Both the position numbers and the translations under genes were made by a program. From contig NZ_JPSY01000001.1 of assembly GCF_000763375.1 (NCBI RefSeq), positions 186,001 to 250,000 of the forward strand: a stretch of DNA of 64,000 nucleotides, given 5' to 3'. The notes under the pieces were generated by a model. The model was not told where the DNA came from, ran no database searches, and worked only from the letters and a program-made list of their open reading frames with translations. The DNA is from Microbacterium profundi (GTDB lineage Bacteria > Actinomycetota > Actinomycetes > Actinomycetales > Microbacteriaceae). Positions 1 to 64,000 of this stretch are shown here, piece after piece (position 1 is the stretch's first letter; the number at the start of each line of letters is the position of its first letter).

Positions 1-1275
1 CTTTTCGACGGTGTCGCTGAGCGCCTGCTCGGTCGCCCTGTGCGTGCCGATGATGAGGCGGGCCGTCGCGTCGTCTTCGCCTTCGCCCTCGACGGTCTGC
101 ACGACCGTCGCGACGGACACGCCGCCGTCGCTCAGGATGCCTGCCACCGCGGCGAGCACGCCGGGCTGGTCGTCGACCTCGAGCGTGACCTGGTAGCGCG
201 TGATGACGCTCCCGATCGGGACGGTCGGCAGGTTCGCACGTGTCGACTCCCCCACTCCCACGCCACCGGCGATGTGACGACGCGCGGCGGAGACGACGTC
301 GCCGAGCACCGCCGACGCGGTCTGCACGCCGCCGGCGCCTGCCCCGTAGAACATCAGGGAGCCGGCGGCCTCAGCCTCGACGAACACGGCGTTGTTCGCA
401 CCGTGCACGGAGGCGAGCGGATGCGTGCGCGGCACGAGTGCCGGGTACACCCGTACCGAGATGGACTCGGCGCCATCGACGACGAGCCGCTCGCACACCG
501 CGAGCAGTTTGATGACGAATCCGGCGGCACGGGCCTCTTCGATCATCGACGGAGTGATCCGAGTGATGCCCTCGCGATGCACAGCCTCCAACGGCACGGC
601 GGTGTGGAAGGCGAGGGATGCCAGAATCGCCGCCTTCTGCGCGGCATCGAAGCCCTCGACATCGGCGGTCGGGTCGGACTCGGCGTATCCGAGACGCTGC
701 GCATCGGCGAGCACCTCGCCGAAATCGGCACCTTCGCTGTCCATGCGGTCCAGGATGTAGTTCGTCGTACCGTTGACGATGCCCATCAGCCGCACGACGC
801 GGTCACCTGCCAGCGAGTCCCGCAGCGGACGGATGATCGGGATGGCTCCTGCTGCTGCCGCCTCGTAGTAGACCGATGCCCCGACCTGGTCGGCGGCTTC
901 GAACAGCTCAGGTCCGTGCGTCGCGAGCAGTGCCTTGTTGGCGGTGACCACGTCGGCGCCGGAGCTCAGCGCGAGCAGCAGGCTGCCGCGCGCCGGCTCG
1001 ATCCCGCCCATCAGTTCGATCACGATGTCGCTGCCGACGATCAGGCTTTCGGCGTCGGTCGTGAACAGGTCCTTCGGCAGATCCACATCGCGCTTCGCAT
1101 CGACATCGCGCACCGCGATGCCGGCGAGTTCGAGCGATGCCCCCGCCCTGTCCGCCAGTTCTTCGCCGTGCTGCAGCAGAATGCGCGCCACCTGCGATCC
1201 GACGGCGCCGGCGCCGAGCAGCGCCACCCTCAGTCGTCGGTACTGTGCTGGACTGCTCACCTGGGGGTGGGTCAT
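1..1275 (-). CDS. hom: Homoserine dehydrogenase (3' end outside window)
   Basis: Reduces aspartate semialdehyde to homoserine with NAD(P)H, at the branch to threonine and methionine. Reading leftward from ATG 1275 gives 425 codons with no stop before the window edge, so only the last few residues should be missing. Residues 17-29 form a Rossmann start (VALLGAGAVG). A C-terminal ACT domain is visible from about residue 345 (EVDDQPGVLAAVAGILSDGG), the usual site of threonine feedback control. AAGGAG lies just upstream of the start. The ATG overlaps the lysA stop (ATGA), so the two are translationally coupled. The downstream partner is not visible, and thrC lies separately at 12.5 kb. Confidence 0.95.
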   Translation of the reverse strand, partial: MTHPQVSSPAQYRRLRVALLGAGAVGSQVARILLQHGEELADRAGASLELAGIAVRDVDAKRDVDLPKDLFTTDAESLIVGSDIVIELMGGIEPARGSLLLALSSGADVVTANKALLATHGPELFEAADQVGASVYYEAAAAGAIPIIRPLRDSLAGDRVVRLMGIVNGTTNYILDRMDSEGADFGEVLADAQRLGYAESDPTADVEGFDAAQKAAILASLAFHTAVPLEAVHREGITRITPSMIEEARAAGFVIKLLAVCERLVVDGAESISVRVYPALVPRTHPLASVHGANNAVFVEAEAAGSLMFYGAGAGGVQTASAVLGDVVSAARRHIAGGVGVGESTRANLPTVPIGSVITRYQVTLEVDDQPGVLAAVAGILSDGGVSVATVVQTVEGEGEDDATARLIIGTHRATEQALSDTVEK

Positions 1276-2684
1276 CGTGCTCCTTCATTCGCGCTGATCC
1301 CGGCATCCCGCGCCAGCAGGTCGTCGATGCTCTCTCCGCGCACGATCACGCGGGAGCGGCCGTCCGAGACGGCGACGACGGGCGGGCGTGGGACATGGTT
1401 GTAGTTGCTCGACAGCGAGGCGCAGTAGGCACCGGTCGCCGGAACGGCGAGCAGATCGCCTGGCCCGATGTCGGCGGGGAGGTACTCATGATCGACGACG
1501 ATGTCGCCGGATTCGCAGTGCTTGCCGACCACCCGAGCCAGAACAGGGACACCCGTTCCCGCCCTGGATGCGATCCGCGCGGAGTACTGCGCACCGTAGA
1601 GAGCCGTGCGCGCATTGTCGCTCATCCCGCCGTCGACGCTGACGTAGAGACGACTCGCGCCCGAGTCCAGGCGCACTTCCTTGGTGGTGCCGACCTCGTA
1701 GAGCGTGACGCCGGCGGTGCCGACGATCGCACGACCGGGCTCGAACGCGAGCTGGGGCATCGACATGCCCCTCGCCGCGCAACCCTCTGCGACTGCAGCG
1801 ACGATCTCTGCCGCCAGTTGTTCGATCGGCGTCGGGTCATCGACGCTGGTGTAGGCGATCCCGAAACCACCGCCGAGGTTCAACAGCGGCACCTCACCGC
1901 CGGCCAGCAGTCGGTGATGCAGATCGAGCACGCGCGATGCCGACTCGCGGAAGCCGGCGACGCCGAAGATCTGCGAACCGATGTGGCAGTGCAGACCGAG
2001 GAACTCCAGTCCTGGCAGCTCTCGGATGCGGGCGACGGCGGTCTCGGCATCCGCGAAGGTCATGCCGAACTTCTGATCCTCATGCGCCGTCGCGAGGAAG
2101 TCGTGGGTCTCCGCGTGCACGCCGCTGTTGACGCGGACCAGCACGCGCTGGACGACGTCGGTGCGCGACGCGGCCTCCGCGACGCGCTCGATCTCGATCG
2201 CGCTGTCGACGATGATCGTGCCGATGCCGACCTGCACCGCGCGCTCGATCTCACTCACGGACTTGTTGTTGCCGTGGAAGCCGATGCGCGAAGGATCGAC
2301 GTCGGCCGCGAGAGCGACCTCCAGCTCACCGCGGGTGCAGACGTCGACGCGCAGGCCCTCTTCCGTCACCCATCGCGCGATCGCGGTCGACAGGAAGGCT
2401 TTGCCCGCGTAGTAGACACTCGCGGTCGTTCCGTGCGCCTTCGCGGCGGCGTCGAACGAGGAGCGGAACGCACGAGCGCGTGCGCGCACCTCGACCTCGT
2501 CGAGTACGAGCAGCGGAGTCCCATGGTCGCGGATGAGGTCAGTCGCCGACACGCCGCCGATCGACAGGACGTCGCCGCTGTCGCGATGAGCGGATGCCGG
2601 CCACACAGCAGGGGCCAGCGCGTTCGGGTCTTCCGGCACGACGAGCCACTCGGGGGCGAGCGAGACAGCGGAAGAATGCACCAC
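1272..2684 (-). CDS. lysA: Diaminopimelate decarboxylase
   Basis: Last step of lysine synthesis: PLP-dependent decarboxylation of meso-diaminopimelate in the cytosol. 470 residues, a normal length. The PLP lysine is K95 in YYAGKAF. HIGSQIF and GGGFGI are the barrel motifs, and the HCESGD motif near the C-terminus supplies the cross-subunit active-site cysteine. Start GTG 2684 is followed by another GTG at 2681. GACGAT followed by six bases precedes 2684, a relaxed leaderless arrangement, and no Shine-Dalgarno is visible. The stop overlaps the hom start. In many actinobacteria argS directly precedes lysA; here an LmeA-like gene and an opposite-strand yihY gene lie between them. Confidence 0.95.
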   Translation of the reverse strand: MVHSSAVSLAPEWLVVPEDPNALAPAVWPASAHRDSGDVLSIGGVSATDLIRDHGTPLLVLDEVEVRARARAFRSSFDAAAKAHGTTASVYYAGKAFLSTAIARWVTEEGLRVDVCTRGELEVALAADVDPSRIGFHGNNKSVSEIERAVQVGIGTIIVDSAIEIERVAEAASRTDVVQRVLVRVNSGVHAETHDFLATAHEDQKFGMTFADAETAVARIRELPGLEFLGLHCHIGSQIFGVAGFRESASRVLDLHHRLLAGGEVPLLNLGGGFGIAYTSVDDPTPIEQLAAEIVAAVAEGCAARGMSMPQLAFEPGRAIVGTAGVTLYEVGTTKEVRLDSGASRLYVSVDGGMSDNARTALYGAQYSARIASRAGTGVPVLARVVGKHCESGDIVVDHEYLPADIGPGDLLAVPATGAYCASLSSNYNHVPRPPVVAVSDGRSRVIVRGESIDDLLARDAGISANEGAR

Positions 2685-2819
2685 GCACCAATCGTCAGGA
2701 GGGATCCTCGGGCAGGATCACGCCATACGAGGTTGCCCCGATTCTAAGGCACCGGGAAGACGCGGCCCGCATACGCAAGCCCCTCCCGCGCGCAGATCAC
2801 GATTCATTACGGTGGAGTC

Positions 2820-3872
2820 ATGGAGAGCACACGCGGGACCGTCTCGGGCGACAGGAGGAATCCGGGTGGTGTCGCCGGACTGATCAGATCCGTGACGGCC
2901 TGGGCACTCGAGCGGAAGCTCGTGCGGGCTGCACTGCTCTACTCCGAACGGCGAGGCCCCATGCTCGCCGACAGCGTCACCTATCGAGCGCTCTTCAGCG
3001 TCTTCGCCGGTCTGCTGCTCGGATTCTCGATCGCGGCGATCTGGCTGGCAGGCAACGACGAGGCGTGGGATGCGATCATCGCGGCGATCGACTCCGCGGT
3101 CCCAGGTCTCGTCGGCGAAGGCGGCGTCGTCGAGGATCCCTCATCGATCGCCGCTGTGGGGGGCCTGTCGATCGCGGGAATCATCTCACTGGTCGCGCTG
3201 GTCGGCGCGGCCCTCGGTGCGATCGGATCACTGCGCACGGCAGTGCGCACGATCGCCGGAGCCGTTCTCGACGATGTGTTCTGGCTCTGGGTGATACTGC
3301 GCAACCTCGCACTCGCGATCGGGATCGGGCTGTCATTCCTCGCCGCCGCGGCGGTCACGTTCGTCGCGCGCGTCGGAATCGGCTTCGCGACCGACCTGCT
3401 CGGGCTGCCTTCGGATGCTGTCGCCGCCGTCGTGGGCATCAGGATCGTGTCGCTCCTCGTCGTGTTCGCACTGGACGCATTGCTGATCTTCGGCGTGTTC
3501 CGGCTGCTGTCCGGACAGCGGGTCTCGGCTCGCGTGATCTGGCCGGGTGCGCTGCTGGGCGGCGTCGGACTCCTCGCGCTGCAGGAGCTGTCGAGTCTGT
3601 TCGTCGGCGGTGCGACCTCCAATCCGCTGCTCGCGTCGTTCGCTTCGCTGCTCGCCCTGCTGATCTGGCTGAACCTCAGCGCGCAGGTCATGCTCCTCGC
3701 GTGCGCGTACATCGTCACCGGCGCAGAGGAGGAACGCGACCGCGTGTCGGCCAGGGACGGCGCGCGTACTCTCGCAGAGCGCCGAGTGCAGCGCGCCCAG
3801 CAGGATGTGCGGATCGCGACGAGCGCCCTGCGCGCCGCGGAGAAGGCCGCAGCCGCAGAGCGGCAAGCTTAG
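2820..3872 (+). CDS. YihY/virulence factor BrkB family membrane protein
   Basis: 350-residue integral membrane protein of the YihY/BrkB (UPF0761) family. A cytoplasmic N-terminus of about 60 residues is followed by roughly six hydrophobic segments (for example FAGLLLGFSIAAIWLAG and AGIISLVALVGAALGAIG). The C-terminal tail is charged and alanine/arginine-rich, probably helical. The family was once called ribonuclease BN, a name that is not supported; its function is unknown. A TACGGT hexamer at 2808-2813 is followed by exactly six bases and the ATG, so the message is probably leaderless, although GGAG within those six bases could also act as a ribosome site. The gene is convergent with the LmeA-like gene and the two stops overlap. 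Confidence 0.85.
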   Translation: MESTRGTVSGDRRNPGGVAGLIRSVTAWALERKLVRAALLYSERRGPMLADSVTYRALFSVFAGLLLGFSIAAIWLAGNDEAWDAIIAAIDSAVPGLVGEGGVVEDPSSIAAVGGLSIAGIISLVALVGAALGAIGSLRTAVRTIAGAVLDDVFWLWVILRNLALAIGIGLSFLAAAAVTFVARVGIGFATDLLGLPSDAVAAVVGIRIVSLLVVFALDALLIFGVFRLLSGQRVSARVIWPGALLGGVGLLALQELSSLFVGGATSNPLLASFASLLALLIWLNLSAQVMLLACAYIVTGAEEERDRVSARDGARTLAERRVQRAQQDVRIATSALRAAEKAAAAERQA

Positions 3873-4624
3873 GGGCAGACGCCGTTCTCCTGCAGCGTCT
3901 CGTCGGTGACGATCGCGCCATCGACCTGTACGTCGACCACGACCTCATCGCCGTCGACTGCGAGACCCGTCATGGTGAGTCCGGCCGGGAGCTGATCCGC
4001 GATGCAGATGCGCTGCGTCTCGGTGAGCTGCTCGGCGATCGTGCCGAAGCGATCGGCGATCTGCTGGGCGTCCAGCGTCGCGCCAGCGACCTGCAAGGAA
4101 ACCGGCGTGAGCAGCAGCTCCCCGGCATCAGCGCCGGGCGTCACCGTCAACGCGATCGGCAGGGAGAGGCCGAGCACGGGAACGCTGCCCGAGACGGTGA
4201 CATCGGGCTCTGCGAATGCGACCGAGTCGATCGGCAGATCGGATGCCGCGACGAGCACGGTGAACTGGTCGGAGTCGATCCGCACCGTACCCCGCGCATC
4301 GGTGAGGTCTCCCCCGCGCAGCGGGATTCCGGTCGCCGTGACGTCGGCTGCACCCGTGACGCCGCCGATTGTCACTGATTCAGTGGTCAGATCCAGCCGG
4401 TCCAGTCGGCCGCCGATCAGTTGCGGCAGCAGGATGCCCGATGCGTCGACGTCGAGTTGCTGGTCGGCGGGAAGCTCGAGCTGTTCGATGACGATGCCGC
4501 GCACGATGCCGGGCAGCACAGCCCTCGCGATGAGTTCTGCCGCGACGGCGAGCACTGCGACGACGAGCACGATGATGAGCAGCACCCACGGCCAGCGAGC
4601 GCGTCGTGCTCCCTCGACCTCCAT
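3869..4624 (-). CDS. LmeA-like (DUF2993) membrane-anchored protein
   Basis: 251 residues starting MEVEGARRARWPW. One N-terminal transmembrane anchor (WVLLIIVLVVAVLAVAAEL) is followed by an exported domain of the DUF2993 type. The mycobacterial relative LmeA binds phospholipid and takes part in lipomannan maturation in the periplasm; transfer of that role here is inference. Start ATG 4624 shares one base with the argS stop (TGATG), which is why the longer upstream reading was rejected. It forms an operon with argS. The C-terminus ends in NGVCP, with a second cysteine about 27 residues from the end of the folded domain (TQRICIAD), so a disulfide is possible. Confidence 0.75.
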   Translation of the reverse strand: MEVEGARRARWPWVLLIIVLVVAVLAVAAELIARAVLPGIVRGIVIEQLELPADQQLDVDASGILLPQLIGGRLDRLDLTTESVTIGGVTGAADVTATGIPLRGGDLTDARGTVRIDSDQFTVLVAASDLPIDSVAFAEPDVTVSGSVPVLGLSLPIALTVTPGADAGELLLTPVSLQVAGATLDAQQIADRFGTIAEQLTETQRICIADQLPAGLTMTGLAVDGDEVVVDVQVDGAIVTDETLQENGVCP

Positions 4625-6288
4625 CACATGCGCTCGGGGGCTGACACGCCGAGCAGTCCGAGCCCGTTGCGCAGAACCTGGCCCGTGGCGTCGTTCAGCC
4701 ACAGCCGCGTGCGGTGCACGCTCTCGATCGGGTCGTCGCTCAGCGGGGTCACGCGGCAGTTGTCGTACCAGCGGTGGTACAGACCGGCCAGTTCCTCTAG
4801 GTAGCGCGCGACACGATGCGGCTCGCGCACCTGGGCGGCGAATGCGACGATGCGCGGGAACTCCTGCAGCGCACCGAGGAGCGCGGACTCCGTCTCATGC
4901 GTCAACGTCTCCGGGGCGAACTCCGAGCGATCGACACCGGAATCGGCGGCGTTGCGTCCGACGTTGTGCGTGCGGGCGTGCGCGTACTGCACGTAGAAGA
5001 CCGGGTTGTCGTTCGTGCGCTTCTGAAGAAGCTCCGGATCGAGGTCGAGCGGCGAGTCGGCCGGCGAACGCTCCAGCGAGTACCGCAGCGCATCGGTGCC
5101 TAGCCAGTCGAGCAGGTCGTCCATCTCGATGATGTTGCCAGCGCGCTTGGAGAGTCGTGCGCCGTTGATCGACACCATCTGTCCGATCAGCACCTCGACG
5201 TTCTTCTCCGGGTCCTGGCCTGCCGCGCCGGCGATCGCCTTGAGGCGGTGCACATAGCCGTGGTGGTCGGCGCCCAGCAGGTAGATCTTGTTCTCGAACC
5301 GGCGGTCGCCCTTGTTCAGGTAGTACGCGGCGTCGGCGGCGAAATAGGTGTACTCGCCGTTGGAGCGGCGGATGACGCGGTCCTTGTCATCGCCGAAGTC
5401 GGTGGTGCGCACCCAGACGGCGCCGTCCTCGTCGAACACATGGCCCTGCTCGCGCAGGCGATCCACCGCCTGGTCGATCAGGCTCACGCCCGCGGCATCC
5501 TTCGCATGCAGTGTGCGCTCGGAGAACCAGACGTCGAAGGGCACGTTGAAGCGATCGAGAGAGCTCTTGATCTCGGCCAGCTGGAACTCGTACGCGAGGT
5601 CTTCGGCGACCGTGAGCTGCTCGGAGTCCGCCAGGTCGAGCAGATCGGGACGCGCCTCGACCACGCGCGCAGCGAGCGTGGCGATGTACTGGCCCGGGTA
5701 TCCGCCCTCGGGGGTCGGCTCGCCCTTCGCCGCCGCGATGATCGAGTTGGCGAAGCGCTGCATCTGCGCACCGGCGTCGTTGATGTAGTACTCGCGGATC
5801 GCGTTCGCGCCGCTGGCGAGCAGCAGGCGCACGATCGAGTCGCCGAGAGCCGCCCAGCGGGTGTGGGCGATGTGCAGCGGCCCGGTCGGGTTCGCCGACA
5901 CGAACTCGACGTTGACGCTGACGCCGGTCTGGGAGTCGTTCGTGCCGTATGCGGTGCCCGCGTCGACGATCATCTTGGCGAGCACACCCGCGGCGGCGGC
6001 ATCCAGGCGGAAGTTGATGAACCCGGGGCCGGCGACCTCTGCGCTCTTCACTCCGTCGACGCCGACGATCTCGTCGGCGATGCGCTGCGCGAGCTCGCGC
6101 GGGTTCGTGCCGAGCTTCTTCGCGAGCCGCATCGCGATATTGGATGCCCAGTCGCCGTGGTCGCGGTTGCGCGGACGCTCCAGCGCGATGTCGGCTGCAT
6201 CGATGCCGAGCGCCTCGTCGGGTCGCAGGGACGCGGCGATCGGCGTGACGACGGCGAGGAGGGCTTCGGCGAGGGTGTCGGGGTTCAT
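4624..6288 (-). CDS. argS: Arginyl-tRNA synthetase
   Basis: Class I aminoacyl-tRNA synthetase that charges tRNA-Arg. 554 residues, full length. Visible: an N-terminal Add-1 domain, the HIGH-region motif in the variant SANPTGPLHIAH, YINDAG, GADHHGY, the degenerate KMSKS region GARLSKRAGN, and a C-terminal DALR anticodon-binding domain ending RNGLGLLGVSAPERM. A TAGACT hexamer lies nine bases upstream of the ATG, suggesting a very short leader. It is followed by a one-base overlap with the LmeA-like gene and is divergent from the SGNH hydrolase gene. Confidence 0.97.
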   Translation of the reverse strand: MNPDTLAEALLAVVTPIAASLRPDEALGIDAADIALERPRNRDHGDWASNIAMRLAKKLGTNPRELAQRIADEIVGVDGVKSAEVAGPGFINFRLDAAAAGVLAKMIVDAGTAYGTNDSQTGVSVNVEFVSANPTGPLHIAHTRWAALGDSIVRLLLASGANAIREYYINDAGAQMQRFANSIIAAAKGEPTPEGGYPGQYIATLAARVVEARPDLLDLADSEQLTVAEDLAYEFQLAEIKSSLDRFNVPFDVWFSERTLHAKDAAGVSLIDQAVDRLREQGHVFDEDGAVWVRTTDFGDDKDRVIRRSNGEYTYFAADAAYYLNKGDRRFENKIYLLGADHHGYVHRLKAIAGAAGQDPEKNVEVLIGQMVSINGARLSKRAGNIIEMDDLLDWLGTDALRYSLERSPADSPLDLDPELLQKRTNDNPVFYVQYAHARTHNVGRNAADSGVDRSEFAPETLTHETESALLGALQEFPRIVAFAAQVREPHRVARYLEELAGLYHRWYDNCRVTPLSDDPIESVHRTRLWLNDATGQVLRNGLGLLGVSAPERM

Positions 6289-6359
6289 AGCCTGTCAAGT
6301 CTACGGCGCGTCGCACGCCGGAATTCTCCGTTCGGGCGTGCGTCGCTTACCCTCTTGCC

Positions 6360-7160
6360 ATGGCTTCGGGGAGGATGACGCGCGGCGCCCGTGCGGTGAC
6401 GGTCTTCGTCGCGCTCACGGCTGCGATCACCGCCGTCGTCCTCGGCGTCTGGCGGCCGTGGGTTCCGGCCCCGATCGAGTCGCCGGTCCTCGCATCGGAA
6501 GAGGTCGTCGCCGTGGCTCCCGCACCGCTCATCCTGCCAGAGCATCCGCAGGTCCTGGTCTTCGGCGACTCGTGGACCTACGGCTCCGCGGCGAGCGATC
6601 CCACGCTCGGATACGCCTACCTGCTGGCAGATCTGCTGGACGGTGAGACCACCGTGGACGGCGTGCGCGGGAGCGGCTATCTGAAGCCGGGGATCGACGG
6701 GCCGACCTTCGGTGAGCGAATCGCCGCGCTGGATCCGGCGCTCGACCCGGACCTCGTGATCATCCAGGGCTCCATCAATGATCGCGCCTCGGGGGCTGCG
6801 GGATATCGCGAAGCCGTGACGGCCGCGTGGGATGCGCTGGCCGAGACATACCCCGAAGCCACGATCGTGGTGCTGGGCCCCGCTCCGCACGAGCTGCCCG
6901 TCGGCGATGCGACGGCCCGGATCGATCGGGACCTCGCTGCGCTGGCCGGCGGCAGGGGCTGGTGGTACATCTCCCCCGTGCAACAGGAATGGATCACCGA
7001 TCAGAACTACCTTGGCGTGATCGATGTCGACCTCGGCAACAGGCATCCGTCCACCGACGGCCACCGATACCTCGCTGAGAAGGTCGCGGCGGCGCTGAGC
7101 GAGCTCATGGCCGCGCCGGTGACCGAGGCCGGCGGTGCGCAGACCCCACCCGAGCAGTGA
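6360..7160 (+). CDS. SGNH/GDSL-type hydrolase with N-terminal membrane anchor
   Basis: 266 residues. A hydrophobic segment at about residues 12-30 is a signal or anchor, so the enzyme acts outside the membrane. Block I FGDSW (catalytic Ser71), the GSIND block and a C-terminal HPSTDGH block (residues 229-235) identify an SGNH-fold esterase/lipase/acyl hydrolase. The substrate cannot be told from sequence. TACCCT at 6348-6353, six bases, then ATG: probably leaderless. The gene has no partner on the same strand. Confidence 0.85.
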   Translation: MASGRMTRGARAVTVFVALTAAITAVVLGVWRPWVPAPIESPVLASEEVVAVAPAPLILPEHPQVLVFGDSWTYGSAASDPTLGYAYLLADLLDGETTVDGVRGSGYLKPGIDGPTFGERIAALDPALDPDLVIIQGSINDRASGAAGYREAVTAAWDALAETYPEATIVVLGPAPHELPVGDATARIDRDLAALAGGRGWWYISPVQQEWITDQNYLGVIDVDLGNRHPSTDGHRYLAEKVAAALSELMAAPVTEAGGAQTPPEQ

Positions 7161-7182
7161 ACGAAGTCGTAGCCAGGGTCAG

Positions 7183-7947
7183 TCAGGAGGCCCACGCGTC
7201 GGCCACTGTCGCGGCCGCCTCCGCAGCCGTCACACGCACGCGGCCCTGATGCGCAAGCGCATCGTTCCACTCGGTCTGCGAAGGTAGAGGCGCGAAGGCA
7301 ACGGAGTGCGCGGCCGTCGTCGGGCCGAACCGTGCATGGAGTCGACGCGCTTCGTCGGTGATGAGACCGCGCGTGGCCAGCGCCCAGAGGTCGTAGAGGT
7401 CTCGGGGTGCATGGCGATCGTGCCATGCCGCGAGCTTTGCTGCAGCGAATGCCGGTGCGGTGAGAACTCGCAGCTCAGCCGGTGGGGCGTCTGCATACCT
7501 CTGCTCCAGGGTGCGCACCTCTGTGGGCCATCGCGGATATCCCGTGTGAGGGAGCAGCTGCAATTGGATCGAGGCGTCGCCGATTAGCATTACTGATGTT
7601 TGTGCCTGGCGAGTGTTCACGATGTCCGGAACGAAGGTCGGCGTTCCCACCACTCTGCCGAGAGCCGAGATGAGTACGTCTTGGATATCACGCGCCAGCA
7701 CGGGGCGCGGAGAAAGCGCGATGAGATCGATGTCCTCGGATAGACGCAGGTCCGGGAGGTACGTGCGTGCCAGCGCAGTGCCGCCGAAGAAGAGCAGACG
7801 GTCGCTTTCGATTCGCGAGAGAGCTGCGAGGGCGTGAGAGATCACGTGATCCCGTCGCACCTGGTGCGCGGAAACGCCGAATGCAGCCGTCGTTGAGTTC
7901 AGATCCGCGGCCGAGAGGATGCCCGGCGCCCCACGACTTCGAGCCAT
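7183..7947 (-). CDS. AbiEii/AbiGii-family nucleotidyltransferase toxin
   Basis: Toxin half of a type IV-like AbiE module. AbiEii proteins are nucleotidyltransferases that block growth and can abort phage infection; related enzymes modify tRNA ends. 254 residues from ATG 7947. Motif I GGTAL (55-59) and the metal-binding motif SEDIDLI (70-76) are intact, so the catalytic core looks functional. The start is preceded by GGAGGACTGAG. It is downstream of its antitoxin, and only one base separates the antitoxin's stop codon from the toxin start codon (TGA-G-ATG), so the two are translationally linked. Base composition looks less GC-rich than the neighbours, and the pair lies next to a tRNA, both hints of acquisition. 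Confidence 0.85.
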   Translation of the reverse strand: MARSRGAPGILSAADLNSTTAAFGVSAHQVRRDHVISHALAALSRIESDRLLFFGGTALARTYLPDLRLSEDIDLIALSPRPVLARDIQDVLISALGRVVGTPTFVPDIVNTRQAQTSVMLIGDASIQLQLLPHTGYPRWPTEVRTLEQRYADAPPAELRVLTAPAFAAAKLAAWHDRHAPRDLYDLWALATRGLITDEARRLHARFGPTTAAHSVAFAPLPSQTEWNDALAHQGRVRVTAAEAAATVADAWAS

Positions 7948-7948
7948 C

Positions 7949-8590
7949 TCAGTCCTCCAGTGATGCCAAAAGGGCTCGAGCCGAGGGAGGCACACGGCTG
8001 CTCTGCTCGAGCACCCTCTGGAACTGCGCACGCGTGACCCGCGCCGCGAGATTCGCAACGGCCTCACTGTGCTGCCCTTCTCCCAGTGCCGCGCGCACCG
8101 TGCGATTGGCCAGCAGGTCGAACAAGGTCTGCGGAGGGGACGTCACGAGGGCAGCGCCGAGAACTGTCTGCTCGAGCGTTGCGTCGACTTCGTCGATGCG
8201 TCGGAACACGAAGTGAACGCGCCCGCCCGTCGCAAGTTCGACGGGTTTAATGCCGCGCTCCCCCACTGCGATCGTCGTGATTCCTATGGCGCGCGGAATC
8301 GCGTGCCAATGTCGCGCGGCACCAGCGCCCATCAGAACGACGGCGCGGGGTCCAAAGCGCGCGGTGGCCAGGGCAAGCGCTCCCGCCTCGAGCGGTGGCT
8401 TCCATCCACGTGCATCTGCGCCGTCAGGTGGGACCGTGTACACGCCGTGCGCGAGCTTAGTCACGGCACCCTTCCGAATAAGGCGAGCGATGGTGCGCGT
8501 CGTGTTGGTGACGATCGCTCCGATATCCTCCGTGCGTACGGTTCGCATCGGAGCACGTTCGATCGTGCGGATCACTTCGACGTCATCCAT
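7949..8590 (-). CDS. AbiEi-family antitoxin / transcriptional autoregulator
   Basis: Antitoxin partner of the AbiEii toxin. 213 residues. The N-terminus is a winged helix (EDIGAIVTNTTRTIARLIRKG, then HGVYTVP), as in AbiEi proteins that bind inverted repeats and repress their own operon. The C-terminal part resembles the AbiEi antitoxin domain (LVTSPPQTLFDLLA). ATG 8590 was chosen over an in-frame ATG at 8620 because GGAGG sits at the right distance from it. The toxin gene follows immediately. Confidence 0.8.
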   Translation of the reverse strand: MDDVEVIRTIERAPMRTVRTEDIGAIVTNTTRTIARLIRKGAVTKLAHGVYTVPPDGADARGWKPPLEAGALALATARFGPRAVVLMGAGAARHWHAIPRAIGITTIAVGERGIKPVELATGGRVHFVFRRIDEVDATLEQTVLGAALVTSPPQTLFDLLANRTVRAALGEGQHSEAVANLAARVTRAQFQRVLEQSSRVPPSARALLASLED

Positions 8591-8598
8591 CGCGCCTC

Positions 8599-8645
8599 CT
8601 AAGTGAGCATGAATATACACTAGGCGTCGGTTTCTGCTTACTTAG
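8599..8645. promoter_or_regulatory. AbiE operator/promoter: inverted repeat flanking a -10 box
   Basis: Two 11-base arms, CTAAGTGAGCA at 8599-8609 and TGCTTACTTAG at 8635-8645, are inverted copies with one mismatch. Between them on the minus strand lies TATATT (8612-8617), a plausible -10, and the distal arm covers the -35 position. AbiEi proteins are known to repress by binding inverted repeats in their own promoter, so this is the likely operator. Confidence 0.65.
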
Positions 8646-8696
8646 TTTGAGCCATCCAGATCTGGCGACAGCGCGACCGAGCAGATGTCGAACAAC

Positions 8697-8732
8697 GCGA
8701 GAAGGGCCGCCCTGTTGGACGGCCCTTCTCGC
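8697..8732 (-). terminator. Hairpin downstream of tRNA-Arg
   Basis: Perfect 13-bp stem (8697-8709 with 8720-8732, arm GCGAGAAGGGCCG) and a 10-base loop, eight bases past the tRNA 3' end. The following minus-strand bases (GTTGTTCG) are only weakly T-rich. It separates the tRNA from the AbiE module. Confidence 0.7.
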
Positions 8733-8739
8733 TGTTCTG

Positions 8740-8812
8740 TGCCCCCGACAGGAGTCGAACCTGCGACCTACGGTACCGGAAACCGGCGCTCTATCCACTG
8801 AGCTACGGAGGC
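8740..8812 (-). tRNA. tRNA-Arg(CCG)
   Basis: 73 bases on the minus strand fold as a cloverleaf. The acceptor stem GCCTCCG pairs with CGGGGGC (one T-G wobble), the D-arm is GCTC/GAGC, the anticodon loop is TTCCGGT with anticodon CCG (reads CGG, Arg), and the T-arm is GCAGG-TTCGACT-CCTGT. The discriminator base is A and CCA is not encoded. Confidence 0.95.
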
Positions 8813-8828
8813 GTACCGAACGACGATA

Positions 8829-9029
8829 TCACTGGTCGGGAGTCATCAATATCACTGCCAGCCTGTTGACGATCCATGCCAGGCGCATAAGAGCGCCGAG
8901 CACGACAATCACGCTGCCCACGACCAGTCCCATTCCCAGCGGCAGACCGAAGAACGCGAATACGATCGAGCCGTTGTCCATGTGGTCACAGTACGGCCAA
9001 TGTCCGTTGAAGAGGGAAGAATCACGCAC
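8829..9029 (-). CDS. Possible small membrane protein
   Basis: Up to 66 codons from GTG 9029, which has an AAGG about ten bases upstream; an internal ATG at 8981 would give 50 residues. The centre is two hydrophobic stretches (FAFFGLPLGMGLVVGSVIVV and LAVIL), so a small membrane protein is plausible. No family is recognised. It lies between tRNA-Arg and the divergent MerR-type gene, in a region otherwise empty of genes. Confidence 0.35.
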   Translation of the reverse strand: MRDSSLFNGHWPYCDHMDNGSIVFAFFGLPLGMGLVVGSVIVVLGALMRLAWIVNRLAVILMTPDQ

Positions 9030-9070
9030 TCGCTTGACCTTCAGCCGGGGTGAGAGTCGATCATGGGACC

Positions 9071-10183
9071 ATGAGGCAGTCGCATGAGTCCGATCGCGAC
9101 GAGGTCGAGCAGCCGCCGTTGCAGACGATCAGTGCGTTCGCTCGCTCAGTCGGCCTGAGTGCGAGTGCGCTGCGTCAGTACGGGGAGACAGGTCTGCTCG
9201 CACCCGCCGATGTCGAGGAGCGAACCGGATATCGCTACTACTCGCTGGAACAGCAGCAGCGAGCGATATGGATTCGACGTCTGAGGGATGCAGGGCTCTC
9301 TCTGGAGCGCATCAGTGCGATGTTCGAGAGCGATCTCCCGGGAGCGGAGATCATCCTGCGTGCCTGGCGTGCCGACGCTCGCGAGCGCTATGAAGTGATC
9401 ACGGCACTGGTGGACGACCTGACTTTCACTCTGCGCGCACGAGTAGAGAAGAACCCCGCGATACGCACCTCGGCCCGATTCGATGCCGCGGCTCTGGCAT
9501 CCGCCATCCGGCAGGTCGCTTCGGCCAGTGCGGATGCCGGTGGAGACGACGACCACGACGGCGTACTCATCGAGGTCGGTCACACATCGGCCGCGATCGT
9601 CGCGACAGACCGCTACGTGTTGATGGCGCGAACAGGACTCTCCTCGGTGATCGATGGTCCACCGGCTCGGGTGAGATTCGCTCCAGCACAGGTGCTGGAG
9701 TGGCTTCGAGGTCGGCAGTCGGTGGATCTCGTCATCGATGCCCCGTCCGGGCGTGACCACGATGCGGCGAGCGCAGTGAATCGGTTCTGCGATGAGCGCG
9801 ATGACGAGCTGTCACTGCCGAACCGAGCGGACCTTTTCCCGAGCGTGCATCGAATGCTCGAGACGGCTGCGTTTCCGCCCACCAATGCGCTCTTCTCCCT
9901 GGACGAAGTGCGGAGCCTCACCTCAGCGCCGGAGGACGACACTGTGCACCTCAACGTCGACGGTGACTCCGCGCTGCTGACGTCCGGCCGACGGTCGGTC
10001 TCAGGTGCCGGCATGGGTGTCACCGCTGCCCTAGCTCTGTCTCGGCCCGTTCTGCGCCGCATCGCCGACGCCTCCGTCGGTCACGAACTCACGTGCGACA
10101 TGCATGACTCCGGTCGGGCGCTGGTGTGGCGGGCCCCCAGCCAGCCGGACTTCGTCGCGCTGGTGATGCCGCACCAGCCATGA
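9071..10183 (+). CDS. MerR-type regulator with sliding-clamp-like C-terminal region
   Basis: 370 residues. Residues about 17-85 are a MerR winged helix (SAFARSVGLSASALRQYGETG, then TGYRYYS and a dimerisation helix). The remaining 270 residues are not a usual MerR effector domain. They carry patterns of the DNA polymerase III beta clamp: SAAIVATDRYVLMARTG resembles the clamp's ATDxxRL strand, and the protein ends FVALVMPHQP, like the clamp's C-terminal LIMPMRL. ATG 9071 was chosen because GATCAT plus exactly six bases precedes it; GTG 9050 would add seven residues. The stop overlaps the MFS gene (ATGA), so it probably controls that exporter. The clamp assignment is my reading and has not been tested. 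Confidence 0.75.
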   Translation: MRQSHESDRDEVEQPPLQTISAFARSVGLSASALRQYGETGLLAPADVEERTGYRYYSLEQQQRAIWIRRLRDAGLSLERISAMFESDLPGAEIILRAWRADARERYEVITALVDDLTFTLRARVEKNPAIRTSARFDAAALASAIRQVASASADAGGDDDHDGVLIEVGHTSAAIVATDRYVLMARTGLSSVIDGPPARVRFAPAQVLEWLRGRQSVDLVIDAPSGRDHDAASAVNRFCDERDDELSLPNRADLFPSVHRMLETAAFPPTNALFSLDEVRSLTSAPEDDTVHLNVDGDSALLTSGRRSVSGAGMGVTAALALSRPVLRRIADASVGHELTCDMHDSGRALVWRAPSQPDFVALVMPHQP

Positions 10184-11379
10184 CGCCGCTGCGCTCAGCC
10201 CGAGGTTTCAACGCCTGGGTCGCCGCGACGGTCGGTTCAGAACTCGGCTCAGGGATCCTCGCCTTCGCTCTGACGTGGACCGCGTCCGGTATCGGCCCGC
10301 AGGTCGCATCTGCCGTGCTCACGCTCACTGTCGCTCCGTCCGTGGCCCTGGGATTGCTCGGGGGTGCCGTCGCCGACCGGTTCGGACCGCGTCGTGTCAT
10401 GATCGCCGGCACGCTCGCGATGCTCCTCGTCAGCGCGGCCCTCGGCGTCGCGGTCATTCTCTGGATGCCGTCCGCCGTCCTTCTGCTGATCGCAGCGACG
10501 CTCATCGGCACCGTCGCAGCCTTCCAGCGGCCGGCAGCAGGCGTCTTCCCACGTCTGTTCGTCGCTGATGCCGATCTCGGAGCCGCGATGGCACGTGTCG
10601 GGATGGCGAGCCAGTTCGCGCGAACGATCGCTCCCCCGGCCGGCGGCCTGCTGGTCGGACTCATCGCCCTGAGCGGAGTGGCGTTCTTGGATGTCGTCGG
10701 CGCCGTCGTGATGCTCTGCACACTGCTGCTGATCCGACCTCCGCGTGCGAACGCTCCAGCCCGCGACGCGGTGTCGCTGCGCGGGATCGTCACCGGTGTC
10801 GCAACAGCGCGCCGAACGAGCGGCGTTCCTGCGCTCCTGGCTTGTGTGGGGATCGTCGCGGGAGCCGTCATCCCCGCCGTCCTGCTGGGCATCCCTCTGG
10901 CCGCACGGGAGCGCGGCTGGTCCGCATCCGATGCCGGCGTCATCGAGGCCGGTTGGATCGCCGGCGGCCTGGCCTGCGGCGCGTGGTTCGCGTGGCGCGG
11001 GACTGCGACGAAGGTGTCCCGGCCCATGGCGCTCGGTCCGCTTGTCGTCGCCGCCGGTCTCGGACTGCTCGCCATAGCCCCCGCGTGGATCGTCGCGCTG
11101 ATCGGCACGACGTTCATCGGTGTCGGCGTGGTCGTGTTCACTGCCCACGTCTTCCCGACCTACCTTCTGTTCGCACCGTCCGCGATGGTCTCGAGGTTTC
11201 AGGCTCTGCTGATCCTCGTGCAGCAGGCGCCGCAGCTCCTCGTGAGCCCGCTGATCGGGCTCTTCGTCGCCGTCGTCGGGACAGGGCCTGTGCTCGCCGT
11301 GTCAGGATTGGTGGCGACGCTCGCGACGCTCATCGTCGTCACCGACAGGACGCTGCGAACCTTCACGACGAACCGATGA
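10180..11379 (+). CDS. MFS transporter
   Basis: 399 residues with about 12 hydrophobic helices. The loop GAVADRFGPRRVM after helix 2 is the MFS signature (motif A). The start ATG overlaps the stop of the MerR-type gene by four bases, so the two are co-translated. This arrangement suggests an exporter whose expression answers to that regulator. The substrate is unknown, and drug or metabolite efflux is the commonest role for such pairs. Its end is convergent with the coiled-coil gene. Confidence 0.85.
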   Translation: MTPLRSARGFNAWVAATVGSELGSGILAFALTWTASGIGPQVASAVLTLTVAPSVALGLLGGAVADRFGPRRVMIAGTLAMLLVSAALGVAVILWMPSAVLLLIAATLIGTVAAFQRPAAGVFPRLFVADADLGAAMARVGMASQFARTIAPPAGGLLVGLIALSGVAFLDVVGAVVMLCTLLLIRPPRANAPARDAVSLRGIVTGVATARRTSGVPALLACVGIVAGAVIPAVLLGIPLAARERGWSASDAGVIEAGWIAGGLACGAWFAWRGTATKVSRPMALGPLVVAAGLGLLAIAPAWIVALIGTTFIGVGVVVFTAHVFPTYLLFAPSAMVSRFQALLILVQQAPQLLVSPLIGLFVAVVGTGPVLAVSGLVATLATLIVVTDRTLRTFTTNR

Positions 11380-11465
11380 CGCCCGCGCCTTCCGCGTGTT
11401 TCTCGATGCTCTCGAGGGGCTCGGCATCCTTGCGGCGACGCCCGAGGAATGACGCGCGATCCGTC

Positions 11466-12332
11466 TCACTCGTCCTGATGTCGCTCGAGCGCGTCCTGTG
11501 CTGCGGCTGCCGCCGCGCGAGCCTCCTCGACTCGCGTGCCCGCCTCACCCAGACCGTCGTCGAGCGCATCCCGCTCGCGCCGGGAACGGTCGGCTTCCTT
11601 GGCGACCCTCCTAAGCTCCGATTCCAGCTCGTCTGCTCGTTCGGCAAGCCGATCGATCTGATCGTTCACCCGCTTCCGGTTTCGGTCGATCTCGCCTCTC
11701 TCGCGTTCTGCCTGGGTGAGCGCGCTCTCGGCTGCGCGCAGTGCGCGTTCGGCGTCCTTCCGCTCCCGTCGCGCCTTGACCTCGTCGACGGGCGCCGCCG
11801 CAGACGCGATCGGAGCAGAACCGAGATCACCGGCGACCGAGTCCGCGAGGTCGGCCGAGTCTCCGCCGACCTCGAGTGGTCGTACGAGCCGTGCGGATGC
11901 CACGGCTGCGGCCGCGTCGGCGTCGAACATCGCGGCATTCAACGTCTGCTCCACGGCATCCGCCGTCGACTGGGTGATCTGCTCACCGTGTGCTGCAGCC
12001 AGCTCCCGCGCCTGCTGCGCGAGAGCACGGATGAGCGCGCGGCGCTGTCGATTCAAGCTCGTCAGCACGGCTGCGTCCAGCTCGGCCTGCGCCTCTCGCA
12101 GATCACCGGCGAGATCGAGTGCCTCGCGGAGTTGACTCACGCGCTCGCGTGCGAAGAGGTTCACCACCCACGCCGCCAAGAGCGGTTTGCGCAGCGCGCG
12201 CACCTCCGCGGCCAATCGCGCATCGTCCAGTTCTTTGGCGCGAGCATTACGCGCCGCAGTGAACTCCGGGAGCGGGAGCGCATAGAGCTCGGCGGCGATG
12301 CCCTCCAGAGTCACCTGCTCCGCTGCTGCCAT
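11466..12332 (-). CDS. Coiled-coil protein of unknown function
   Basis: 288 residues, alanine/arginine/glutamate-rich and almost entirely helical. The N-terminal part (VTLEGIAAELYALPLPEFTAARNARAKEL) looks like a short globular region found in actinobacterial hypothetical proteins. Residues from about 190 onward are a long heptad coiled coil (AERADELESELRRVAKEADRSRR). There is no signal or membrane segment. Start ATG 12332 is preceded by CACAAT and exactly six bases. No function is assigned. Confidence 0.7.
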   Translation of the reverse strand: MAAAEQVTLEGIAAELYALPLPEFTAARNARAKELDDARLAAEVRALRKPLLAAWVVNLFARERVSQLREALDLAGDLREAQAELDAAVLTSLNRQRRALIRALAQQARELAAAHGEQITQSTADAVEQTLNAAMFDADAAAAVASARLVRPLEVGGDSADLADSVAGDLGSAPIASAAAPVDEVKARRERKDAERALRAAESALTQAERERGEIDRNRKRVNDQIDRLAERADELESELRRVAKEADRSRRERDALDDGLGEAGTRVEEARAAAAAAQDALERHQDE

Positions 12333-12380
12333 CGACCCATTGTGCCCCCGCCGATGACAGGGCACTTCTAGAATCGCCGG

Positions 12381-12455
12381 ATGGAGTGCATCGACCTCGC
12401 CGAGCGCTTCGTGTCCGTGCACTTCCCGAACGCTGTACCGCATCCGCGGGCGTAA
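12381..12455 (+). CDS. 24-codon leaderless mini-ORF upstream of thrC
   Basis: ATG 12381 to TAA 12455 encodes 24 residues (MECIDLAERFVSVHFPNAV...). TAGAAT at 12369-12374 is followed by exactly six bases and then the ATG, the same leaderless signal as many genes here. The peptide is not rich in Thr, Ile or Met, so classical attenuation is unlikely. DLAERFVSVHFP resembles the beginning of some nucleotidyltransferase-domain proteins, so it may be the 5' stump of a decayed gene. Confidence 0.4.
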   Translation: MECIDLAERFVSVHFPNAVPHPRA

Positions 12456-12474
12456 CCACGCCCAGCCCACGCTC

Positions 12475-12480
12475 TACGAT
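12475..12480 (+). promoter_or_regulatory. Candidate -10 box for thrC
   Basis: TACGAT, about 50 bases upstream of the thrC start. No convincing -35 is seen. It is of the same TAnnnT form as other promoters in the window. Confidence 0.35.
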
Positions 12481-12529
12481 GGAACCGACGATCCCGACAC
12501 CCATCCACAGCACAATCGAGGTTTAGGAC

Positions 12530-13954
12530 TTGCAGTACATCTCCACACGCGGCGGCACGCTCGGACAGTTCAGCGACGTCCTTCTCGAAGGACTCGCGCC
12601 CAACGGCGGTCTCGCCGTCCCGGAGACGCTGCCGCAGCTCAGCGCCGACGACCTCGAGCGCCTGCGCCCATTGACCTACCCCGAGCTCGCCACAGAGGTC
12701 ATCGGCCTGTTCGCCACCGACATCCCCCGCGAAGACCTCGCCCGACTCACCGCGGCTGCCTATGGGGGCGGCAAGTTCGCGGCTGACGAGATCGTCCCGC
12801 TCAGCGAGATCGGCGAGGGCATGACGCTCGTCGGCCTGTCCGAGGGCCCGACGCTGGCGTTCAAGGACATGGCGATGCAGTTCCTCGGCGAGGCGCTGGA
12901 GTACGTCCTCGAGAAGAGCGACCGCGTGCTGAACGTGCTCGGCGCCACGTCGGGCGACACCGGATCCGCCGCCGAGCACGCCCTGCGCGGCCGCGAACGC
13001 GTCTCGATCTTCATGCTCTCCCCCCAGGGCAGGATGAGCGCGTTCCAGCGTGCGCAGATGTACTCGCTGCAGGACGAGAACGTGCACAACATCGCCGTAG
13101 AGGGCGTCTTCGACGACTGCCAGAACCTCGTCAAGCGCCTCGCGACAGACCTCGACTTCAAGCGCGCGCACAGCCTCGGCGCCGTCAACTCGATCAACTT
13201 CGGCCGCATCTCGGCGCAGATCGCCTATTACGTGTGGGCATGGCTGCGTGTGACCGACGCAGTGGCCGACAGCGAACGCGCACAGTTCGAGGTCTCGTTC
13301 GCTGTGCCGTCCGGCAACTTCGGGAACATCCTCTCCGGTCACTACGCGAAGAGCATGGGCGTGCCGATTCGCAAGCTCGTGCTCGCATCGAACGAGAACA
13401 ACGTCCTCGACGAGTTCTTCCGCAGCGGCCACTACCGTCCGCGCAGCGCCGAGAACACCCTCGCGACCTCGAGCCCTTCGATGGACGTATCGCGCGCCTC
13501 GAACCTCGAGCGATTCGTCTTCGACCTTCTGGGTCGCGACCCCGAGCGCACGGCCGCGGCGTGGCACGAGCTCGAGGAGCGCGATGAGATCGACCTCTCC
13601 GGCGAACTGGACCGGTTCGAGTCGGAGTTCGGCATCGTCAGCGGTACGAGCACGCACGATGATCGCATCGCGACCATCCGCGAGTTCTCCGAGAGCAGCG
13701 GTGTGATCCTCGACCCGCACACCGCCGACGGCGCCAAGGTGGCCAGAGCTCACGTCGAAGCCGGCATCCCGATGCTCGTGCTCGAAACGGCAAAGCCGGC
13801 GAAGTTCGCCGATCTGATCACCGAAGCGCTCGGCACGACGGTCGAGCCGGATGCCGACACCCAGGCGATGCTCGATGCACCGGCGCGTGTGACGAACATG
13901 CCCCACGACGAGCAGCAGCTGCGGGCCTACATCAACGAACGCGCCCTGCGCTGA
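12530..13954 (+). CDS. thrC: Threonine synthase
   Basis: PLP-dependent conversion of O-phosphohomoserine to threonine. 474 residues, the longer class of threonine synthase that begins MQYISTRGG as in enteric and yeast enzymes. The PLP lysine is K112 in PTLAFKDMAMQ. GATSGDTGSAAEHA is the phosphate-binding loop and VPSGNFGNILSGHYAK another conserved block. The start is TTG 12530, preceded by GAGGTTTAGGA. It is not linked to hom or thrB here. Downstream is the GyrI-like gene with its own promoter. Confidence 0.96.
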   Translation: MQYISTRGGTLGQFSDVLLEGLAPNGGLAVPETLPQLSADDLERLRPLTYPELATEVIGLFATDIPREDLARLTAAAYGGGKFAADEIVPLSEIGEGMTLVGLSEGPTLAFKDMAMQFLGEALEYVLEKSDRVLNVLGATSGDTGSAAEHALRGRERVSIFMLSPQGRMSAFQRAQMYSLQDENVHNIAVEGVFDDCQNLVKRLATDLDFKRAHSLGAVNSINFGRISAQIAYYVWAWLRVTDAVADSERAQFEVSFAVPSGNFGNILSGHYAKSMGVPIRKLVLASNENNVLDEFFRSGHYRPRSAENTLATSSPSMDVSRASNLERFVFDLLGRDPERTAAAWHELEERDEIDLSGELDRFESEFGIVSGTSTHDDRIATIREFSESSGVILDPHTADGAKVARAHVEAGIPMLVLETAKPAKFADLITEALGTTVEPDADTQAMLDAPARVTNMPHDEQQLRAYINERALR

Positions 13955-13971
13955 CACGATACTGTCGGCCC

Positions 13972-14592
13972 ATGCCAGGCAAAGTCGATTTCAAGAAGAC
14001 GATCGACGCGTACCGCGCCCGCAAGGGCCGCTTCGACGTCATCGACGTCCCTGAGCTGAACTACCTCATGATCGACGGTCACGGCGACCCGAACACCTCG
14101 CCCGAGTTCACCACCGCCGTCGAGGCGCTCTACCCGCTCGCGTACACGCTGAAGTTCACCAGCAAGCGCGAGCTCGACCGCGACTACACAGTCATGCCGC
14201 TTGAGGGGCTGTGGTGGGCAGACGATCATGCAGCGTTCACCGCCGCTCGCGACAAATCGCAGTGGGACTGGACGCTGATGATCATGCAGCCCGAGTGGAT
14301 CGATCACGAGCTCGTCGCGGATGCCGTCGCCACCGCCGCCGCGAAGAACCAGGAAGGCCGGGTGCATGAAGTGCGCTTCGGCTCATATGCCGAGGGCAGG
14401 TGCGTGCAGACGCTGCACGTCGGGGCGTTCGACGAGGAGGCTCCCCTACTCGCCGAGATGCACGACGTGTTCATCCCCCGGAACGGTCTGCGGATGACCG
14501 GGAAGCACCACGAGATCTACTTCAGCGATCCGCGCAAGGGCGCACCGGAGCGGCGTCGCACGATCCTCCGCCAGCCGGTCGCCGCCGCCTGA
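13972..14592 (+). CDS. GyrI-like small-molecule-binding domain protein
   Basis: 206 residues of the GyrI-like/SRPBCC-type ligand-binding family: PELNYLMIDGHGDPN, PLAYTLKF, DWTLMIMQP, YAEGRCVQTLHVGAFDEE, HHEIYFSDPRK. Such stand-alone proteins are thought to bind or hydrolyse small organic ligands; the ligand is unknown. TACTGT at 13960-13965, six bases, then ATG: probably leaderless despite lying only 17 bases after thrC. It is convergent with DUF1304. Confidence 0.8.
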   Translation: MPGKVDFKKTIDAYRARKGRFDVIDVPELNYLMIDGHGDPNTSPEFTTAVEALYPLAYTLKFTSKRELDRDYTVMPLEGLWWADDHAAFTAARDKSQWDWTLMIMQPEWIDHELVADAVATAAAKNQEGRVHEVRFGSYAEGRCVQTLHVGAFDEEAPLLAEMHDVFIPRNGLRMTGKHHEIYFSDPRKGAPERRRTILRQPVAAA

Positions 14593-14598
14593 GACCGA

Positions 14599-14991
14599 TC
14601 AGTTCACGGCGACGGCGATCGCGGTGACGGCGATCGCGAGCAGCGGCAGCCCGCCCTGCATCGCAGCAGATCGTGCCTGCTTGCGGTTCGACAGCACCAG
14701 CACGAGGGCGGCGGCGAGCATCATTCCTGTACCGGCGAACACGAGGGTGAGTCCGACGGTCGCCAGCCCCGAGATCAGCAACGCGATCCCGAGCAGCGTC
14801 GCGAGCGCGAGGAACAGGTTGTAGAAGCCCTGGTTGAACGCGAGCGGCTTCGTGGTCTCTGCATCCGCCTCACTGGCGATACCGAAGATCTTGCGTGTCT
14901 CGGGCTCCGTCCACCTCAGGGACTCGAGCGCGAAGATGAAGACGTGGAAGGCTGCGGCAGCCGCCGCGAGGACCAGACCGAAGATGAGCAT
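14599..14991 (-). CDS. DUF1304 family membrane protein
   Basis: 130 residues with four hydrophobic helices: MLIFGLVLAAAAAAFHVFIF, NLFLALATLLGIALLISG, LVFAGTGMMLAAALVLV and a C-terminal segment. The conserved FALESLRWTEPETRKIF and NQGFYNLFLA motifs identify DUF1304. Function unknown. A GGGAGA lies upstream of ATG 14991. It is probably cotranscribed with the CPBP gene upstream (about 40 bases apart). Confidence 0.85.
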   Translation of the reverse strand: MLIFGLVLAAAAAAFHVFIFALESLRWTEPETRKIFGIASEADAETTKPLAFNQGFYNLFLALATLLGIALLISGLATVGLTLVFAGTGMMLAAALVLVLSNRKQARSAAMQGGLPLLAIAVTAIAVAVN

Positions 14992-15029
14992 GGCTGATTC
15001 TCCCACCTGACTCGGCTGAGCCAGCACTC

Positions 15030-15851
15030 TCAGATGAGGAAGATCGGCAGCAGCCCAGGATTGTGCGCATGCACGAGCACAGCGAACACCATAGCGTCGA
15101 ACAGCAGATGCACGGCGACCACGTACGCGAGTGAGTGCGTCTTCAGGAAGATGGAGCCCTGCAGCAGGGCGAACGGGATCGTCAGCAGCGGACCCCACTC
15201 GCGGTAGCCGAGCTCCCACAGGAACGACACGAACACGATCATCTGGAGCACGTTCGCGACCACATCGGGGAAGTGCCGCCGCAGCAGCGCGAACACCGTG
15301 CAGATGAAGAACAGCTCGTCCCAGATCCCCACCGCGCCCACGCCGACGAAGAGCCTGCCGATCAATTCGGGGGTGTCGACGACCGGCCAGTTCAGATACA
15401 CACCGCTGGTGATGAAGTAGAACGGCAGGATCAGCCACCCGAGCACCAGCACCGCCACGAGCCAGGCCCACTGCAGGCCCTCCCATCGGCGGTGCGTGCG
15501 CCATGGGAAGCTGATCGCCCGGTCGCGATACACGAACCGCGAGATCAGGTACGGGACCACGACGGCGCCGCCGAGGGCGAGCGTGAATCGCAGCATCGCC
15601 ATGTTGTCGAGCTCGGCGGCCAGCGGGATCACGCTGACGATCAGCAGCCCGAACGCGATCAGTGAGAGGTCGCGTGTGAGCGAAGGGCCGGATGCCGTCA
15701 CCGCTCCGCGTTCCATCAACCAGGCCGCGCCGATACCCGCTGCGAGCAGCAGCCACCCCAGCCATGTCCACTGGACGACGAAGAACGCCGGTGCCGCGAG
15801 ACACACCAGGAGGGCAGGAGCGATCCTCGGCATCCAGCCTGAACGCGTCAT
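15030..15851 (-). CDS. CPBP family intramembrane protease-like protein
   Basis: 273 residues, with about eight membrane helices. CPBP (CAAX protease and bacteriocin-processing) features: the first motif appears as DELFF in place of the canonical EExxxR, and the late HLLFD matches the HxxxN/D motif. The changed first acid means catalysis is uncertain. The start overlaps the trmB stop (ATGA), so the two are translationally coupled. A longer in-frame start inside trmB was rejected. Confidence 0.75.
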   Translation of the reverse strand: MTRSGWMPRIAPALLVCLAAPAFFVVQWTWLGWLLLAAGIGAAWLMERGAVTASGPSLTRDLSLIAFGLLIVSVIPLAAELDNMAMLRFTLALGGAVVVPYLISRFVYRDRAISFPWRTHRRWEGLQWAWLVAVLVLGWLILPFYFITSGVYLNWPVVDTPELIGRLFVGVGAVGIWDELFFICTVFALLRRHFPDVVANVLQMIVFVSFLWELGYREWGPLLTIPFALLQGSIFLKTHSLAYVVAVHLLFDAMVFAVLVHAHNPGLLPIFLI

Positions 15852-16573
15852 GCGCGTGGTGTGCGCCGGTACACGAGATCGCGGATGTCGCGACCCTTGG
15901 CGATCCCCTTGCGCTCGAAAGCCGTCATCACCCGCCCATCGTATCGCTGGGCCCATTCGCCCTCGAACGCGCGCTCGAACTGCGGTTCGCCGTCCAGCAC
16001 CTCACGCATCTGCAGCGCGTAGTCCTCCCAGTCGGTCGCGAGTCGCAGCAGGCCGCCGTCCTCGAGTGCACGAGCGGCCGAATCGCCGAAGCCCGTGCGC
16101 ACCAGCCGTCGCTTGGTGTGGCGCGTCTTGTGCCACGGGTCGGGAAAGAAGATCCAGACTTCAGATGCCGCACCCTCCGGCAGGTAGGAGTCGAGAACCT
16201 CGGGAGCATTCGCCTCGACGAGTCGCAGGTTCCGCACCCCGGCCTTGTCGGCGTCGAGCATCGTCCGGGCCAGCCCCGCCCTGAACACCTCGATGGCGAG
16301 GAAATCGTCGTCCGGCCGCGACGAGGCGGCCGAGATGATCGCGTGTCCCTGACCGGATCCGATCTCGACGAACAGGCGCGCATCGCGGCCGTACTCGAGC
16401 GTCGGATTCATCCGCGCTTCCGCGTGCACGCTCGTCGAGGCGAGGCCGCGCTGGACGTCGATCAGGTACCGCGGAGCGAGCTCTTCGAATGCTCGATCCT
16501 GCGCCTGAGACATCCGTCCGCTCCGCCTGACGAACGAGACCGGTTCTTCACGGAAGACGGGGATTTCGGGCAT
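15848..16573 (-). CDS. trmB: tRNA (guanine-N7)-methyltransferase
   Basis: Makes m7G46 in tRNA using S-adenosylmethionine. 241 residues. The SAM-binding loop is FVEIGSGQGHAI; IFFPDPWHKTRHTKRR and the late LATDWEDYALQM are family hallmarks. TAAGAT at 16580-16585 followed by exactly six bases and ATG suggests a leaderless message. It is first in a trmB-CPBP-DUF1304 run. Confidence 0.95.
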   Translation of the reverse strand: MPEIPVFREEPVSFVRRSGRMSQAQDRAFEELAPRYLIDVQRGLASTSVHAEARMNPTLEYGRDARLFVEIGSGQGHAIISAASSRPDDDFLAIEVFRAGLARTMLDADKAGVRNLRLVEANAPEVLDSYLPEGAASEVWIFFPDPWHKTRHTKRRLVRTGFGDSAARALEDGGLLRLATDWEDYALQMREVLDGEPQFERAFEGEWAQRYDGRVMTAFERKGIAKGRDIRDLVYRRTPRA

Positions 16574-16590
16574 GCATCGATCTTAACCGG

Positions 16591-16610
16591 CCCTTCGACG
16601 GGCTCAGGGA
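16591..16610. repeat. Dispersed CCCTTCG..CTCAGGGA repeat, copy 1
   Basis: CCCTTCGACGGGCTCAGGGA. An imperfect inverted repeat (CCCT..AGGG) of a type dispersed in many high-GC genomes. It overlaps the 3' end of the DUF3097 gene and supplies its stop codon. Copy 2 is at 21715. Confidence 0.7.
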
Positions 16611-17455
16611 ACGGCTGAGCCGGCGGGCTCCGTGACGAAGTCAATCAGCTCCTCGACCCGGCCGAGCAGCGCCGGCTCGAGATCGCGGTACGTGTGCACC
16701 TTGCTCAGGATGTGCTGCCAGGCCCGTCCCGTGTCGCCCTGCGTGTCATGCGGCCATCCGAATGCACGGCAGATGCCGGTCTTCCAATCCGTGCCTCGGG
16801 GGATCTCAGGCCACCGCGAGATGCCAAGGGTCTTCGGCGTGACGCACTGCCACACGTCGATGAACGGATGCCCGACGATCTTGAGGTGCAGCCCGTGCGG
16901 CCCGCGCAGGATGGCGTCGGCGATGCGTGTCTCCTTGGAGCCTGGTACGAGGTGGTCCACCAGCACGCCGTAGCGGCGGTCCGCGCTCGGCGGCTCCTCG
17001 GCGAGCAGGTCTTCGAGCTTGTCGATGCCCTCGAGGAACTCGACCGCGACGCCCTCGACTCGCAGGTCGGCGCCCCATACCTTCTCGACGAGCTCGGCGT
17101 CGTGCTTGCCCTCGACGAGGATGCGACTGGGCAGCGCGACACGTGCACGCTGGTCGGCGACGGCGAAGGAGCCGGATGCTGTGCGCTTCAGCGCCTGCTT
17201 CGAAGGAGCAGTCGGTGTCAGTCGCACAGGCTGTCCATCGATCAGGAACCCGCCTCCGAGCGGGAACAGCCGCTTGCGGCCCACGCGATCCTCCAGCTCG
17301 ACATGCCCGGACTGCACGCGCGTCACCGCACCGCAGAATCCGTCGTCCGCGACCTCGACCACCAGGTCGCGCGCGGCGGCGACGTCCGGGATCTGCTTCG
17401 CTCCGCGGTTTCGCCATCCGTCTGCGAGCACATCCGAGCCGTACCTGTCGTCCAT
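16604..17455 (-). CDS. DUF3097 family protein
   Basis: 283 residues, an actinobacterial conserved protein of unknown function. Motifs: PSRILVEGKHDAELVEKVWG, DHLVPGSKETRIAD, HPFIDVWQCVTPK, FGWPHDTQGDTGRAWQHILS. The central part resembles a TOPRIM-like acidic fold (VEGKHD, VDHLVPGS), a hint of nucleic-acid or phosphoryl chemistry that is inference. Start ATG 17455 (MDDRYGSDV) has TACGCT seven bases upstream. Its C-terminus lies in the dispersed repeat. Confidence 0.85.
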   Translation of the reverse strand: MDDRYGSDVLADGWRNRGAKQIPDVAAARDLVVEVADDGFCGAVTRVQSGHVELEDRVGRKRLFPLGGGFLIDGQPVRLTPTAPSKQALKRTASGSFAVADQRARVALPSRILVEGKHDAELVEKVWGADLRVEGVAVEFLEGIDKLEDLLAEEPPSADRRYGVLVDHLVPGSKETRIADAILRGPHGLHLKIVGHPFIDVWQCVTPKTLGISRWPEIPRGTDWKTGICRAFGWPHDTQGDTGRAWQHILSKVHTYRDLEPALLGRVEELIDFVTEPAGSAVP

Positions 17456-17501
17456 GCCATCCAGCGTATGTGCCGCCGCGTTCCTTCCCGGCGGCGACAC
17501 A

Positions 17502-17519
17502 GACTCTTTCCATAGAGTC
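17502..17519. promoter_or_regulatory. Palindrome upstream of the TPM-pspA pair
   Basis: GACTCT-TTCCAT-AGAGTC is a perfect 6-bp inverted repeat. It lies about 25 bases upstream of a candidate -10 (TAGACT, 17545-17550), in the gap between DUF3097 and the TPM gene. Candidate operator; no regulator is identified. Confidence 0.35.
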
Positions 17520-17591
17520 GCTATCGTCGGTCGCCGGTAGTGAATAGACTCGATGCGCACAGGGGCTCTGAGCCGCCTCGGAGGGAGCACA

Positions 17592-19616
17592 ATGCGGACT
17601 CGTATGACGGTCATGCTGGGGTTGATCGTGGCGATGTTCGCTTCGGGTTGGGTCGGATCGGCCGCGGTTGCAACACCTCCGGTGACGCTGAGCTCCGACT
17701 TCGTCACCGATGAGGCGGGTGTTCTCAGTTCCGGCGAGTTGGATGCCGCCAACGCGCGACTCGGTGAGCTGGCATCAGCGAACGGTGGCGACCTGTACGT
17801 CGTGTTCGTCGACGAGTTCACCGACCCGGTCGACAGTGTGGACTGGACCGATCAGGTGGCCGCAGACAACGGACTCGGTCCTGACCAGTATCTGATCGCC
17901 GTTGCTCTCGACTCCGGGCAGTACGCGATCTTCGCGGATGCGAGTGGCCCATTGAGCGACAGCCAGATCGACGCGGTCGTGCAGGCCATGGAGAACGGCC
18001 TGCGCGCGCGCGACTGGGACGGCGCAGTCATCGCTGCCGCAGATGCCTTCCCCGGTCAGGCCGGTCAGCCCGGCGATGCCGGCGGCTTCGTCGGGATCCT
18101 CATCGCACTCGTCGTGGTTGCGGTGGTGGTGATCGTGATCGTGATGATCGTGCGGTCGCGCAAGAAGAAGAAGGATGCTGCGCGACCGACGGTCCCCGAT
18201 CCGAACGACCCGTACGCCGTCGTGAGCGACGACGACCTCGAGAAGCAGGCCGGCAGCGCGCTCGTGCAGGCCGATGACGCCATCACCTCGAGCCGTCAGG
18301 AGGTCGGCTTCGCCGTCGCCCAGTACGGCGAGGACTCGACTGCGGCGTTCACGCAGGTCGTCGAAGCCGCACAGGCGAAGATCGCAGAGGCCTTCGCCCT
18401 CAAGCAGCAGATCGACGACGAGGTGCCGGACACCGCGGAGCAGCGCCGCGCCTGGCACATCCAGATCATCCAGCTGTGCGATGCGGCCGACGACCTGCTC
18501 GATGAGAACATCGAGGCCTTCGAAGAACTGCGAAAGCTCGAAGCAGAAGCACCGCAGGCCCTCGAGCGGCTCACGGCGCGGCGCGCGGCGGCTCAGCAGC
18601 TGCTCACCGCTGCACCGGCCGCTCTCGCCGCGCTGTCTCAGAACTACGACGCGGCGGCGCTCTCGACCGTCGCGGAGAACCCGGCGCAGGCGCAGCAGCG
18701 GCTCTCGCTCGCCGATTCCGAGATGGCAGCAGCCTCTCAGCTCATCGCGGCCGGCAATAGCGGCGAAGCCGCCTTCGCGATCCGCACCGCAGAGGCCGCC
18801 GTCCAGCAGAGCGAAGAACTCACCGCCGCAGTCACGAGCCTCGGCGCGAATCTGTCGGCAGTGGAGGAGCAGGCGCGCGCGCTCATCGCCGATCTCGAAG
18901 CCGATCTCGCCGCAGCCGCAGCGATGCCCGACTCCGAAGCGCAACTCGCCCCGCTCATCGCCCGTACCCGGGCGAACATCGACAGCGCGCAGGAGAGCCT
19001 GCAGGCCTCCCGACGCAACCCGCAGCAGGTGCTCGAGACACTCGACTCGGCGAACACGCAGATCGATGCGGCGCTCGGACAGGCCCGCGAGGCATCCGCG
19101 GTCGCACAGCGCACGCAGCGGATGCTGCAGCAGAGGCTGACACAGGCGCAAGCACAGATCTCCGCGGCAACCGACTTCATCACGACCCGCCGCGGCGCGA
19201 TCGGCGCAACGGCACGCACCCGACTTGCGGAGGCGAACGCCGCATACTCCGAGGCTGTGGCGACGCAGGCGACAGATCCGGCCCTCGCCACCGAACGCGC
19301 CACCCGTGCTGCGAACCTCGCCGGCGAAGCCATCTCCTACGCGCAGAGCGAGGTCTCCTCGTTCAACAACGGCGGCTGGGGCGGAAGCAACGGCGGCTGG
19401 GGCGGAAGCAGCGGTGGCAGCGGTCTCGGCGGCGACATCCTCGGCGGCATCCTCGGCGGCCTGCTCAGCGGCGGCGGCGGTTCCGGCCGCAGCAGCGGGG
19501 GCGGATGGAGCGGCGGGAGCAGTTGGCGCTCCAGCGGCAGCAGCCGCAGCAGCCGTCCGTCCAGCTTCGGCGGCGGGTCCCGCAGTGGCGGCCGCTCCAG
19601 AGGGGGGCGCTTCTAA
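17592..19616 (+). CDS. Secreted TPM-domain membrane protein
   Basis: 674 residues. Signal peptide (1 to about 27), then an extracytoplasmic TPM domain (about 30-155; FVTDEAGVL, DLYVVFVDEF, AIFADASGPL), one transmembrane helix (166-187), a lysine stop-transfer, a long alanine-rich coiled-coil cytoplasmic region (about 200-600), and a Gly/Ser/Arg-rich tail (from about 605). ATG 17592 was chosen because GAGGGAGCAC precedes it. TPM domains occur in Psb27-like and Vipp1/PspA-associated proteins. The pspA gene follows 67 bases downstream, so a joint role in membrane stress is likely. Confidence 0.85.
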   Translation: MRTRMTVMLGLIVAMFASGWVGSAAVATPPVTLSSDFVTDEAGVLSSGELDAANARLGELASANGGDLYVVFVDEFTDPVDSVDWTDQVAADNGLGPDQYLIAVALDSGQYAIFADASGPLSDSQIDAVVQAMENGLRARDWDGAVIAAADAFPGQAGQPGDAGGFVGILIALVVVAVVVIVIVMIVRSRKKKKDAARPTVPDPNDPYAVVSDDDLEKQAGSALVQADDAITSSRQEVGFAVAQYGEDSTAAFTQVVEAAQAKIAEAFALKQQIDDEVPDTAEQRRAWHIQIIQLCDAADDLLDENIEAFEELRKLEAEAPQALERLTARRAAAQQLLTAAPAALAALSQNYDAAALSTVAENPAQAQQRLSLADSEMAAASQLIAAGNSGEAAFAIRTAEAAVQQSEELTAAVTSLGANLSAVEEQARALIADLEADLAAAAAMPDSEAQLAPLIARTRANIDSAQESLQASRRNPQQVLETLDSANTQIDAALGQAREASAVAQRTQRMLQQRLTQAQAQISAATDFITTRRGAIGATARTRLAEANAAYSEAVATQATDPALATERATRAANLAGEAISYAQSEVSSFNNGGWGGSNGGWGGSSGGSGLGGDILGGILGGLLSGGGGSGRSSGGGWSGGSSWRSSGSSRSSRPSSFGGGSRSGGRSRGGRF

Positions 19617-19683
19617 CATCTCTCCCCTGTTCTCACGACGTAACCGACCTCAAAAGACTCCGTCTCAACCGAAAGGAAACACC

Positions 19684-20418
19684 ATGACCAAGCAGTCCAT
19701 CTTCGGTCGCATCTCCACCCTGATGAAGGCCAACATCAACGCCATGATCGATTCTGCGGAAGACCCGCAGAAGATGATCGACCAGCTCGTCCGCGACTAC
19801 ACCAACAACGTCGCAGACGCCGAGGCGGCGATCGCCGAGACGATCGGCAACCTGCGCCTCCTGGAGCGCGATCACGAGGAAGACGTCCAGTCCGCGACGA
19901 ACTGGGGCAACAAGGCCATCGCAGCGAGCCGCAAGGCCGACGAACTCCGCAACAGCGGCGAGACGTCTGACGCCGACAAGTTCGACAGCCTCGCGAAGAT
20001 CGCCCTTCAGCGTCAGATCAGCGCGGAACGCGAAGCGACCGGCGCAGAGCCGACCATCGCATCGCAGACCGAGATCGTCGACAAGCTCAAGAGCGGCCTG
20101 AACGGCATGAAGGACAAGCTCGGCGAGCTCAAGAACAAGCGCAGCGAGCTGCTCGCCCGCGCCAAGGTCGCCGAAGCGCAGACCAAGGTGCAGGACGCGG
20201 TCTCGTCGATCAACGTGCTCGACCCGACCAGCGAGCTCGGTCGTTTCGAAGACAAGGTCCGCCGCCAGGAGGCGCTCGCCCAAGGCAAGGTCGAGCTCGC
20301 GGCATCGAGCCTGGACGCGCAGTTCGAGAGCCTCGACGACCTCGGTGAGCTCACCGAGGTCGAGGCCAGGCTCGCCGAGCTCAAGTCCGGCGCGTCGCAG
20401 TCGCAGATCGAGTCCTGA
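19684..20418 (+). CDS. PspA/IM30 (Vipp1) family protein
   Basis: 244 residues. The N-terminal helix (SIFGRISTLMKANINAMIDS) and the early AEDPQKMIDQLVRDY block are diagnostic of PspA/Vipp1, the ESCRT-III-like proteins that coat and repair stressed membranes. The rest is a continuous helical hairpin. GAAAGGAAACACC precedes ATG 19684. It is paired with the TPM protein upstream and followed by a strong hairpin. No PspF or PspC-like gene is adjacent, so regulation differs from the enteric system. Confidence 0.93.
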   Translation: MTKQSIFGRISTLMKANINAMIDSAEDPQKMIDQLVRDYTNNVADAEAAIAETIGNLRLLERDHEEDVQSATNWGNKAIAASRKADELRNSGETSDADKFDSLAKIALQRQISAEREATGAEPTIASQTEIVDKLKSGLNGMKDKLGELKNKRSELLARAKVAEAQTKVQDAVSSINVLDPTSELGRFEDKVRRQEALAQGKVELAASSLDAQFESLDDLGELTEVEARLAELKSGASQSQIES

Positions 20419-20425
20419 GACTCCT

Positions 20426-20455
20426 GATGCCCCGGGCCGCTGTGCCCGGGGCATC
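20426..20455 (+). terminator. Hairpin after pspA
   Basis: Perfect 12-bp stem, GATGCCCCGGGC (20426-20437) with GCCCGGGGCATC (20444-20455), and a six-base loop. It starts eight bases past the pspA stop. No T-tract follows, as is usual in high-GC actinobacteria. Confidence 0.65.
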
Positions 20456-20478
20456 CCCCATTCACCCTGGAGGTCCTC

Positions 20479-21276
20479 GTGGCCAGATTTCTCGTGGCAC
20501 CGCAGTGGCAGGGCTCCCCTGCCCCTCGCGCGATGCTGCTCGTCGACGGTGCATCCGCCATCGCCGGGGACCTTCCGCGCAAGGCCAGCACCGTGCTCGA
20601 CGTTCCGCTCGAAGCCGGTGATTCGCTGGGCACCCGCGTGCATCGGTTGAGTTCGCTTCAGCGCGTCCGCGAGCTGATCGCGCAGGAGATCGCTGCGGAG
20701 ACGGTTCTCATCGGCGGGGACTGCAGCGTGACTGTCGCCGCTCTCGACGCGATCGACCGCGAAGACATCGCTGTGGTCTGGTGCGATGCGCACCCCGATC
20801 TGCACACGCCGGAAACCTCGCCCTCGGGTGCCTTCTCCGGCATGGCGCTGCGCGCGGTGCTCGGCGAAGGAGAGCCTCAACTCGCGCTCTCCCCCGGCGT
20901 TGCGCGCGATCGCGTCATCACCGTGGGTGCTCGCGTCGTGGACGATGAAGAAGAGGAACCGCTCGCCGGCCTCACCCAGCTGTCCGTCGACGACCTCGAC
21001 GACGTGGATGCCCTGGCCGAAGCCGTCGCCGCGACGGGCGCGAGCCGCGTCTGGGTGCACATCGACGTGGACGTGCTCGACCCGTCCGAACTCGCGGGAG
21101 TGTCCTCGGCCGCGCCCTTCGGTGTCAGCACGAGCGCACTCAGCGCGGCCATCCGTGCACTCCGCACGCGGATTCCTCTCGCGGGCGCGACGATCGCCGG
21201 CTTCGCCCCGCGGTCCGCCGACGACGCGGTGGAAGACCTGGGCGCGATCCTTCGTCTCGTGGGTGCCGTCGCATGA
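20479..21276 (+). CDS. Arginase/agmatinase family hydrolase
   Basis: 265 residues of the ureohydrolase fold. Metal-binding motifs are intact: GGDCS, WCDAHPDLH and HIDVDVLDP, enough for a two-manganese site. Family members hydrolyse arginine, agmatine, formiminoglutamate or guanidino compounds; the substrate cannot be told here. Start GTG 20479 follows CTGGAGGTCCTC, a strong ribosome site. The 3' end abuts the HEXXH gene with 10 bases between them. Confidence 0.9.
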   Translation: MARFLVAPQWQGSPAPRAMLLVDGASAIAGDLPRKASTVLDVPLEAGDSLGTRVHRLSSLQRVRELIAQEIAAETVLIGGDCSVTVAALDAIDREDIAVVWCDAHPDLHTPETSPSGAFSGMALRAVLGEGEPQLALSPGVARDRVITVGARVVDDEEEEPLAGLTQLSVDDLDDVDALAEAVAATGASRVWVHIDVDVLDPSELAGVSSAAPFGVSTSALSAAIRALRTRIPLAGATIAGFAPRSADDAVEDLGAILRLVGAVA

Positions 21277-21286
21277 GTGCTCCCCT

Positions 21287-21760
21287 GTGATCGAGGACTG
21301 GCGCACGACCGCGGATGCGGTTCTCGCGCGGGGACGTCGCTTCGACCGCCGCATCCCGGCGTTCCTGTTGCGCTCGCCGATCAGCCGCCTCGGCTATGCC
21401 TGGGGAACAGCGGTCGGCTGGACCTGGGGATCGATCTGGAGCACGGGACCGGTCGAGAGAAGGAGCGGACTCTGGGTCTTCCAGGGCATGCCGAAGTGGA
21501 CGTTCAACCGTGGTGGCGTCTGCGTCGGAGGGTGCTTCCTGACAGGAGACACCAGGGCGAGCGATGCCGTCCTGCGCCATGAGGCCGTGCACAAGGCGCA
21601 GTGGCTGCGCTATGGCTTCCTGATGCCTGTGCTCTATCTGTTCGCGGGCCGTGATCCGATGCGCAACCGTTTCGAGATCGAAGCGGGACTGGAAGACGGC
21701 AATTACGTGCGGCGCCCTTCGGCAGGCTCAGGGACCGGTCGCAGCCCCCAAACCGTCTAG
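21287..21760 (+). CDS. Small HEXXH-motif protein
   Basis: About 157 residues if GTG 21287 is used; no clear ribosome site is visible. Central HEAVHKAQWLRYG is an HExxH zinc-binding motif, followed by a hydrophobic helix (FLMPVLYLFAG) and RNRFEIEAGLEDGNY, where a glutamate could be the third ligand. This layout is like short peptidase-like DUF4157-type domains, but the protein has no close family I recognise. The C-terminal residues are encoded by the dispersed repeat at 21715. Its stop overlaps the SIP gene stop on the other strand. Confidence 0.7.
   Translation: MIEDWRTTADAVLARGRRFDRRIPAFLLRSPISRLGYAWGTAVGWTWGSIWSTGPVERRSGLWVFQGMPKWTFNRGGVCVGGCFLTGDTRASDAVLRHEAVHKAQWLRYGFLMPVLYLFAGRDPMRNRFEIEAGLEDGNYVRRPSAGSGTGRSPQTV
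21715..21734. repeat. Dispersed CCCTTCG..CTCAGGGA repeat, copy 2
   Basis: CCCTTCGGCAGGCTCAGGGA, 18 of 20 bases identical to the copy at 16591. It is read through as the tail of the HEXXH protein. Confidence 0.7.
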
Positions 21761-22227
21761 CGGTCGAGCGGAAGCAGACCGAAGCGCTCTGGGGCGTGGA
21801 TCGTGGATGCCGGGATGCTGAGCGCACCCGTGAGGTGCTCGATGATGTCGGCCGTGCCGAGGTAGCCACCGAGCAGGGTCACGTGCGTCGGGTTCTCGCC
21901 ATCGCACAGCATCTCATCGGCCCAGGCGCACGTTGCGCGCGCGATCGCTGCGCCTGGCGCGCAGGAGCGCCCGGATCCGGCTGCACCCGAGCGTGATGAG
22001 CGGGCGAGCCAGGTCACGGTCATGCGGGCCGGTGCCTCGATGACGCCGATGTCATCGACGTTCGGAACTTCGATGAAGATGCGCCCCGATGCGCACAGGG
22101 GAAGTGTCACGAGGAATGCCTCGAGTTCAGCCAGCGAGTTCTCGTCGGCCGTCACCAGGTAGTGCGCACGCATGCGCGCTGCGCGGCGCTGAGCTCGGCC
22201 GGTGCGGACATCGATGGAGGTCGTCAT
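21757..22227 (-). CDS. SIP domain protein (siderophore-interacting-like)
   Basis: 156 residues matching the NAD(P)H-binding half of siderophore-interacting ferric reductases: AHYLVTADENSLAELEAFL, RIFIEVPNVDD, TWLARS, WADEMLCDGENP. The FAD-binding half is absent, as in known stand-alone SIP-domain proteins. A likely role is iron handling. GGGGAG lies before ATG 22227 and the -10 TACAAT is at 22237-22242. An iron-box-like sequence sits just upstream, which supports iron control. Confidence 0.8.
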   Translation of the reverse strand: MTTSIDVRTGRAQRRAARMRAHYLVTADENSLAELEAFLVTLPLCASGRIFIEVPNVDDIGVIEAPARMTVTWLARSSRSGAAGSGRSCAPGAAIARATCAWADEMLCDGENPTHVTLLGGYLGTADIIEHLTGALSIPASTIHAPERFGLLPLDR

Positions 22228-22250
22228 GATCTCCCCATTGTAACACCGAT

Positions 22251-22269
22251 GAAGGGTTGCCTTACCTAC
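22251..22269 (-). promoter_or_regulatory. Candidate DtxR/IdeR iron box
   Basis: Minus-strand 19-mer GTAGGTAAGGCAACCCTTC matches the DtxR/IdeR consensus TTAGGTTAGGCTAACCTAA at 13 of 19 positions, mostly in the left half and centre. It covers the -35 position of the SIP promoter (-10 TACAAT at 22237-22242), as expected for an iron-dependent repressor. It also overlaps the 3' end of the phosphatase gene. Confidence 0.5.
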
Positions 22270-22982
22270 ACGCCTCTGTCTACGACCAGCGCACGCCGCA
22301 GGTCGCCGAGTTCGGCATCCGTCATCCCGTTCGCCGCGAGGTACCCGGCCGCCGAACCCCAGCGCGCGTCGACCTGTTCGAGGACTCGCCGCATCACTTC
22401 TGCGGGGGACAGAGTGGCCAAGGCGACCGCATGCTTCGCCTCCGGATGCTGCACCTCCAGGAACGCGACGATCCTGCGGTTGCGCTCGGGCGGCAGCATC
22501 GATGCGGTGAGCGCGTAGTCGCCGATGATCGACTCACGATCCGCGCCCACTGCCGCGAGGGCGAGCGCGACGGTGACACCCGTGCGATCCTTGCCCACCG
22601 TGCAGTGCACGAGCGTCGGTTCTCCGCGAGCGATGACACGAATGGCATCCGTCAGCCGCTCACCGCTCTCCTCGAGCAGTTGCCGGTACATCTCGTCAAG
22701 GCTCATGTCGTCCTCGAAGAACGAGGCGACCGAGCCGAGGAAGAGGGGAAGGTGAGTCGTCGCGATCGACGTCGTCGCAGACGGCGCGCTTGCGACCTCC
22801 TGGTCGTCACGCAGATCGACGATGTGCGAGATGCGCTGCTCGAGCTCCGCGACGCCTGCAGGTGTGGCAGCGACGAGGTTCCCCGACCTCAGCAGCCGCC
22901 CCTCGCGTATCCGCCCGCCCTCAGCCTGTATGCCTCCCACGTCGCGGACGTTGAAGACACCTTCGACATGGATGACCGTCAC
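22266..22982 (-). CDS. Tyrosine-protein phosphatase (PtpB-like)
   Basis: 238 residues. The phosphatase P-loop HCTVGKDRTG is intact, with FNVRDVGG near the N-terminus, as in the Y_phosphatase3 family that includes mycobacterial PtpB and fungal-type phosphatases. The likely reaction is removal of phosphate from phosphotyrosine or phosphoinositides in the cytosol. Start GTG 22982 overlaps the stop of the AhpD-like gene (GTGA), so it is the second gene of that operon. Confidence 0.88.
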   Translation of the reverse strand: MTVIHVEGVFNVRDVGGIQAEGGRIREGRLLRSGNLVAATPAGVAELEQRISHIVDLRDDQEVASAPSATTSIATTHLPLFLGSVASFFEDDMSLDEMYRQLLEESGERLTDAIRVIARGEPTLVHCTVGKDRTGVTVALALAAVGADRESIIGDYALTASMLPPERNRRIVAFLEVQHPEAKHAVALATLSPAEVMRRVLEQVDARWGSAAGYLAANGMTDAELGDLRRALVVDRGV

Positions 22983-23455
22983 GCCGTCGCCGTAGCCGCG
23001 CGGGGCGGAACCGGATAACGGCCTGCGATGACGATGCGGTTGAACGCGTTGATCGAGACGCACGCCCAGCTCAGTGCGGCGTACTCCTTCTCGGTGAACA
23101 CGCTGCCGACCCGGTCGTACACATCGTCGGCGATCCCGCCATCGTGGATGAAGGTGAATGCCTCGGCGAGTTCGAGGGCCGCGCGCTCGCGATCCGAGAA
23201 CACACCGCTCTCACGCCAGGTCGGGATCTGCAGGAGCGTATCGGCATCGACGCCTGCAGTCGCCGCCCGATCGAAGTGGATCCGGGTGCAGTACGCGCAA
23301 CCGTTCAGTTGCGAGCAATGGATCATGACAATCTCTTTGAGACGGTCGTCGATGCCATTCGCGGAACAGATCTCGCCCACTGTGCGAGAGAATGCATCGA
23401 GAGCCTGATAGGCGGTCGGTTCCGTCTTCGACAAGTGCACTCGTGTCTCGCTCAT
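22979..23455 (-). CDS. Carboxymuconolactone decarboxylase family (AhpD-like) protein
   Basis: 158 residues, an all-helical AhpD-like fold. CAYCTRIH contains the CxxC and following His of peroxidase-reductase AhpD proteins, so a thiol redox role is more likely than decarboxylation. TATCAT at 23462-23467, six bases, ATG: probably leaderless. It is followed by the tyrosine phosphatase with a four-base overlap. Confidence 0.88.
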   Translation of the reverse strand: MSETRVHLSKTEPTAYQALDAFSRTVGEICSANGIDDRLKEIVMIHCSQLNGCAYCTRIHFDRAATAGVDADTLLQIPTWRESGVFSDRERAALELAEAFTFIHDGGIADDVYDRVGSVFTEKEYAALSWACVSINAFNRIVIAGRYPVPPRAATATA

Positions 23456-23615
23456 ACCTCAATGATACGGGCGCCCGCCCACCCTCTCCGAGAGGCAGGA
23501 AATGCATCCTGCAGACTACAAGTGCATGAGGTTTGGCATACTGGTCGCTTGGGGGCGGCACTGAGTTGGCATATCGCTTCTGCATTTTCCCACGAGCATG
23601 GACTGGGGGCAGAAT

Positions 23616-24557
23616 ATGGTCGTGGCCACAGAGACAAGTGAGTTCAGCTATCTTCCCCAGCAGGCGCAGGTACTGAACGTGCCCGTACCCCCTGTCGAAC
23701 GTGTGACCGTTCGTCTCGCCGACGGACGAGAGCTCAGCGCCCTTCGCTTCGGCGATGAACCGCCCGTGGTCACACTTCTGCACGGAGCAGGACTCAACGC
23801 GCACACCTGGGACACGACGGCACTGCTGCTGCAGCAGCCGGCACTGGTCATCGATCTCGCCGGACACGGCGATTCCAGTTGGCGCGATGACCTCGACTAC
23901 TCCGCTCGCACCCTCGCGGCGGACGTCATCGTCGCGCTCGAGAAGTGGACGGTCGAACCGCAGATCCTCGTTGGTCAGTCCCTCGGCGGGCTGACGGCAG
24001 CGGCCGTGGCATCCGCTCGCCCCGATCTGGTGCGCGAGCTGATCACCGTCGACATCACGCCGGGGATCGACTCCTCAGGCGGCCCGGCCGCCCTGCGTGA
24101 GTTCTACGCGGGGCCGACGGACTTCGCCTCCCGCGACGATCTGGTCGACCGTGCCATGTCGTTCGGCCTCGGCGGCTCGCGCGCCGATACCGAACGCGGC
24201 GTCTTCTTCAACTCACGCATCCGTGCCGACGGGCGCGTCGAGTGGAAGCATCACTTCGCCCATCTCGCGGCCCAGGTGTTCGCTCCGGCCGAATCTCCGG
24301 CTGACTCTCCCGCGGGCGTCGGTGCGACAGCGCCGATCCTGCGCACCACCGGCTGGGACGATCTCGCCGGTACGCAGGCGCCGATCACGCTCGTACGAGC
24401 GACCTCGGGCTTCGTCAGCGAGGCCGACGGCGACGAACTGCTCCGACGCGTCCCGACCGCCCGCGTGGTCGCCATGGACGCTTCGCACAACGTGCAGGAG
24501 ACCGCTCCTCGTGAGCTCGCCGATCTGATCCGCGCTGCCGCGCACTCCCCCGCCTGA
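23616..24557 (+). CDS. Alpha/beta hydrolase
   Basis: About 313 residues. Oxyanion region LLHGAGLNAHTWD, nucleophile elbow GQSLGG, acid loop ITVDITPG and C-terminal histidine in MDASHNVQE give a complete catalytic triad layout. The substrate is unknown. ATG 23616 has GGGGG at a good distance; an in-frame ATG at 23598 would add six residues. The 143 bases upstream contain no other gene. Confidence 0.88.
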   Translation: MVVATETSEFSYLPQQAQVLNVPVPPVERVTVRLADGRELSALRFGDEPPVVTLLHGAGLNAHTWDTTALLLQQPALVIDLAGHGDSSWRDDLDYSARTLAADVIVALEKWTVEPQILVGQSLGGLTAAAVASARPDLVRELITVDITPGIDSSGGPAALREFYAGPTDFASRDDLVDRAMSFGLGGSRADTERGVFFNSRIRADGRVEWKHHFAHLAAQVFAPAESPADSPAGVGATAPILRTTGWDDLAGTQAPITLVRATSGFVSEADGDELLRRVPTARVVAMDASHNVQETAPRELADLIRAAAHSPA

Positions 24558-24663
24558 GGAATGTGTCGCCGCATTCCGCTGTTCCCACTCCACTGACCGC
24601 CCCGCTCTACGCTCTACTGCACCGGCACACAGCACCTGCCGCACCGAGAGGATCCACAACTTC

Positions 24664-26178
24664 ATGTTCCGACGAAACAGACGCCTCGCCGTCCTGTCCG
24701 CGCTCGCCGCCACCGCCGTCATCCTGAGCGCCTGCGCAGGTTCGCCGGAACCGGTGAAGACCTCGACAGGTGAGCCCGATCTGGACGCCACCCTCACAGT
24801 GGGGCTCGTCCTCGAGCCGACCAACCTCGACATCCGTCACACCAGCGGTGCCGCGATCGAGCAGATCCTCATCGACAACATCTACGAAGGACTCGTCACC
24901 CGCAGCCAGGACAACGAGATCGAGCCGCGTCTCGCCTCGGAGTACGAGGTCTCGGATGACGGCCTGACATACACGTTCACGCTGAACCCGGAGGTGACGT
25001 TCCACAGCGGCACCGCGCTCACGTCGGCCGATGTCGTCGCATCCTACGAGGCTGTGCGCACCGACGCGACGCTGCAGGGCAACGCCGAATTCGCGAACGT
25101 GGCCTCCATCACGGCACCAGACGCGACGACGGTCGTGATCACCCTCACCGAGCCGAATCAGAACTTCCTGTTCACCCTCACCGGACCCGCCGGGCTCGTC
25201 TTCCAGTCCGGAGACGCGACCGACCTGCAGACCGCGGAGAACGGTACCGGCCCGTTCACTCTGGAGAACTGGAGCAAGGGCAGCACCATCACCTTCGCCC
25301 GCTCCGACGCGTACTGGGGCGAGCCCGCCAAGGTCGCCGAGGTCGTCTTCGAGTACATCCCCGACTTCACCGCCGGGGTGAACGCAGCGCTCGATGGAAG
25401 CCTCGACGTGCTGACCGCGGTCGACCCGAACCTCGCACCGCAGCTTGAGGACTCCGGCGACTTCACCCTCACGACCGGGCGCACCACCGACAAGGCGGTG
25501 CTCGCGTTCAACAATGCCAAGGCTCCGCTCGATGACGCGCGTGTACGCGAGGCGCTGCGGCTCGCGATCGACCACGAGGGACTCGTCGAGGCGGTCGGCG
25601 CCGGAGCGACGCTCTACGGCCCCATCCCCGAACTCGACCCCGGTTACGAGGATCTCTCCGATGTCGCCCCGTACGACCCCGACCGCGCGAAAGAGCTGCT
25701 CGCGGAGGCGGGTCAGGAGAACCTCGACCTCACCTTGACGATCCCGTCGTTCTACGGCACCACCGTGCCGCAGGTGCTCGTCTCGGACTTCGCCAAGGTC
25801 GGAGTCACTCTCGAGGTGGACGCGGTGGAGTTCCCGACGTGGCTCGAGGACGTCTACACGAACAAGGACTACGAGCTCAGCTTCGTGCTGCACGTCGAGC
25901 CGCGCGACTTCGGCAACTTCGCCGACCCGGACTACTACTTCAACTACGACAACCCCGAGGTGCAGTCGCTGTACGCCGACGCGCTCGCCGAGGTCGACGA
26001 GGATGCTTCGGCGAAGCTGCTCGCCGAGGCTGCACGTCTGGTCTCCGAGGATCACGCCGCCGACTGGCTCTACAACGGCGCCACCATCACCGCGGTATCC
26101 CCGGTCGTCACCGGGTTCCCGCAGGACTCGATCAACTCGCGCATCAACCTCGCGGGTGTCGCCAAAGCCGCCGAGTAG
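24664..26178 (+). CDS. ABC transporter, peptide-type substrate-binding lipoprotein
   Basis: 504 residues. Lipoprotein signal peptide with lipobox LSAC (lipidated Cys24), then an SBP family 5 fold (NIYEGLVTRSQDNEIEPRLAS, TFHSGTALTSADVVASYE, RLAIDHEGLVEAV). It binds oligopeptides, dipeptides or nickel/opine-type ligands outside the membrane and passes them to the permeases encoded next. The ribosome site is GAGAGGA, and a candidate -10 TACGCT is at 24608-24613. First gene of a five-gene operon. Confidence 0.93.
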   Translation: MFRRNRRLAVLSALAATAVILSACAGSPEPVKTSTGEPDLDATLTVGLVLEPTNLDIRHTSGAAIEQILIDNIYEGLVTRSQDNEIEPRLASEYEVSDDGLTYTFTLNPEVTFHSGTALTSADVVASYEAVRTDATLQGNAEFANVASITAPDATTVVITLTEPNQNFLFTLTGPAGLVFQSGDATDLQTAENGTGPFTLENWSKGSTITFARSDAYWGEPAKVAEVVFEYIPDFTAGVNAALDGSLDVLTAVDPNLAPQLEDSGDFTLTTGRTTDKAVLAFNNAKAPLDDARVREALRLAIDHEGLVEAVGAGATLYGPIPELDPGYEDLSDVAPYDPDRAKELLAEAGQENLDLTLTIPSFYGTTVPQVLVSDFAKVGVTLEVDAVEFPTWLEDVYTNKDYELSFVLHVEPRDFGNFADPDYYFNYDNPEVQSLYADALAEVDEDASAKLLAEAARLVSEDHAADWLYNGATITAVSPVVTGFPQDSINSRINLAGVAKAAE

Positions 26179-26185
26179 CCACGGC

Positions 26186-27136
26186 GTGATCCGCTACACG
26201 TTCACACGAGGAGTCCTGCTCATCGCAGGGCTCCTCGTGTCGAGCGTGCTCATCTTCCTCACGCTGCGCGTCTTCCCCGGCGACGTCGCCCAGCTCATCG
26301 CCGGCACCCAGGCATCACCGGCCACTGTCGAGGCGTTGCGGGAATCGCTCGGATTCAACCGTCCTCTGCTGGTGCAGTACAGCGAGTGGATCGGCGGAGT
26401 GCTCACCGGCGACCTCGGCACCTCTCAGCTCAGCGGCGCATCCGTCGGAGCGGAGCTCGCCGAGAAGGCGCAGGTGACCGTTCCGCTCGGGCTGATGGCG
26501 CTGGTGATCGCACTGCTGATCGCCGTGCCGTTCGGGATCCTCTCCGCGCTGTGGCGCGGCCGCGCCTCCGGCACGGCGCTCAGCGTCACCGCGCAGGCGC
26601 TGGCTGCGGTGCCGGTGATCTGGGCCGGCATGATGCTGATCGTCGTGTTCGCGGTGTGGCTCGGCGCTCTCCCCGCCCAGGGTTTCCCCCGCGGCGGATG
26701 GGAGCAGCCCTGGCAGGCCTTCCGGGCACTGATACTGCCCGCGCTCACGATCGGAATCGTCGAGGGCGCCATGCTGTTGCGCTTCGTCCGCAGCGCCACC
26801 CTGCAGGCTCGTGGGCAGGACTTCGTCCGCACCGCCGCAGCCAAGGGACTGACCCGCAACAGGGCGCTCGTTCAGCACGGCATCCCTGCGGTCGGACTCT
26901 CCATCGTGACCGTGCTCGGTCTGCAGGTGGCGGGCATCATCGTCGGCTCGGTCGTCATCGAGCAGCTGTTCACGCTGCCTGGCATCGGACGCATGCTGGT
27001 CGCCGACGTCGGCACGCGCGACCTGATCAAGGTGCAGAGCGAACTGCTCGTGCTCACCGGTCTCGTACTGGTGATCGGCTTCATCGTCGATCTCATCCAC
27101 CATTTCGTCGATCCGCGCCAGCGAGAGGCCGCCTGA
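26186..27136 (+). CDS. ABC transporter permease 1 (DppB/OppB type)
   Basis: 316 residues with six helices. The N-terminus (RYTFTRGVLLIAGLLVSSVLIFLTLRVFPGD) and the EAA-like loop (DFVRTAAAKGLTRNRALVQHGIP) are typical of DppB/OppB subunits. GTG 26186 lies eight bases after the binding-protein stop; a longer in-frame reading inside that gene was rejected. The stop shares a base with the next start (TGATG). Confidence 0.92.
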   Translation: MIRYTFTRGVLLIAGLLVSSVLIFLTLRVFPGDVAQLIAGTQASPATVEALRESLGFNRPLLVQYSEWIGGVLTGDLGTSQLSGASVGAELAEKAQVTVPLGLMALVIALLIAVPFGILSALWRGRASGTALSVTAQALAAVPVIWAGMMLIVVFAVWLGALPAQGFPRGGWEQPWQAFRALILPALTIGIVEGAMLLRFVRSATLQARGQDFVRTAAAKGLTRNRALVQHGIPAVGLSIVTVLGLQVAGIIVGSVVIEQLFTLPGIGRMLVADVGTRDLIKVQSELLVLTGLVLVIGFIVDLIHHFVDPRQREAA

Positions 27137-28002
27137 TGCCCCGCTGGCTGCGAGACCTGTGGAGGAGCACCACCGGACGCTTCGGTCTGATCACCGTGAT
27201 CGTCATCGCACTCGTCGCCCTGATCTCGGTCTTCTGGACCCCCTTCAACCCGTTCGACGCCGACGTGCGCGACCGCTGGGCTGCGCCGAGCTGGCCGCAT
27301 CTGCTCGGCACGGACAACACCGGGCGCGACATCCTCAGCCTCGTCATGGCGGGGACCCGCACGACCGTCTTCGTCAGCATCGGCGCGGGGATCGTCGCAA
27401 CGATCGTCGGAATAGCCCTCGCCTCGCTCGGAGCGCTCACCGCCAGGTGGGTGCGCGAGACCGTCGCTGTGCTCGTCGACATCCTGATCGCGTTCCCGGT
27501 GCTGATCATCGCCATGATGATCTCCTCGGTCTGGGGCGGGTCGCTGTGGGTCGTGATCTGGGCGGTCGGCATCGGCTTCGGCGTCAACATCGCCCGTGTC
27601 ACCCGACCAGAGCTGCGTCGCGTGCAGCAGAGCGACTTCGTGCTCGCCGGCCGGGCGGCGGGGCTCACCCCCGCGCAGAACCTGGTGCGTCACCTGCTGC
27701 CGAACGTCGCGCCGGTCTTCATCGTGCAGTTGTCGTGGTCGATGGCGGTGGCGGTCCTCGCCGAAGCCGGGCTGTCGTACCTCGGCTTCGGGGCGTCGGT
27801 GGTCGAACCGTCGTGGGGCATCCTGCTGTCGGATCTGCAACGGTACATCAGCATCCATCCGCTGTCCGTGATCTGGCCGGGCCTCGCCATCACGATCACG
27901 GTGCTCGCGCTCAACCTGCTCGGCGACGCACTGCGTGAGGCGACCGATCCGACACTTCGCCATCGCAGTGCCGAGCTGCACACACCGGCGGTGGTCGCAT
28001 GA
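27136..28002 (+). CDS. ABC transporter permease 2 (DppC/OppC type)
   Basis: 288 residues. The N-terminal helix plus HLLGTDNTGRDILS is the DppC/OppC signature, with the EAA loop at VLAGRAAGLTPAQNLVRHLLPN. It pairs with permease 1 to form the pore. It overlaps both neighbours (TGATG upstream, ATGA downstream), indicating tight stoichiometric translation. Confidence 0.92.
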   Translation: MPRWLRDLWRSTTGRFGLITVIVIALVALISVFWTPFNPFDADVRDRWAAPSWPHLLGTDNTGRDILSLVMAGTRTTVFVSIGAGIVATIVGIALASLGALTARWVRETVAVLVDILIAFPVLIIAMMISSVWGGSLWVVIWAVGIGFGVNIARVTRPELRRVQQSDFVLAGRAAGLTPAQNLVRHLLPNVAPVFIVQLSWSMAVAVLAEAGLSYLGFGASVVEPSWGILLSDLQRYISIHPLSVIWPGLAITITVLALNLLGDALREATDPTLRHRSAELHTPAVVA

Positions 28003-28790
28003 GTCTCTCCGTCAAGGACCTCGTCGTCGAGATCGACGGGCGCCGCGTCATCGACGGCATCTCCTTCGACGTGCCGGACGGCGCGCGCCTGGGGCTGATC
28101 GGCGAGTCCGGCTCCGGCAAGTCGCTCACGGCACTCGCGATCCTCGGGCTGCTGCCCGACGGCGCGACGGCGACCGGCAGCATCCGCTGGGATGACGCCG
28201 AGCTGATCGGCATGCCGGATCGTGAGCTCGCGCGCTTCCGCGGCGATGACATCGGCATCGTCTTCCAGGAGCCGCGGACCGCCCTCAACCCCATCCGCAC
28301 CGTCGGGCGTCAGATCGCGGAATCCGTGCGCATCCACACCGGAGCCGGGAAGCGCGAGGCCCGAGCGCGCGCCGTCGAGGAGGCGGCACGCGTGCGCCTG
28401 CCCGACCCGGAGTCGATCGTGCAGAAGTACCCGCACCAGCTCTCCGGCGGTCAGCGGCAACGCGTCGCTATCGCAATGGCCCTCGCCTGCCGGCCGCGGC
28501 TGCTGATCGCCGATGAGCCCACGACCGCTCTGGACGTGACGATCCAGGCCGAGATCCTGAAGCTGCTGCTCTCGCTCGTGGAGGAGCAGGGCATGTCGTT
28601 GATGTTCATCACGCACGACCTCGCCGTCCTGGCCCAGGTCGCGACGCATGGCGTGGTACTCGAGGATGGACGCGTCATCGAGTCGGCGCCGGTCTCGACC
28701 CTGCTCACGGCACCCTCGTCACCGATCACCCAGGGGCTGCTGCGCGATGCCACCGCGACGCTGTGGCGACCGGAAGGCGGTGAACGATGA
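27999..28790 (+). CDS. ABC transporter ATP-binding protein (DppD type)
   Basis: 263 residues. Walker [10 protein letters not shown]-loop [11 protein letters not shown], signature LSGGQRQR, Walker [13 protein letters not shown] and the H-loop histidine in MFITHD are all intact, so it should be an active ATPase. It lacks the long C-terminal oligopeptide extension of many DppD proteins. It overlaps both neighbours by four bases. Confidence 0.92.
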
Positions 28791-29596
28791 GCCTGATCTC
28801 CACACGCGGCCTCTCGCGTGACTTCCCCGTCGCGAAGAGGACGATCCTCGAACGCGCCGGCACGCAGACCGCACTGCATCCGACCGATATCGACATCGAG
28901 GCCGGCGAGGCGATCGGCATCATCGGCGAATCCGGCTCTGGCAAGTCCACGCTGGTGCGCCTGCTGCTGGCGCTGGATCGGCCGACGTCCGGCACCGTGT
29001 CGATCGATGGAAGGGCGGTGGATGCCACGGCCTCCGCCCGCTCGCTGCACTGGCTCCGTCGCCAGAGCGGGCTCGTGTTCCAGGACCCGTATGCCTCGCT
29101 CGACCCGCGGATGAATGCAGGGCAGATCATCGCCGAGCCGCTGTGGGCCCTCGGCATCGAAGGCGATCATCGGGCACGCGTGCGCGAGGTGCTCGCGCAG
29201 GTGGGCCTGGAGCCCGACATGGCCGAGCGCTATCCGCATGAGTTCTCCGGCGGCCAGCGCCAACGCGTCGCCCTGGCACGAGCCATCGCACATCGACCGC
29301 GCATCCTCGTGGGCGACGAACCGCTCTCCGCCCTCGACGTCACCGTGCGCGCGCAGATCCTCGAACTGCTCGACGGTCTGCTGCAGACCGAGGATCTCAC
29401 TCTCATCCTGGTCTCGCACGACATCGGCGTGGTGCAGAACCTGTGCGACACCGTCGCCGTGATGAAGGACGGCCGCATCGTCGAGCGCGGTGCGACCCAG
29501 GACGTGCTCCTGCATCCGCAGCAGGACTACACCAAGCGTCTGCTGGCCGCGATTCCCGTCATCCCCGAAACAGGCGGCGACGAGACTTCGGTGTGA
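28787..29596 (+). CDS. ABC transporter ATP-binding protein (DppF type)
   Basis: 269 residues. Walker [11 protein letters not shown]-loop [12 protein letters not shown], signature FSGGQRQR, Walker [14 protein letters not shown]-loop LVSHD. Last gene of the importer operon. Its final 38 bases overlap the convergent acetyltransferase gene. Confidence 0.92.
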
Positions 29597-30167
29597 GCGA
29601 CTTCTGCAGATAGACCGTTCCCAGCGAGCGGCCGAACTTGAAGCCGACCCGCCCCATGCGTCCGACCTCGACGAAGCCGAACCTGTTGTGCAGCCTGATC
29701 GACGGCTCGGCGCCGCTGTCGCTGATCACCGCCACGATCTCGCGCAGTCCGATCTCCTCGCATGCGGTGATGAGCGACTGCAGCAGTGCGGACCCGAGGC
29801 CCTTGCCTCCTGCGCCGGGTCCGAGGTAGATCGAATCCTCCACCGTGTAACGATATGCGGACTTGCTCGCCCACGGCTGCACGAGCGCGTACCCGATCAC
29901 CTGGTTCGATGGCGTCACGGCGACGAGGAACGGCAGTTTGAGCTTCGTCAGCATCGCGAACTTCTCGCGCCAGTAGCGGTGCGTGCTGCGCTTCTCGTCG
30001 AACGTCACGACGGAGTTGGCCACGTAGTGGTTGTAGATCTCTCGGACGTCGGGAAGATCGCGCTGCAGTGCGGGTCGGATCGTGAACGAGAACGTGCCCT
30101 GATCGGGCTCCGGCTCGCGCAGATGACGCGGCAGTCTTCGACGTCGGTCTCCCGGTTCGAACTGCAT
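29559..30167 (-). CDS. GNAT N-acetyltransferase, phosphinothricin-acetyltransferase-like
   Basis: 202 residues. After a basic N-terminal extension (about 27 residues), the fold starts [22 protein letters not shown] and continues with the PAT-like [31 protein letters not shown] (acetyl-CoA loop) and [20 protein letters not shown]. Such enzymes acetylate phosphinothricin, methionine sulfoximine or similar amino acid analogues; the real substrate is uncertain. TAAGCT at 30174-30179, six bases, ATG: probably leaderless, with its promoter inside the 3' end of ung. Confidence 0.88.
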
Positions 30168-30176
30168 GCGCTCAGC

Positions 30177-30878
30177 TTATAGTTCGTGGTCGACGCGCCA
30201 GTCCACCGCGCTCGCGCCCTGCTGCTCGAGCAACGCATTCGCACGCGAGAAGGGCCGGGATCCGAAGAACCCGCGATGCGCGGACAACGGCGACGGGTGC
30301 GCAGAGGCGATCACCGGCGTATCTCCGAGCATCGGCTGCAGGTTCGCGGCATCCCTCCCCCACAGGATCGCGACGAGCGGTTGATCGCGAGCGGCGAGCG
30401 TGCGGATGGCGAGTTCGGTGACCTGCTCCCAGCCCCAGCGGCGATGGGATGCCGGTGCACCGGGCGCGACCGTCAGCACCCTGTTCAGCAGCAGCACGCC
30501 CTGGTCACTCCACGTCGTCAGATCGCCGTGCGATGCCGGCGGGATGCCGAGATCGCTCTGCAGTTCGGCGTAGATGTTGTTCAGGCTCCGCGGGAGCGGG
30601 CGCACGTGGCGCTCCACTGCGAACGACAGGCCGATGGGATGCCCGGGCGTCGGGTAAGGGTCCTGACCGGTGATCAGCACCCGCACATCAGCGAGCGGTC
30701 GCTGGAACGCGCGGAGCACGTGGTCGCCGGCGGGCAGGTAGCCCCGCACCTCCGCCTGCTCGAGCCGCAGACGTTCGCCGAGTGCGCTGATGACATCCGC
30801 GACGGGCGCGAGAGCCTCCGCCCAGTCCCAGTCGATCAGCCCTTCATCCGCGAGCTGCGCAAGAGAGCGGCCCGGCAT
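30177..30878 (-). CDS. ung: Uracil-DNA glycosylase, family 1
   Basis: Removes uracil from DNA in base excision repair. 233 residues. The catalytic motif GQDPYPTPG (Asp as general base) and the leucine-loop motif [18 protein letters not shown] are complete. The start is ATG 30878, six bases after the SDR stop, so it is probably cotranscribed with the SDR. Confidence 0.96.
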
Positions 30879-30884
30879 GCGGGC

Positions 30885-31670
30885 TCAGCCTTCACCGCCG
30901 CGGACCCGCAACGGTCCCCGCGCCAGCAGATGCTGTGCCGATTGGGCGACGGGACGCATCGTGATGAGGTCGAGATTGACATGGCCCGGCGCATCCAATG
31001 CGTAGCCGATGACGTCGGCGACATCGTGCGCGTTGAGCGGCTCCTCGACCCCGGCGTAGACCGCTTCGGCTGCGAGGCTGTCACCGCCGAGACGGTTCAG
31101 CGTGAACTCTTCGGTGTGCACCATGCCGGGCGCGACCTCGACGACGCGGATCGGCTCGCCGTTGAGCTCCTGCCGGAGAACCTTGACGAGCATCGACTCC
31201 GCGGCCTTGGCCGCGTTGTAGCCGCTGCCGCCGGGGTATGCGATCTGTGCCGCGGTCGACGTCACGAAGACCGCGTCCGCGTGCCCGTCGGATTCGGCGG
31301 CACGACGCAGCTGCGGGAGGATGCCGGCGACCAGACGCTGGGTGGCCAGCACGTTGACGTCGTACATCCACTGCCAATCGGCGATGCTCGCGTCCTCGAC
31401 CCGCTCGGTGCCGCGCGCACCACCGGCGATCTGCACCAGCGCGTGCACCGGACCGGACTCCTCGAGTTCCGCGAGGAGCGAATCCACGGCATCCGCGTCC
31501 GTCAGGTCGCACGCGATGGCCGATGCGCCGACCTCGTCGACGAGGGTCTGCAGACGCTCAGCGCGTCTCGCCACGCCGACGACCTCCCACCCGCGCGCAC
31601 GGAGGTTTCGAACCGTCGCCTCCCCGATCCCCGTACTCGCACCTGTCACCACTGCACGCCGTGTCACCAT
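30885..31670 (-). CDS. SDR family oxidoreductase
   Basis: 261 residues of the classical short-chain dehydrogenase type: TGASTGIGEA (cofactor loop), an NVLA motif in YDVNVLATQ, catalytic Ser in TSTAAQ, and YNAAK (catalytic Tyr and Lys). The sequence fits the NADP(H)-preferring YdfG-like group that oxidises 3-hydroxy acids or small alcohols; the substrate is inference. TACGGT at 31677-31682, six bases, ATG: probably leaderless. Divergent from metY and upstream of ung. Confidence 0.9.
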   Translation of the reverse strand: MVTRRAVVTGASTGIGEATVRNLRARGWEVVGVARRAERLQTLVDEVGASAIACDLTDADAVDSLLAELEESGPVHALVQIAGGARGTERVEDASIADWQWMYDVNVLATQRLVAGILPQLRRAAESDGHADAVFVTSTAAQIAYPGGSGYNAAKAAESMLVKVLRQELNGEPIRVVEVAPGMVHTEEFTLNRLGGDSLAAEAVYAGVEEPLNAHDVADVIGYALDAPGHVNLDLITMRPVAQSAQHLLARGPLRVRGGEG

Positions 31671-31734
31671 GCCTCCACCGTACGACGTTTCGCCTCATCT
31701 CATCGCCTTCTCACTGCGGTTTCGGCGTGCCGGC

Positions 31735-31748
31735 ATGTTACGTAACAT
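31735..31748. promoter_or_regulatory. Perfect palindrome upstream of metY
   Basis: ATGTTACGTAACAT, a 14-base perfect palindrome in a markedly AT-rich patch. It lies 13 bases upstream of a TTGACA (31762-31767) and about 90 bases before metY; the divergent SDR start is 65 bases away. It has the form of an operator for a dimeric repressor such as a TetR- or LacI-type protein. Confidence 0.5.
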
Positions 31749-31838
31749 TTCCCCTTCGTTGTTGACACCGCGGTCCTTACGTACGCTCTCATCAACGGCA
31801 TCCGCCGCACCGACCTCAATCCGTTCCAGGGGGAACAC

Positions 31839-33161
31839 ATGTCCGCACCTGAGACCTGGCGTTTCGAGACCAAGCAGATCCACTCGGGCGCCGCGCCCGA
31901 CCCTGTCACGAAGGCCCGTGCCACGCCGATCTACCAGACGACGTCGTACGTCTTCGACAGCGCCGACCATGCTGCGAACCTCTTCGCGCTGGCCGAGTTC
32001 GGCAACATCTACACCCGCATCCAGAACCCGACGCAGGACGTTCTCGAGCAGCGGCTCGCGGCGCTCGAGGGGGGCACCGGCGCCCTCGTCCTCGCCAGCG
32101 GCCAGGCGGCATCGACGTTCGCCGTGCTGAACATCGCGCAGGCCGGCGACCACTTCGTCGCATCCAGCTCGATCTACGGCGGCACCTACAACCTCTTCAA
32201 GTACACCCTGGCCAAGCTGGGCATCGACGTCACGTTCGTCGAGAACCAGGATGACGCCGAGGAATGGCGCCGCGCTGTCCGCCCGAACACGAAGCTGCTG
32301 TTCGCCGAGACGATCGGCAACCCGCGGATCAACGTGCTCGACATCCGCACCGTCGCCGACATCGCTCACGAGAACGGCGTGCCGCTCATCGTCGACAACA
32401 CGATCGCGACCCCGTTCCTGCTGCGTCCGTTCGAGCACGGCGCCGACATCGTCGTCCACTCGGTCACCAAGTTCCTCGGCGGCCACGGCACCACCATCGG
32501 TGGCGCGATCATCGACGGCGGAACCTTCGAGTGGTCCAAGAACGTCGACAAGTTCCCCGGCCTCACCGAGCCGGACCCCTCGTACCACGGCGCCAGCTAC
32601 ACCACTGCGGTGGGCGACCCGCTCGCGTACATCATCAAGGCCCGAGTGCAGCTGCTGCGCGACCTCGGCTCGGCGATCTCCCCGCAGAGCGCCTGGAACC
32701 TCATTCAGGGCATCGAGACGCTCTCGCTGCGTATCGAGCGCCACGTGCAGAACGCGCAGGAAGTCGCCGAGTGGCTCGACGGCCGCGATGACATCGCGTC
32801 GGTCAACTACTCGGGTCTGCCCACCTCTCCCTGGTACGCCAAGGCCAACGAGTACCTGCCCAAGGGCGTCGGCGCCGTGTTGTCGTTCGAGCTGAAGGGC
32901 GGCGTGGAGGCCGGTCGCGAATTCGTGAACAGCCTCTCGCTGTTCAGCCACCTCGCGAACATCGGCGATGTGCGCTCGCTCGTCATCCACCCGGCATCCA
33001 CCACGCATTCGCAGCTGACTCCTGAGCAGCAGCTCACCTCCGGCGTCACGCCGGGTCTGGTGCGGCTGTCGGTGGGCCTGGAGAACATCGACGACCTCAA
33101 GGCCGACCTCGAGCAGGCGCTCGACGCGGCTCGCCGCGTCTCGGAGGCCGCTCGCGCCTAG
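31839..33161 (+). CDS. metY: O-acetylhomoserine sulfhydrylase
   Basis: PLP enzyme that makes homocysteine directly from O-acetylhomoserine and sulfide. 440 residues, the long form typical of Met[13 protein letters not shown] at the N-terminus, [14 protein letters not shown] block ([13 protein letters not shown]), and PLP lysine in [24 protein letters not shown] precedes ATG 31839. metX, which makes its substrate, lies 2.5 kb downstream, separated by IS30 and a DUF559 gene, although the two are normally adjacent. A candidate promoter is TTGACA 31762 with TACGCT 31782 (short spacing). Confidence 0.95.
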
Positions 33162-33180
33162 CGCTGCTTCCGGGCGTTCA

Positions 33181-34497
33181 AAGGAGGAAAGTGTCGGTCA
33201 TCTCGCGGCAAATTCATATGGTGGGAGCAACGCTCTGATGAAGGAGCGTTTCATGGTCAAGTTGTTTCCGCCTGGTACTCGTACTGCGTTCGTTGATTTG
33301 GTGTGCGCTGGCGCGACGACGGTGAGTGCTGCGGCGAGTGTCGGCGCGGGGACTGCGTCGGCATCGCGGTGGTGGGCCCAGTCTGGGGGCATGACGATCG
33401 ATAGAGGCGCGACGGGTGGTCTTGCTGATCCGGTGCCGGACGTGATGCCGATCAGTGAGCGGATGCTGACAGCGCACGAGCGAGGGATGATTCAGATGGG
33501 CCGACGTGCGGGCATGAGTTATGCCCGCATCGGGGCGGAAATCGGTCGGGATAAGTCCGTGATCTGGCGGGAGGTGAAGCGCAATACGAGCCCGGACGGG
33601 GTGTATTACGCGTCTGTCGCGCACACGAGAGCGCACCAGGCCAGGCGGCGTCCGAAGCCGTTCGCGCTGATCGAGAACGAGGCGCTGTGCCGGTTGATCG
33701 AGGTGTGGATGGATGAGGGGTGGAGCCCGGCGCTGATCTCAGCAATGTTGGAGTTCTACTTCCCGGATGATCGGACTATGCAGGTGAGTCACGAGACGAT
33801 CTACCAGGCCCTCTACGTCCAGACCCGCGGAAAGCTGCGGGCAGATCTGGCGCAGAAGCTCTCCCTGAAACGGAACAAGCGTGTTGCCCACACATCCGAT
33901 CGGCGCAAGAACAGCCCCTACAAGGAAGCGTTCAAGATCAGTGACCGGCCGGCCGAGGTCGAGAACCGGGCTGTTCCGGGACATTGGGAAGGAGACCTCA
34001 TCATCGGGTGTGATGGGACTGCGATCGGCACTCTCGTCGAGCGCGCGACGCGCTTCACGATCCTGCTCCACCTCCCCGGAGATCACACCGCCGATACCGT
34101 CGCTGCGGCGATGATCCGAGAGATGGGCGACCTGCCCGAGCATCTGCGCCGCTCGATCACCTGGGATCGCGGAACGGAACTGGCCGAGTACGCCCAGATC
34201 CAGACCGCGTTGGACACGACGCTCTACTTCTGCGACCCGCACTCGCCCTGGCAACGCGGGACCAACGAGAACACCAACCGGCTGCTGCGGTTCTGGTTCG
34301 AGAAGGGCTCAGACCTCTCCGCCCATACCCCCGAAGACCTCCGCCGAGTCGCTGCGACACTGAACCGTCGCCCCCGCCCGACCCTTGAGCTTCAGACCCC
34401 AGCCAACCGACTCAACGAGCTACTACTCGCCGCGTGAACCCCGGCGTTGCTCCCACCACTTGACATTGCCCGCAAATTGACCGGCACTTTCCTCCTT
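33181..34497 (+). mobile_element. IS30-family insertion sequence
   Basis: The ends at 33181 and 34497 are inverted copies (AAGGAGGAAAGTG, then CGGTCA, then GGTGGGAGCAACGC further in). TCA flanks both sides (33178-33180 and 34498-34500), consistent with a 3-bp target duplication. Another reading is that the outer 30 or so bases belong to a palindromic repeat like the one at 35533 and that the IS proper begins near 33215, because GCAAATT occurs at both inner boundaries (33208-33214 and 34472-34478). A single intact transposase gene is carried. Confidence 0.85.
33253..34437 (+). CDS. IS30-family transposase
   Basis: 394 residues. The N-terminal helix-turn-helix part (MSYARIGAEIGRDKSVIWREVKRN) is the IS30 signature, and the DDE catalytic acids appear in GHWEGDLIIG, TWDRGTELAEY and SPWQRGTNENTN. 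The frame is intact, so it may be active. ATG 33253 has AAGGAG upstream; an ATG at 33238 would add five residues. Confidence 0.93.
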   Translation: MVKLFPPGTRTAFVDLVCAGATTVSAAASVGAGTASASRWWAQSGGMTIDRGATGGLADPVPDVMPISERMLTAHERGMIQMGRRAGMSYARIGAEIGRDKSVIWREVKRNTSPDGVYYASVAHTRAHQARRRPKPFALIENEALCRLIEVWMDEGWSPALISAMLEFYFPDDRTMQVSHETIYQALYVQTRGKLRADLAQKLSLKRNKRVAHTSDRRKNSPYKEAFKISDRPAEVENRAVPGHWEGDLIIGCDGTAIGTLVERATRFTILLHLPGDHTADTVAAAMIREMGDLPEHLRRSITWDRGTELAEYAQIQTALDTTLYFCDPHSPWQRGTNENTNRLLRFWFEKGSDLSAHTPEDLRRVAATLNRRPRPTLELQTPANRLNELLLAA

Positions 34498-35427
34498 TCA
34501 CGCGTTCGAACGCGTAGCGATGGCGCGGCGAAGGTGCGTGAGCAGCGATGCACCGGCGTTCCTCAGATCGTCCTCGGTCAGACGGATCACGATCCATCCG
34601 AGCGCCTCCAGTTCACGCTGACGCTGGATGTCGCGCCGCCACTGTCCCTTGTCCGTCCGATGACCGTCTCCCTCGTACTCGATCGCGATCTTCAGTCTCG
34701 GATAGGCCAGATCCACCCGGGCGATGAAGCGGCCGCGGTCGAAAACACCGCACTGGACCTCCGGCTCCGGGAGCCCCGCCGCGACGATCAGAAGTCTCGT
34801 CTCGGTCTCCTTCGGCGACTCCACTCGCTCTCGTGCGAGAGGCAGAGCCTCCCGAACAGTCGCACACCCTGGGAATCGCCCCCAATGCGCGAGTCGATCG
34901 AAGATCAGCTGGCGCGTGGTCATCGGACGCCGCGGTCCGAGGTCCGGGTAGTCGGATGCCGTCGTGATGAGCGCGTCGATGACCGTAACGGCTTGTGCGG
35001 TCGTCAGTTCGTGAGCGCAAGTGAAGAACGCGGCGACCGGATCCACAACCGGAACGCCCTTCAGGATCGTCGTCTCCGCGCGGTCCTCGGCGAGGCGGCG
35101 TCCCTTCACCCCGCCGGTTCTCGGAGGTGCCGTGTCCGGCGGAACCATCACCTCCAAAGGTTCCTTCATCGTCCAGATCTCTGGATGCGGTAAGCCCCAG
35201 AGCCGCATCCCGGTACGTCCGCCGTAGCGGTGCCCATGCTTCATACGGCGGTGACAGCAGGCGACGAACTCCGTAAACGTCTTCGGAGCCTCCACCGCCC
35301 GCACGCCGTGGAACGGGCGATGGAGATCAGGAGAATTCCTCCGGGAGCGCCCCACTCCAGAAGCCTCGGCCTCGCGGATGGTGAAGGTCTCCCCCAGCGT
35401 TCGTGGCATTCGGGCTCGTGGTCGCAT
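34498..35427 (-). CDS. DUF559 domain (Vsr-like endonuclease fold) protein
   Basis: 309 residues. The C-terminal half carries the DUF559/very-short-patch-repair-like nuclease pattern: ARVDLAYPRLKIAIEYEGDGHR and RDIQRQRELEALGWIVIRLTEDDL. The N-terminal half is a helical and strand region like the AbiEi-type N-terminus often fused to DUF559 in actinobacteria (PEIWTMKEPLEVMVP). Function is unproven; nuclease activity is inferred from the fold. AGGA precedes ATG 35427. The stop codon TGA is formed by the TCA that flanks the IS30 element, so the insertion abuts the gene exactly. Confidence 0.8.
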   Translation of the reverse strand: MRPRARMPRTLGETFTIREAEASGVGRSRRNSPDLHRPFHGVRAVEAPKTFTEFVACCHRRMKHGHRYGGRTGMRLWGLPHPEIWTMKEPLEVMVPPDTAPPRTGGVKGRRLAEDRAETTILKGVPVVDPVAAFFTCAHELTTAQAVTVIDALITTASDYPDLGPRRPMTTRQLIFDRLAHWGRFPGCATVREALPLARERVESPKETETRLLIVAAGLPEPEVQCGVFDRGRFIARVDLAYPRLKIAIEYEGDGHRTDKGQWRRDIQRQRELEALGWIVIRLTEDDLRNAGASLLTHLRRAIATRSNA

Positions 35428-35532
35428 CGACACATCCTGAGGCAGCCGTGCCGGCCGCGGCGCCCGCGATCACGGGAACCGTGGATAAGCCACAGCTCCA
35501 TCCCACTGTGCAGGGCGAGTCCCGTCTCATAC

Positions 35533-35584
35533 AAAGGAGGAAAGTGTCGGTCATCCCGTGATTTGACGAGCACTTTCCTCCTTT
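35533..35584. repeat. 52-bp palindromic element sharing ends with the IS30 element
   Basis: Perfect 14-base inverted ends, AAAGGAGGAAAGTG (35533-35546) and CACTTTCCTCCTTT (35571-35584). The first 22 bases are identical to 33180-33201 at the IS30 left end, and the last ones closely match the IS30 right end. It encodes nothing. It is either a MITE-like derivative of the IS or a dispersed palindrome into which the IS inserted. Confidence 0.8.
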
Positions 35585-35652
35585 CATCTCCTGCGGTAGC
35601 CGGCGCGCGTAACCTGCGCCGACGGCGCACGGATCCACGCGAGAATGGGTGC

Positions 35653-36861
35653 ATGGACTGGCAGAGCACCTCCGAGGACACCGTGCCATCGGCGCGCGTG
35701 ACGGAGGCGGATACCCGGCTGCTGCGCGCACGTCCACCCGTCACCGGCGCGTGGCGCGACGGCGACCCGGCCGGACACCGCAAGTTCGCGGCATCCGGAC
35801 CCTTCCAGACCGAAAGCGGCGTGGAGCTTCCCAGCATCCGCATCGCCTACGAGACCTGGGGCGAGCTCAACGCGGCGCGTGACAACGCGATCCTCGTGCT
35901 GCACGCCCTCACCGGTGACAGCCACCTGCGTGGCGAAGCCGGCGCCGGCCATCCGACCGCCGGGTGGTGGCAGGAGATCGTCGGTCCAGGTGCCGCTATC
36001 GACACCGATCGTTGGTTCGTGATCGCACCGAACATGCTCGGCGGCTGCCAGGGCACCACGGGTCCCGCCAGCGTCGCCCCGGACGGATACGAGTGGGCCT
36101 CCCGCTTCCCGTACCTCACCGTGCGCGACCAGGTCGCGGCGCACGTGCGCCTCGCGGATGCCATCGGCATCGATCGCTGGGCGGGCGTCATCGGCGGATC
36201 GATGGGCGGGATGCACGCGCTGGAGTGGGCCGTCACGCACCCCGAACGCGTCGAGCGCCTCGCGGTGCTCTCCTCTCCCCCGGTCAACACCGCAGATCAG
36301 ATCGCGCTGAACTCGGTGCAGCTCGAGGCGATCCGGATCGACCCTCGATTCCAGGGCGGCGAGTACTACGACCTCAGCGACGGAGAAGGCCCGCACCGTG
36401 GCCTCGCGCTTGCGCGTCGCATGGCTCTGCTCAATTACCGCAGCCCGATCGAGCTCAACCAGCGGTTCCAGCGCTCCTGGCAGTCCGACGTCTCACCGCT
36501 CGGCCATGGCGGACGCTTCGCCGTCGAGTCATACCTCGACTTCCACGGCAACAAGTTCACCCGTCGCTTCGATGCGAACAGCTACCTGACGCTCGTGGAG
36601 GCCATGAATTCGCACGACGTCGGCCGCGACCGCGGCGGGGTCGAAGAGGCGCTGCGCGCCGTCACCGCGAAGACGCTCGTGCTCGGAATCGACACCGACC
36701 GGCTGTTCCCCGTCGACGGCCAGCATCGCATCGCACGCAGCATCCCGAACACTCTCGACGGTCACGAGGCGGTCGTGCTGACCAGCGACTTCGGGCACGA
36801 TGGCTTCCTCATCGAGACCGAAGCCGTCGGTGCGCACCTGCGGAGACTGCTCGACGCCTGA
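35653..36861 (+). CDS. metX: Homoserine O-acetyltransferase
   Basis: Acetylates homoserine with acetyl-CoA, giving the substrate of MetY. 402 residues, alpha/beta-hydrolase fold. HALTGDSH, nucleophile elbow GGSMGGMHALEW, PNMLGGCQGTTGP, the catalytic aspartate region GIDTDRLFPV and SDFGHDGFL near the end. Start ATG 35653 is preceded by GAGAAT and exactly six bases, so it appears to have its own promoter in place of reading through from metY. Confidence 0.95.
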   Translation: MDWQSTSEDTVPSARVTEADTRLLRARPPVTGAWRDGDPAGHRKFAASGPFQTESGVELPSIRIAYETWGELNAARDNAILVLHALTGDSHLRGEAGAGHPTAGWWQEIVGPGAAIDTDRWFVIAPNMLGGCQGTTGPASVAPDGYEWASRFPYLTVRDQVAAHVRLADAIGIDRWAGVIGGSMGGMHALEWAVTHPERVERLAVLSSPPVNTADQIALNSVQLEAIRIDPRFQGGEYYDLSDGEGPHRGLALARRMALLNYRSPIELNQRFQRSWQSDVSPLGHGGRFAVESYLDFHGNKFTRRFDANSYLTLVEAMNSHDVGRDRGGVEEALRAVTAKTLVLGIDTDRLFPVDGQHRIARSIPNTLDGHEAVVLTSDFGHDGFLIETEAVGAHLRRLLDA

Positions 36862-36875
36862 GAGATGGGCATGAG

Positions 36876-37505
36876 TCAGTCGCGCAGGTAGTTCCAGGGC
36901 AGCGCAGCCGTCTCCAGTCGGTGGCGTCCTTCGCCGCCCTCCGGATGCTCGGCGTCACCGCCCCACACGAACACCCCACCCGCGATGATGTACGTCGCGT
37001 ACAACTCAGGAACGGATGCCGCGGCAAGAGCGCTCGCGACGCTCGATGCCTGCGTGAGCGCCTGCAACGTCACCCACGTCGGCGGGAACAGCCTCAGTTG
37101 CCCTGCCGCATGAAGTTCGAGCGCCTCCGCCGGCGTCGACCACCGCGCGTCGATCACCTCATCAGCGGCTAAGACCAGCTCACCGGGCGGGGCGGATGCG
37201 AGGAAGAACCACGTTCGCACGCGCTTGGGTGCCTCGACAGGCGGAACCCAGCAGGAGAGCGTGACGAGGTCCGCCGGCCGGACGCCTACCTCCTCCTCGC
37301 ATTCACGCACGGCCGCGAGTGCGGCGATCCCCCGCTCGTCCGAGTCATCGACGCGATCGGCTTCCTCCACGACACCGCCCGGGAAGACCCACCCTCCGGC
37401 GAACGACCCGCGATCGGGGCGACGGATCAGCAGCGTCTCGACCCCGCCGGATCGCCGGTCGCGCAGCAGCACGACGGTTCCGCCGACGGGCATGATCGTG
37501 TCCAT
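36876..37505 (-). CDS. Nudix hydrolase
   Basis: 209 residues. The Nudix box is present with a longer gap: GGVVEEAD, then an insertion rich in Asp, then AAVRECEEEVGV, which keeps the REVxEExGU helix. It is similar to actinobacterial RppH/ADP-ribose or CoA pyrophosphatase relatives; the substrate is not determined. TAGGGT at 37512-37517, six bases, ATG: probably leaderless. It is convergent with metX, 14 bases apart. Confidence 0.88.
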   Translation of the reverse strand: MDTIMPVGGTVVLLRDRRSGGVETLLIRRPDRGSFAGGWVFPGGVVEEADRVDDSDERGIAALAAVRECEEEVGVRPADLVTLSCWVPPVEAPKRVRTWFFLASAPPGELVLAADEVIDARWSTPAEALELHAAGQLRLFPPTWVTLQALTQASSVASALAAASVPELYATYIIAGGVFVWGGDAEHPEGGEGRHRLETAALPWNYLRD

Positions 37506-37537
37506 GCCCTCACCCTACGCGGGCGGCGGTGAAGGGC

Positions 37538-38749
37538 TCAGGCTACGACCGCGACGCGCTCGACCCGGAGGGCGACGGTCGTGATCGCCAGCCCGATCAG
37601 GGCCAGCACCGCACCGACCCACGCGGGTGCGGTGAAGCCCCAGCCGACGGCGATCACGACACCGCCGAGGAATGCACCGAGGCTGTTGCCGATGTTGAGC
37701 GCAGAGTGGTTCAACGCGGCCGCGATGGACTGGTTGTCTCCGGCGACGTCCATCAGCCTGGTCTGGATGGCTGGGCTCAGGGCCGACGAGACCAACCCGA
37801 CCGCGAACGCCAGCGCAGCGAGCAGCACGATCTGGAAGGACAGCAGCGCCAGCATCCCGAGCACGACCGCAAGGCCGGCCATTCCGAGGAGCAGGGTCAG
37901 CCGAAGGTCGCGGTCTGCCAGGTACCCGCCCAGCAGATTGCCGACCGTCATCCCGAGCCCGACGATCACGAGCACGATCGGCACCGCCCACTCGGGAGAG
38001 CCTGCGACCTCGGTGACGAGCGGGGCGACGTAACTGTACACCGCGAAGAATCCGCCGAAGCCGATCGCGCCGATACCGAGCGTGAGCCAGACCTGACCGA
38101 CACGGAACACGCCGAGTTCCGACCGCAGGGTGCGGCCCGCATCCCCCGGATGCTTCGGCACGAACTTCGCGATGCAGACGGTGGCCAGAGCGAACACCAC
38201 GGTGACCACCATGAATGCGCTACGCCACCCCCACTGCTGCCCGAGATAGGTGCCCAGCGGCACGCCGACCACGTTCGCGATGGTGAGGCCGGTGAGGATG
38301 AACGCGACGCCCTTGGCGCGCTTGCCCGGTCCGAGCACATCGGCCGCGACGAGCGCGCCGATGCCGAAGTACGCGCCGTGCGGGAGCCCGGCGAGCAGCC
38401 GTGAGGCGCCGACGAGTCCGAAGCTCGGCAGCACGACAGTGAGCGCGTTGAACACGGTCAATGCCAGCGCGAGCCCGATCATGACGCGGTGCCGTGGGAA
38501 TCGAGCGACCAGGCCGGCGATCGTGGGCGCACCGATCACGACGCCGAGCGCGTAGAGCGAGATGAGCACGCCGGACTGTGCGATGGCGCCCTCGCGACTG
38601 GTCTGCCAGAGGTCGGGCAGCAGATCCTGTGCGATCTGCGGCAACAGGCCCATCATGACGAACTCGGTCATGCCGATTCCGAATGAGCCGATGGCGAGGG
38701 AGAGGAGCGCCCACTTCGCCGCACCCCTCGAATTCTTCGAGGGATTCAC
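37538..38749 (-). CDS. MFS transporter, AraJ/sugar-efflux-like
   Basis: 403 residues with 12 helices. GMTEFVMMGLLPQIAQDL at the N-terminus is typical of the DHA1/AraJ group of arabinose and drug efflux permeases. Motif A appears as GLVARFPRHRVMI. Start GTG 38749 with TAGCAT at 38756-38761 and exactly six bases between: probably leaderless with a GTG start. The thiamine-binding gene ends just upstream. Confidence 0.87.
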   Translation of the reverse strand: MNPSKNSRGAAKWALLSLAIGSFGIGMTEFVMMGLLPQIAQDLLPDLWQTSREGAIAQSGVLISLYALGVVIGAPTIAGLVARFPRHRVMIGLALALTVFNALTVVLPSFGLVGASRLLAGLPHGAYFGIGALVAADVLGPGKRAKGVAFILTGLTIANVVGVPLGTYLGQQWGWRSAFMVVTVVFALATVCIAKFVPKHPGDAGRTLRSELGVFRVGQVWLTLGIGAIGFGGFFAVYSYVAPLVTEVAGSPEWAVPIVLVIVGLGMTVGNLLGGYLADRDLRLTLLLGMAGLAVVLGMLALLSFQIVLLAALAFAVGLVSSALSPAIQTRLMDVAGDNQSIAAALNHSALNIGNSLGAFLGGVVIAVGWGFTAPAWVGAVLALIGLAITTVALRVERVAVVA

Positions 38750-38758
38750 CTGTCCATG

Positions 38759-39076
38759 CTACTGGTCGGCAGACTCCTCGATCGCAGCCTCGAGTCGATC
38801 GATCTTCGCGTCGAGCTCACCGCTGTAGCCGGGGCGGATGTCGGCCTTCAGCACCAGCGAGACGCGGGAGCCGAACGGCATCACCGCTTCGGTGGCGCGC
38901 TTGACGACATCCATGACGGTGTCCCAGTCCGGGCCCTCGATCTCGGTGAACATGCTGGTCGTGCGGTGCGGCAGCCCGGATTCGCGGACGACCTTGACCG
39001 CGGCGGCGACCGCGTCGTGCACGAAGCCGTCGGTGTTCCCTGAGCCGCCTGGGGCGACGGAGAAGGCGATGAGCAT
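38759..39076 (-). CDS. Thiamine-binding protein, MTH1187/YkoF family
   Basis: 105 residues. IAFSVAPGGSGN, EIEGPDWDTVMDVVKRATEAV and VSLVLKADIRPG match the ferredoxin-like MTH1187/YkoF family, members of which bind thiamine or related ligands. GAGAGGAAACCCC precedes ATG 39076. It may be cotranscribed with the GT87-like gene upstream (22 bases apart). Confidence 0.85.
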   Translation of the reverse strand: MLIAFSVAPGGSGNTDGFVHDAVAAAVKVVRESGLPHRTTSMFTEIEGPDWDTVMDVVKRATEAVMPFGSRVSLVLKADIRPGYSGELDAKIDRLEAAIEESADQ

Positions 39077-39098
39077 GGGGTTTCCTCTCGTTGAACGG

Positions 39099-40334
39099 TC
39101 AGATTCGGGTTCGGGAACGGGAGGTGCGACGCGCGGTCGGCACCCTCACCAACGCGCGCACCCCGACGACGAGCAGGGCGATCAGCAGCAGATTGCGTGC
39201 GGTGAGCAGTAGCACGGGTACAAGCTCCGCGCGCAGAAGCCCGTCGTACGTCAACGGGTAGATCAGGCACGTCAGCGCGCACAGTACAAGCACCACGCCC
39301 GCCGGCAGTGCGGACCTCGTGCGGTCGAAGATGATCCAGAGGATCACCGGGGCGATCAGCCAGGTCTGGAACTGCGGCGAGCCGACCTTGTTCGTCACGA
39401 TGAGCACGGCGACGAGCGTGAGAGCGAGCGGCGGGAAGAGCCGCGGAAACGACGCTCCGCGTGTCGCCTTGACCGCTCCGATCACGAACACGGCCGCGAC
39501 GGTCACCGCCATGATGGGCGTCAGCAGAACGGCAAGGACATCCACGCCTGGCGCCCCGACCTGGAACGTGAGGATCTCGAAGCTGTAGTCGACGGATGCT
39601 GCGCCGAAATGCGCCAGCCACATGAACGGCGTCGCTGCGACGGATTCGATCTGCACCCCACGCCCGGTCTGCTGCGTGAGGAACCCGAGAAGATGCTGGT
39701 CTGCACCGAGCAGGAAGAGCAGAAGCACGATCGCCGCGCATGCGCCGACGGCTGCCAGGAGGATCCGGATGCGCCCCCGCGCGGCGACCATCGCGGCCAG
39801 CACGAGCGCGCCTGGCCAGATCTTGATCCATGCCGCGACCGTGAGCAGCGCCGTCGCGACGACAGGGCGCTTGATCAGCCAGAGCCCGCCGATCACCGCG
39901 AGCGCCACCGTCACGGCGTCGATCCGGTAGATGCCGATCGGTCCGAGCAGCAGCAGCGCCGCGGTCCAGAACCATCCGGCCGAACGCCGCGAGGCTGTAC
40001 CGCTGCGCCCGACGAGTACGCCGAAGGCGACAGCATCCACTGCCGTCACCAGCACCGCCCAGCCGATCAGATATGCGCCCGAGGTGCCGACGAACCCGAC
40101 CAGCGGCCACGCCAGCAGCTTCGCGAGCAGCATGGGCAGCAGCGCCAGCTGCGGGTACACCCACGACTCCGTGATCCCCACGATCGCACCGCCTGACACC
40201 GCCGCGGTCGACCATGGCTCGTAGACGAGCACCACATCGCCCATCGGCTGGGTCGGATACACCCACCCCAGCCACGCGACCAGCACATGGACGGCGAGGA
40301 ATGCGGCCCACAGGAGCGTCGTACGCGGCCTCAC
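39099..40334 (-). CDS. GT87-like multi-pass membrane protein
   Basis: 411 residues, about 10-12 hydrophobic helices, like the DUF2029/glycosyltransferase family 87 (polyprenyl-phosphate mannose-dependent mannosyltransferases of actinobacteria). PMGDVVLVYEPWS early in the protein holds the acidic residues where these enzymes have catalytic carboxylates. A role in envelope glycolipid synthesis is likely but inferred. GTG 40334 overlaps the nnrD stop (GTGA). A longer upstream reading inside nnrD was rejected. Confidence 0.75.
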   Translation of the reverse strand: MRPRTTLLWAAFLAVHVLVAWLGWVYPTQPMGDVVLVYEPWSTAAVSGGAIVGITESWVYPQLALLPMLLAKLLAWPLVGFVGTSGAYLIGWAVLVTAVDAVAFGVLVGRSGTASRRSAGWFWTAALLLLGPIGIYRIDAVTVALAVIGGLWLIKRPVVATALLTVAAWIKIWPGALVLAAMVAARGRIRILLAAVGACAAIVLLLFLLGADQHLLGFLTQQTGRGVQIESVAATPFMWLAHFGAASVDYSFEILTFQVGAPGVDVLAVLLTPIMAVTVAAVFVIGAVKATRGASFPRLFPPLALTLVAVLIVTNKVGSPQFQTWLIAPVILWIIFDRTRSALPAGVVLVLCALTCLIYPLTYDGLLRAELVPVLLLTARNLLLIALLVVGVRALVRVPTARRTSRSRTRI

Positions 40335-41170
40335 GACAGCAGGTCTTCGATGGCTGCCGGTAGCGCTTCGGCGACATCGAGCGCGACGATCGGATGGCCG
40401 TGAGCGCCCGTGGCCGATCCGGACGCGAGCGTTGCGGCGTGCCCGTGCAGCCATGCCGCCGCTGCCGCGGCCTCTGCCACCGAGGCGTCCGGCGCGGCCG
40501 CGAGGAGTGCGCCGATCACACCGGCGAGCACGTCACCGGCGCCGGCCGTCGCCAGCCAGGCGGGCGCGCACGCGACCGAGAGCACGCGGGCGCCGTCGGA
40601 TGCCGCGACCAGGGTCGTCGACCCCTTCAGCAGGACAGTACGACCGAGGACGTGCGCTGTCTCGGCGACATCGACGACGCGATCACCGGTGCCATCCGGC
40701 GGCAGGTTCAGCAGTTCCCGCAGCCGCGCGAACTCACCGGCGTGCGGGGTGACGACGAGAGGCGCCGAGGCCGTCAGCGCGAGATCGAGCGCTCCTGCAT
40801 CGACCACGACCGGGGCTGGACCGTTCAGGATGTCGCGCAGTGCCCGCTCCTCGTCCGGTGAACGGTCGCCGGCATCCGTGCCGGAGCCGATGACCCAGGC
40901 ACCCACACGGGTACGTCCGATGTCTGCTGCGGCGACCGTCTCGGGACGACGGGCGATCACGGCATCGGCAGCGCGCCCCTCGCCGACGAAGCGGACGTAC
41001 CCGGCACCCGCGCGCCAGGCCGCTTCCACACCCAGCACGGCTGCACCCGGATACGCGTTCGAACCGGTGCGCAGCGCGACGACACCGCGCGAGTACTTGT
41101 CATCGCCCTGACCAGGAATCCGCAGCAGACGCGCGGCGTCGGCGCTGGACCATTCGCGGACGTCGACCAT
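40331..41170 (-). CDS. nnrD: ADP-dependent NAD(P)H-hydrate dehydratase
   Basis: Repairs damaged NAD(P)H hydrates using ADP or ATP. 279 residues, ribokinase-like fold. KYSRGVVALRTGSNAYPGAAVL, TPHAGEFARL, LKGSTTLVA and the catalytic AGAGDVLAG motif are present. The epimerase half (NnrE) is not fused. TAGCGT at 41177-41182, six bases, ATG: probably leaderless. Coupled to the GT87-like gene; divergent from the flavin oxidoreductase. Confidence 0.92.
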   Translation of the reverse strand: MVDVREWSSADAARLLRIPGQGDDKYSRGVVALRTGSNAYPGAAVLGVEAAWRAGAGYVRFVGEGRAADAVIARRPETVAAADIGRTRVGAWVIGSGTDAGDRSPDEERALRDILNGPAPVVVDAGALDLALTASAPLVVTPHAGEFARLRELLNLPPDGTGDRVVDVAETAHVLGRTVLLKGSTTLVAASDGARVLSVACAPAWLATAGAGDVLAGVIGALLAAAPDASVAEAAAAAAWLHGHAATLASGSATGAHGHPIVALDVAEALPAAIEDLLS

Positions 41171-41220
41171 GCTTCCACGCTAGCGCGCCTCGTGCTCGCC
41201 AGCGGCACTACGGTCGAAGA

Positions 41221-42288
41221 GTGAGTCACCTCTTCTCCCCTCTCAGCATCCGCTCCGCCACTTTCCCGAATCGCCTGTGGGTATCCCCCATGTGCATGTA
41301 CAGCGCCGTCGACGGCGTCGTGCAGGAGTGGCACCACACGCACCTGACCCAGTTCGCCTCTGGAGGCGCCGGCCTCGTCGTCGCCGAGGCGACCAGCGTC
41401 GTCCCCGAGGGGCGCATCTCGCCGCGTGACACCGGCATCTGGAACGATGAGCAGCGCGACGCCTGGGCGCCGATCGTCGATGCGATCCACCACCGCGGTG
41501 GGCTCGCCGGCATCCAGCTCGCACACGCCGGACGCAAGGCGTCGACCTGGTGGCCGTGGGCCGAGCAGCGCGGGTCGGTGTCCGCAGCAGAGGGCGGCTG
41601 GACGAGCACGGCTCCGTCCGCAGTGGCGTTCGAAGGATTCGCGACGCCGGCCGCGCTGGACGGCGACGGCATCGAGCGGGTCGTCGACGGATTCCGTACC
41701 GCGGCGCGGCGTGCGCTGGATGCCGGGTTCGACGTCCTCGAGGTGCACGGCGCCCACGGCTACCTGCTGCACCAATTCCTCTCGCCGCTGTCGAACCAGC
41801 GCACGGACGAGTACGGCGGTTCGCTCGACAATCGCGCACGACTGCTGTTGCGCGTCGTGGATGCGGTGCGCGAGGCCGCGGGCGACGCGGTGCCGCTGTT
41901 CGTGCGGATATCCGCCACCGACCACGCCGAGGGCGGCTTCACTGCGGACGAAGCGGCAGTGGCCGCCGGCTGGGCGATCGAGCACGGGGCCGACCTCATC
42001 GACGTCTCCAGCGGCGGACTCGTCGCGCATCAGCGGATCGACGTGCACCCTGGCTACCAGGTGCCGCTGGCCGAGACTGTCCGCCAGGGCGGGCGGATCC
42101 CGGTCTCGGCCGTCGGACTCATCACCGCGGCGGAGCAGGCGGAGCGCGTACTCGCCGACGGCGCGGCCGACGCCATCTTCGCCGGTCGGGAATGGCTGCG
42201 CGACCCGCACTTCGGTCTGCGGGCCGCGCACGAGCTCGACGACACGGTCACATGGCAGCCGCAGTACCTGCGGGCGCGCTGGCGCTGA
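41221..42288 (+). CDS. NADH:flavin oxidoreductase, Old Yellow Enzyme (YqjM-like)
   Basis: 355 residues. MCMYSAVDGVVQEWHHTHL contains the cysteine characteristic of the YqjM/thermophilic-like OYE class. QLAHAGRKAS, EVHGAHGYLLHQFLSPLSNQRTD and the FMN-binding C-terminus (FAGREWLRDPHF) are complete. It reduces activated C=C bonds with NADPH. TACGGT at 41209-41214, six bases, GTG 41221: probably leaderless. Its promoter and that of nnrD share the 50-base gap. Confidence 0.92.
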   Translation: MSHLFSPLSIRSATFPNRLWVSPMCMYSAVDGVVQEWHHTHLTQFASGGAGLVVAEATSVVPEGRISPRDTGIWNDEQRDAWAPIVDAIHHRGGLAGIQLAHAGRKASTWWPWAEQRGSVSAAEGGWTSTAPSAVAFEGFATPAALDGDGIERVVDGFRTAARRALDAGFDVLEVHGAHGYLLHQFLSPLSNQRTDEYGGSLDNRARLLLRVVDAVREAAGDAVPLFVRISATDHAEGGFTADEAAVAAGWAIEHGADLIDVSSGGLVAHQRIDVHPGYQVPLAETVRQGGRIPVSAVGLITAAEQAERVLADGAADAIFAGREWLRDPHFGLRAAHELDDTVTWQPQYLRARWR

Positions 42289-42305
42289 GCGCTCGGCGCG
42301 GGTCG

Positions 42306-43367
42306 CTACCTGCCGTGCACACGGCGGGTGGCGTCCTGCACCTCTCCGACGAGCTCCTCCAGGATGTCCTCGAGGAACAGCACCGCGGTGGTCTCGCCCT
42401 CCGCGTTGCGGACCTTCGCCAGGTGGCGCCCGGCGCGACGCATGACCGCGAGGGCGTCCTCCAGATCGGTGTCCTCCTGCACCGGCACCATGTGGTGGAT
42501 GCGCTTGGACGGGATGGGCACCGCAGTCGTAGTCGCGGCATCCGCCCCCTCCGAGACCCGGAGGATGTCCTTGAGATGCACATATCCCACGGGTGCACGC
42601 CCCTGGTCGACGATCACGTATCGGGAGAATCCGTAGCGGGCGACCGCACGCTCGATGTCATCCGGAGTCGACGTCTCCGGCAGTGTGACCAGGTCGCCGA
42701 GCAGCACTGCGACGTCGCGCGCCTTCTTGTCGGTGAACTCGACCGCCTTCGAAACCGTGCCTGACGCGTCCGTGAGCACGCCTTCGCGACGCGATTGACT
42801 GACGATCGTGGCGACCTCATCGATCGTGAAGGTCGATGCCGCTTCGTTCTTGGGCTCCACGCGGAACAGGCGCAGCACACCGTTGGCGGCGGTGTTGAGC
42901 ACCCAGATCACCGGGTGGAAGACCTTCGAGATCCACACCAACGGCGGCGCGAGGATCAGCACGGCACGGTCGGGCAGCGAGAACGCGAGGTTCTTCGGCA
43001 CCATCTCGCCGAAGACCACGTGCAGGTACGACACGATCAGCAGCGCGCCGACGAACGCCACGACGTCGACGACGGCATCCGTCCAGCCGAAGGCGTACAT
43101 CGGGATTCCGAGCAGGTGGTGGATCGTGGGCTCGGAGACGTTCAGGATCAGCAGCGAGGAGATCGTGATGCCGAGCTGCGATGTCGCGAGCATGAGGGTC
43201 GCGTGCTCCATGGCGTAGAGCGCGGTCTTCGCGGAGCGCGAGCCCCGTTCTGCGCGCGGTTCGATCTGCGAGCGGCGGGCCGAGATCACCGCGAACTCGG
43301 CGCCGACGAAGAAGGCGTTCGCGACGAGCAGGATCACGAGCCAGACGATTCCCATCCAGTCGCTCAT
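42306..43367 (-). CDS. CNNM/CorC-type membrane protein (DUF21 + CBS), second copy
   Basis: 353 residues. An N-terminal DUF21/CNNM membrane domain with 3-4 helices (MGIVWLVILLVANAFFVGAEFAVI), then a tandem CBS pair (EFTDKKARDVAVLLGDLVTLP and HHMVPVQEDTDLEDALAVM). The CorC/HlyC C-terminal domain is missing, unlike its upstream neighbour. Members are linked to Mg2+ export or homeostasis, and the old 'hemolysin' name is not meaningful. The start overlaps the first copy's stop by four bases. Confidence 0.87.
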   Translation of the reverse strand: MSDWMGIVWLVILLVANAFFVGAEFAVISARRSQIEPRAERGSRSAKTALYAMEHATLMLATSQLGITISSLLILNVSEPTIHHLLGIPMYAFGWTDAVVDVVAFVGALLIVSYLHVVFGEMVPKNLAFSLPDRAVLILAPPLVWISKVFHPVIWVLNTAANGVLRLFRVEPKNEAASTFTIDEVATIVSQSRREGVLTDASGTVSKAVEFTDKKARDVAVLLGDLVTLPETSTPDDIERAVARYGFSRYVIVDQGRAPVGYVHLKDILRVSEGADAATTTAVPIPSKRIHHMVPVQEDTDLEDALAVMRRAGRHLAKVRNAEGETTAVLFLEDILEELVGEVQDATRRVHGR

Positions 43368-44683
43368 CGCGTCACCTCCTCACTTGCGACGTCGACCGGC
43401 ACCGGCGTGTACCGGATGCGGTCGACACGGCGGCCGTCCATGCGGACGACCTGCAGTACACCCGAGTCAAGGGTGACCTCGTCACCGTTGGCCGGCACGC
43501 GTTCCAGAACGCTCATGACATAACCGCCCACGGTGTCGTACACGTCTCCCTCCGGCACGAGCACGCCCGTGCGACTTCGCAGTTCATCCGGACGCAGCTC
43601 GCCGGGGAAGGTGATGGAGTCTCGGCCGCGGACGACGCCGGCGCGACTGCGATCGTGCTCGTCCGACACCTCGCCGACGATCTCCTCCACAAGATCCTCG
43701 AGCGTGACGATTCCGGCGGTTCCGCCGTATTCGTCGACGACGATCGCGAGCTGGTAGCCCTTCGCACGGAGCTCGGAGATCAGCACGTCGAGGTGGACGG
43801 TCTCCGGTACCCGCAGCGGCTCGGTCGCCAGCGCGCCGACGGGAACCTCGGTGCGACGCTCGCGTGGCACGGAGACTGCAGCCTTCAGGTGCACGACACC
43901 CGTGATGTCGTCGAGGTCGTCGTCGTAGACGGGAAAGCGACTGTGGCCGGTGCGGCGAGCGAGCTGGATGACATCCTCGGCCGAGTCGCCGGCTGCGATG
44001 GCGTGCATGCTCGGCCGGGGCGTCATCACATCGTCGGCGGAGAGCCGCGAGAACGTGAGAGTGCGATCGAGCAGGCTGGCGGTGTCCGCTTCGAGCACAC
44101 CGGCGCTGGCGGATCGGCGCACGAGCGAGGAGAGCTCCTCAGCCGTGCGCGCACCGGACAGTTCCTCCTTGGGCTCGACTCCCATCGAGCGCAGGATGCC
44201 GTTGGCGCTGCCGTTGAGCAGCACGATGGCGGGCTTGAAGACCGTCGTGAACGCCACCTGGAACGGCACGACGAGCTTCGCCGTAGCCCGAGGCAGCGCG
44301 AGGGCGAAGTTCTTCGGCACCAGTTCGCCGAGGATCATCGAGAGCACCGTCGCGATGAACATGGCGACCACTGTCGCGATGGGGTGAACCGCGCCTTCGG
44401 CGATCCCCCATCCGGTCAGTACCGGGCTCAGCAGGTTCGACAGCGCCGGTTCCATCGTGTAACCGGTCAACAACGTGGTCAGCGTGATGCCGAGCTGCGC
44501 GGACGACAGGTGCGTCGAGGTGTGCCGCAGTGCACCGATCGTGATGGCGAGCCGTGATTCGCCTCTGGCCTGACGAGCCTCGAGTTCGGCGCGATCCAGA
44601 TTCACGAGTGCGAACTCGCTCGCGACGAACAGTCCCGTTCCCACCGTGAGCAGAAGCCCCACGCCCAGCATGACGTAGTCCAT
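43364..44683 (-). CDS. CNNM/CorC-type membrane protein (DUF21 + CBS + CorC_HlyC)
   Basis: 439 residues: DUF21 membrane domain (1 to about 190; [24 protein letters not shown]), CBS pair (about 205-325; [37 protein letters not shown]) and a CorC_HlyC domain (about 345-430). It probably acts in divalent-cation, chiefly magnesium, handling. GAGGAGGGGAACTGCTG precedes ATG 44683. It is cotranscribed with the shorter paralogue, so the two may form a heteromeric complex. Confidence 0.9.
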
Positions 44684-44836
44684 CAGCAGTTCCCCTCCTC
44701 AAGAAGCAGGGGCCGGCAGTGGGGCGATGTACTACAACTGGGAGGGTCGTCCATGGTGCATCGATTCTACAGATTCTCGACGGTGTCGAAGCTGTGTCCC
44801 CGACTGTTCCTGACGGCGCAGCATCAGCTTCCGCGG

Positions 44837-46297
44837 CTACCAGCTGACCGGCAGTGCCTTGCCCTCTTCGTAGCCGGCGGCGGACTGGCGTCCGACCAGT
44901 GCGCGGTCGTGGAATTGCGGCACCGTCGCCGCGCCCGCGTACGTGAACGAGGACCGAACGCCCGACGTGATCATGTCGAGCAGGTCCTCCAGCCCCGGCC
45001 GCAGAGGGTCGAGGTAGATCTTCGACGACGAGATGCCCTCGGCGAACAGTTCCTTGCGCGCACGCTCGTACGCATCGAGCCGCCCGAACCGCGCCTGCAC
45101 GGCCTTGGTCGACGCCATGCCCCACGACTCCTTGTAGATGCGACCGTCGGCGTCGGTCTGCAGCTGGCCAGGGGCCTCGATCGTTCCGGCGAACCAGGAG
45201 CCGATCATGACGGATGCCGCGCCGGCGGCGAGCGCGAGCGCGACGTCGCGCGGGTAGCGCACTCCCCCGTCCGCCCAGACGTGGGCGCCCAGTTCGTGCG
45301 CGGCCTGCGCCGTCTCGAGCACCGCGGAGAACTGCGGACGTCCGACCGCCGTCATCATGCGCGTGGTGCACATGGCGCCCGGCCCCACCCCGACTTTGAG
45401 GATCGACGCTCCGGCATCCACGAGGTCATTCGCGCCGTCGGCGGTGACGATGTTGCCCGCGACCAGCGGGATGCCGAGGTTCAGAGCCGCGACGGTCGCG
45501 AGTGCGCGCAGCATCCCCTCCTGGTGGCCGTGCGCTGTGTCGAGAACGAGCACATCGACGCCGGCGGCGGCGAGCGCCTTGGCCTTGGCCGCCACGTCGC
45601 CGTTGATTCCGATCGCGGCGCCCACCGCCAGCCGCCCGTCCGCATCGACCGCCGGTGTGTACAGCGTCGAGCGCAGCGCGCTGCGTGCGCTCAGCGTGCC
45701 GATCAGGTGGCCGTGCCGCTGGATCGTGACGAGTTCGGCGCCCGTCGCGGTGATGACGTCGAAGGCGGCGCGTCCGCTCGTGACGTCGTCGGCGTCCAGC
45801 GCCGGGGTGCCCACGTGCACGAGATCTCCCAGCTGCGCATCCGGAAGGGCCGTCGCGAGCCTGGTGGCCGGCAGGATGCCGCGCACTGCCGATGCCTCGA
45901 CCACTGAGCCTGCGACGCCCTCGGCGACCACGATGCCGTGACCCGCCGTGGCGGGCATCAGATGGAGCGCTTCGGCGACGGTGGCCGAGGGCGGAAGCAC
46001 GAGCGGCGTGTCCCATGCGACCGGTTGACGCTTCACATCGCGGATGGCGGCATCCAGATCCTGCAGCGGCATGTCCTGCGGGAGGATCCCCAGACCGCCG
46101 CGCCGGGCGAGCACTGCGGCGAGCCTTGGGCCAGTGACCGAGTTCATGTTCGACGCCACCAGCGGGATCGTCGCCGGCGTGCCGTCGCGCGGCGTCAGAT
46201 CGACCTCGAGCCTGCTGGTGATGTCGGAGCGACGTGGCACCAGGAAGACGTCCGAATAGGTGAGATCCACGGCTGGTTGCTCGCTGACGAACTTCAT
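44837..46297 (-). CDS. GuaB1-family IMP dehydrogenase-related protein (GMP reductase type)
   Basis: 486 residues of the IMPDH/GMPR barrel. TYSDVFLVPRRSDI, VASNMNSVTG, LDTAHGHQEGM, catalytic-Cys loop GVGPGAMCTTRMMT and GMASTKAVQAR are present, with a CBS-like insertion (about 95-205) in the middle. Actinobacterial GuaB1 proteins behave as GMP reductases and not as IMP dehydrogenase. TACCGT at 46304-46309, six bases, ATG: probably leaderless. Divergent from kgd. Confidence 0.92.
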   Translation of the reverse strand: MKFVSEQPAVDLTYSDVFLVPRRSDITSRLEVDLTPRDGTPATIPLVASNMNSVTGPRLAAVLARRGGLGILPQDMPLQDLDAAIRDVKRQPVAWDTPLVLPPSATVAEALHLMPATAGHGIVVAEGVAGSVVEASAVRGILPATRLATALPDAQLGDLVHVGTPALDADDVTSGRAAFDVITATGAELVTIQRHGHLIGTLSARSALRSTLYTPAVDADGRLAVGAAIGINGDVAAKAKALAAAGVDVLVLDTAHGHQEGMLRALATVAALNLGIPLVAGNIVTADGANDLVDAGASILKVGVGPGAMCTTRMMTAVGRPQFSAVLETAQAAHELGAHVWADGGVRYPRDVALALAAGAASVMIGSWFAGTIEAPGQLQTDADGRIYKESWGMASTKAVQARFGRLDAYERARKELFAEGISSSKIYLDPLRPGLEDLLDMITSGVRSSFTYAGAATVPQFHDRALVGRQSAAGYEEGKALPVSW

Positions 46298-46366
46298 ACC
46301 CCCACGGTAGCTTCACCACGGCCGGATCGGGCAGCCGCACTCGCGTATCCGTGCACGAGAACACGT

Positions 46367-46372
46367 TAGGCT
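46367..46372 (+). promoter_or_regulatory. Candidate -10 box for kgd
   Basis: TAGGCT about 80 bases before the kgd start, in the AT-richer part of the guaB1-kgd divergent gap. No clear -35. Confidence 0.4.
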
Positions 46373-46453
46373 AGACGGTAGAGCGCGCTGACCCGGGGGC
46401 CTCCCGTTTCGCGCGTGGACAAAAGCTTCAGCGATGAAAGAGGGCGATAGCGC

Positions 46454-49400
46454 GTGGCGAACCAGGTGGCCGGCGTCGGGAGTTCAGACGACGGAGATTT
46501 CGGAGCCAACTCGTGGCTCGTCGACGAACTCTACGAACAGTTCAAGATCGATCGCAACTCCGTCGACAAAGAGTGGTGGCCGATCCTGGAGACCTACAAG
46601 CCGGATGCTTCGTCCTCGCCGGCCGCGTCGGCATCCGCACCGCCCTCCGGGGCTGCGTCCGCCGCAGCCGCCGAGCACCCGGTGACCGCGCCGATCCCGG
46701 TGATCGGCTCGCAGCCCGTCGCCCGCACCACGGCGAAGCCCGCTGCCCCGGCGCCGATCCCCGCCCAGGCCCCGAAGCCGGAGGCCAAGGCGGCCGAGGA
46801 ATCGGCCGATGAGGACAAGGCCACGCCGCTTCGCGGAATGTCGAAGACCCTCGCGGCGAACATGGACCAGTCGCTGACGGTTCCGACCGCGACCAGCGTC
46901 CGCACCATCCCGGCGAAGCTGATGATCGACAACCGCATCGTCATCAACAACCACATGTCGCGCTCGCGCGGCGGCAAGATCAGCTTCACGCACCTCATCG
47001 GCTGGGCTCTGATCCAGACGCTGAAGGAGTTCCCGAGCCAGAACGTGTTCTACGCCGAGATCGACGGCAAGCCCTCCGTCGTCGCGCCGGCTCATGTGAA
47101 CCTCGGCATCGCGATCGATCTGCCCAAGCCCGATGGCACCCGTGCCCTGATGGTGCCGAGCATCAAGCGCGCTGACACGCTGACCTTCACCGAGTACCTG
47201 TCCGCCTACGAAGACCTCGTCACCAGGGCGCGCGCCAACAAGCTGACCGCCGGTGACTTCGCCGGCACCACGGTGTCACTGACCAACCCCGGCGGAATCG
47301 GCACCGTGCACTCCGTGCCGCGACTCATGAAGGGCCAGGGCTGCATCATCGGCGCCGGCGCCCTCGAGTACCCCGCCGAGTTCCAGGGCGCGAGCGGGAG
47401 GACGCTCGCCGAACTCGGCATCGGCAAGACCATCACCCTCACCAGCACGTACGACCACCGCGTCATCCAGGGTGCCGGCTCCGGCGAGTTCCTCAAGAAG
47501 GCGCATGAGCTGCTTCTCGGCGAACGCGGATTCTACGACGACATCTTCGCGGCGCTGCGCATCCCGTACGCGCCGATCCGCTGGAACGCCGACATCGCAG
47601 TCGACCTCGCCGAGCGCGTCGACAAGCAGTCCCGCGTGCAGGAGCTGATCAACTCCTACCGCGTCCGCGGTCACCTGATGGCCGACATCGATCCGCTGCA
47701 GTACGTGCAGCGCTCGCACCACGACCTCGAGATCGAGAGCCACGGCCTCACCTTCTGGGATCTCGACCGGGAGTTCGTCACCGGCGGCTTCGGCGGCAGG
47801 CGCGTCATGAAGCTGCGCGACATCCTCGGTGTGCTGCGCGACTCGTACTGCCGCACACTCGGCATCGAGTACATGCACATCCAGGACCCTGAGCAGCGTC
47901 GCTGGTTCCAGGAGCAGGTCGAGGTCAAATACCAGAAGCCCGGCCATGACGAGCAGCTGCGCGTGCTCCGCAAGCTCAACGAGGCCGAGGCGTTCGAGAC
48001 GTTCCTGCAGACCAAGTTCGTCGGCCAGAAGCGCTTCTCGCTCGAGGGCGGCGAATCGCTGATCCCGCTGCTCGACGAGATCCTCCAGGGCGCCGCCGCA
48101 GGCGGGCTCGAGGGCGCAGCGATCGGAATGGCCCACCGCGGTCGGCTGAACGTGCTCACCAACATCGCCGGCAAGACCTACGGACAGGTGTTCCGCGAGT
48201 TCGAGGGTCTTCAGGCCACCGGCAACAAGCGCGGCTCCGGCGACGTGAAGTACCACCTCGGAACCCAGGGCACGTTCATCGCCGACGACAAGTCCGAGCT
48301 GCCGGTCTACCTCGCGGCCAACCCCTCGCACCTGGAGACCGTCGACGGCGTGCTCGAGGGCATCGTGCGCGCCAAGCAGGACCGCAAGCCGATCGGCACG
48401 TTCTCCTGGCTGCCGATCCTCGTGCACGGCGACGCGGCCTTCGCCGGCCAGGGCGTCGTCGTCGAGACGCTGCAGATGGCGCAGCTGCGCGGTTACCGCA
48501 CCGGTGGCACCATCCACGTCGTCGTCAACAACCAGGTCGGCTTCACCACGACGCCGACGGATGCGCGCACCTCGGTGTACGCGACCGACGTCGCCAAGAC
48601 GACCCAGGCACCGATCTTCCACGTCAACGGCGATGACCCCGAATCGGTCATCCACGTCGCGCAGCTCGCCTTCGAATACCGTGAGCGCTTCCACCGCGAC
48701 GTCGTGATCGACCTCGTCTGCTACCGCCGTCGCGGCCACAACGAGGGTGATGACCCCTCGATGACGCAGCCGCTCATGACCGACCTCATCCAGGAGAAGC
48801 GCTCGGTGCGCAAGCTCTACACCGAGGCCCTGGTCGGCCGCGGTGACATCACCGAAGAAGAGTACGACCAGGCCAAGGACGACTTCCAGCGCCGTCTCGA
48901 GGTCGCATTCGCCGAGACGCATGCGGCGGAGACCGGCGCGACGCCGATCGCTCCGGATCTCGTCCCCGTCGACGAGATCACCGGCGAGCCGGATGTGACC
49001 GGGGTCTCCACGGAGGTCGTGAATCTCATCGGAGAGGCGTTCGCCAACAAGCCGGAGGGCTTCACCGTGCACCCGAAGATCCAGCAGCTGCTGGACAAGC
49101 GGGTCGAGATGACGCGCAGCGGCAACATCGACTGGGGCTTCGGCGAACTGCTCGCGTTCGGCTCCCTGCTCGTCGAGGGCACCCCGGTGCGCCTCGCGGG
49201 TCAGGACTCCAGGCGCGGTACCTTCGTGCAGCGTCACGCCGTCATGCACGACCGCGCGAACGGCCAGGAGTGGCTGCCCCTTGCGAACCTCTCCGAGAAC
49301 CAGGGGCGCTTCTTCGTCTACGACTCCCTGCTGAGCGAGTACGCCGCGATGGCATACGAGTACGGCTACTCCGTCGAGGCGCCGGAAGCACTGGTGCTGT

Positions 49401-50146
49401 GGGAGGCGCAGTTCGGCGACTTCGCGAACACCGCGCAGGCCGTCATCGACGAGTACATCTCGTCCGCTGAGCAGAAGTGGGGCCAGCAGTCCAGCGTCAC
49501 GCTGCTGCTGCCGCACGGCTACGAGGGCCAGGGACCGGATCACTCGTCAGCACGCATCGAGCGCTTCCTGCAGCTGTGCGCGCAGGACAACATGACCGTC
49601 GCCCGTCCGTCGACGCCCGCCTCGCACTTCCACCTGCTGCGGCGCCAGGCCTACGCCCGTCCTCGACGCCCGCTGATCGTGTTCACGCCGAAGGCGATGC
49701 TGCGTCTTCGCGGTGCGACCAGCAAGGTCGAGGACTTCACCCAGGGACGCTTCGAGCCGGTGATCGACGATCACCGCGAACTGAACCGCGAGAGCGTGAA
49801 GCGCGTGCTCGTGCACTCGGGCAAGGTGCACTGGGATCTTCGCAGCGAACTCGACAAGAACCCCAACCCCGAGATCGCCCTGGTCCGCCTCGAGCAGCTG
49901 TACCCGACGCCGATCGACGAGCTGAAGGCGATCACCGAGACGTACCCGAACGCCGAACTGGTGTGGGTTCAGGAAGAGCCGGAGAACCAGGGAGCGTGGC
50001 CGTTCCTCGCTCTCGCGTTCGACGCGGTGCGGGAGCGCGGTTTCCGCGTCGTCTCGCGTGCGGCCTCGGCATCGCCTGCGGCCGGTTCGTCCAAGGTGCA
50101 CGCCACCGAGCAGGCAGACCTGCTCAAGCGCGCTCTCAGCCTCTGA
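46454..50146 (+). CDS. kgd: Multifunctional 2-oxoglutarate metabolism enzyme (E1/E2 fusion)
   Basis: 1230 residues. The N-terminus (WLVDELYEQFKIDRNSVDKEWWPI) is the OdhA/Kgd leader, followed by a Pro/Ala-rich linker (about 52-115), an E2 succinyltransferase-like core (about 125-370, with SFTHLIGWALIQ and the active His in YDHRVIQGAGSGEF) and a full E1 thiamine-diphosphate dehydrogenase (about 390-1230, MAHRGRLNVLTN, HVNGDDPESV). There is no lipoyl domain, as in mycobacterial Kgd and corynebacterial OdhA, which use the lipoyl domain of pyruvate dehydrogenase E2. GTG 46454 is preceded by AAAGAGGGCG. Confidence 0.96.
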   Translation: MANQVAGVGSSDDGDFGANSWLVDELYEQFKIDRNSVDKEWWPILETYKPDASSSPAASASAPPSGAASAAAAEHPVTAPIPVIGSQPVARTTAKPAAPAPIPAQAPKPEAKAAEESADEDKATPLRGMSKTLAANMDQSLTVPTATSVRTIPAKLMIDNRIVINNHMSRSRGGKISFTHLIGWALIQTLKEFPSQNVFYAEIDGKPSVVAPAHVNLGIAIDLPKPDGTRALMVPSIKRADTLTFTEYLSAYEDLVTRARANKLTAGDFAGTTVSLTNPGGIGTVHSVPRLMKGQGCIIGAGALEYPAEFQGASGRTLAELGIGKTITLTSTYDHRVIQGAGSGEFLKKAHELLLGERGFYDDIFAALRIPYAPIRWNADIAVDLAERVDKQSRVQELINSYRVRGHLMADIDPLQYVQRSHHDLEIESHGLTFWDLDREFVTGGFGGRRVMKLRDILGVLRDSYCRTLGIEYMHIQDPEQRRWFQEQVEVKYQKPGHDEQLRVLRKLNEAEAFETFLQTKFVGQKRFSLEGGESLIPLLDEILQGAAAGGLEGAAIGMAHRGRLNVLTNIAGKTYGQVFREFEGLQATGNKRGSGDVKYHLGTQGTFIADDKSELPVYLAANPSHLETVDGVLEGIVRAKQDRKPIGTFSWLPILVHGDAAFAGQGVVVETLQMAQLRGYRTGGTIHVVVNNQVGFTTTPTDARTSVYATDVAKTTQAPIFHVNGDDPESVIHVAQLAFEYRERFHRDVVIDLVCYRRRGHNEGDDPSMTQPLMTDLIQEKRSVRKLYTEALVGRGDITEEEYDQAKDDFQRRLEVAFAETHAAETGATPIAPDLVPVDEITGEPDVTGVSTEVVNLIGEAFANKPEGFTVHPKIQQLLDKRVEMTRSGNIDWGFGELLAFGSLLVEGTPVRLAGQDSRRGTFVQRHAVMHDRANGQEWLPLANLSENQGRFFVYDSLLSEYAAMAYEYGYSVEAPEALVLWEAQFGDFANTAQAVIDEYISSAEQKWGQQSSVTLLLPHGYEGQGPDHSSARIERFLQLCAQDNMTVARPSTPASHFHLLRRQAYARPRRPLIVFTPKAMLRLRGATSKVEDFTQGRFEPVIDDHRELNRESVKRVLVHSGKVHWDLRSELDKNPNPEIALVRLEQLYPTPIDELKAITETYPNAELVWVQEEPENQGAWPFLALAFDAVRERGFRVVSRAASASPAAGSSKVHATEQADLLKRALSL

Positions 50147-50154
50147 CCCGGAGG

Positions 50155-50187
50155 CCCGCTGCTCAGTACCAGATGCCGAGCAGCGGG
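50155..50187. terminator. Hairpin at the kgd / Eis-like convergent junction
   Basis: 10-bp stem CCCGCTGCTC (50155-50164) with GAGCAGCGGG (50178-50187) and a 13-base loop, nine bases after the kgd stop and overlapping the Eis-like stop. It could terminate both directions; no T-tract. Confidence 0.45.
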
Positions 50188-51455
50188 ACCTCTGCGGCGC
50201 GGAATGCGTCGTCGACGGATGCCGCGACCTCGGCGGTGACGTTCAGCCGGCCTGCGGCGCGCAACTGCACTGCGCTCACTCCCCCGGCATACAGGGCCGA
50301 CAGCGTCGCCACGTCGAGGATCACGTCCGCCGCGGCATCCTCCACGGGGGTCACCGTCGCTGACCCGCCGTCGGCGGTGAGCCGCCAGGAACCGTCCGCG
50401 AAGCCGAGCGAGTCGGCCACGCGGAGCACCAGGTCGATCGGCGCGCGGTATGTGCGCGCGGAGAGCGCTGCGGGAACATCGAGGATGCGCAGCCAGCCGT
50501 GATCGTGCACGACGACATCCACACCGCGGCGGTCCGTGACGAGCCACGGCAGCGGATCATCGATCGGGCGGAGGTCGACGCGCACCTTGTCGACAAGGTC
50601 GTGCTGCAGCGCGAAGCCCCAGAGCGCGGTGAGCGCGTCCGATGTGACTGCAGCGAGGTGGAAGATCACCATCTCGAACCGGAATGCGCCGGGGATCTCG
50701 GCGAGTTTGTATGCCATCACACCCCGCACCGCCCCGCTCTCGTCGAGATAGCGGATGCCGCGCACCGCCGCCGCATCCGGGTGCTCCGGTGTGAGCCCCG
50801 CCACTCGTTCCCACCGCAGCTTCCAGCCGGCGATCTGCCCTGAGCGCTGTGTGCGTGCGACCTCGTGCATCGCCGACAGATGATCCCTCAGCGTCTCCTT
50901 GTCGATGTACTCGACTCGGCCGGGGAGCGCGGTCGCGGCCCATCCGGCGCGACGGGTGTCGACGGTGATACGGGCGACGGGGACGGCGGGCGCGAAACCG
51001 TAACGGCCGTAGATGGTGGCCTCGGATGCGGTGAGACCGGCGATAGGGGTGCCGGCGGAAGCCGCGGCTCGCAACTCCCCCTCCAGCAGCGCGCGTGCGA
51101 TGCCGCGCCGGCGGTGCGTGCCGGAGACCGTCACGGAGCTGATCGCCCACATGTCGACCTCGCCGCCGGGGACTGTGAGCGGTGTGATCCAGGAGTTCAC
51201 CGTCGCCACAGGCAGAGTGCTCTCCTCGGCGCCGCCCTCGAACACGCCGATGTTGCGCCGGTCCTTCAGCGCGGCGGTCGTCGACGCGACCGCCTCGGCA
51301 GTGGGCTCGGAGTCGAGGAAGCCCCGTGCGTCGGCACGGAAGAACGCCTCGGCCTCAGCCGGTGACGACATGTCGATGATCCGGTACGTGAGGCGCTGGC
51401 CTGCCAGCCGCTCGACGGACGTGGGGTCGGCTGGGATGCTGCGCGCGTCGGTCAT
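50163..51455 (-). CDS. Eis-like GNAT N-acetyltransferase
   Basis: 430 residues. The size and two-GNAT plus sterol-carrier-like architecture match the Eis family. SSVTVSGTHRRRGIARALLEG is the acetyl-CoA loop, GRYGFAPAVP follows, and the protein ends PLLGIWY, where Eis has its C-terminal carboxylate in the active site. Eis enzymes acetylate several amines of aminoglycosides or peptides; the natural substrate here is unknown. TAGGGT at 51462-51467, six bases, ATG: probably leaderless. Confidence 0.9.
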   Translation of the reverse strand: MTDARSIPADPTSVERLAGQRLTYRIIDMSSPAEAEAFFRADARGFLDSEPTAEAVASTTAALKDRRNIGVFEGGAEESTLPVATVNSWITPLTVPGGEVDMWAISSVTVSGTHRRRGIARALLEGELRAAASAGTPIAGLTASEATIYGRYGFAPAVPVARITVDTRRAGWAATALPGRVEYIDKETLRDHLSAMHEVARTQRSGQIAGWKLRWERVAGLTPEHPDAAAVRGIRYLDESGAVRGVMAYKLAEIPGAFRFEMVIFHLAAVTSDALTALWGFALQHDLVDKVRVDLRPIDDPLPWLVTDRRGVDVVVHDHGWLRILDVPAALSARTYRAPIDLVLRVADSLGFADGSWRLTADGGSATVTPVEDAAADVILDVATLSALYAGGVSAVQLRAAGRLNVTAEVAASVDDAFRAAEVPLLGIWY

Positions 51456-51499
51456 CCCTCCACCCTAAAGGCAGCAGCCGCCGACGTCAGAGCGTCGGC

Positions 51500-51745
51500 T
51501 CAGTGCGCAGCGACCTGAGCAGCGCGCAGCTTGGCGAGCACCAGATCGCGCAGCTCCTCCGGAGCCGTCTCCTTGCACGCACGTGCCACGACCTCTGTGA
51601 GGGTGCTCGCGACGAGAGCCTCACCCTGGCAGGACGGGCAGTTCTCGATGTGCTCGCGGATCTGGGTGTGCTCGGTCTTGCACACTTCGTTGCGGAGGTA
51701 CTCCTCCAGATCCTGACGGGCTTTGTCGCAACCGCAGTCGCTCAT
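51500..51745 (-). CDS. rsrA: Zinc-containing anti-sigma factor (RsrA type)
   Basis: 81 residues. A ZAS signature H32-x3-C36-x2-C39 (HIENCPSC), with extra N-terminal cysteines at 4, 6 and 22. RsrA-type proteins hold SigR inactive with bound zinc and release it when the cysteines form a disulfide under thiol oxidation. The start overlaps the sigR stop (ATGA), so the pair is made in equal amounts. Confidence 0.93.
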
Positions 51746-52404
51746 TTCTTGCTCCTCGTACCAGCCGCGGCGATTCCTCGCTCAGCGGCATAATCGGACA
51801 GCAACTCGCGCAGCATTCGCCTGCCACGGTGCAGGCGGCTCATCACGGTGCCGATGGGGGTCTTCATGATGTCGGCGATCTCCTGGTACGCGAATCCCTC
51901 CACGTCAGCCAGGTAGACCGCAAGTCGGAAGTCCTCCGGGACCTCCTGCAGGGCATCCTTCACGACGGATGCCGGCATGCGGTCGATCGCCTCGGCCTCA
52001 GCCGAGCGGCTGTGCGTCGCCGTGGTCGATTCCGCACCGCCCATCTGCCAGTCCTCGAGTTCGTCGATCGTGCCCTGGAACGGCTCGCGCTGCTTCTTTC
52101 GATAGATGTTGATGTAGGTGTTCGTGAGAATTCGGTACAGCCAGGCCTTCAGATTGGTGCCCTGGGTGAAAGAGGCCCACGATGCGAAAGCCTTCACGAA
52201 GGTCTCCTGCACGAGGTCAGCAGCATCGGCGGGGTTGCGCGTCATGCGCATAGCCGCCGCATACAGCTGATCCATGAAGGGGATCGCCTGTTCCTCGAAC
52301 TCGCGCCGAGCGTCGCCGACCGTGTCGGCGGGTGCCATGTCATCCATCACGGGCCAGTCTAGGCCGGTGATGTCTGTGATCCCGCTTTCCAGCGTTGCGA
52401 GCAT
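51742..52404 (-). CDS. sigR: ECF sigma factor SigR/SigH
   Basis: 220 residues. Region 2 ([49 protein letters not shown]) and region 4 ([29 protein letters not shown]) are those of the SigR/SigH thiol-stress sigma factors. ATG 52404 has AAGGAG five bases upstream; an internal ATG at 52350 is a weaker alternative. Upstream, GGAAT-N18-GTT on this strand is a SigR-type promoter, so it should activate itself. Its partner is rsrA. Confidence 0.95.
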
Positions 52405-52447
52405 TCGTACTCCTTCTCGGCGCGTGCCCCGCCGTTCACTAAGGTGG

Positions 52448-52473
52448 AACCGATGAGCGACACTCGGTATTCC
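52448..52473 (-). promoter_or_regulatory. SigR-type autoregulatory promoter
   Basis: On the minus strand, GGAAT (52469-52473), exactly 18 bases, then GTT (52448-52450). This matches the established SigR/SigH consensus GGAAT-N18-19-GTT. It lies 44 bases before the sigR ATG and overlaps the first codons and promoter of aroA (TAAGGT at 52440-52445). Confidence 0.75.
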
Positions 52474-53778
52474 ACCTCCCCTGCCAGGGGCGCCTACAGT
52501 GCGCCCGTAGCCGCCGGTGCTGTGCACTCGACGCTGACCATTCCCGGGTCGAAGTCGCTCACCAACCGCGAACTGATCATCGCCGCGATCGCAGACGGCC
52601 CCGGTCGGCTGACCGCGCCGCTGCACTCGGACGATTCTCGGCGCATGGTCGACGCGCTGCGCTCGCTGGGCGTCAGCATCGAGGAGATAGACGGTGAAGG
52701 CGAGTTCGGGCCTGATCTGCTCGTGACCCCAGGGCATCTGCGCGGCGGCGGCACGGTCGACTGCGGGCAGGCGGGCACGGTCATGCGCTTCATCGCGCCG
52801 ATCGCCGGCCTCGCCGCCGAGGACGTCCATCTCACCGCGCATGAGACCGCGCTGCATCGCCCCATGGGCGCGATGATCACCGCACTTCGTGATCTCGGTG
52901 TCGACATCGATGACGAGGGCACTTGGTCTCTCCCGTTCACCATTCGCGGTCATGGCCGCATCCGCGGGGGGCGGATCGAGATCGACGCCTCCGCATCGAG
53001 TCAGTTCGTCTCCGGTCTGCTGCTGGCCGCTCCGCGATTCGATGTCGGCCTTCACCTCGTGCACACCGGCGAGCACCTGCCGAGTCTTCCGCACATCGAC
53101 ATGACCATCGAGTCGCTGAGTCGCCGCGGCATCCGAATCGAGCGACCCGCCGCCGGGGAATGGCTCGTCGAGGCCGGCGTCCCGCGGGCGAAGGAGATCG
53201 CGATCGAGCCCGATCTCTCCAATGCGGCCCCGTTCCTCGCCGCGGCGATGGTGACCGGCGGTGAGGTCTCGGTCACGGGCTGGCCGCTGCACTCGACTCA
53301 GCCCGGTGCGCTGCTGCCCGACATCCTGCAGGCGATGGGTGCGCACGTCGGCCGCCACAGCGGCACGATGACCGTGCGTGCCGGCGACGGCATCCGCGGG
53401 CTCGATCTCGACCTCTCGGCGGCCAGCGAGTTGTCCCCCACCATCGTCGGACTCGCCGCGTTCGCGGACAGTCCGACGACGATCCGCGGGATCGGTCACA
53501 TCCGCATGCACGAGACCGACCGCATCGCGGCACTGATCGGCAATCTCACCGCACTCGGCGGCGAGGTGGAGGAACTGTCGGATGGTATGCGGATCATCCC
53601 GCGTCCGCTGCACGGCGGAACCTGGTCCTCTCACCACGACCACCGCATCGCGACCACCGGCGCTCTGGTCGGACTGCGCGTACCCGACGTCAGGATCGAC
53701 GACATCGGCACGACGGCGAAGACCCTCCCGGAGTTCACGCAACTCTGGGAACGGATGCTGGGGGGCGCCTCCGCGTGA
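52453..53778 (+). CDS. aroA: 3-phosphoshikimate 1-carboxyvinyltransferase (EPSP synthase)
   Basis: Joins shikimate 3-phosphate and phosphoenolpyruvate on the way to chorismate. 441 residues. [42 protein letters not shown]-type block ([13 protein letters not shown]) and the late HHDHRIATT are complete. AAGGTGGAACCG precedes ATG 52453; GTG 52444 is less likely. TAAGGT seven bases upstream suggests an almost leaderless start. It is followed by rsgA with a four-base overlap, and divergent from sigR. Confidence 0.96.
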
Positions 53779-54854
53779 GCTGGCTCGACCCTGACGATGA
53801 CCTCGACGGTGACTTCGAGGACTTCGACGAGAGCAGCATCCGGATGCGTCCCAACCCCAAGGCGAACCGTCCGCGCACGAAACGTCGCCCTGCCCACGAG
53901 GATGCGCAGATCGGCCGGGTGCTCGGTGTCGATCGTGGCCGCTACAGCGTGATGATCGACGAGGGCGCCGTGGATGAGCGCACGATCACGACCACGCGGG
54001 CGCGAGAGCTCCGCCGCATGCCCATCGTCACCGGCGATCAGGCCCGCGTTGTGGGTGACACTTCTGGCGATGAGGGCACCCTGGCGCGCATCGTCGGGAT
54101 CGTCGAACGTTCGTCGCTGCTGCGACGCAGCGCGGACGACACCGACCAGGTGGAGCGCGTGATCGTCGCCAACGCCGATCAGATGCTCATCGTCGTCGCC
54201 GCCGCCGATCCTGAGCCGCGTGCACGACTGGTCGACAGATACCTGGTGGCGGCTCTGGATGCCGGCGTCCGTCCGCTCCTCGTCGTCACCAAGACCGACC
54301 TCGCCGACCCGGCGCAGTTCCTGTCGCACTTCGACGGACTCGACCTGCGTGTGTTCACGAGTGCGCAGGAGAAGATGCCGACCGATGAGATCGGCGCGGC
54401 GCTGATCGGGCACTCGACCGTGTTCGTCGGACACTCGGGCGTCGGCAAGTCGACGCTCGTGAACGCGCTCGTGCCGTCGGCAGGACGGGCGACCGGACAT
54501 GTGAACCAGGTCACGGGGCGGGGCCGTCACACCTCCTCTTCGACCGTCTCGCTGCGCTACGTGAGCCCCGAGGGCACCGGATGGGTGATCGACACGCCGG
54601 GTGTGCGCTCGTTCGGGCTGGGGCACGTCGACACGGCGAACATCCTCGCCTCGTTCACCGAACTCGCCGAGATCGCCGAGAGATGCCCCCGCGGATGCAC
54701 GCACCTCAGCGATGCCCCCGACTGCGCGTTGATCGAGGCGGCCGAGCGCGGCGAACTGAGTCCGGCCACCCTTTCGCGTCTGGATTCGCTGCAGCGCCTG
54801 CTGCAGACGTTCGCCGACAAGGCGGAGGCCAATCCGGGCTCACCCGGTCGATAG
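53775..54854 (+). CDS. rsgA: Ribosome small subunit-dependent GTPase A
   Basis: Late 30S ribosome-assembly GTPase. 359 residues. The motifs occur in circularly permuted order: TKTD (172-175), then P-loop GHSGVGKST (219-227), then DTPGVRSFG, and a zinc knuckle [14 protein letters not shown] at the C-terminal end. An acidic N-terminal leader ([16 protein letters not shown]) precedes the OB domain. GTG 53775 overlaps the aroA stop. It forms part of aroA-rsgA-bcp. Confidence 0.95.
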
Positions 54855-54864
54855 GCTGGAGAGC

Positions 54865-55341
54865 GTGACGAATCTGCGCCTCGAACCCGGTACCGCCGCC
54901 CCCGACTTCTCGCTGTCCGACCAGGACGGCAGCGAGGTCGCACTCTCCGACCTCCGCGGTCAGAAGACGATCCTCTACTTCTATCCGGCGGCGATGACAC
55001 CCGGATGCACGACCCAGGCATGCGACTTCAGAGACAGCATCGCGTCCCTGCAGGGCGCCGGCTACCGCGTCGTCGGCATCTCGCGCGACGAGCCGTCGAA
55101 GCTGGCCGAGTTCCGCGATCGCGACGGCCTCACCTTCACGCTGCTGAGCGACCCGGACCATGCCGTGCACTCCGCCTACGGCGTGTGGGGCGAGAAGATG
55201 AACTACGGCAAGGTCATCGAGGGCGTGATCCGCTCGACCTTCGTGCTCGACGAGGACGGCACGATCGCGCAGGCGCTCTACAACGTCAAGGCCACCGGCC
55301 ACGTGGCACGTCTGAGGAAGATGCTGGGCATCGACGCCTGA
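54865..55341 (+). CDS. bcp: Thioredoxin-dependent peroxiredoxin (BCP type)
   Basis: 158 residues. TPGCTTQAC holds the peroxidatic Cys48 and a resolving Cys53 five residues later, the standard BCP two-cysteine pattern. It reduces hydroperoxides using thioredoxin. GTG 54865 has GGAG close upstream and TAGGCT seven bases upstream (54852-54857), so a separate near-leaderless promoter is possible as well as read-through from rsgA. Confidence 0.93.
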   Translation: MTNLRLEPGTAAPDFSLSDQDGSEVALSDLRGQKTILYFYPAAMTPGCTTQACDFRDSIASLQGAGYRVVGISRDEPSKLAEFRDRDGLTFTLLSDPDHAVHSAYGVWGEKMNYGKVIEGVIRSTFVLDEDGTIAQALYNVKATGHVARLRKMLGIDA

Positions 55342-55344
55342 GCG

Positions 55345-55743
55345 TCAGTCCTCAGCCGGTTCTTGCATCGAGCCGACGCTCTCGCTGCGCGCGCTCGCGA
55401 TGAGCAGCAGGAATCCGATGATCCCCGGCAACCCGACCCCGAGCACGAACGCCCACAGCACCGGCTGAACGGTCAGCGACGCCAGTGCGAGCGCCACGGC
55501 GAGCACCTGGAGCACGACGCCGCCGGAGCGGGCCCAGGTGCGTCCTCGGCGCGTGCCGAGCGCGAACGCGAACAGGGCGGCGGCGCCGATCAGGGTGAGC
55601 ACGATGAGCGCGATCGCTGTGGGAAGCGATGCGGCCTCTCCGGCTCCGAGGCCGACGAGCTCGATCAGGGCGACGACGGTGAGCGCCACTCCCTCAAGCG
55701 CGAGCAGAGCCGCTGCGACGGTGGCCAGACGGGGTGAACGCAA
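55345..55743 (-). CDS. Small integral membrane protein
   Basis: 132 residues, four hydrophobic helices (VAAALLALEGVALTVVALIEL, TAIALIVLTLIGAAALFAFA, GGVVLQVLAVALALASL, WAFVLGVGLPGIIGFLLLI) with a basic loop GTRRGRTWARSG. It resembles small actinobacterial membrane proteins of unknown function. Start TTG 55743 follows AGGAGACACC, an excellent ribosome site that decides this unusual start. Confidence 0.75.
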   Translation of the reverse strand: MRSPRLATVAAALLALEGVALTVVALIELVGLGAGEAASLPTAIALIVLTLIGAAALFAFALGTRRGRTWARSGGVVLQVLAVALALASLTVQPVLWAFVLGVGLPGIIGFLLLIASARSESVGSMQEPAED

Positions 55744-55799
55744 GGTGTCTCCTGAGAAATCAGATCTGTAGGCACAAAATCCTTGATTTCGCGCCCGTG

Positions 55800-55819
55800 C
55801 TGTAACACAATGTTAACAG
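55800..55819. promoter_or_regulatory. AT-rich inverted repeat upstream of whiB
   Basis: CTGTAACACAATGTTAACAG, with arms CTGT..AAC and GTT..ACAG, in a conspicuously AT-rich spot about 140 bases before whiB. A TTGATT 20-25 bases upstream and CACAAT inside the repeat could be the -35 and -10. Candidate promoter/operator for whiB. Confidence 0.35.
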
Positions 55820-55951
55820 TCATGTGCTCCCACAGCGGCGTGGGGCGAGCAACCGCTCGCATCACTACGGTCGACGACACCCCGATTTCGCCGCCCATCA
55901 CCGAGCCATCGCCCTGCGACCGCTCACGAGAATCCACACCGAGGAGCCCCC

Positions 55952-56200
55952 ATGGACTGGCGCGACAAAGCCGCCTGCCTGACTGTCGACCCTGAGCTGT
56001 TCTTCCCCGTGGGGAACACCGGTCCGGCCGTCGATCAGATCGAGAAGGCGAAGACCGTCTGCGCCACCTGCACGGTGACCGAGGTCTGCCTGCAGTACGC
56101 ACTGGAGACCAGCCAGGACTCCGGCGTATGGGGCGGCCTCTCCGAAGACGAGCGCCGCGCCCTCAAGCGTCGCGCGGCGCGCGCGCGCCGCGCTTCCTGA
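55952..56200 (+). CDS. WhiB-family iron-sulfur transcription factor (WhiB1-like)
   Basis: 82 residues. Four cluster ligands C9, C37, C40 and C46, the G[VI]WGG turn (SGVWGGLSEDERRALKRR) and a basic C-terminus. MDWRDKAAC, ELFFPVGNTGPA and TSQDSGVWGG are closest to WhiB1, an essential NO-sensitive regulator that binds the primary sigma factor. GAGGAGCCCCC precedes ATG 55952. It has a long leader, unlike most genes here. Confidence 0.93.
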   Translation: MDWRDKAACLTVDPELFFPVGNTGPAVDQIEKAKTVCATCTVTEVCLQYALETSQDSGVWGGLSEDERRALKRRAARARRAS

Positions 56201-56261
56201 GCTTGGGCGTCCCCGACGGCCCGGGTTTCGACTCGGGCCGCTTCGCGGGCCTCACTCAACC

Positions 56262-56304
56262 TTGAGTCGGGTCAGGTCCGCTTCGCGGACGAGACCCGAC
56301 TCAA
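56262..56304. terminator. Bidirectional hairpin between whiB and the sensor kinase
   Basis: Arms TTGAGTCGGGTC (56262-56273) and GACCCGACTCAA (56293-56304) are perfect 12-bp partners, with an inner stem GTCCGC-TTC-GCGGAC. It sits between two convergent genes and should end both messages. Confidence 0.75.
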
Positions 56305-56305
56305 C

Positions 56306-57790
56306 TCAATGCTTCAACCAGCGCATCGGGATGTCGATCAGCACATCCGTGCCCTCGCCGTCGGCGCCGCGCCACTCGATGCTGCCGCCCAGCTCTCCCT
56401 GGATGAGCGTGCGGATGATCTGCGTGCCGAGGCCCTGACCGATCCGCCCCTCCGGGAGGCCGTGGCCGGTGTCGTGAACCGACACGTGCAGCTTCTCGTC
56501 GGTGCGCACTGCGTCGATCGTCACCATGCCCTCCTTGCCGGCCAGGCCGTGCTCGACGGCGTTCGTGACGACCTCCGTGAGCGCCAGCGCGAGAGGCGTG
56601 GCGTACTCGCTGGGCAGGACGCCGAAATGACCGGTCGACATCGTGCGCGCACGCGTGTTGGGCGCGGCGGCGACCTCGGCGACGAGCTTGAGCACCCGGT
56701 GGAAGACCTCATCGAAGTCGACGGTCTGCGTCAGCCCCTGCGCCAGCGTGTCGTGCACGACGGCGATGGCATCCACCCGCCTCATCGCCTGCGTGAGCGC
56801 ATCACGCGCTTCATCCGAATGCGTGCGGCGTGCCTGGATGCGCAGCAGCGAGGCCACGGTCTGCAGATTGTTCTTGACGCGGTGATGGATCTCGCGGATC
56901 GTCGCGTCCTTGGTGATCAGCTCCTGCTCCTGGTGGCGCAGCTCACTCACATCACGGCACAGGATGATCGCGCCCACGCGGGTGCCGTGGTCCTTGAGCG
57001 GGATGGCACGCAGGGAGACGGTGACGCCGCGCGCCTCGATATCGGTGCGCCATGGCGCACGTCCGGTGACGACGACGGGAAGAGACTCATCGACCTGTCT
57101 GGTCGAGGGCAGGATGCGCGTGGTCACCTCGGCGAGCGACTCCCCCTCGAGCTCGTCGTCGAAGCCCATGCGGTTGAATGCCGAGAGCGCGTTGGGGCTC
57201 GCGAACGTCGTGATCCCGTCGACATCGATGCGGATGAGGCCGTCCGACGCGCGGGGAGCGCCGCGCCGCGGCGACGTGGGAGCGGCTGGGTCGGGGAACT
57301 CGCTGGACGAGATCATGCGGAACAGATCGTTCGCGCATTCGTCGAACGTGATCTGCTGCCGTGACGGGGTGCGGGTCTCGCCCAGATTGCTGTGGCGTGT
57401 GAGCACGCCGATCACAGGAGCTGGATTGCCGTCCTTGCCGCGCTCGCGAACGATCGGCACGGCGCGAAGCCTCGTCGGTGTCTCCTCGAACCAGTCGGGT
57501 GAAGAGGAATCGACGATCTGGCCGGAGTCGAAAGCACCCCGCACCTGCGTGCGCCACTGCTGTCGCACTCCCTCCCCGACGATGTCGCGGTAGAACAGCG
57601 TCGCGGCTCCGCTCGGACGTGCGTGGGCGACGGCGACGAAGGAACCGTCGTTCGTCGCGACCCAGATCACGATGTCGGCGGAGGCGAGGTCGGCGAGCAG
57701 CTGCCCGTCGCTCGCGAGTCTGTGCAGCCATTCGACATCATTGTCGTTCAAGCAGCCCTGGGCATGGACGAGATCACTGAGGGTGGACAC
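56306..57790 (-). CDS. PdtaS-like cytosolic sensor histidine kinase
   Basis: 494 residues. An N-terminal GAF domain (about 1-150), a PAS domain (about 185-290), then HisKA_2 with the phospho-acceptor around residue 303 in IREIHHRVKNNLQTVASLL, and HATPase_c (LTEVVTNAVEHGL, DTGHGLPEG, GLGTQIIRTL). No membrane helices. In mycobacteria PdtaS phosphorylates the RNA-binding regulator PdtaR, which is not seen nearby. TAGGCT at 57797-57802 with exactly six bases selects GTG 57790 over GTG 57793. Confidence 0.9.
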   Translation of the reverse strand: MSTLSDLVHAQGCLNDNDVEWLHRLASDGQLLADLASADIVIWVATNDGSFVAVAHARPSGAATLFYRDIVGEGVRQQWRTQVRGAFDSGQIVDSSSPDWFEETPTRLRAVPIVRERGKDGNPAPVIGVLTRHSNLGETRTPSRQQITFDECANDLFRMISSSEFPDPAAPTSPRRGAPRASDGLIRIDVDGITTFASPNALSAFNRMGFDDELEGESLAEVTTRILPSTRQVDESLPVVVTGRAPWRTDIEARGVTVSLRAIPLKDHGTRVGAIILCRDVSELRHQEQELITKDATIREIHHRVKNNLQTVASLLRIQARRTHSDEARDALTQAMRRVDAIAVVHDTLAQGLTQTVDFDEVFHRVLKLVAEVAAAPNTRARTMSTGHFGVLPSEYATPLALALTEVVTNAVEHGLAGKEGMVTIDAVRTDEKLHVSVHDTGHGLPEGRIGQGLGTQIIRTLIQGELGGSIEWRGADGEGTDVLIDIPMRWLKH

Positions 57791-57843
57791 CACACAAGCC
57801 TAATGGCGCGCGCCCGGACGCTCAGATCACGGGGACAGGCAGT

Positions 57844-58230
57844 TCAGAGCACGGCGAACGATGTGGCGCGCCAGCGGCGGTCAAGACCTTCCAGCCGGAT
57901 CGCCACAGCCCTCGTGCGCCCTGGTCCCGCAACGACGACGACGGCCTCCACCACCCCGTCGGCGGGCACGGTCTCTCGGATGGAGAGCACTTCGAACACG
58001 GGCCGGACAGGAGGGACTCCGCGTGCGCTGCGAGCCCGTGCGGAGAGGTTCGCCCTGGCACCGAGCTTTCGGAACGCCTCTTCACTGAACCATCGTGCGA
58101 GCTGATCGATCTCACGTACGCCGGCGAAGACCTCGAGCACGCCCTGAGTGAGACTGCGCAGCAGCTGCGTGGGATTCGGCAGATCTGCTGCCGGAGTCGG
58201 CTGCGGGGCGAAGTACTCGTGAAGCGTCAT
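57844..58230 (-). CDS. Rv3235 family protein
   Basis: 128 residues. The centre and C-terminus (QLLRSLTQGVLEVFAGVREIDQLARWFSEEAFRKL, VAIRLEGLDRRWRAT) match the actinobacterial Rv3235 family, which lies near secA in many relatives, as here (secA at 62.5 kb). Function unknown. ATG 58230 (MTLHEYFAPQ) was chosen; the upstream in-frame extension has no start signal. Confidence 0.8.
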   Translation of the reverse strand: MTLHEYFAPQPTPAADLPNPTQLLRSLTQGVLEVFAGVREIDQLARWFSEEAFRKLGARANLSARARSARGVPPVRPVFEVLSIRETVPADGVVEAVVVVAGPGRTRAVAIRLEGLDRRWRATSFAVL

Positions 58231-58305
58231 CGTATTCACTTTCGGTTTCGATGCGTGCCAGTAGACCACGTCCCGCAGTCCTCGCGCCAGACCCGAAGCC
58301 CAAGT

Positions 58306-58314
58306 TGTGGATAA
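58306..58314 (-). other. DnaA-box-like 9-mer
   Basis: TGTGGATAA, the reverse complement of the consensus DnaA box TTATCCACA, in the gap between two divergent genes. A second perfect copy is at 59344. Confidence 0.35.
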
Positions 58315-58354
58315 CTCCCGCGGCATCCGCATGCTCTCCCCTACGCTCGTTCGC

Positions 58355-58945
58355 GTGCACTGGGATCGTCTGTTCGAAGACCTCGAAGGTCAGCTCGCCG
58401 CCGAATGGGAGGCCGAGCGCGCTGTGCTCGATGCAGAGTCGGAGCGGCTGCGCATCGCGAGACTCGGGCTGCGCGCACGCCTGCGCAGATTCGAGCACGA
58501 TGCTGCGCTGGTCGGTCTGCGACTTGTCGACGGCGAGCGTCGATCCGTGCGCGTGCGCGTCGTCGGGGCGGATTGGATCGCCGCACAGCCTCCCGAGGGC
58601 GGTGGCGCCCTGATCGTGCCGCTCTCGGCGCTCACCGGTGTCGAGAGCACGCATGGTGCGCTGCTGGCGACGCTGGAGGACGCCGTGCTTCCGACCGATG
58701 AGCTGCGGGGGCGGATGACGCTGGGTTTCCTGATGCGAGACCTCGCGCGACGGCGCACGCCGTTGCACGTCGCGTTGCGCGACGGCGAACGTCTGCATGG
58801 CACCGTGGACCGCGCGGGCGCCGATCATCTCGATCTCGCCGTCCACGACGCCGGCCAGGCGCGACGCGCCGACGCCGTGCGGGCGTTCCGCATCGTCCCG
58901 TTCGACGCGGTGGTGTCGGCGCGAATGGACGGCGCGGTGCTCTGA
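58355..58945 (+). CDS. Conserved actinobacterial hypothetical protein
   Basis: 196 residues starting MHWDRLFEDLEGQL. It is followed by an Ala/Arg/Glu-rich helix (about 15-45) and a beta-rich region (ALVGLRLVDGERRSVRVRVVGADWIAAQP and LHVALRDGERLHGTVDRAGADHLDLAVHD) that looks like two Sm/SH3-like repeats. No function is known. GTG 58355 has TACGCT seven bases upstream; GTG 58307 and ATG 58331 are alternative starts. The stop lies in a tandem repeat. Confidence 0.7.
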   Translation: MHWDRLFEDLEGQLAAEWEAERAVLDAESERLRIARLGLRARLRRFEHDAALVGLRLVDGERRSVRVRVVGADWIAAQPPEGGGALIVPLSALTGVESTHGALLATLEDAVLPTDELRGRMTLGFLMRDLARRRTPLHVALRDGERLHGTVDRAGADHLDLAVHDAGQARRADAVRAFRIVPFDAVVSARMDGAVL

Positions 58946-58978
58946 AGGCGGTGCACTGATTCTGAAGGCGGTGCACTG
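58941..58978. repeat. Direct tandem repeat at a gene end
   Basis: Unit TCTGAAGGCGGTGCACTGAT (58941-58960) is repeated as TCTGAAGGCGGTGCACTG (58961-58978), 18 of 18 bases identical. The first TGA is the stop codon of the 196-residue gene. Confidence 0.85.
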
Positions 58979-59018
58979 TCTCTGACGTCGGCGCGGTGTC
59001 GCGCCGAAGCGGCGCCGG

Positions 59019-59294
59019 TCAGCGCGTGGGGCGCTGCGTGCCCCAGACCTCTGGGAAACTCGCCGCATCTGCCTGACGCCACAGCGCCATGCGCCGTGCC
59101 TCTTCGGTCTGCTCCGCCAGGTACTCGGCGATGCTGTCCTCTGCCACCCGCCAGCGCGCGGGCGCGCCCAGCTGCGCGCCGCGCAGCCTGCCGCTGATCA
59201 CGAGTGCGACGACCTCATCGACGTCGATCGCGAGGAGCTCGGCGACCTGCGCGGGCGCGAGGAAGCGAGGAGCTGATGCGGGCGAATCGGCCAT
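59019..59294 (-). CDS. Small helix-turn-helix (excisionase/BldC-like) protein
   Basis: 91 residues. APAQVAELLAIDVDEVVALVISGRLRGAQLG and ARWRVAEDSIAEYLAEQ form the MerR-like winged helix of the excisionase/BldC class, followed by a short C-terminal tail (ALWRQADAASFPEVWG). Likely a DNA-binding regulator; there is no adjacent integrase, so a recombination role is unlikely. GACAAT and six bases precede ATG 59294. Divergent from the SAF gene. Confidence 0.82.
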   Translation of the reverse strand: MADSPASAPRFLAPAQVAELLAIDVDEVVALVISGRLRGAQLGAPARWRVAEDSIAEYLAEQTEEARRMALWRQADAASFPEVWGTQRPTR

Positions 59295-59343
59295 GACCTC
59301 ATTGTCGCGCTTCCTGGACGCTTATATGCCCACGTGACCGCCC

Positions 59344-59352
59344 TGTGGATAA
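59344..59352 (-). other. DnaA-box-like 9-mer
   Basis: TGTGGATAA, identical to 58306-58314 and followed likewise by CT. It lies in the gap between the HTH gene and the SAF gene. Confidence 0.35.
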
Positions 59353-59391
59353 CTTTCGACTCGAGTCGGGCGATTCTGTGACGATGTGTGC

Positions 59392-60012
59392 ATGACGACC
59401 CAACCACGCGCACGGCGTGCCTTCTGGGGTGACATCCGTTTCCTGATCGGCATCGCCCTGGTGATCCTCTCCGTCGCCGGTGTCTGGCTGATCGTGTCAT
59501 CGGCACGCCAGACGACGCCGGTGCTGCAGGCGGATCGGACGATCGCGCAGGGCGAGGCTCTCGTATCCGACGACTTCCGCGTCGTGGAGGTGAGCCTCGG
59601 CACCGTCGTCGACGGATACCTCGCGCCTCAGGATCTCGAGCCGGGCATGATCGCGGCCCGAACTCTCGCGGCCGGGGAACTGCTGCCGGTGACCGCTGCC
59701 TCCGATGCCCAGTCCGGCCGCACGACGAGCATCGTCATCGAAAGCAGCGTCGGCATACCCGAGAGCGTCGTGGTCGGAACACCGGTCGAGCTCTGGTACG
59801 CACCGCTGGTGGCGGAGTCCGACGAGTTCGACGCTCCGCGCATTCTCGTCGCCGACGTCGTGGTCGCCTCGATTCCCGACACCGACGGCATGCTCGCACA
59901 GCGCACCGCGATGCTCGAGATCGTGATCGATCGATCCGATGTGGCCGACGTCCTCGCTGCGATCACCGGCGGTGGCGCGCTGTCCGTGGTGCCGCTGGGG
60001 TACGCCTCGTGA
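59392..60012 (+). CDS. SAF-domain (CpaB/RcpC-like) membrane protein
   Basis: 206 residues. One N-terminal transmembrane helix (FLIGIALVILSVAGVWLIV), then an extracytoplasmic SAF domain: VLQADRTIAQGEALVSDDFRVVEV, QDLEPGMIAARTLAAGELL, GTPVELWYAP. The same layout occurs in CpaB of Flp pili and in FlgA. ATG 59392 is preceded by GACGAT and exactly six bases. The stop overlaps the CpaE-like gene (GTGA), so they act together. Confidence 0.82.
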   Translation: MTTQPRARRAFWGDIRFLIGIALVILSVAGVWLIVSSARQTTPVLQADRTIAQGEALVSDDFRVVEVSLGTVVDGYLAPQDLEPGMIAARTLAAGELLPVTAASDAQSGRTTSIVIESSVGIPESVVVGTPVELWYAPLVAESDEFDAPRILVADVVVASIPDTDGMLAQRTAMLEIVIDRSDVADVLAAITGGGALSVVPLGYAS

Positions 60013-61295
60013 CCTCGGTGCTGATCGCTCTCGACGAGCCGAAGGCAACAGCGATCGGCGCGGATCTCGAACGCGACGGCATCCGGGTCATCGGCATCCT
60101 TCCGCCTGCCGAGCTCACTGTCTCGCTGCTGAGCGAGTCGGATGCCGTGATCCTCCCCGCCACGCGATCAGCGCTGACCAGTGAGCTGGTGCAGGCCTGC
60201 GATCGGAGCGGGGTGCGCATCATCACTCTGGGAACGGGCGACTCGCGACTGCTCGGCCGCTACGGGCTTCCGGAAGCCCTCCCCGAGGATGCCGACGCGT
60301 GGCAGATCGCAGACGCCCTCGCCGACGAGACCCCGATCACCACGACGCCTCAGACGCCGTCGAACCGGCGAGTGATCGCTGTCTGGGGGCCGCACGGCGC
60401 ACCGGGACGCTCCACCGTCGCGATCCAGTTGGCCGTGGAGATGATGCGATCCGGCGGGTCCTGTGCGCTCGTCGACGCGGACACGGTCGCACCGTCACTC
60501 GCCCTGCTGCTCGGACTCGGCGACGATGCACCGGGGATCGCAGCAGCCTGCCGACGCGCGGAACTCGGCGGCCTCGATGCCGCAGAGCTCGCTCGCCTCG
60601 CCACGCGAGTCGAGACGAGTGCAGGGGGCCTGGAGGTCCTCGGCGGACTCAATCGTCCCTCCCGCTGGCCGGAACTCGCTGCCGGACGGCTGCGGACGAC
60701 CCTTCAGGTGTGCCGGGAGTGGGCGGACGTCACGATCGTCGACGTCTCGGCTGCCTTCGACGCCGACGAGGAGATCACCGACGATCTCGCCGGCCCGAGG
60801 CGCAATGCCGCCACCACGACCGTGCTGCGCGAAGCGGACGTCGTGGTGGCCGTCACTGCGGCCGACCCGCTTTCGGTGTCGCGGTTCCTTCGCGATCATG
60901 CCGAGCTGCGCAGACTCATCGGCCCGACCGCTCACGTCGCCGTCGTCGCGAATCAGGTGCGCCCCGGTCCGCTGGGGATCGACGCCCGTGGTCAGATCCG
61001 AGGCGCGCTGGAAAGGTTCGCCGGCATCACCGACGTCTCCTTCCTGCCCCTCGATCAGCGCGCGGCGGACGCCGCCCTGCTGCATGCGCGGCCGATGGCG
61101 GACATCACTCCGCGCTCCGCGCTGGTGGCAGCGATAAGGCGTCTCGTCGAGACGCTCGAGCCGGTCCGGCCGACCGGCTCGAAGGTCACTGCCGGTAGTC
61201 GGCGAGGAAGTTCCCGAGTCGCTCGATGGCTTCGCCCAGAACGCGGGGCTCTGGCAGCGTCACCACTCGGAAGTGGTCGGGAGTTGGCCAGTTGA
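60009..61295 (+). CDS. CpaE-like MinD/ParA-superfamily protein with altered Walker A
   Basis: 428 residues. A receiver-like N-terminal region (1 to about 110) is followed by a MinD/ParA-like domain (about 120-385). Residues 127-136 read GPHGAPGRST: the P-loop lysine is Arg134 and the upstream 'deviant' lysine is His129. Walker A-prime (ALVDADTVAPSLALLLGL) and the Walker B region (DVTIVDVSAAFD) remain. ATPase activity is therefore doubtful. It is coupled to the SAF protein, with no CpaF, TadB or pilin genes nearby. The last 110 bases overlap the convergent aminotransferase gene. Confidence 0.82.
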   Translation: MTSVLIALDEPKATAIGADLERDGIRVIGILPPAELTVSLLSESDAVILPATRSALTSELVQACDRSGVRIITLGTGDSRLLGRYGLPEALPEDADAWQIADALADETPITTTPQTPSNRRVIAVWGPHGAPGRSTVAIQLAVEMMRSGGSCALVDADTVAPSLALLLGLGDDAPGIAAACRRAELGGLDAAELARLATRVETSAGGLEVLGGLNRPSRWPELAAGRLRTTLQVCREWADVTIVDVSAAFDADEEITDDLAGPRRNAATTTVLREADVVVAVTAADPLSVSRFLRDHAELRRLIGPTAHVAVVANQVRPGPLGIDARGQIRGALERFAGITDVSFLPLDQRAADAALLHARPMADITPRSALVAAIRRLVETLEPVRPTGSKVTAGSRRGSSRVARWLRPERGALAASPLGSGRELAS

Positions 61296-62412
61296 ACCCG
61301 GTCCCCTGCACGAGGAGGATGTGTTCGGCGACGAGCAGGTCGTAGACGAACTTGCTGTCGTCGCGGATCTCGTGCACGTTCGGGTCCAGCCGCGGGAAGG
61401 CGTACAGCGCGCCGAGCGGCTTCACACATGAGACCCCGGGGATCGACTCCAGACCCTCCCACGCGACGTCGCGCTGTTCGTGCAGCCGGCCGCTCGATGA
61501 GATCAGAGCGTCGATGGACTGCACTCCGCTGAGCGCGGCCTGCACCGCGTGCTGCGCGGGGACATTCGGGCAGAGGCGGGTCGATGCGAGCAGCGTGATT
61601 CCCTCGAGGAACCCGTTCGCGTGATCCTGCGGCCCTGTGATGACCATCCAGCCGGAACGGAACCCCGCCACCCGGTACGTCTTGGACAGGCCATTGAACG
61701 TCAGGCACAGCAGGTCGGGGGCGAGCGTTGCGGTGGGGATGTGCACGGCATCGTCGAACAGGATCCGGTCGTAGATCTCGTCCGAGAGGATCAGCAGCTC
61801 GTTCTCGCGAGCGATCTGAACGAGGCCCTCGAGTACCGCTCGCGAATACACGGCGCCGGTCGGGTTGTTGGGATTGATGATGACGATCGCCTTCGTGGCG
61901 GGCGTGACCTTGGAACGGATGTCTTCCAGATCCGGTTCCCAACCACTGAGCTCGTCGCAGATGTAGTGCACCGGGGTTCCGCCGGCGAGGCTCGTCATCG
62001 CGGTCCACAGCGGGTAGTCCGGGGCGGGGATCAGCACTTCGTCGCCCTGGTCGAGGAGCGCCTGCATCGTCATGGTGATGAGCTCGGAGACGCCGTTGCC
62101 GAGATAGACGTCGTCGGGACCGAACGACGGGAAACCCTCGATCTGCTCGTATCGGCTCACCACGGCGCGACGCGCGGAGATGATGCCTCGGCTGTCACTG
62201 TAACCGTGCGCTGTCGGCAGCGCCGCGAGCATGTCGTGCACGATCTGATGCGGCGCCTCGAATCCGAAGATCGCCGGATTGCCCGTGTTGAGTTTGAGGA
62301 CGTTGTGGCCCTCGGCCTCCAGCCGCGCCGCCTCTACGAGCGCTTTGCCGCGAATCTCGTACAGGACGTTCTTGAGCTTCGACGACTGGTCGAAGTGGCG
62401 TGGAGGGGTCAT
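61186..62412 (-). CDS. Pyridoxal-phosphate aminotransferase (AlaA-like)
   Basis: 408 residues, class I/II fold. The N-terminus (SSKLKNVLYEIRGKALVEAARLEAEGHNVLKLNTGNPAIFGF) is characteristic of AlaA/AlaT alanine-glutamate transaminases. PNNPTGAVYS, SDEIYDRI and the PLP lysine in NGLSKTYRVAGFRSGW are complete. TAGGCT at 62419-62424, six bases, ATG: probably leaderless. Its C-terminal coding region overlaps the CpaE-like gene by 110 bases. Confidence 0.93.
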   Translation of the reverse strand: MTPPRHFDQSSKLKNVLYEIRGKALVEAARLEAEGHNVLKLNTGNPAIFGFEAPHQIVHDMLAALPTAHGYSDSRGIISARRAVVSRYEQIEGFPSFGPDDVYLGNGVSELITMTMQALLDQGDEVLIPAPDYPLWTAMTSLAGGTPVHYICDELSGWEPDLEDIRSKVTPATKAIVIINPNNPTGAVYSRAVLEGLVQIARENELLILSDEIYDRILFDDAVHIPTATLAPDLLCLTFNGLSKTYRVAGFRSGWMVITGPQDHANGFLEGITLLASTRLCPNVPAQHAVQAALSGVQSIDALISSSGRLHEQRDVAWEGLESIPGVSCVKPLGALYAFPRLDPNVHEIRDDSKFVYDLLVAEHILLVQGTGFNWPTPDHFRVVTLPEPRVLGEAIERLGNFLADYRQ

Positions 62413-62477
62413 TGAGAAAGCCTACCGGCTCGGGCCGGATGCTCAGCGCCGCTCAGGGCGCTGAGCTCAGCCCTCGA

Positions 62478-64000
62478 TCACTTCTTCTTCTTGCCCTGCG
62501 CACGTCGCTGCTCGCGGTTGCCCGGTGCGGGATCCGGAGCATCCGTCCGCTGCCCGAAAGCACCGCGCGCGCCCTGCGCGGGTGCGGCAGGTGCATCGCC
62601 CTCGGATGCCGCGGCTGTGGCGGCGGCCTGGCGGAGGCGGTCCGTCGCGGACTGCTGCACCTGACCACGATCGTTGCGGACTTCGACTTCACCCGCGTCG
62701 TTGGGCGCGGAGTACTCCAGCCGCTGCTCTCCGCCGTCCGTGGCGAGGCCCTTGGCCTCGACCTCTGTGGTGTCGGAGTCACCGGCGCGGCGCACCTCGA
62801 CCTCGAGGTTGTAGAGGTAGCCGACCGACTCCTCCTTGATCTGGCCCATCATCGACTGGAACATCGCGAAGCCCTCGCGCTGATACTCGATCAGCGGGTC
62901 GCGCTGCGCCATCGCCCGCAGGCCGATGCCGTCCTTGAGGTAGTCCATCTCATAGAGGTGATCGCGCCAGCGACGATCGAGCACCTGCAGAACGACTCGG
63001 CGCTCCAGCTCGCGTGTGGCGGCCTCTCCGAGCGTGCTCTCACGCGTCTCGTAGGCGATCTTGGCGTCGGAGAGCAGCTCGCGTGTCAGTCCCTCTGCGT
63101 CGATGCCGCCCTTGCGGCCGCTGGCCTCGGCGACGACCTCATCGATCGTGACGCTGACGGGGTACAGCGTCTTCAGCTCGGTCCACAGAGCGTCGAAGTC
63201 CCAGCTCTCGTTGTGGCCGGAGCCGGTGTGATCCGCGACGACGCCGGTGATGGCATCCTCGATGAAGTGCTGCACCCGGCCGGCGATGTCGTCGCCCTGC
63301 AGGATGTGGCGGCGGTCGGCGTAGATCGCCTCGCGCTGACGGTTGAGGACGTCGTCGTACTTGAGGACGTTCTTGCGCATCTCGGCGTTGCGCGACTCGA
63401 CCTGCGACTGCGCGCTGCGGATGGCGCGTGAGACGAGTCCGGATTCGATCGGAACATCGTCGGGGAAGTTGGTACGCGCAAGGATCGCCTCGGCAGCACC
63501 CGACTGGAACAGTCGCATGAGGTCGTCGGTGAGGCTGAGGTAGAACCGGCTCTCACCTGGGTCGCCCTGACGTCCGGAGCGTCCGCGCAGCTGGTTGTCG
63601 ATGCGCCGCGATTCGTGACGCTCTGTACCGAGCACGTAGAGGCCGCCGGCGTCGGTGACCTTGGTGCTCTCCTCGGCGACGACACCCTTCATCGACTCGT
63701 ATGTCTCGTCCCAGGCGGCTTCGTACTCCTCCGGAGTCTCCGCCGGGTCGAGGCCCTTGCTCTTGAGTTCCTGCACGGCGAGGAACTCAGCGTTGCCGCC
63801 GAGCATGATGTCGGTGCCGCGACCGGCCATGTTGGTGGCGACCGTGACGGCGCCGAGTCGGCCCGCCCGCGCGACGATCTCCGCTTCCCGAGCATGGTTC
63901 TTCGCGTTCAGGACCTCGTGCTTGATGCCCTTCTTCGCCAGCAGCCGGGAGAGGTATTCGCTCTTCTCGACGCTGACAGTGCCGACCAGCACCGGCTGAC
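62478..64000 (-). CDS. secA: Preprotein translocase SecA (5' part outside window)
   Basis: ATPase motor of the Sec export pathway; the visible part is the C-terminal 507 or so codons. [16 protein letters not shown] opens the second nucleotide-binding domain, with [18 protein letters not shown] and [24 protein letters not shown], then the helical scaffold ([43 protein letters not shown]). The tail is Ala/Pro-rich and ends in four lysines with no zinc-binding CxCxSGK motif. The gene continues past the right edge. Confidence 0.96.

Follow-up and report, generated by a model that had tools for sequence, protein, structure and literature searches.

A MerR-type regulator with a sliding-clamp-derived body, encoded next to an MFS transporter in Microbacterium profundi

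Organization of the locus

The window analysed here, a stretch of 64,000 nucleotides from the Microbacterium profundi genome (contig NZ_JPSY01000001.1), carries two overlapping genes on its forward strand. The first (9071..10183, from the ATG at 9071 to the stop at 10183) encodes a regulator of 370 amino acids, in which a MerR DNA-binding domain is fused to a body derived from the sliding clamp DnaN, whereas the second (10180..11379) encodes a 399-residue transporter of the MFS family (PF07690, MFS_1, E 3.7e-19). The genes share an ATGA start/stop overlap, read from the sequence at 10180..10183, and the same −4 overlap with the next gene is present at other loci of the family. The sequence-only reading of the window had placed the genes and their overlap at these positions, and its N-terminal MerR winged helix is borne out by a match to MerR_1 (PF13411, E 2.4e-13) over residues 19-86 (9125..9328). 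In the predicted model of the monomer, the DNA-binding domain is followed by a single long helix (residues 89-125; 9335..9445), probably the dimerization helix usual in MerR proteins. The rest of the protein consists, with approximate borders, of a region like clamp domain II (residues ~128-260; 9452..9850), containing ATDRYVL and FPSVHR, and a region like clamp domain III (residues ~261-370; 9851..10180), which includes the C-terminal LVMPHQP. Pfam recognizes the MerR part of the regulator alone, leaving the clamp part without a match, and NCBIfam yields a MerR match for the regulator and the MFS match 2A0121 for the next gene, both below cut-off.

The neighbouring genes lie on the reverse strand. 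An AbiEii-type nucleotidyltransferase gene (PF08843, E 1.5e-25) and, upstream of it and overlapping it, an AbiEi_4-like gene (E 3.4e-05, narrowly below cut-off) occupy positions 7183-8620 and, judging by these matches, likely form a type IV toxin-antitoxin pair. A gene for tRNA-Arg (ccg) is located at 8739-8812, between this pair and the MerR-clamp operon, and an arginyl-tRNA synthetase gene at 4624-6288. Divergent from the regulator gene is a frame of 50 amino acids (8829-8981), which, translated by eye, has a membrane-like sequence (MDNGSIVFAFFGLPLGMGLVVG...); by eye, this region seems to be conserved in front of L010, the closest relative, and not in the other upstream regions compared.

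The clamp-derived body and its peptide pocket

Profile comparison and predicted structure identify residues ~128-370 as a homologue of DnaN domains II and III, and the clamp fold of both domains is found in the window protein. A clamp-like body had been suspected from the sequence-only reading, and this suspicion was right as to the fold, but the body comprises two clamp domains, not three. The profile and structure comparison could have returned an unrelated fold and instead placed the body in domains II and III, so that an unrelated fold is contradicted by both lines of evidence; a three-domain clamp was also rejected, with domains II and III alone fitting the ~240 residues that remain after the MerR part. 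Matches to PF00712 (domain I) occur in some relatives, where they overlap the domain II region (residues ~123-233) and are therefore cross-matches. The N-terminal MerR winged helix-turn-helix is present in 71 of 71 homologues. The fusion shares with DnaN domains II and III and, across the family, much of subsite I of the peptide pocket, but lacks domain I, possesses a MerR domain and is encoded far from dnaN-recF; because domain I is absent, the usual clamp ring around DNA would not be expected. The regulator is clamp-derived but not a clamp. PF02768 matches once in the host genome, at an ordinary dnaN that lies far from the window and has an adjoining recF-like frame (by eye). Over the residues of the clamp's dimer interface (269-273 in E. 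coli), two alignments of the fusions differ, one placing L at position 272 in 47 of 48 rows and the other giving 0% retention.

The pocket was followed in E. coli numbers, using the list of clamp pocket residues in subsites I and II as given in PMC11139829, where subsite II is described as holding the Gln of clamp-binding motifs. Subsite I is more conserved than the body as a whole (entropy 1.03 vs 1.87, P about 0.001), whereas subsite II is not significantly so (1.37 vs 1.87, P 0.06). Among columns at least 0.8 conserved in 30 actinobacterial DnaNs, examined in 93 of the 94 fusions (one short row was dropped), the DnaN residue is retained at a rate of 0.73 in 15 pocket columns, compared with 0.34 in the 90 remaining columns (P about 0.0001 by permutation), and the same comparison inside three well-aligned blocks gives 0.81 vs 0.46 (P 0.01). 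The pocket has thus been retained preferentially, while many clamp-conserved residues outside it have been lost. Retention is nevertheless uneven, being low family-wide at N320 (6%), Y323 (1%) and R365 (39%) of subsite II and at positions 152 (22%), 246 (6%) and 247 (27%) of subsite I. By contrast, in the rows labelled by a TPR-like partner gene (see below), T172, R174, P242 and M362 are each found in 52 of 52 sequences and L155, R176 and L177 each in 51 of 52. The window protein equals the DnaN consensus at 8 of 18 pocket residues and is changed at L155 and R176, as well as at N320, Y323 and R365. Since subsite II is largely lost, few pocket residues match and L155 and R176 are gone, a ligand in the window clade, if there is one, is probably not a clamp-binding peptide of the canonical, Gln-led kind. 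The host's own DnaN (L001) has Q aligned at position 362, where the 30 other actinobacterial DnaNs have M; the fusion keeps M.

These patterns bear on what the body does. Being located at the junction of domains II and III, the pocket residues might be kept for folding and could be structural, and 74 of 94 loci have a gene for a TPR or MFS partner nearby; both observations would suit a body that acts as a structural or dimerization module without sensing, in which case the input would arrive elsewhere, whether at the MFS protein, at the TPR partner or through the level of the regulator. We regard this as unlikely, because the predicted helix 89-125 presumably already provides the usual MerR dimerization element and because retention in pocket columns is about double that in other columns of equal conservation, also within blocks. 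Equally doubtful is a sensor of replication stress, in which the clamp body would bind the clamp-binding peptides that replication or repair proteins carry, or swap subunits with the cell's own clamp, and so read the state of the replisome, with the exporter or the TPR protein serving as a stress response. The mostly near-unchanged subsite I of the TPR-labelled rows (51-52 of 52 at seven positions) speaks for such a sensor, as does the single ordinary dnaN of the host, next to which the fusion is an extra clamp-like protein; against it stand the loss of N320 and Y323 from the subsite that accommodates Gln (PMC11139829) and the difference at position 362 between host clamp (Q) and fusion (M). 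We lean instead towards a clamp fold that would itself sense a ligand.

Distribution and partner genes

The architecture, which the sequence-only reading had expected to be unusual, is not rare and extends over many genera. Of 8000 proteins scored in a search with a divergent alignment, 2466 reached E≤0.001 (matches, not all necessarily full fusions), and the best 120 of these include proteins from Streptomyces, Saccharopolyspora, Kribbella, Nonomuraea and Actinomadura. Scanning of genomes confirmed at least 533 relatives, and 80 loci were kept. As lower bounds, with 5-16 candidates scored per genome, the fusion is present in at least 11 of 396 genomes of the phylum and at least 2 of 299 of the family, and at least 7 of 119 Microbacterium genomes have matches, full-length in 4 genomes and confined to the MerR part in 3, which indicates an accessory gene in this genus. 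The architecture is already visible in databases, often under misleading names, and the naming of some relatives as ‘DNA polymerase III subunit beta’ is an annotation trap, the entries being MerR-type fusions. A literature search by title and start of abstract, with most subscription papers and all preprints outside its scope, returned no paper on the MerR-clamp architecture. The same database label would fit a duplicated or mis-assembled dnaN fragment lying beside a MerR gene, with no functional fusion; however, the frame is uninterrupted in many genera of the phylum, with the promoter conserved and the partners recurring, which makes this extremely improbable.

In all, 96 loci were examined, of which 94 are distinct, L097 (= L007) and L113 (= L017) having been removed as duplicates. 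A locus was labelled by the same-strand gene located up to 600 bp downstream, if homologous to the window MFS or to a small TPR-like protein, using HMMs derived from the neighbour genes themselves. On this basis, the partner is an MFS homologue in 21 distinct loci, a TPR-like protein in 53 and neither in 20 (22, 54 and 20, respectively, for all 96 loci). Hence, an MFS gene does not always follow the fusion, the point that the sequence-only reading had wished to see checked, and since the TPR-like partner is commoner than the exporter, the general output of the family is not export. When the called genes of 78 of the first 85 loci were clustered by BLAST, 17 MFS and 34 TPR genes emerged as immediate partners; Pfam backs both labels, the TPR weakly in some members. 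The recurrent TPR-like partner has ~145-240 amino acids, for example downstream of L048, L020 and L017; in two such proteins scanned, no NCBIfam model was found at E≤0.01. By eye and in a crude frame listing, the distant clade L117-L121 has no common downstream partner.

The MFS partner has been inherited together with the regulator. On the 94-row regulator tree, the MFS label requires 6 changes vs 19.3 when shuffled, and it is carried by 14 of 15 rows in a clade of Microbacteriaceae, Brevibacterium, Actinophytocola and Nocardioides, as well as by 6 of 8 Kribbella rows; because the latter nest beside TPR rows, partners must have changed at least once. In the tree of partner MFS proteins, computed without L078 and without one of five own-genome paralogues, 19 of 20 rows form one grouping, which excludes three of the four paralogues included from the own genome; it also holds two long-branch rows, one of which is the fourth paralogue, and the partner of L054 falls outside. 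The regulator and MFS trees have their main groups in common, and in each of them the pair from Actinophytocola clusters with Microbacteriaceae and Brevibacterium, which suggests joint transfer of regulator and MFS gene. In L078 (Kribbella), the MFS partner is split in two, which may reflect a disrupted gene or an error in sequencing.

The promoter and a possible mode of control

Directly upstream of the regulator gene, on the forward strand, the operon promoter comprises the −35 element TTGACC (9034..9039), a 19-bp spacer (9040-9058) and the −10 element GATCAT (9059..9064), which fits xAxxxT and is located 6 nt upstream of the ATG, so that the transcript is probably leaderless. A predicted MerR-type operator, an imperfect dyad GACnnTCA-N7-TGAnnGTC read by eye, covers positions 9036..9058. 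The family-wide motif TTGAC[CT][CT]T is present within −160..+45 of the gene start in 91 of 94 distinct loci, where Markov resampling predicts 0.007 occurrences per locus, and was not found at L040, L054 and L058. At 19 bp from it, xAxxxT occurs at 91 of 91 sites and xAxxAT at 73 of 91, with 11 at 22 bp and 0 or 1 at other spacers; this promoter is common to MFS, TPR and partnerless loci. A spacer of 19-20 bp is described as the signature of MerR-family promoters (PMC9909328), and the predicted window promoter has such a spacer holding the dyad. The family-wide promoter with its −10 element at exactly 19 bp, the MerR-promoter signature, is described here for the first time, together with the partner counts, the single operator site of the host genome and the preferential retention of the pocket.

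The promoter, the gene order and the exporter point to a BmrR- or TipA-type mode of action, and on balance we favour, by a slender preference, a self-controlled, BmrR-like switch that would sense a ligand in the inherited clamp pocket. The regulator, a MerR-family transcription factor with beta clamp domains II and III as its effector domain, would occupy, as a dimer, the dyad that its own promoter holds in the 19-bp spacer, and would control one operon, consisting of regulator and MFS exporter or, in more of the relatives, regulator and TPR-like protein. If BmrR and TipA are a guide, a ligand entering the pocket between domains II and III may change the dimer, which would then distort the over-long promoter and switch the operon on, whereupon the exporter might remove the ligand or a related toxic compound. 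The 20 of 94 loci with neither partner speak against such a switch, as do the uneven retention of the pocket, with 8 of 18 residues matching the DnaN consensus in the window protein, and its place at a domain junction, where folding might account for its conservation. The sequence-only reading had taken the exporter for the target of the regulator; this is in keeping with the homologous MFS gene next door, the shared main groups of the two trees and the single MerR-type promoter upstream of the operon in the window, but does not extend to the family, in which the TPR-like partner prevails.

The bmr gene encodes an MFS pump, and the ligand domain of TipA and AlbA is all-helical, unlike the clamp pair. 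BmrR-bmr resembles the window system in its MerR DNA-binding domain with a C-terminal ligand domain, its over-long spacer and its multidrug-efflux pump target (PMC9909328), and the ATGA-overlapping MFS gene downstream of the predicted promoter would be consistent with BmrR-type control of an efflux gene. BmrR differs in having a GyrI-like ligand domain in place of the clamp II/III pair, and most relatives of the window regulator have a TPR-like partner rather than an exporter; at E≤1, Pfam finds no GyrI-like model in the window protein, the residues in question being assigned to the clamp domains. The regulator can also be likened to the thiopeptide-binding TipA, described as an antibiotic-binding MerR switch that activates its own expression (PMC9909328), and to AlbA, an albicidin-binding MerR-type protein. 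GriR and MypR, too, are extra clamp-derived proteins besides the normal clamp, but are described as the products of DnaN-encoding self-resistance genes in griselimycin and mycoplanecin producers rather than as transcription factors (PMC10817943). Since both compounds are examples of clamp-directed natural products (PMC10817943), one could imagine a target mimic, in which the clamp pocket, their target, has been fused to a MerR domain, so that a clamp-directed product would be detected by pocket occupancy and answered via the exporter or, in other clades, the TPR-like partner; we give this proposal little weight. If a clamp fold with much of its pocket preferentially kept does serve as the effector of a transcription factor, it would represent a new type of MerR sensor and could lead to natural compounds or peptides with affinity for clamps, which are an antibiotic target.

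Two patterns were used to gauge the reach of the regulator, the window operator in its own genome and a family pattern in 11 genomes. At up to 3 mismatches, the window operator has one match in the whole genome, its own site (reversed control 0), and this single site, placed before the exporter operon, again argues against a reading of the replisome. The family pattern, at up to 2 mismatches, yields 13 matches, 11 of them at the fusion gene's own promoter (reversed control 0), and is without a match in genome G322. These two patterns do not support a large regulon, with one match in the own genome and 2 of 13 elsewhere than at fusion promoters across the 11 genomes (L141, L142), and the simplest reading of these sites is a near-private, probably self-controlled operon. 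Such a uniform, near-private promoter makes the sensing question directly testable. At L141 (~1500), a VOC-type gene, followed by a different MerR gene (both named by eye), has a similar site with 19-bp spacing in front of it.
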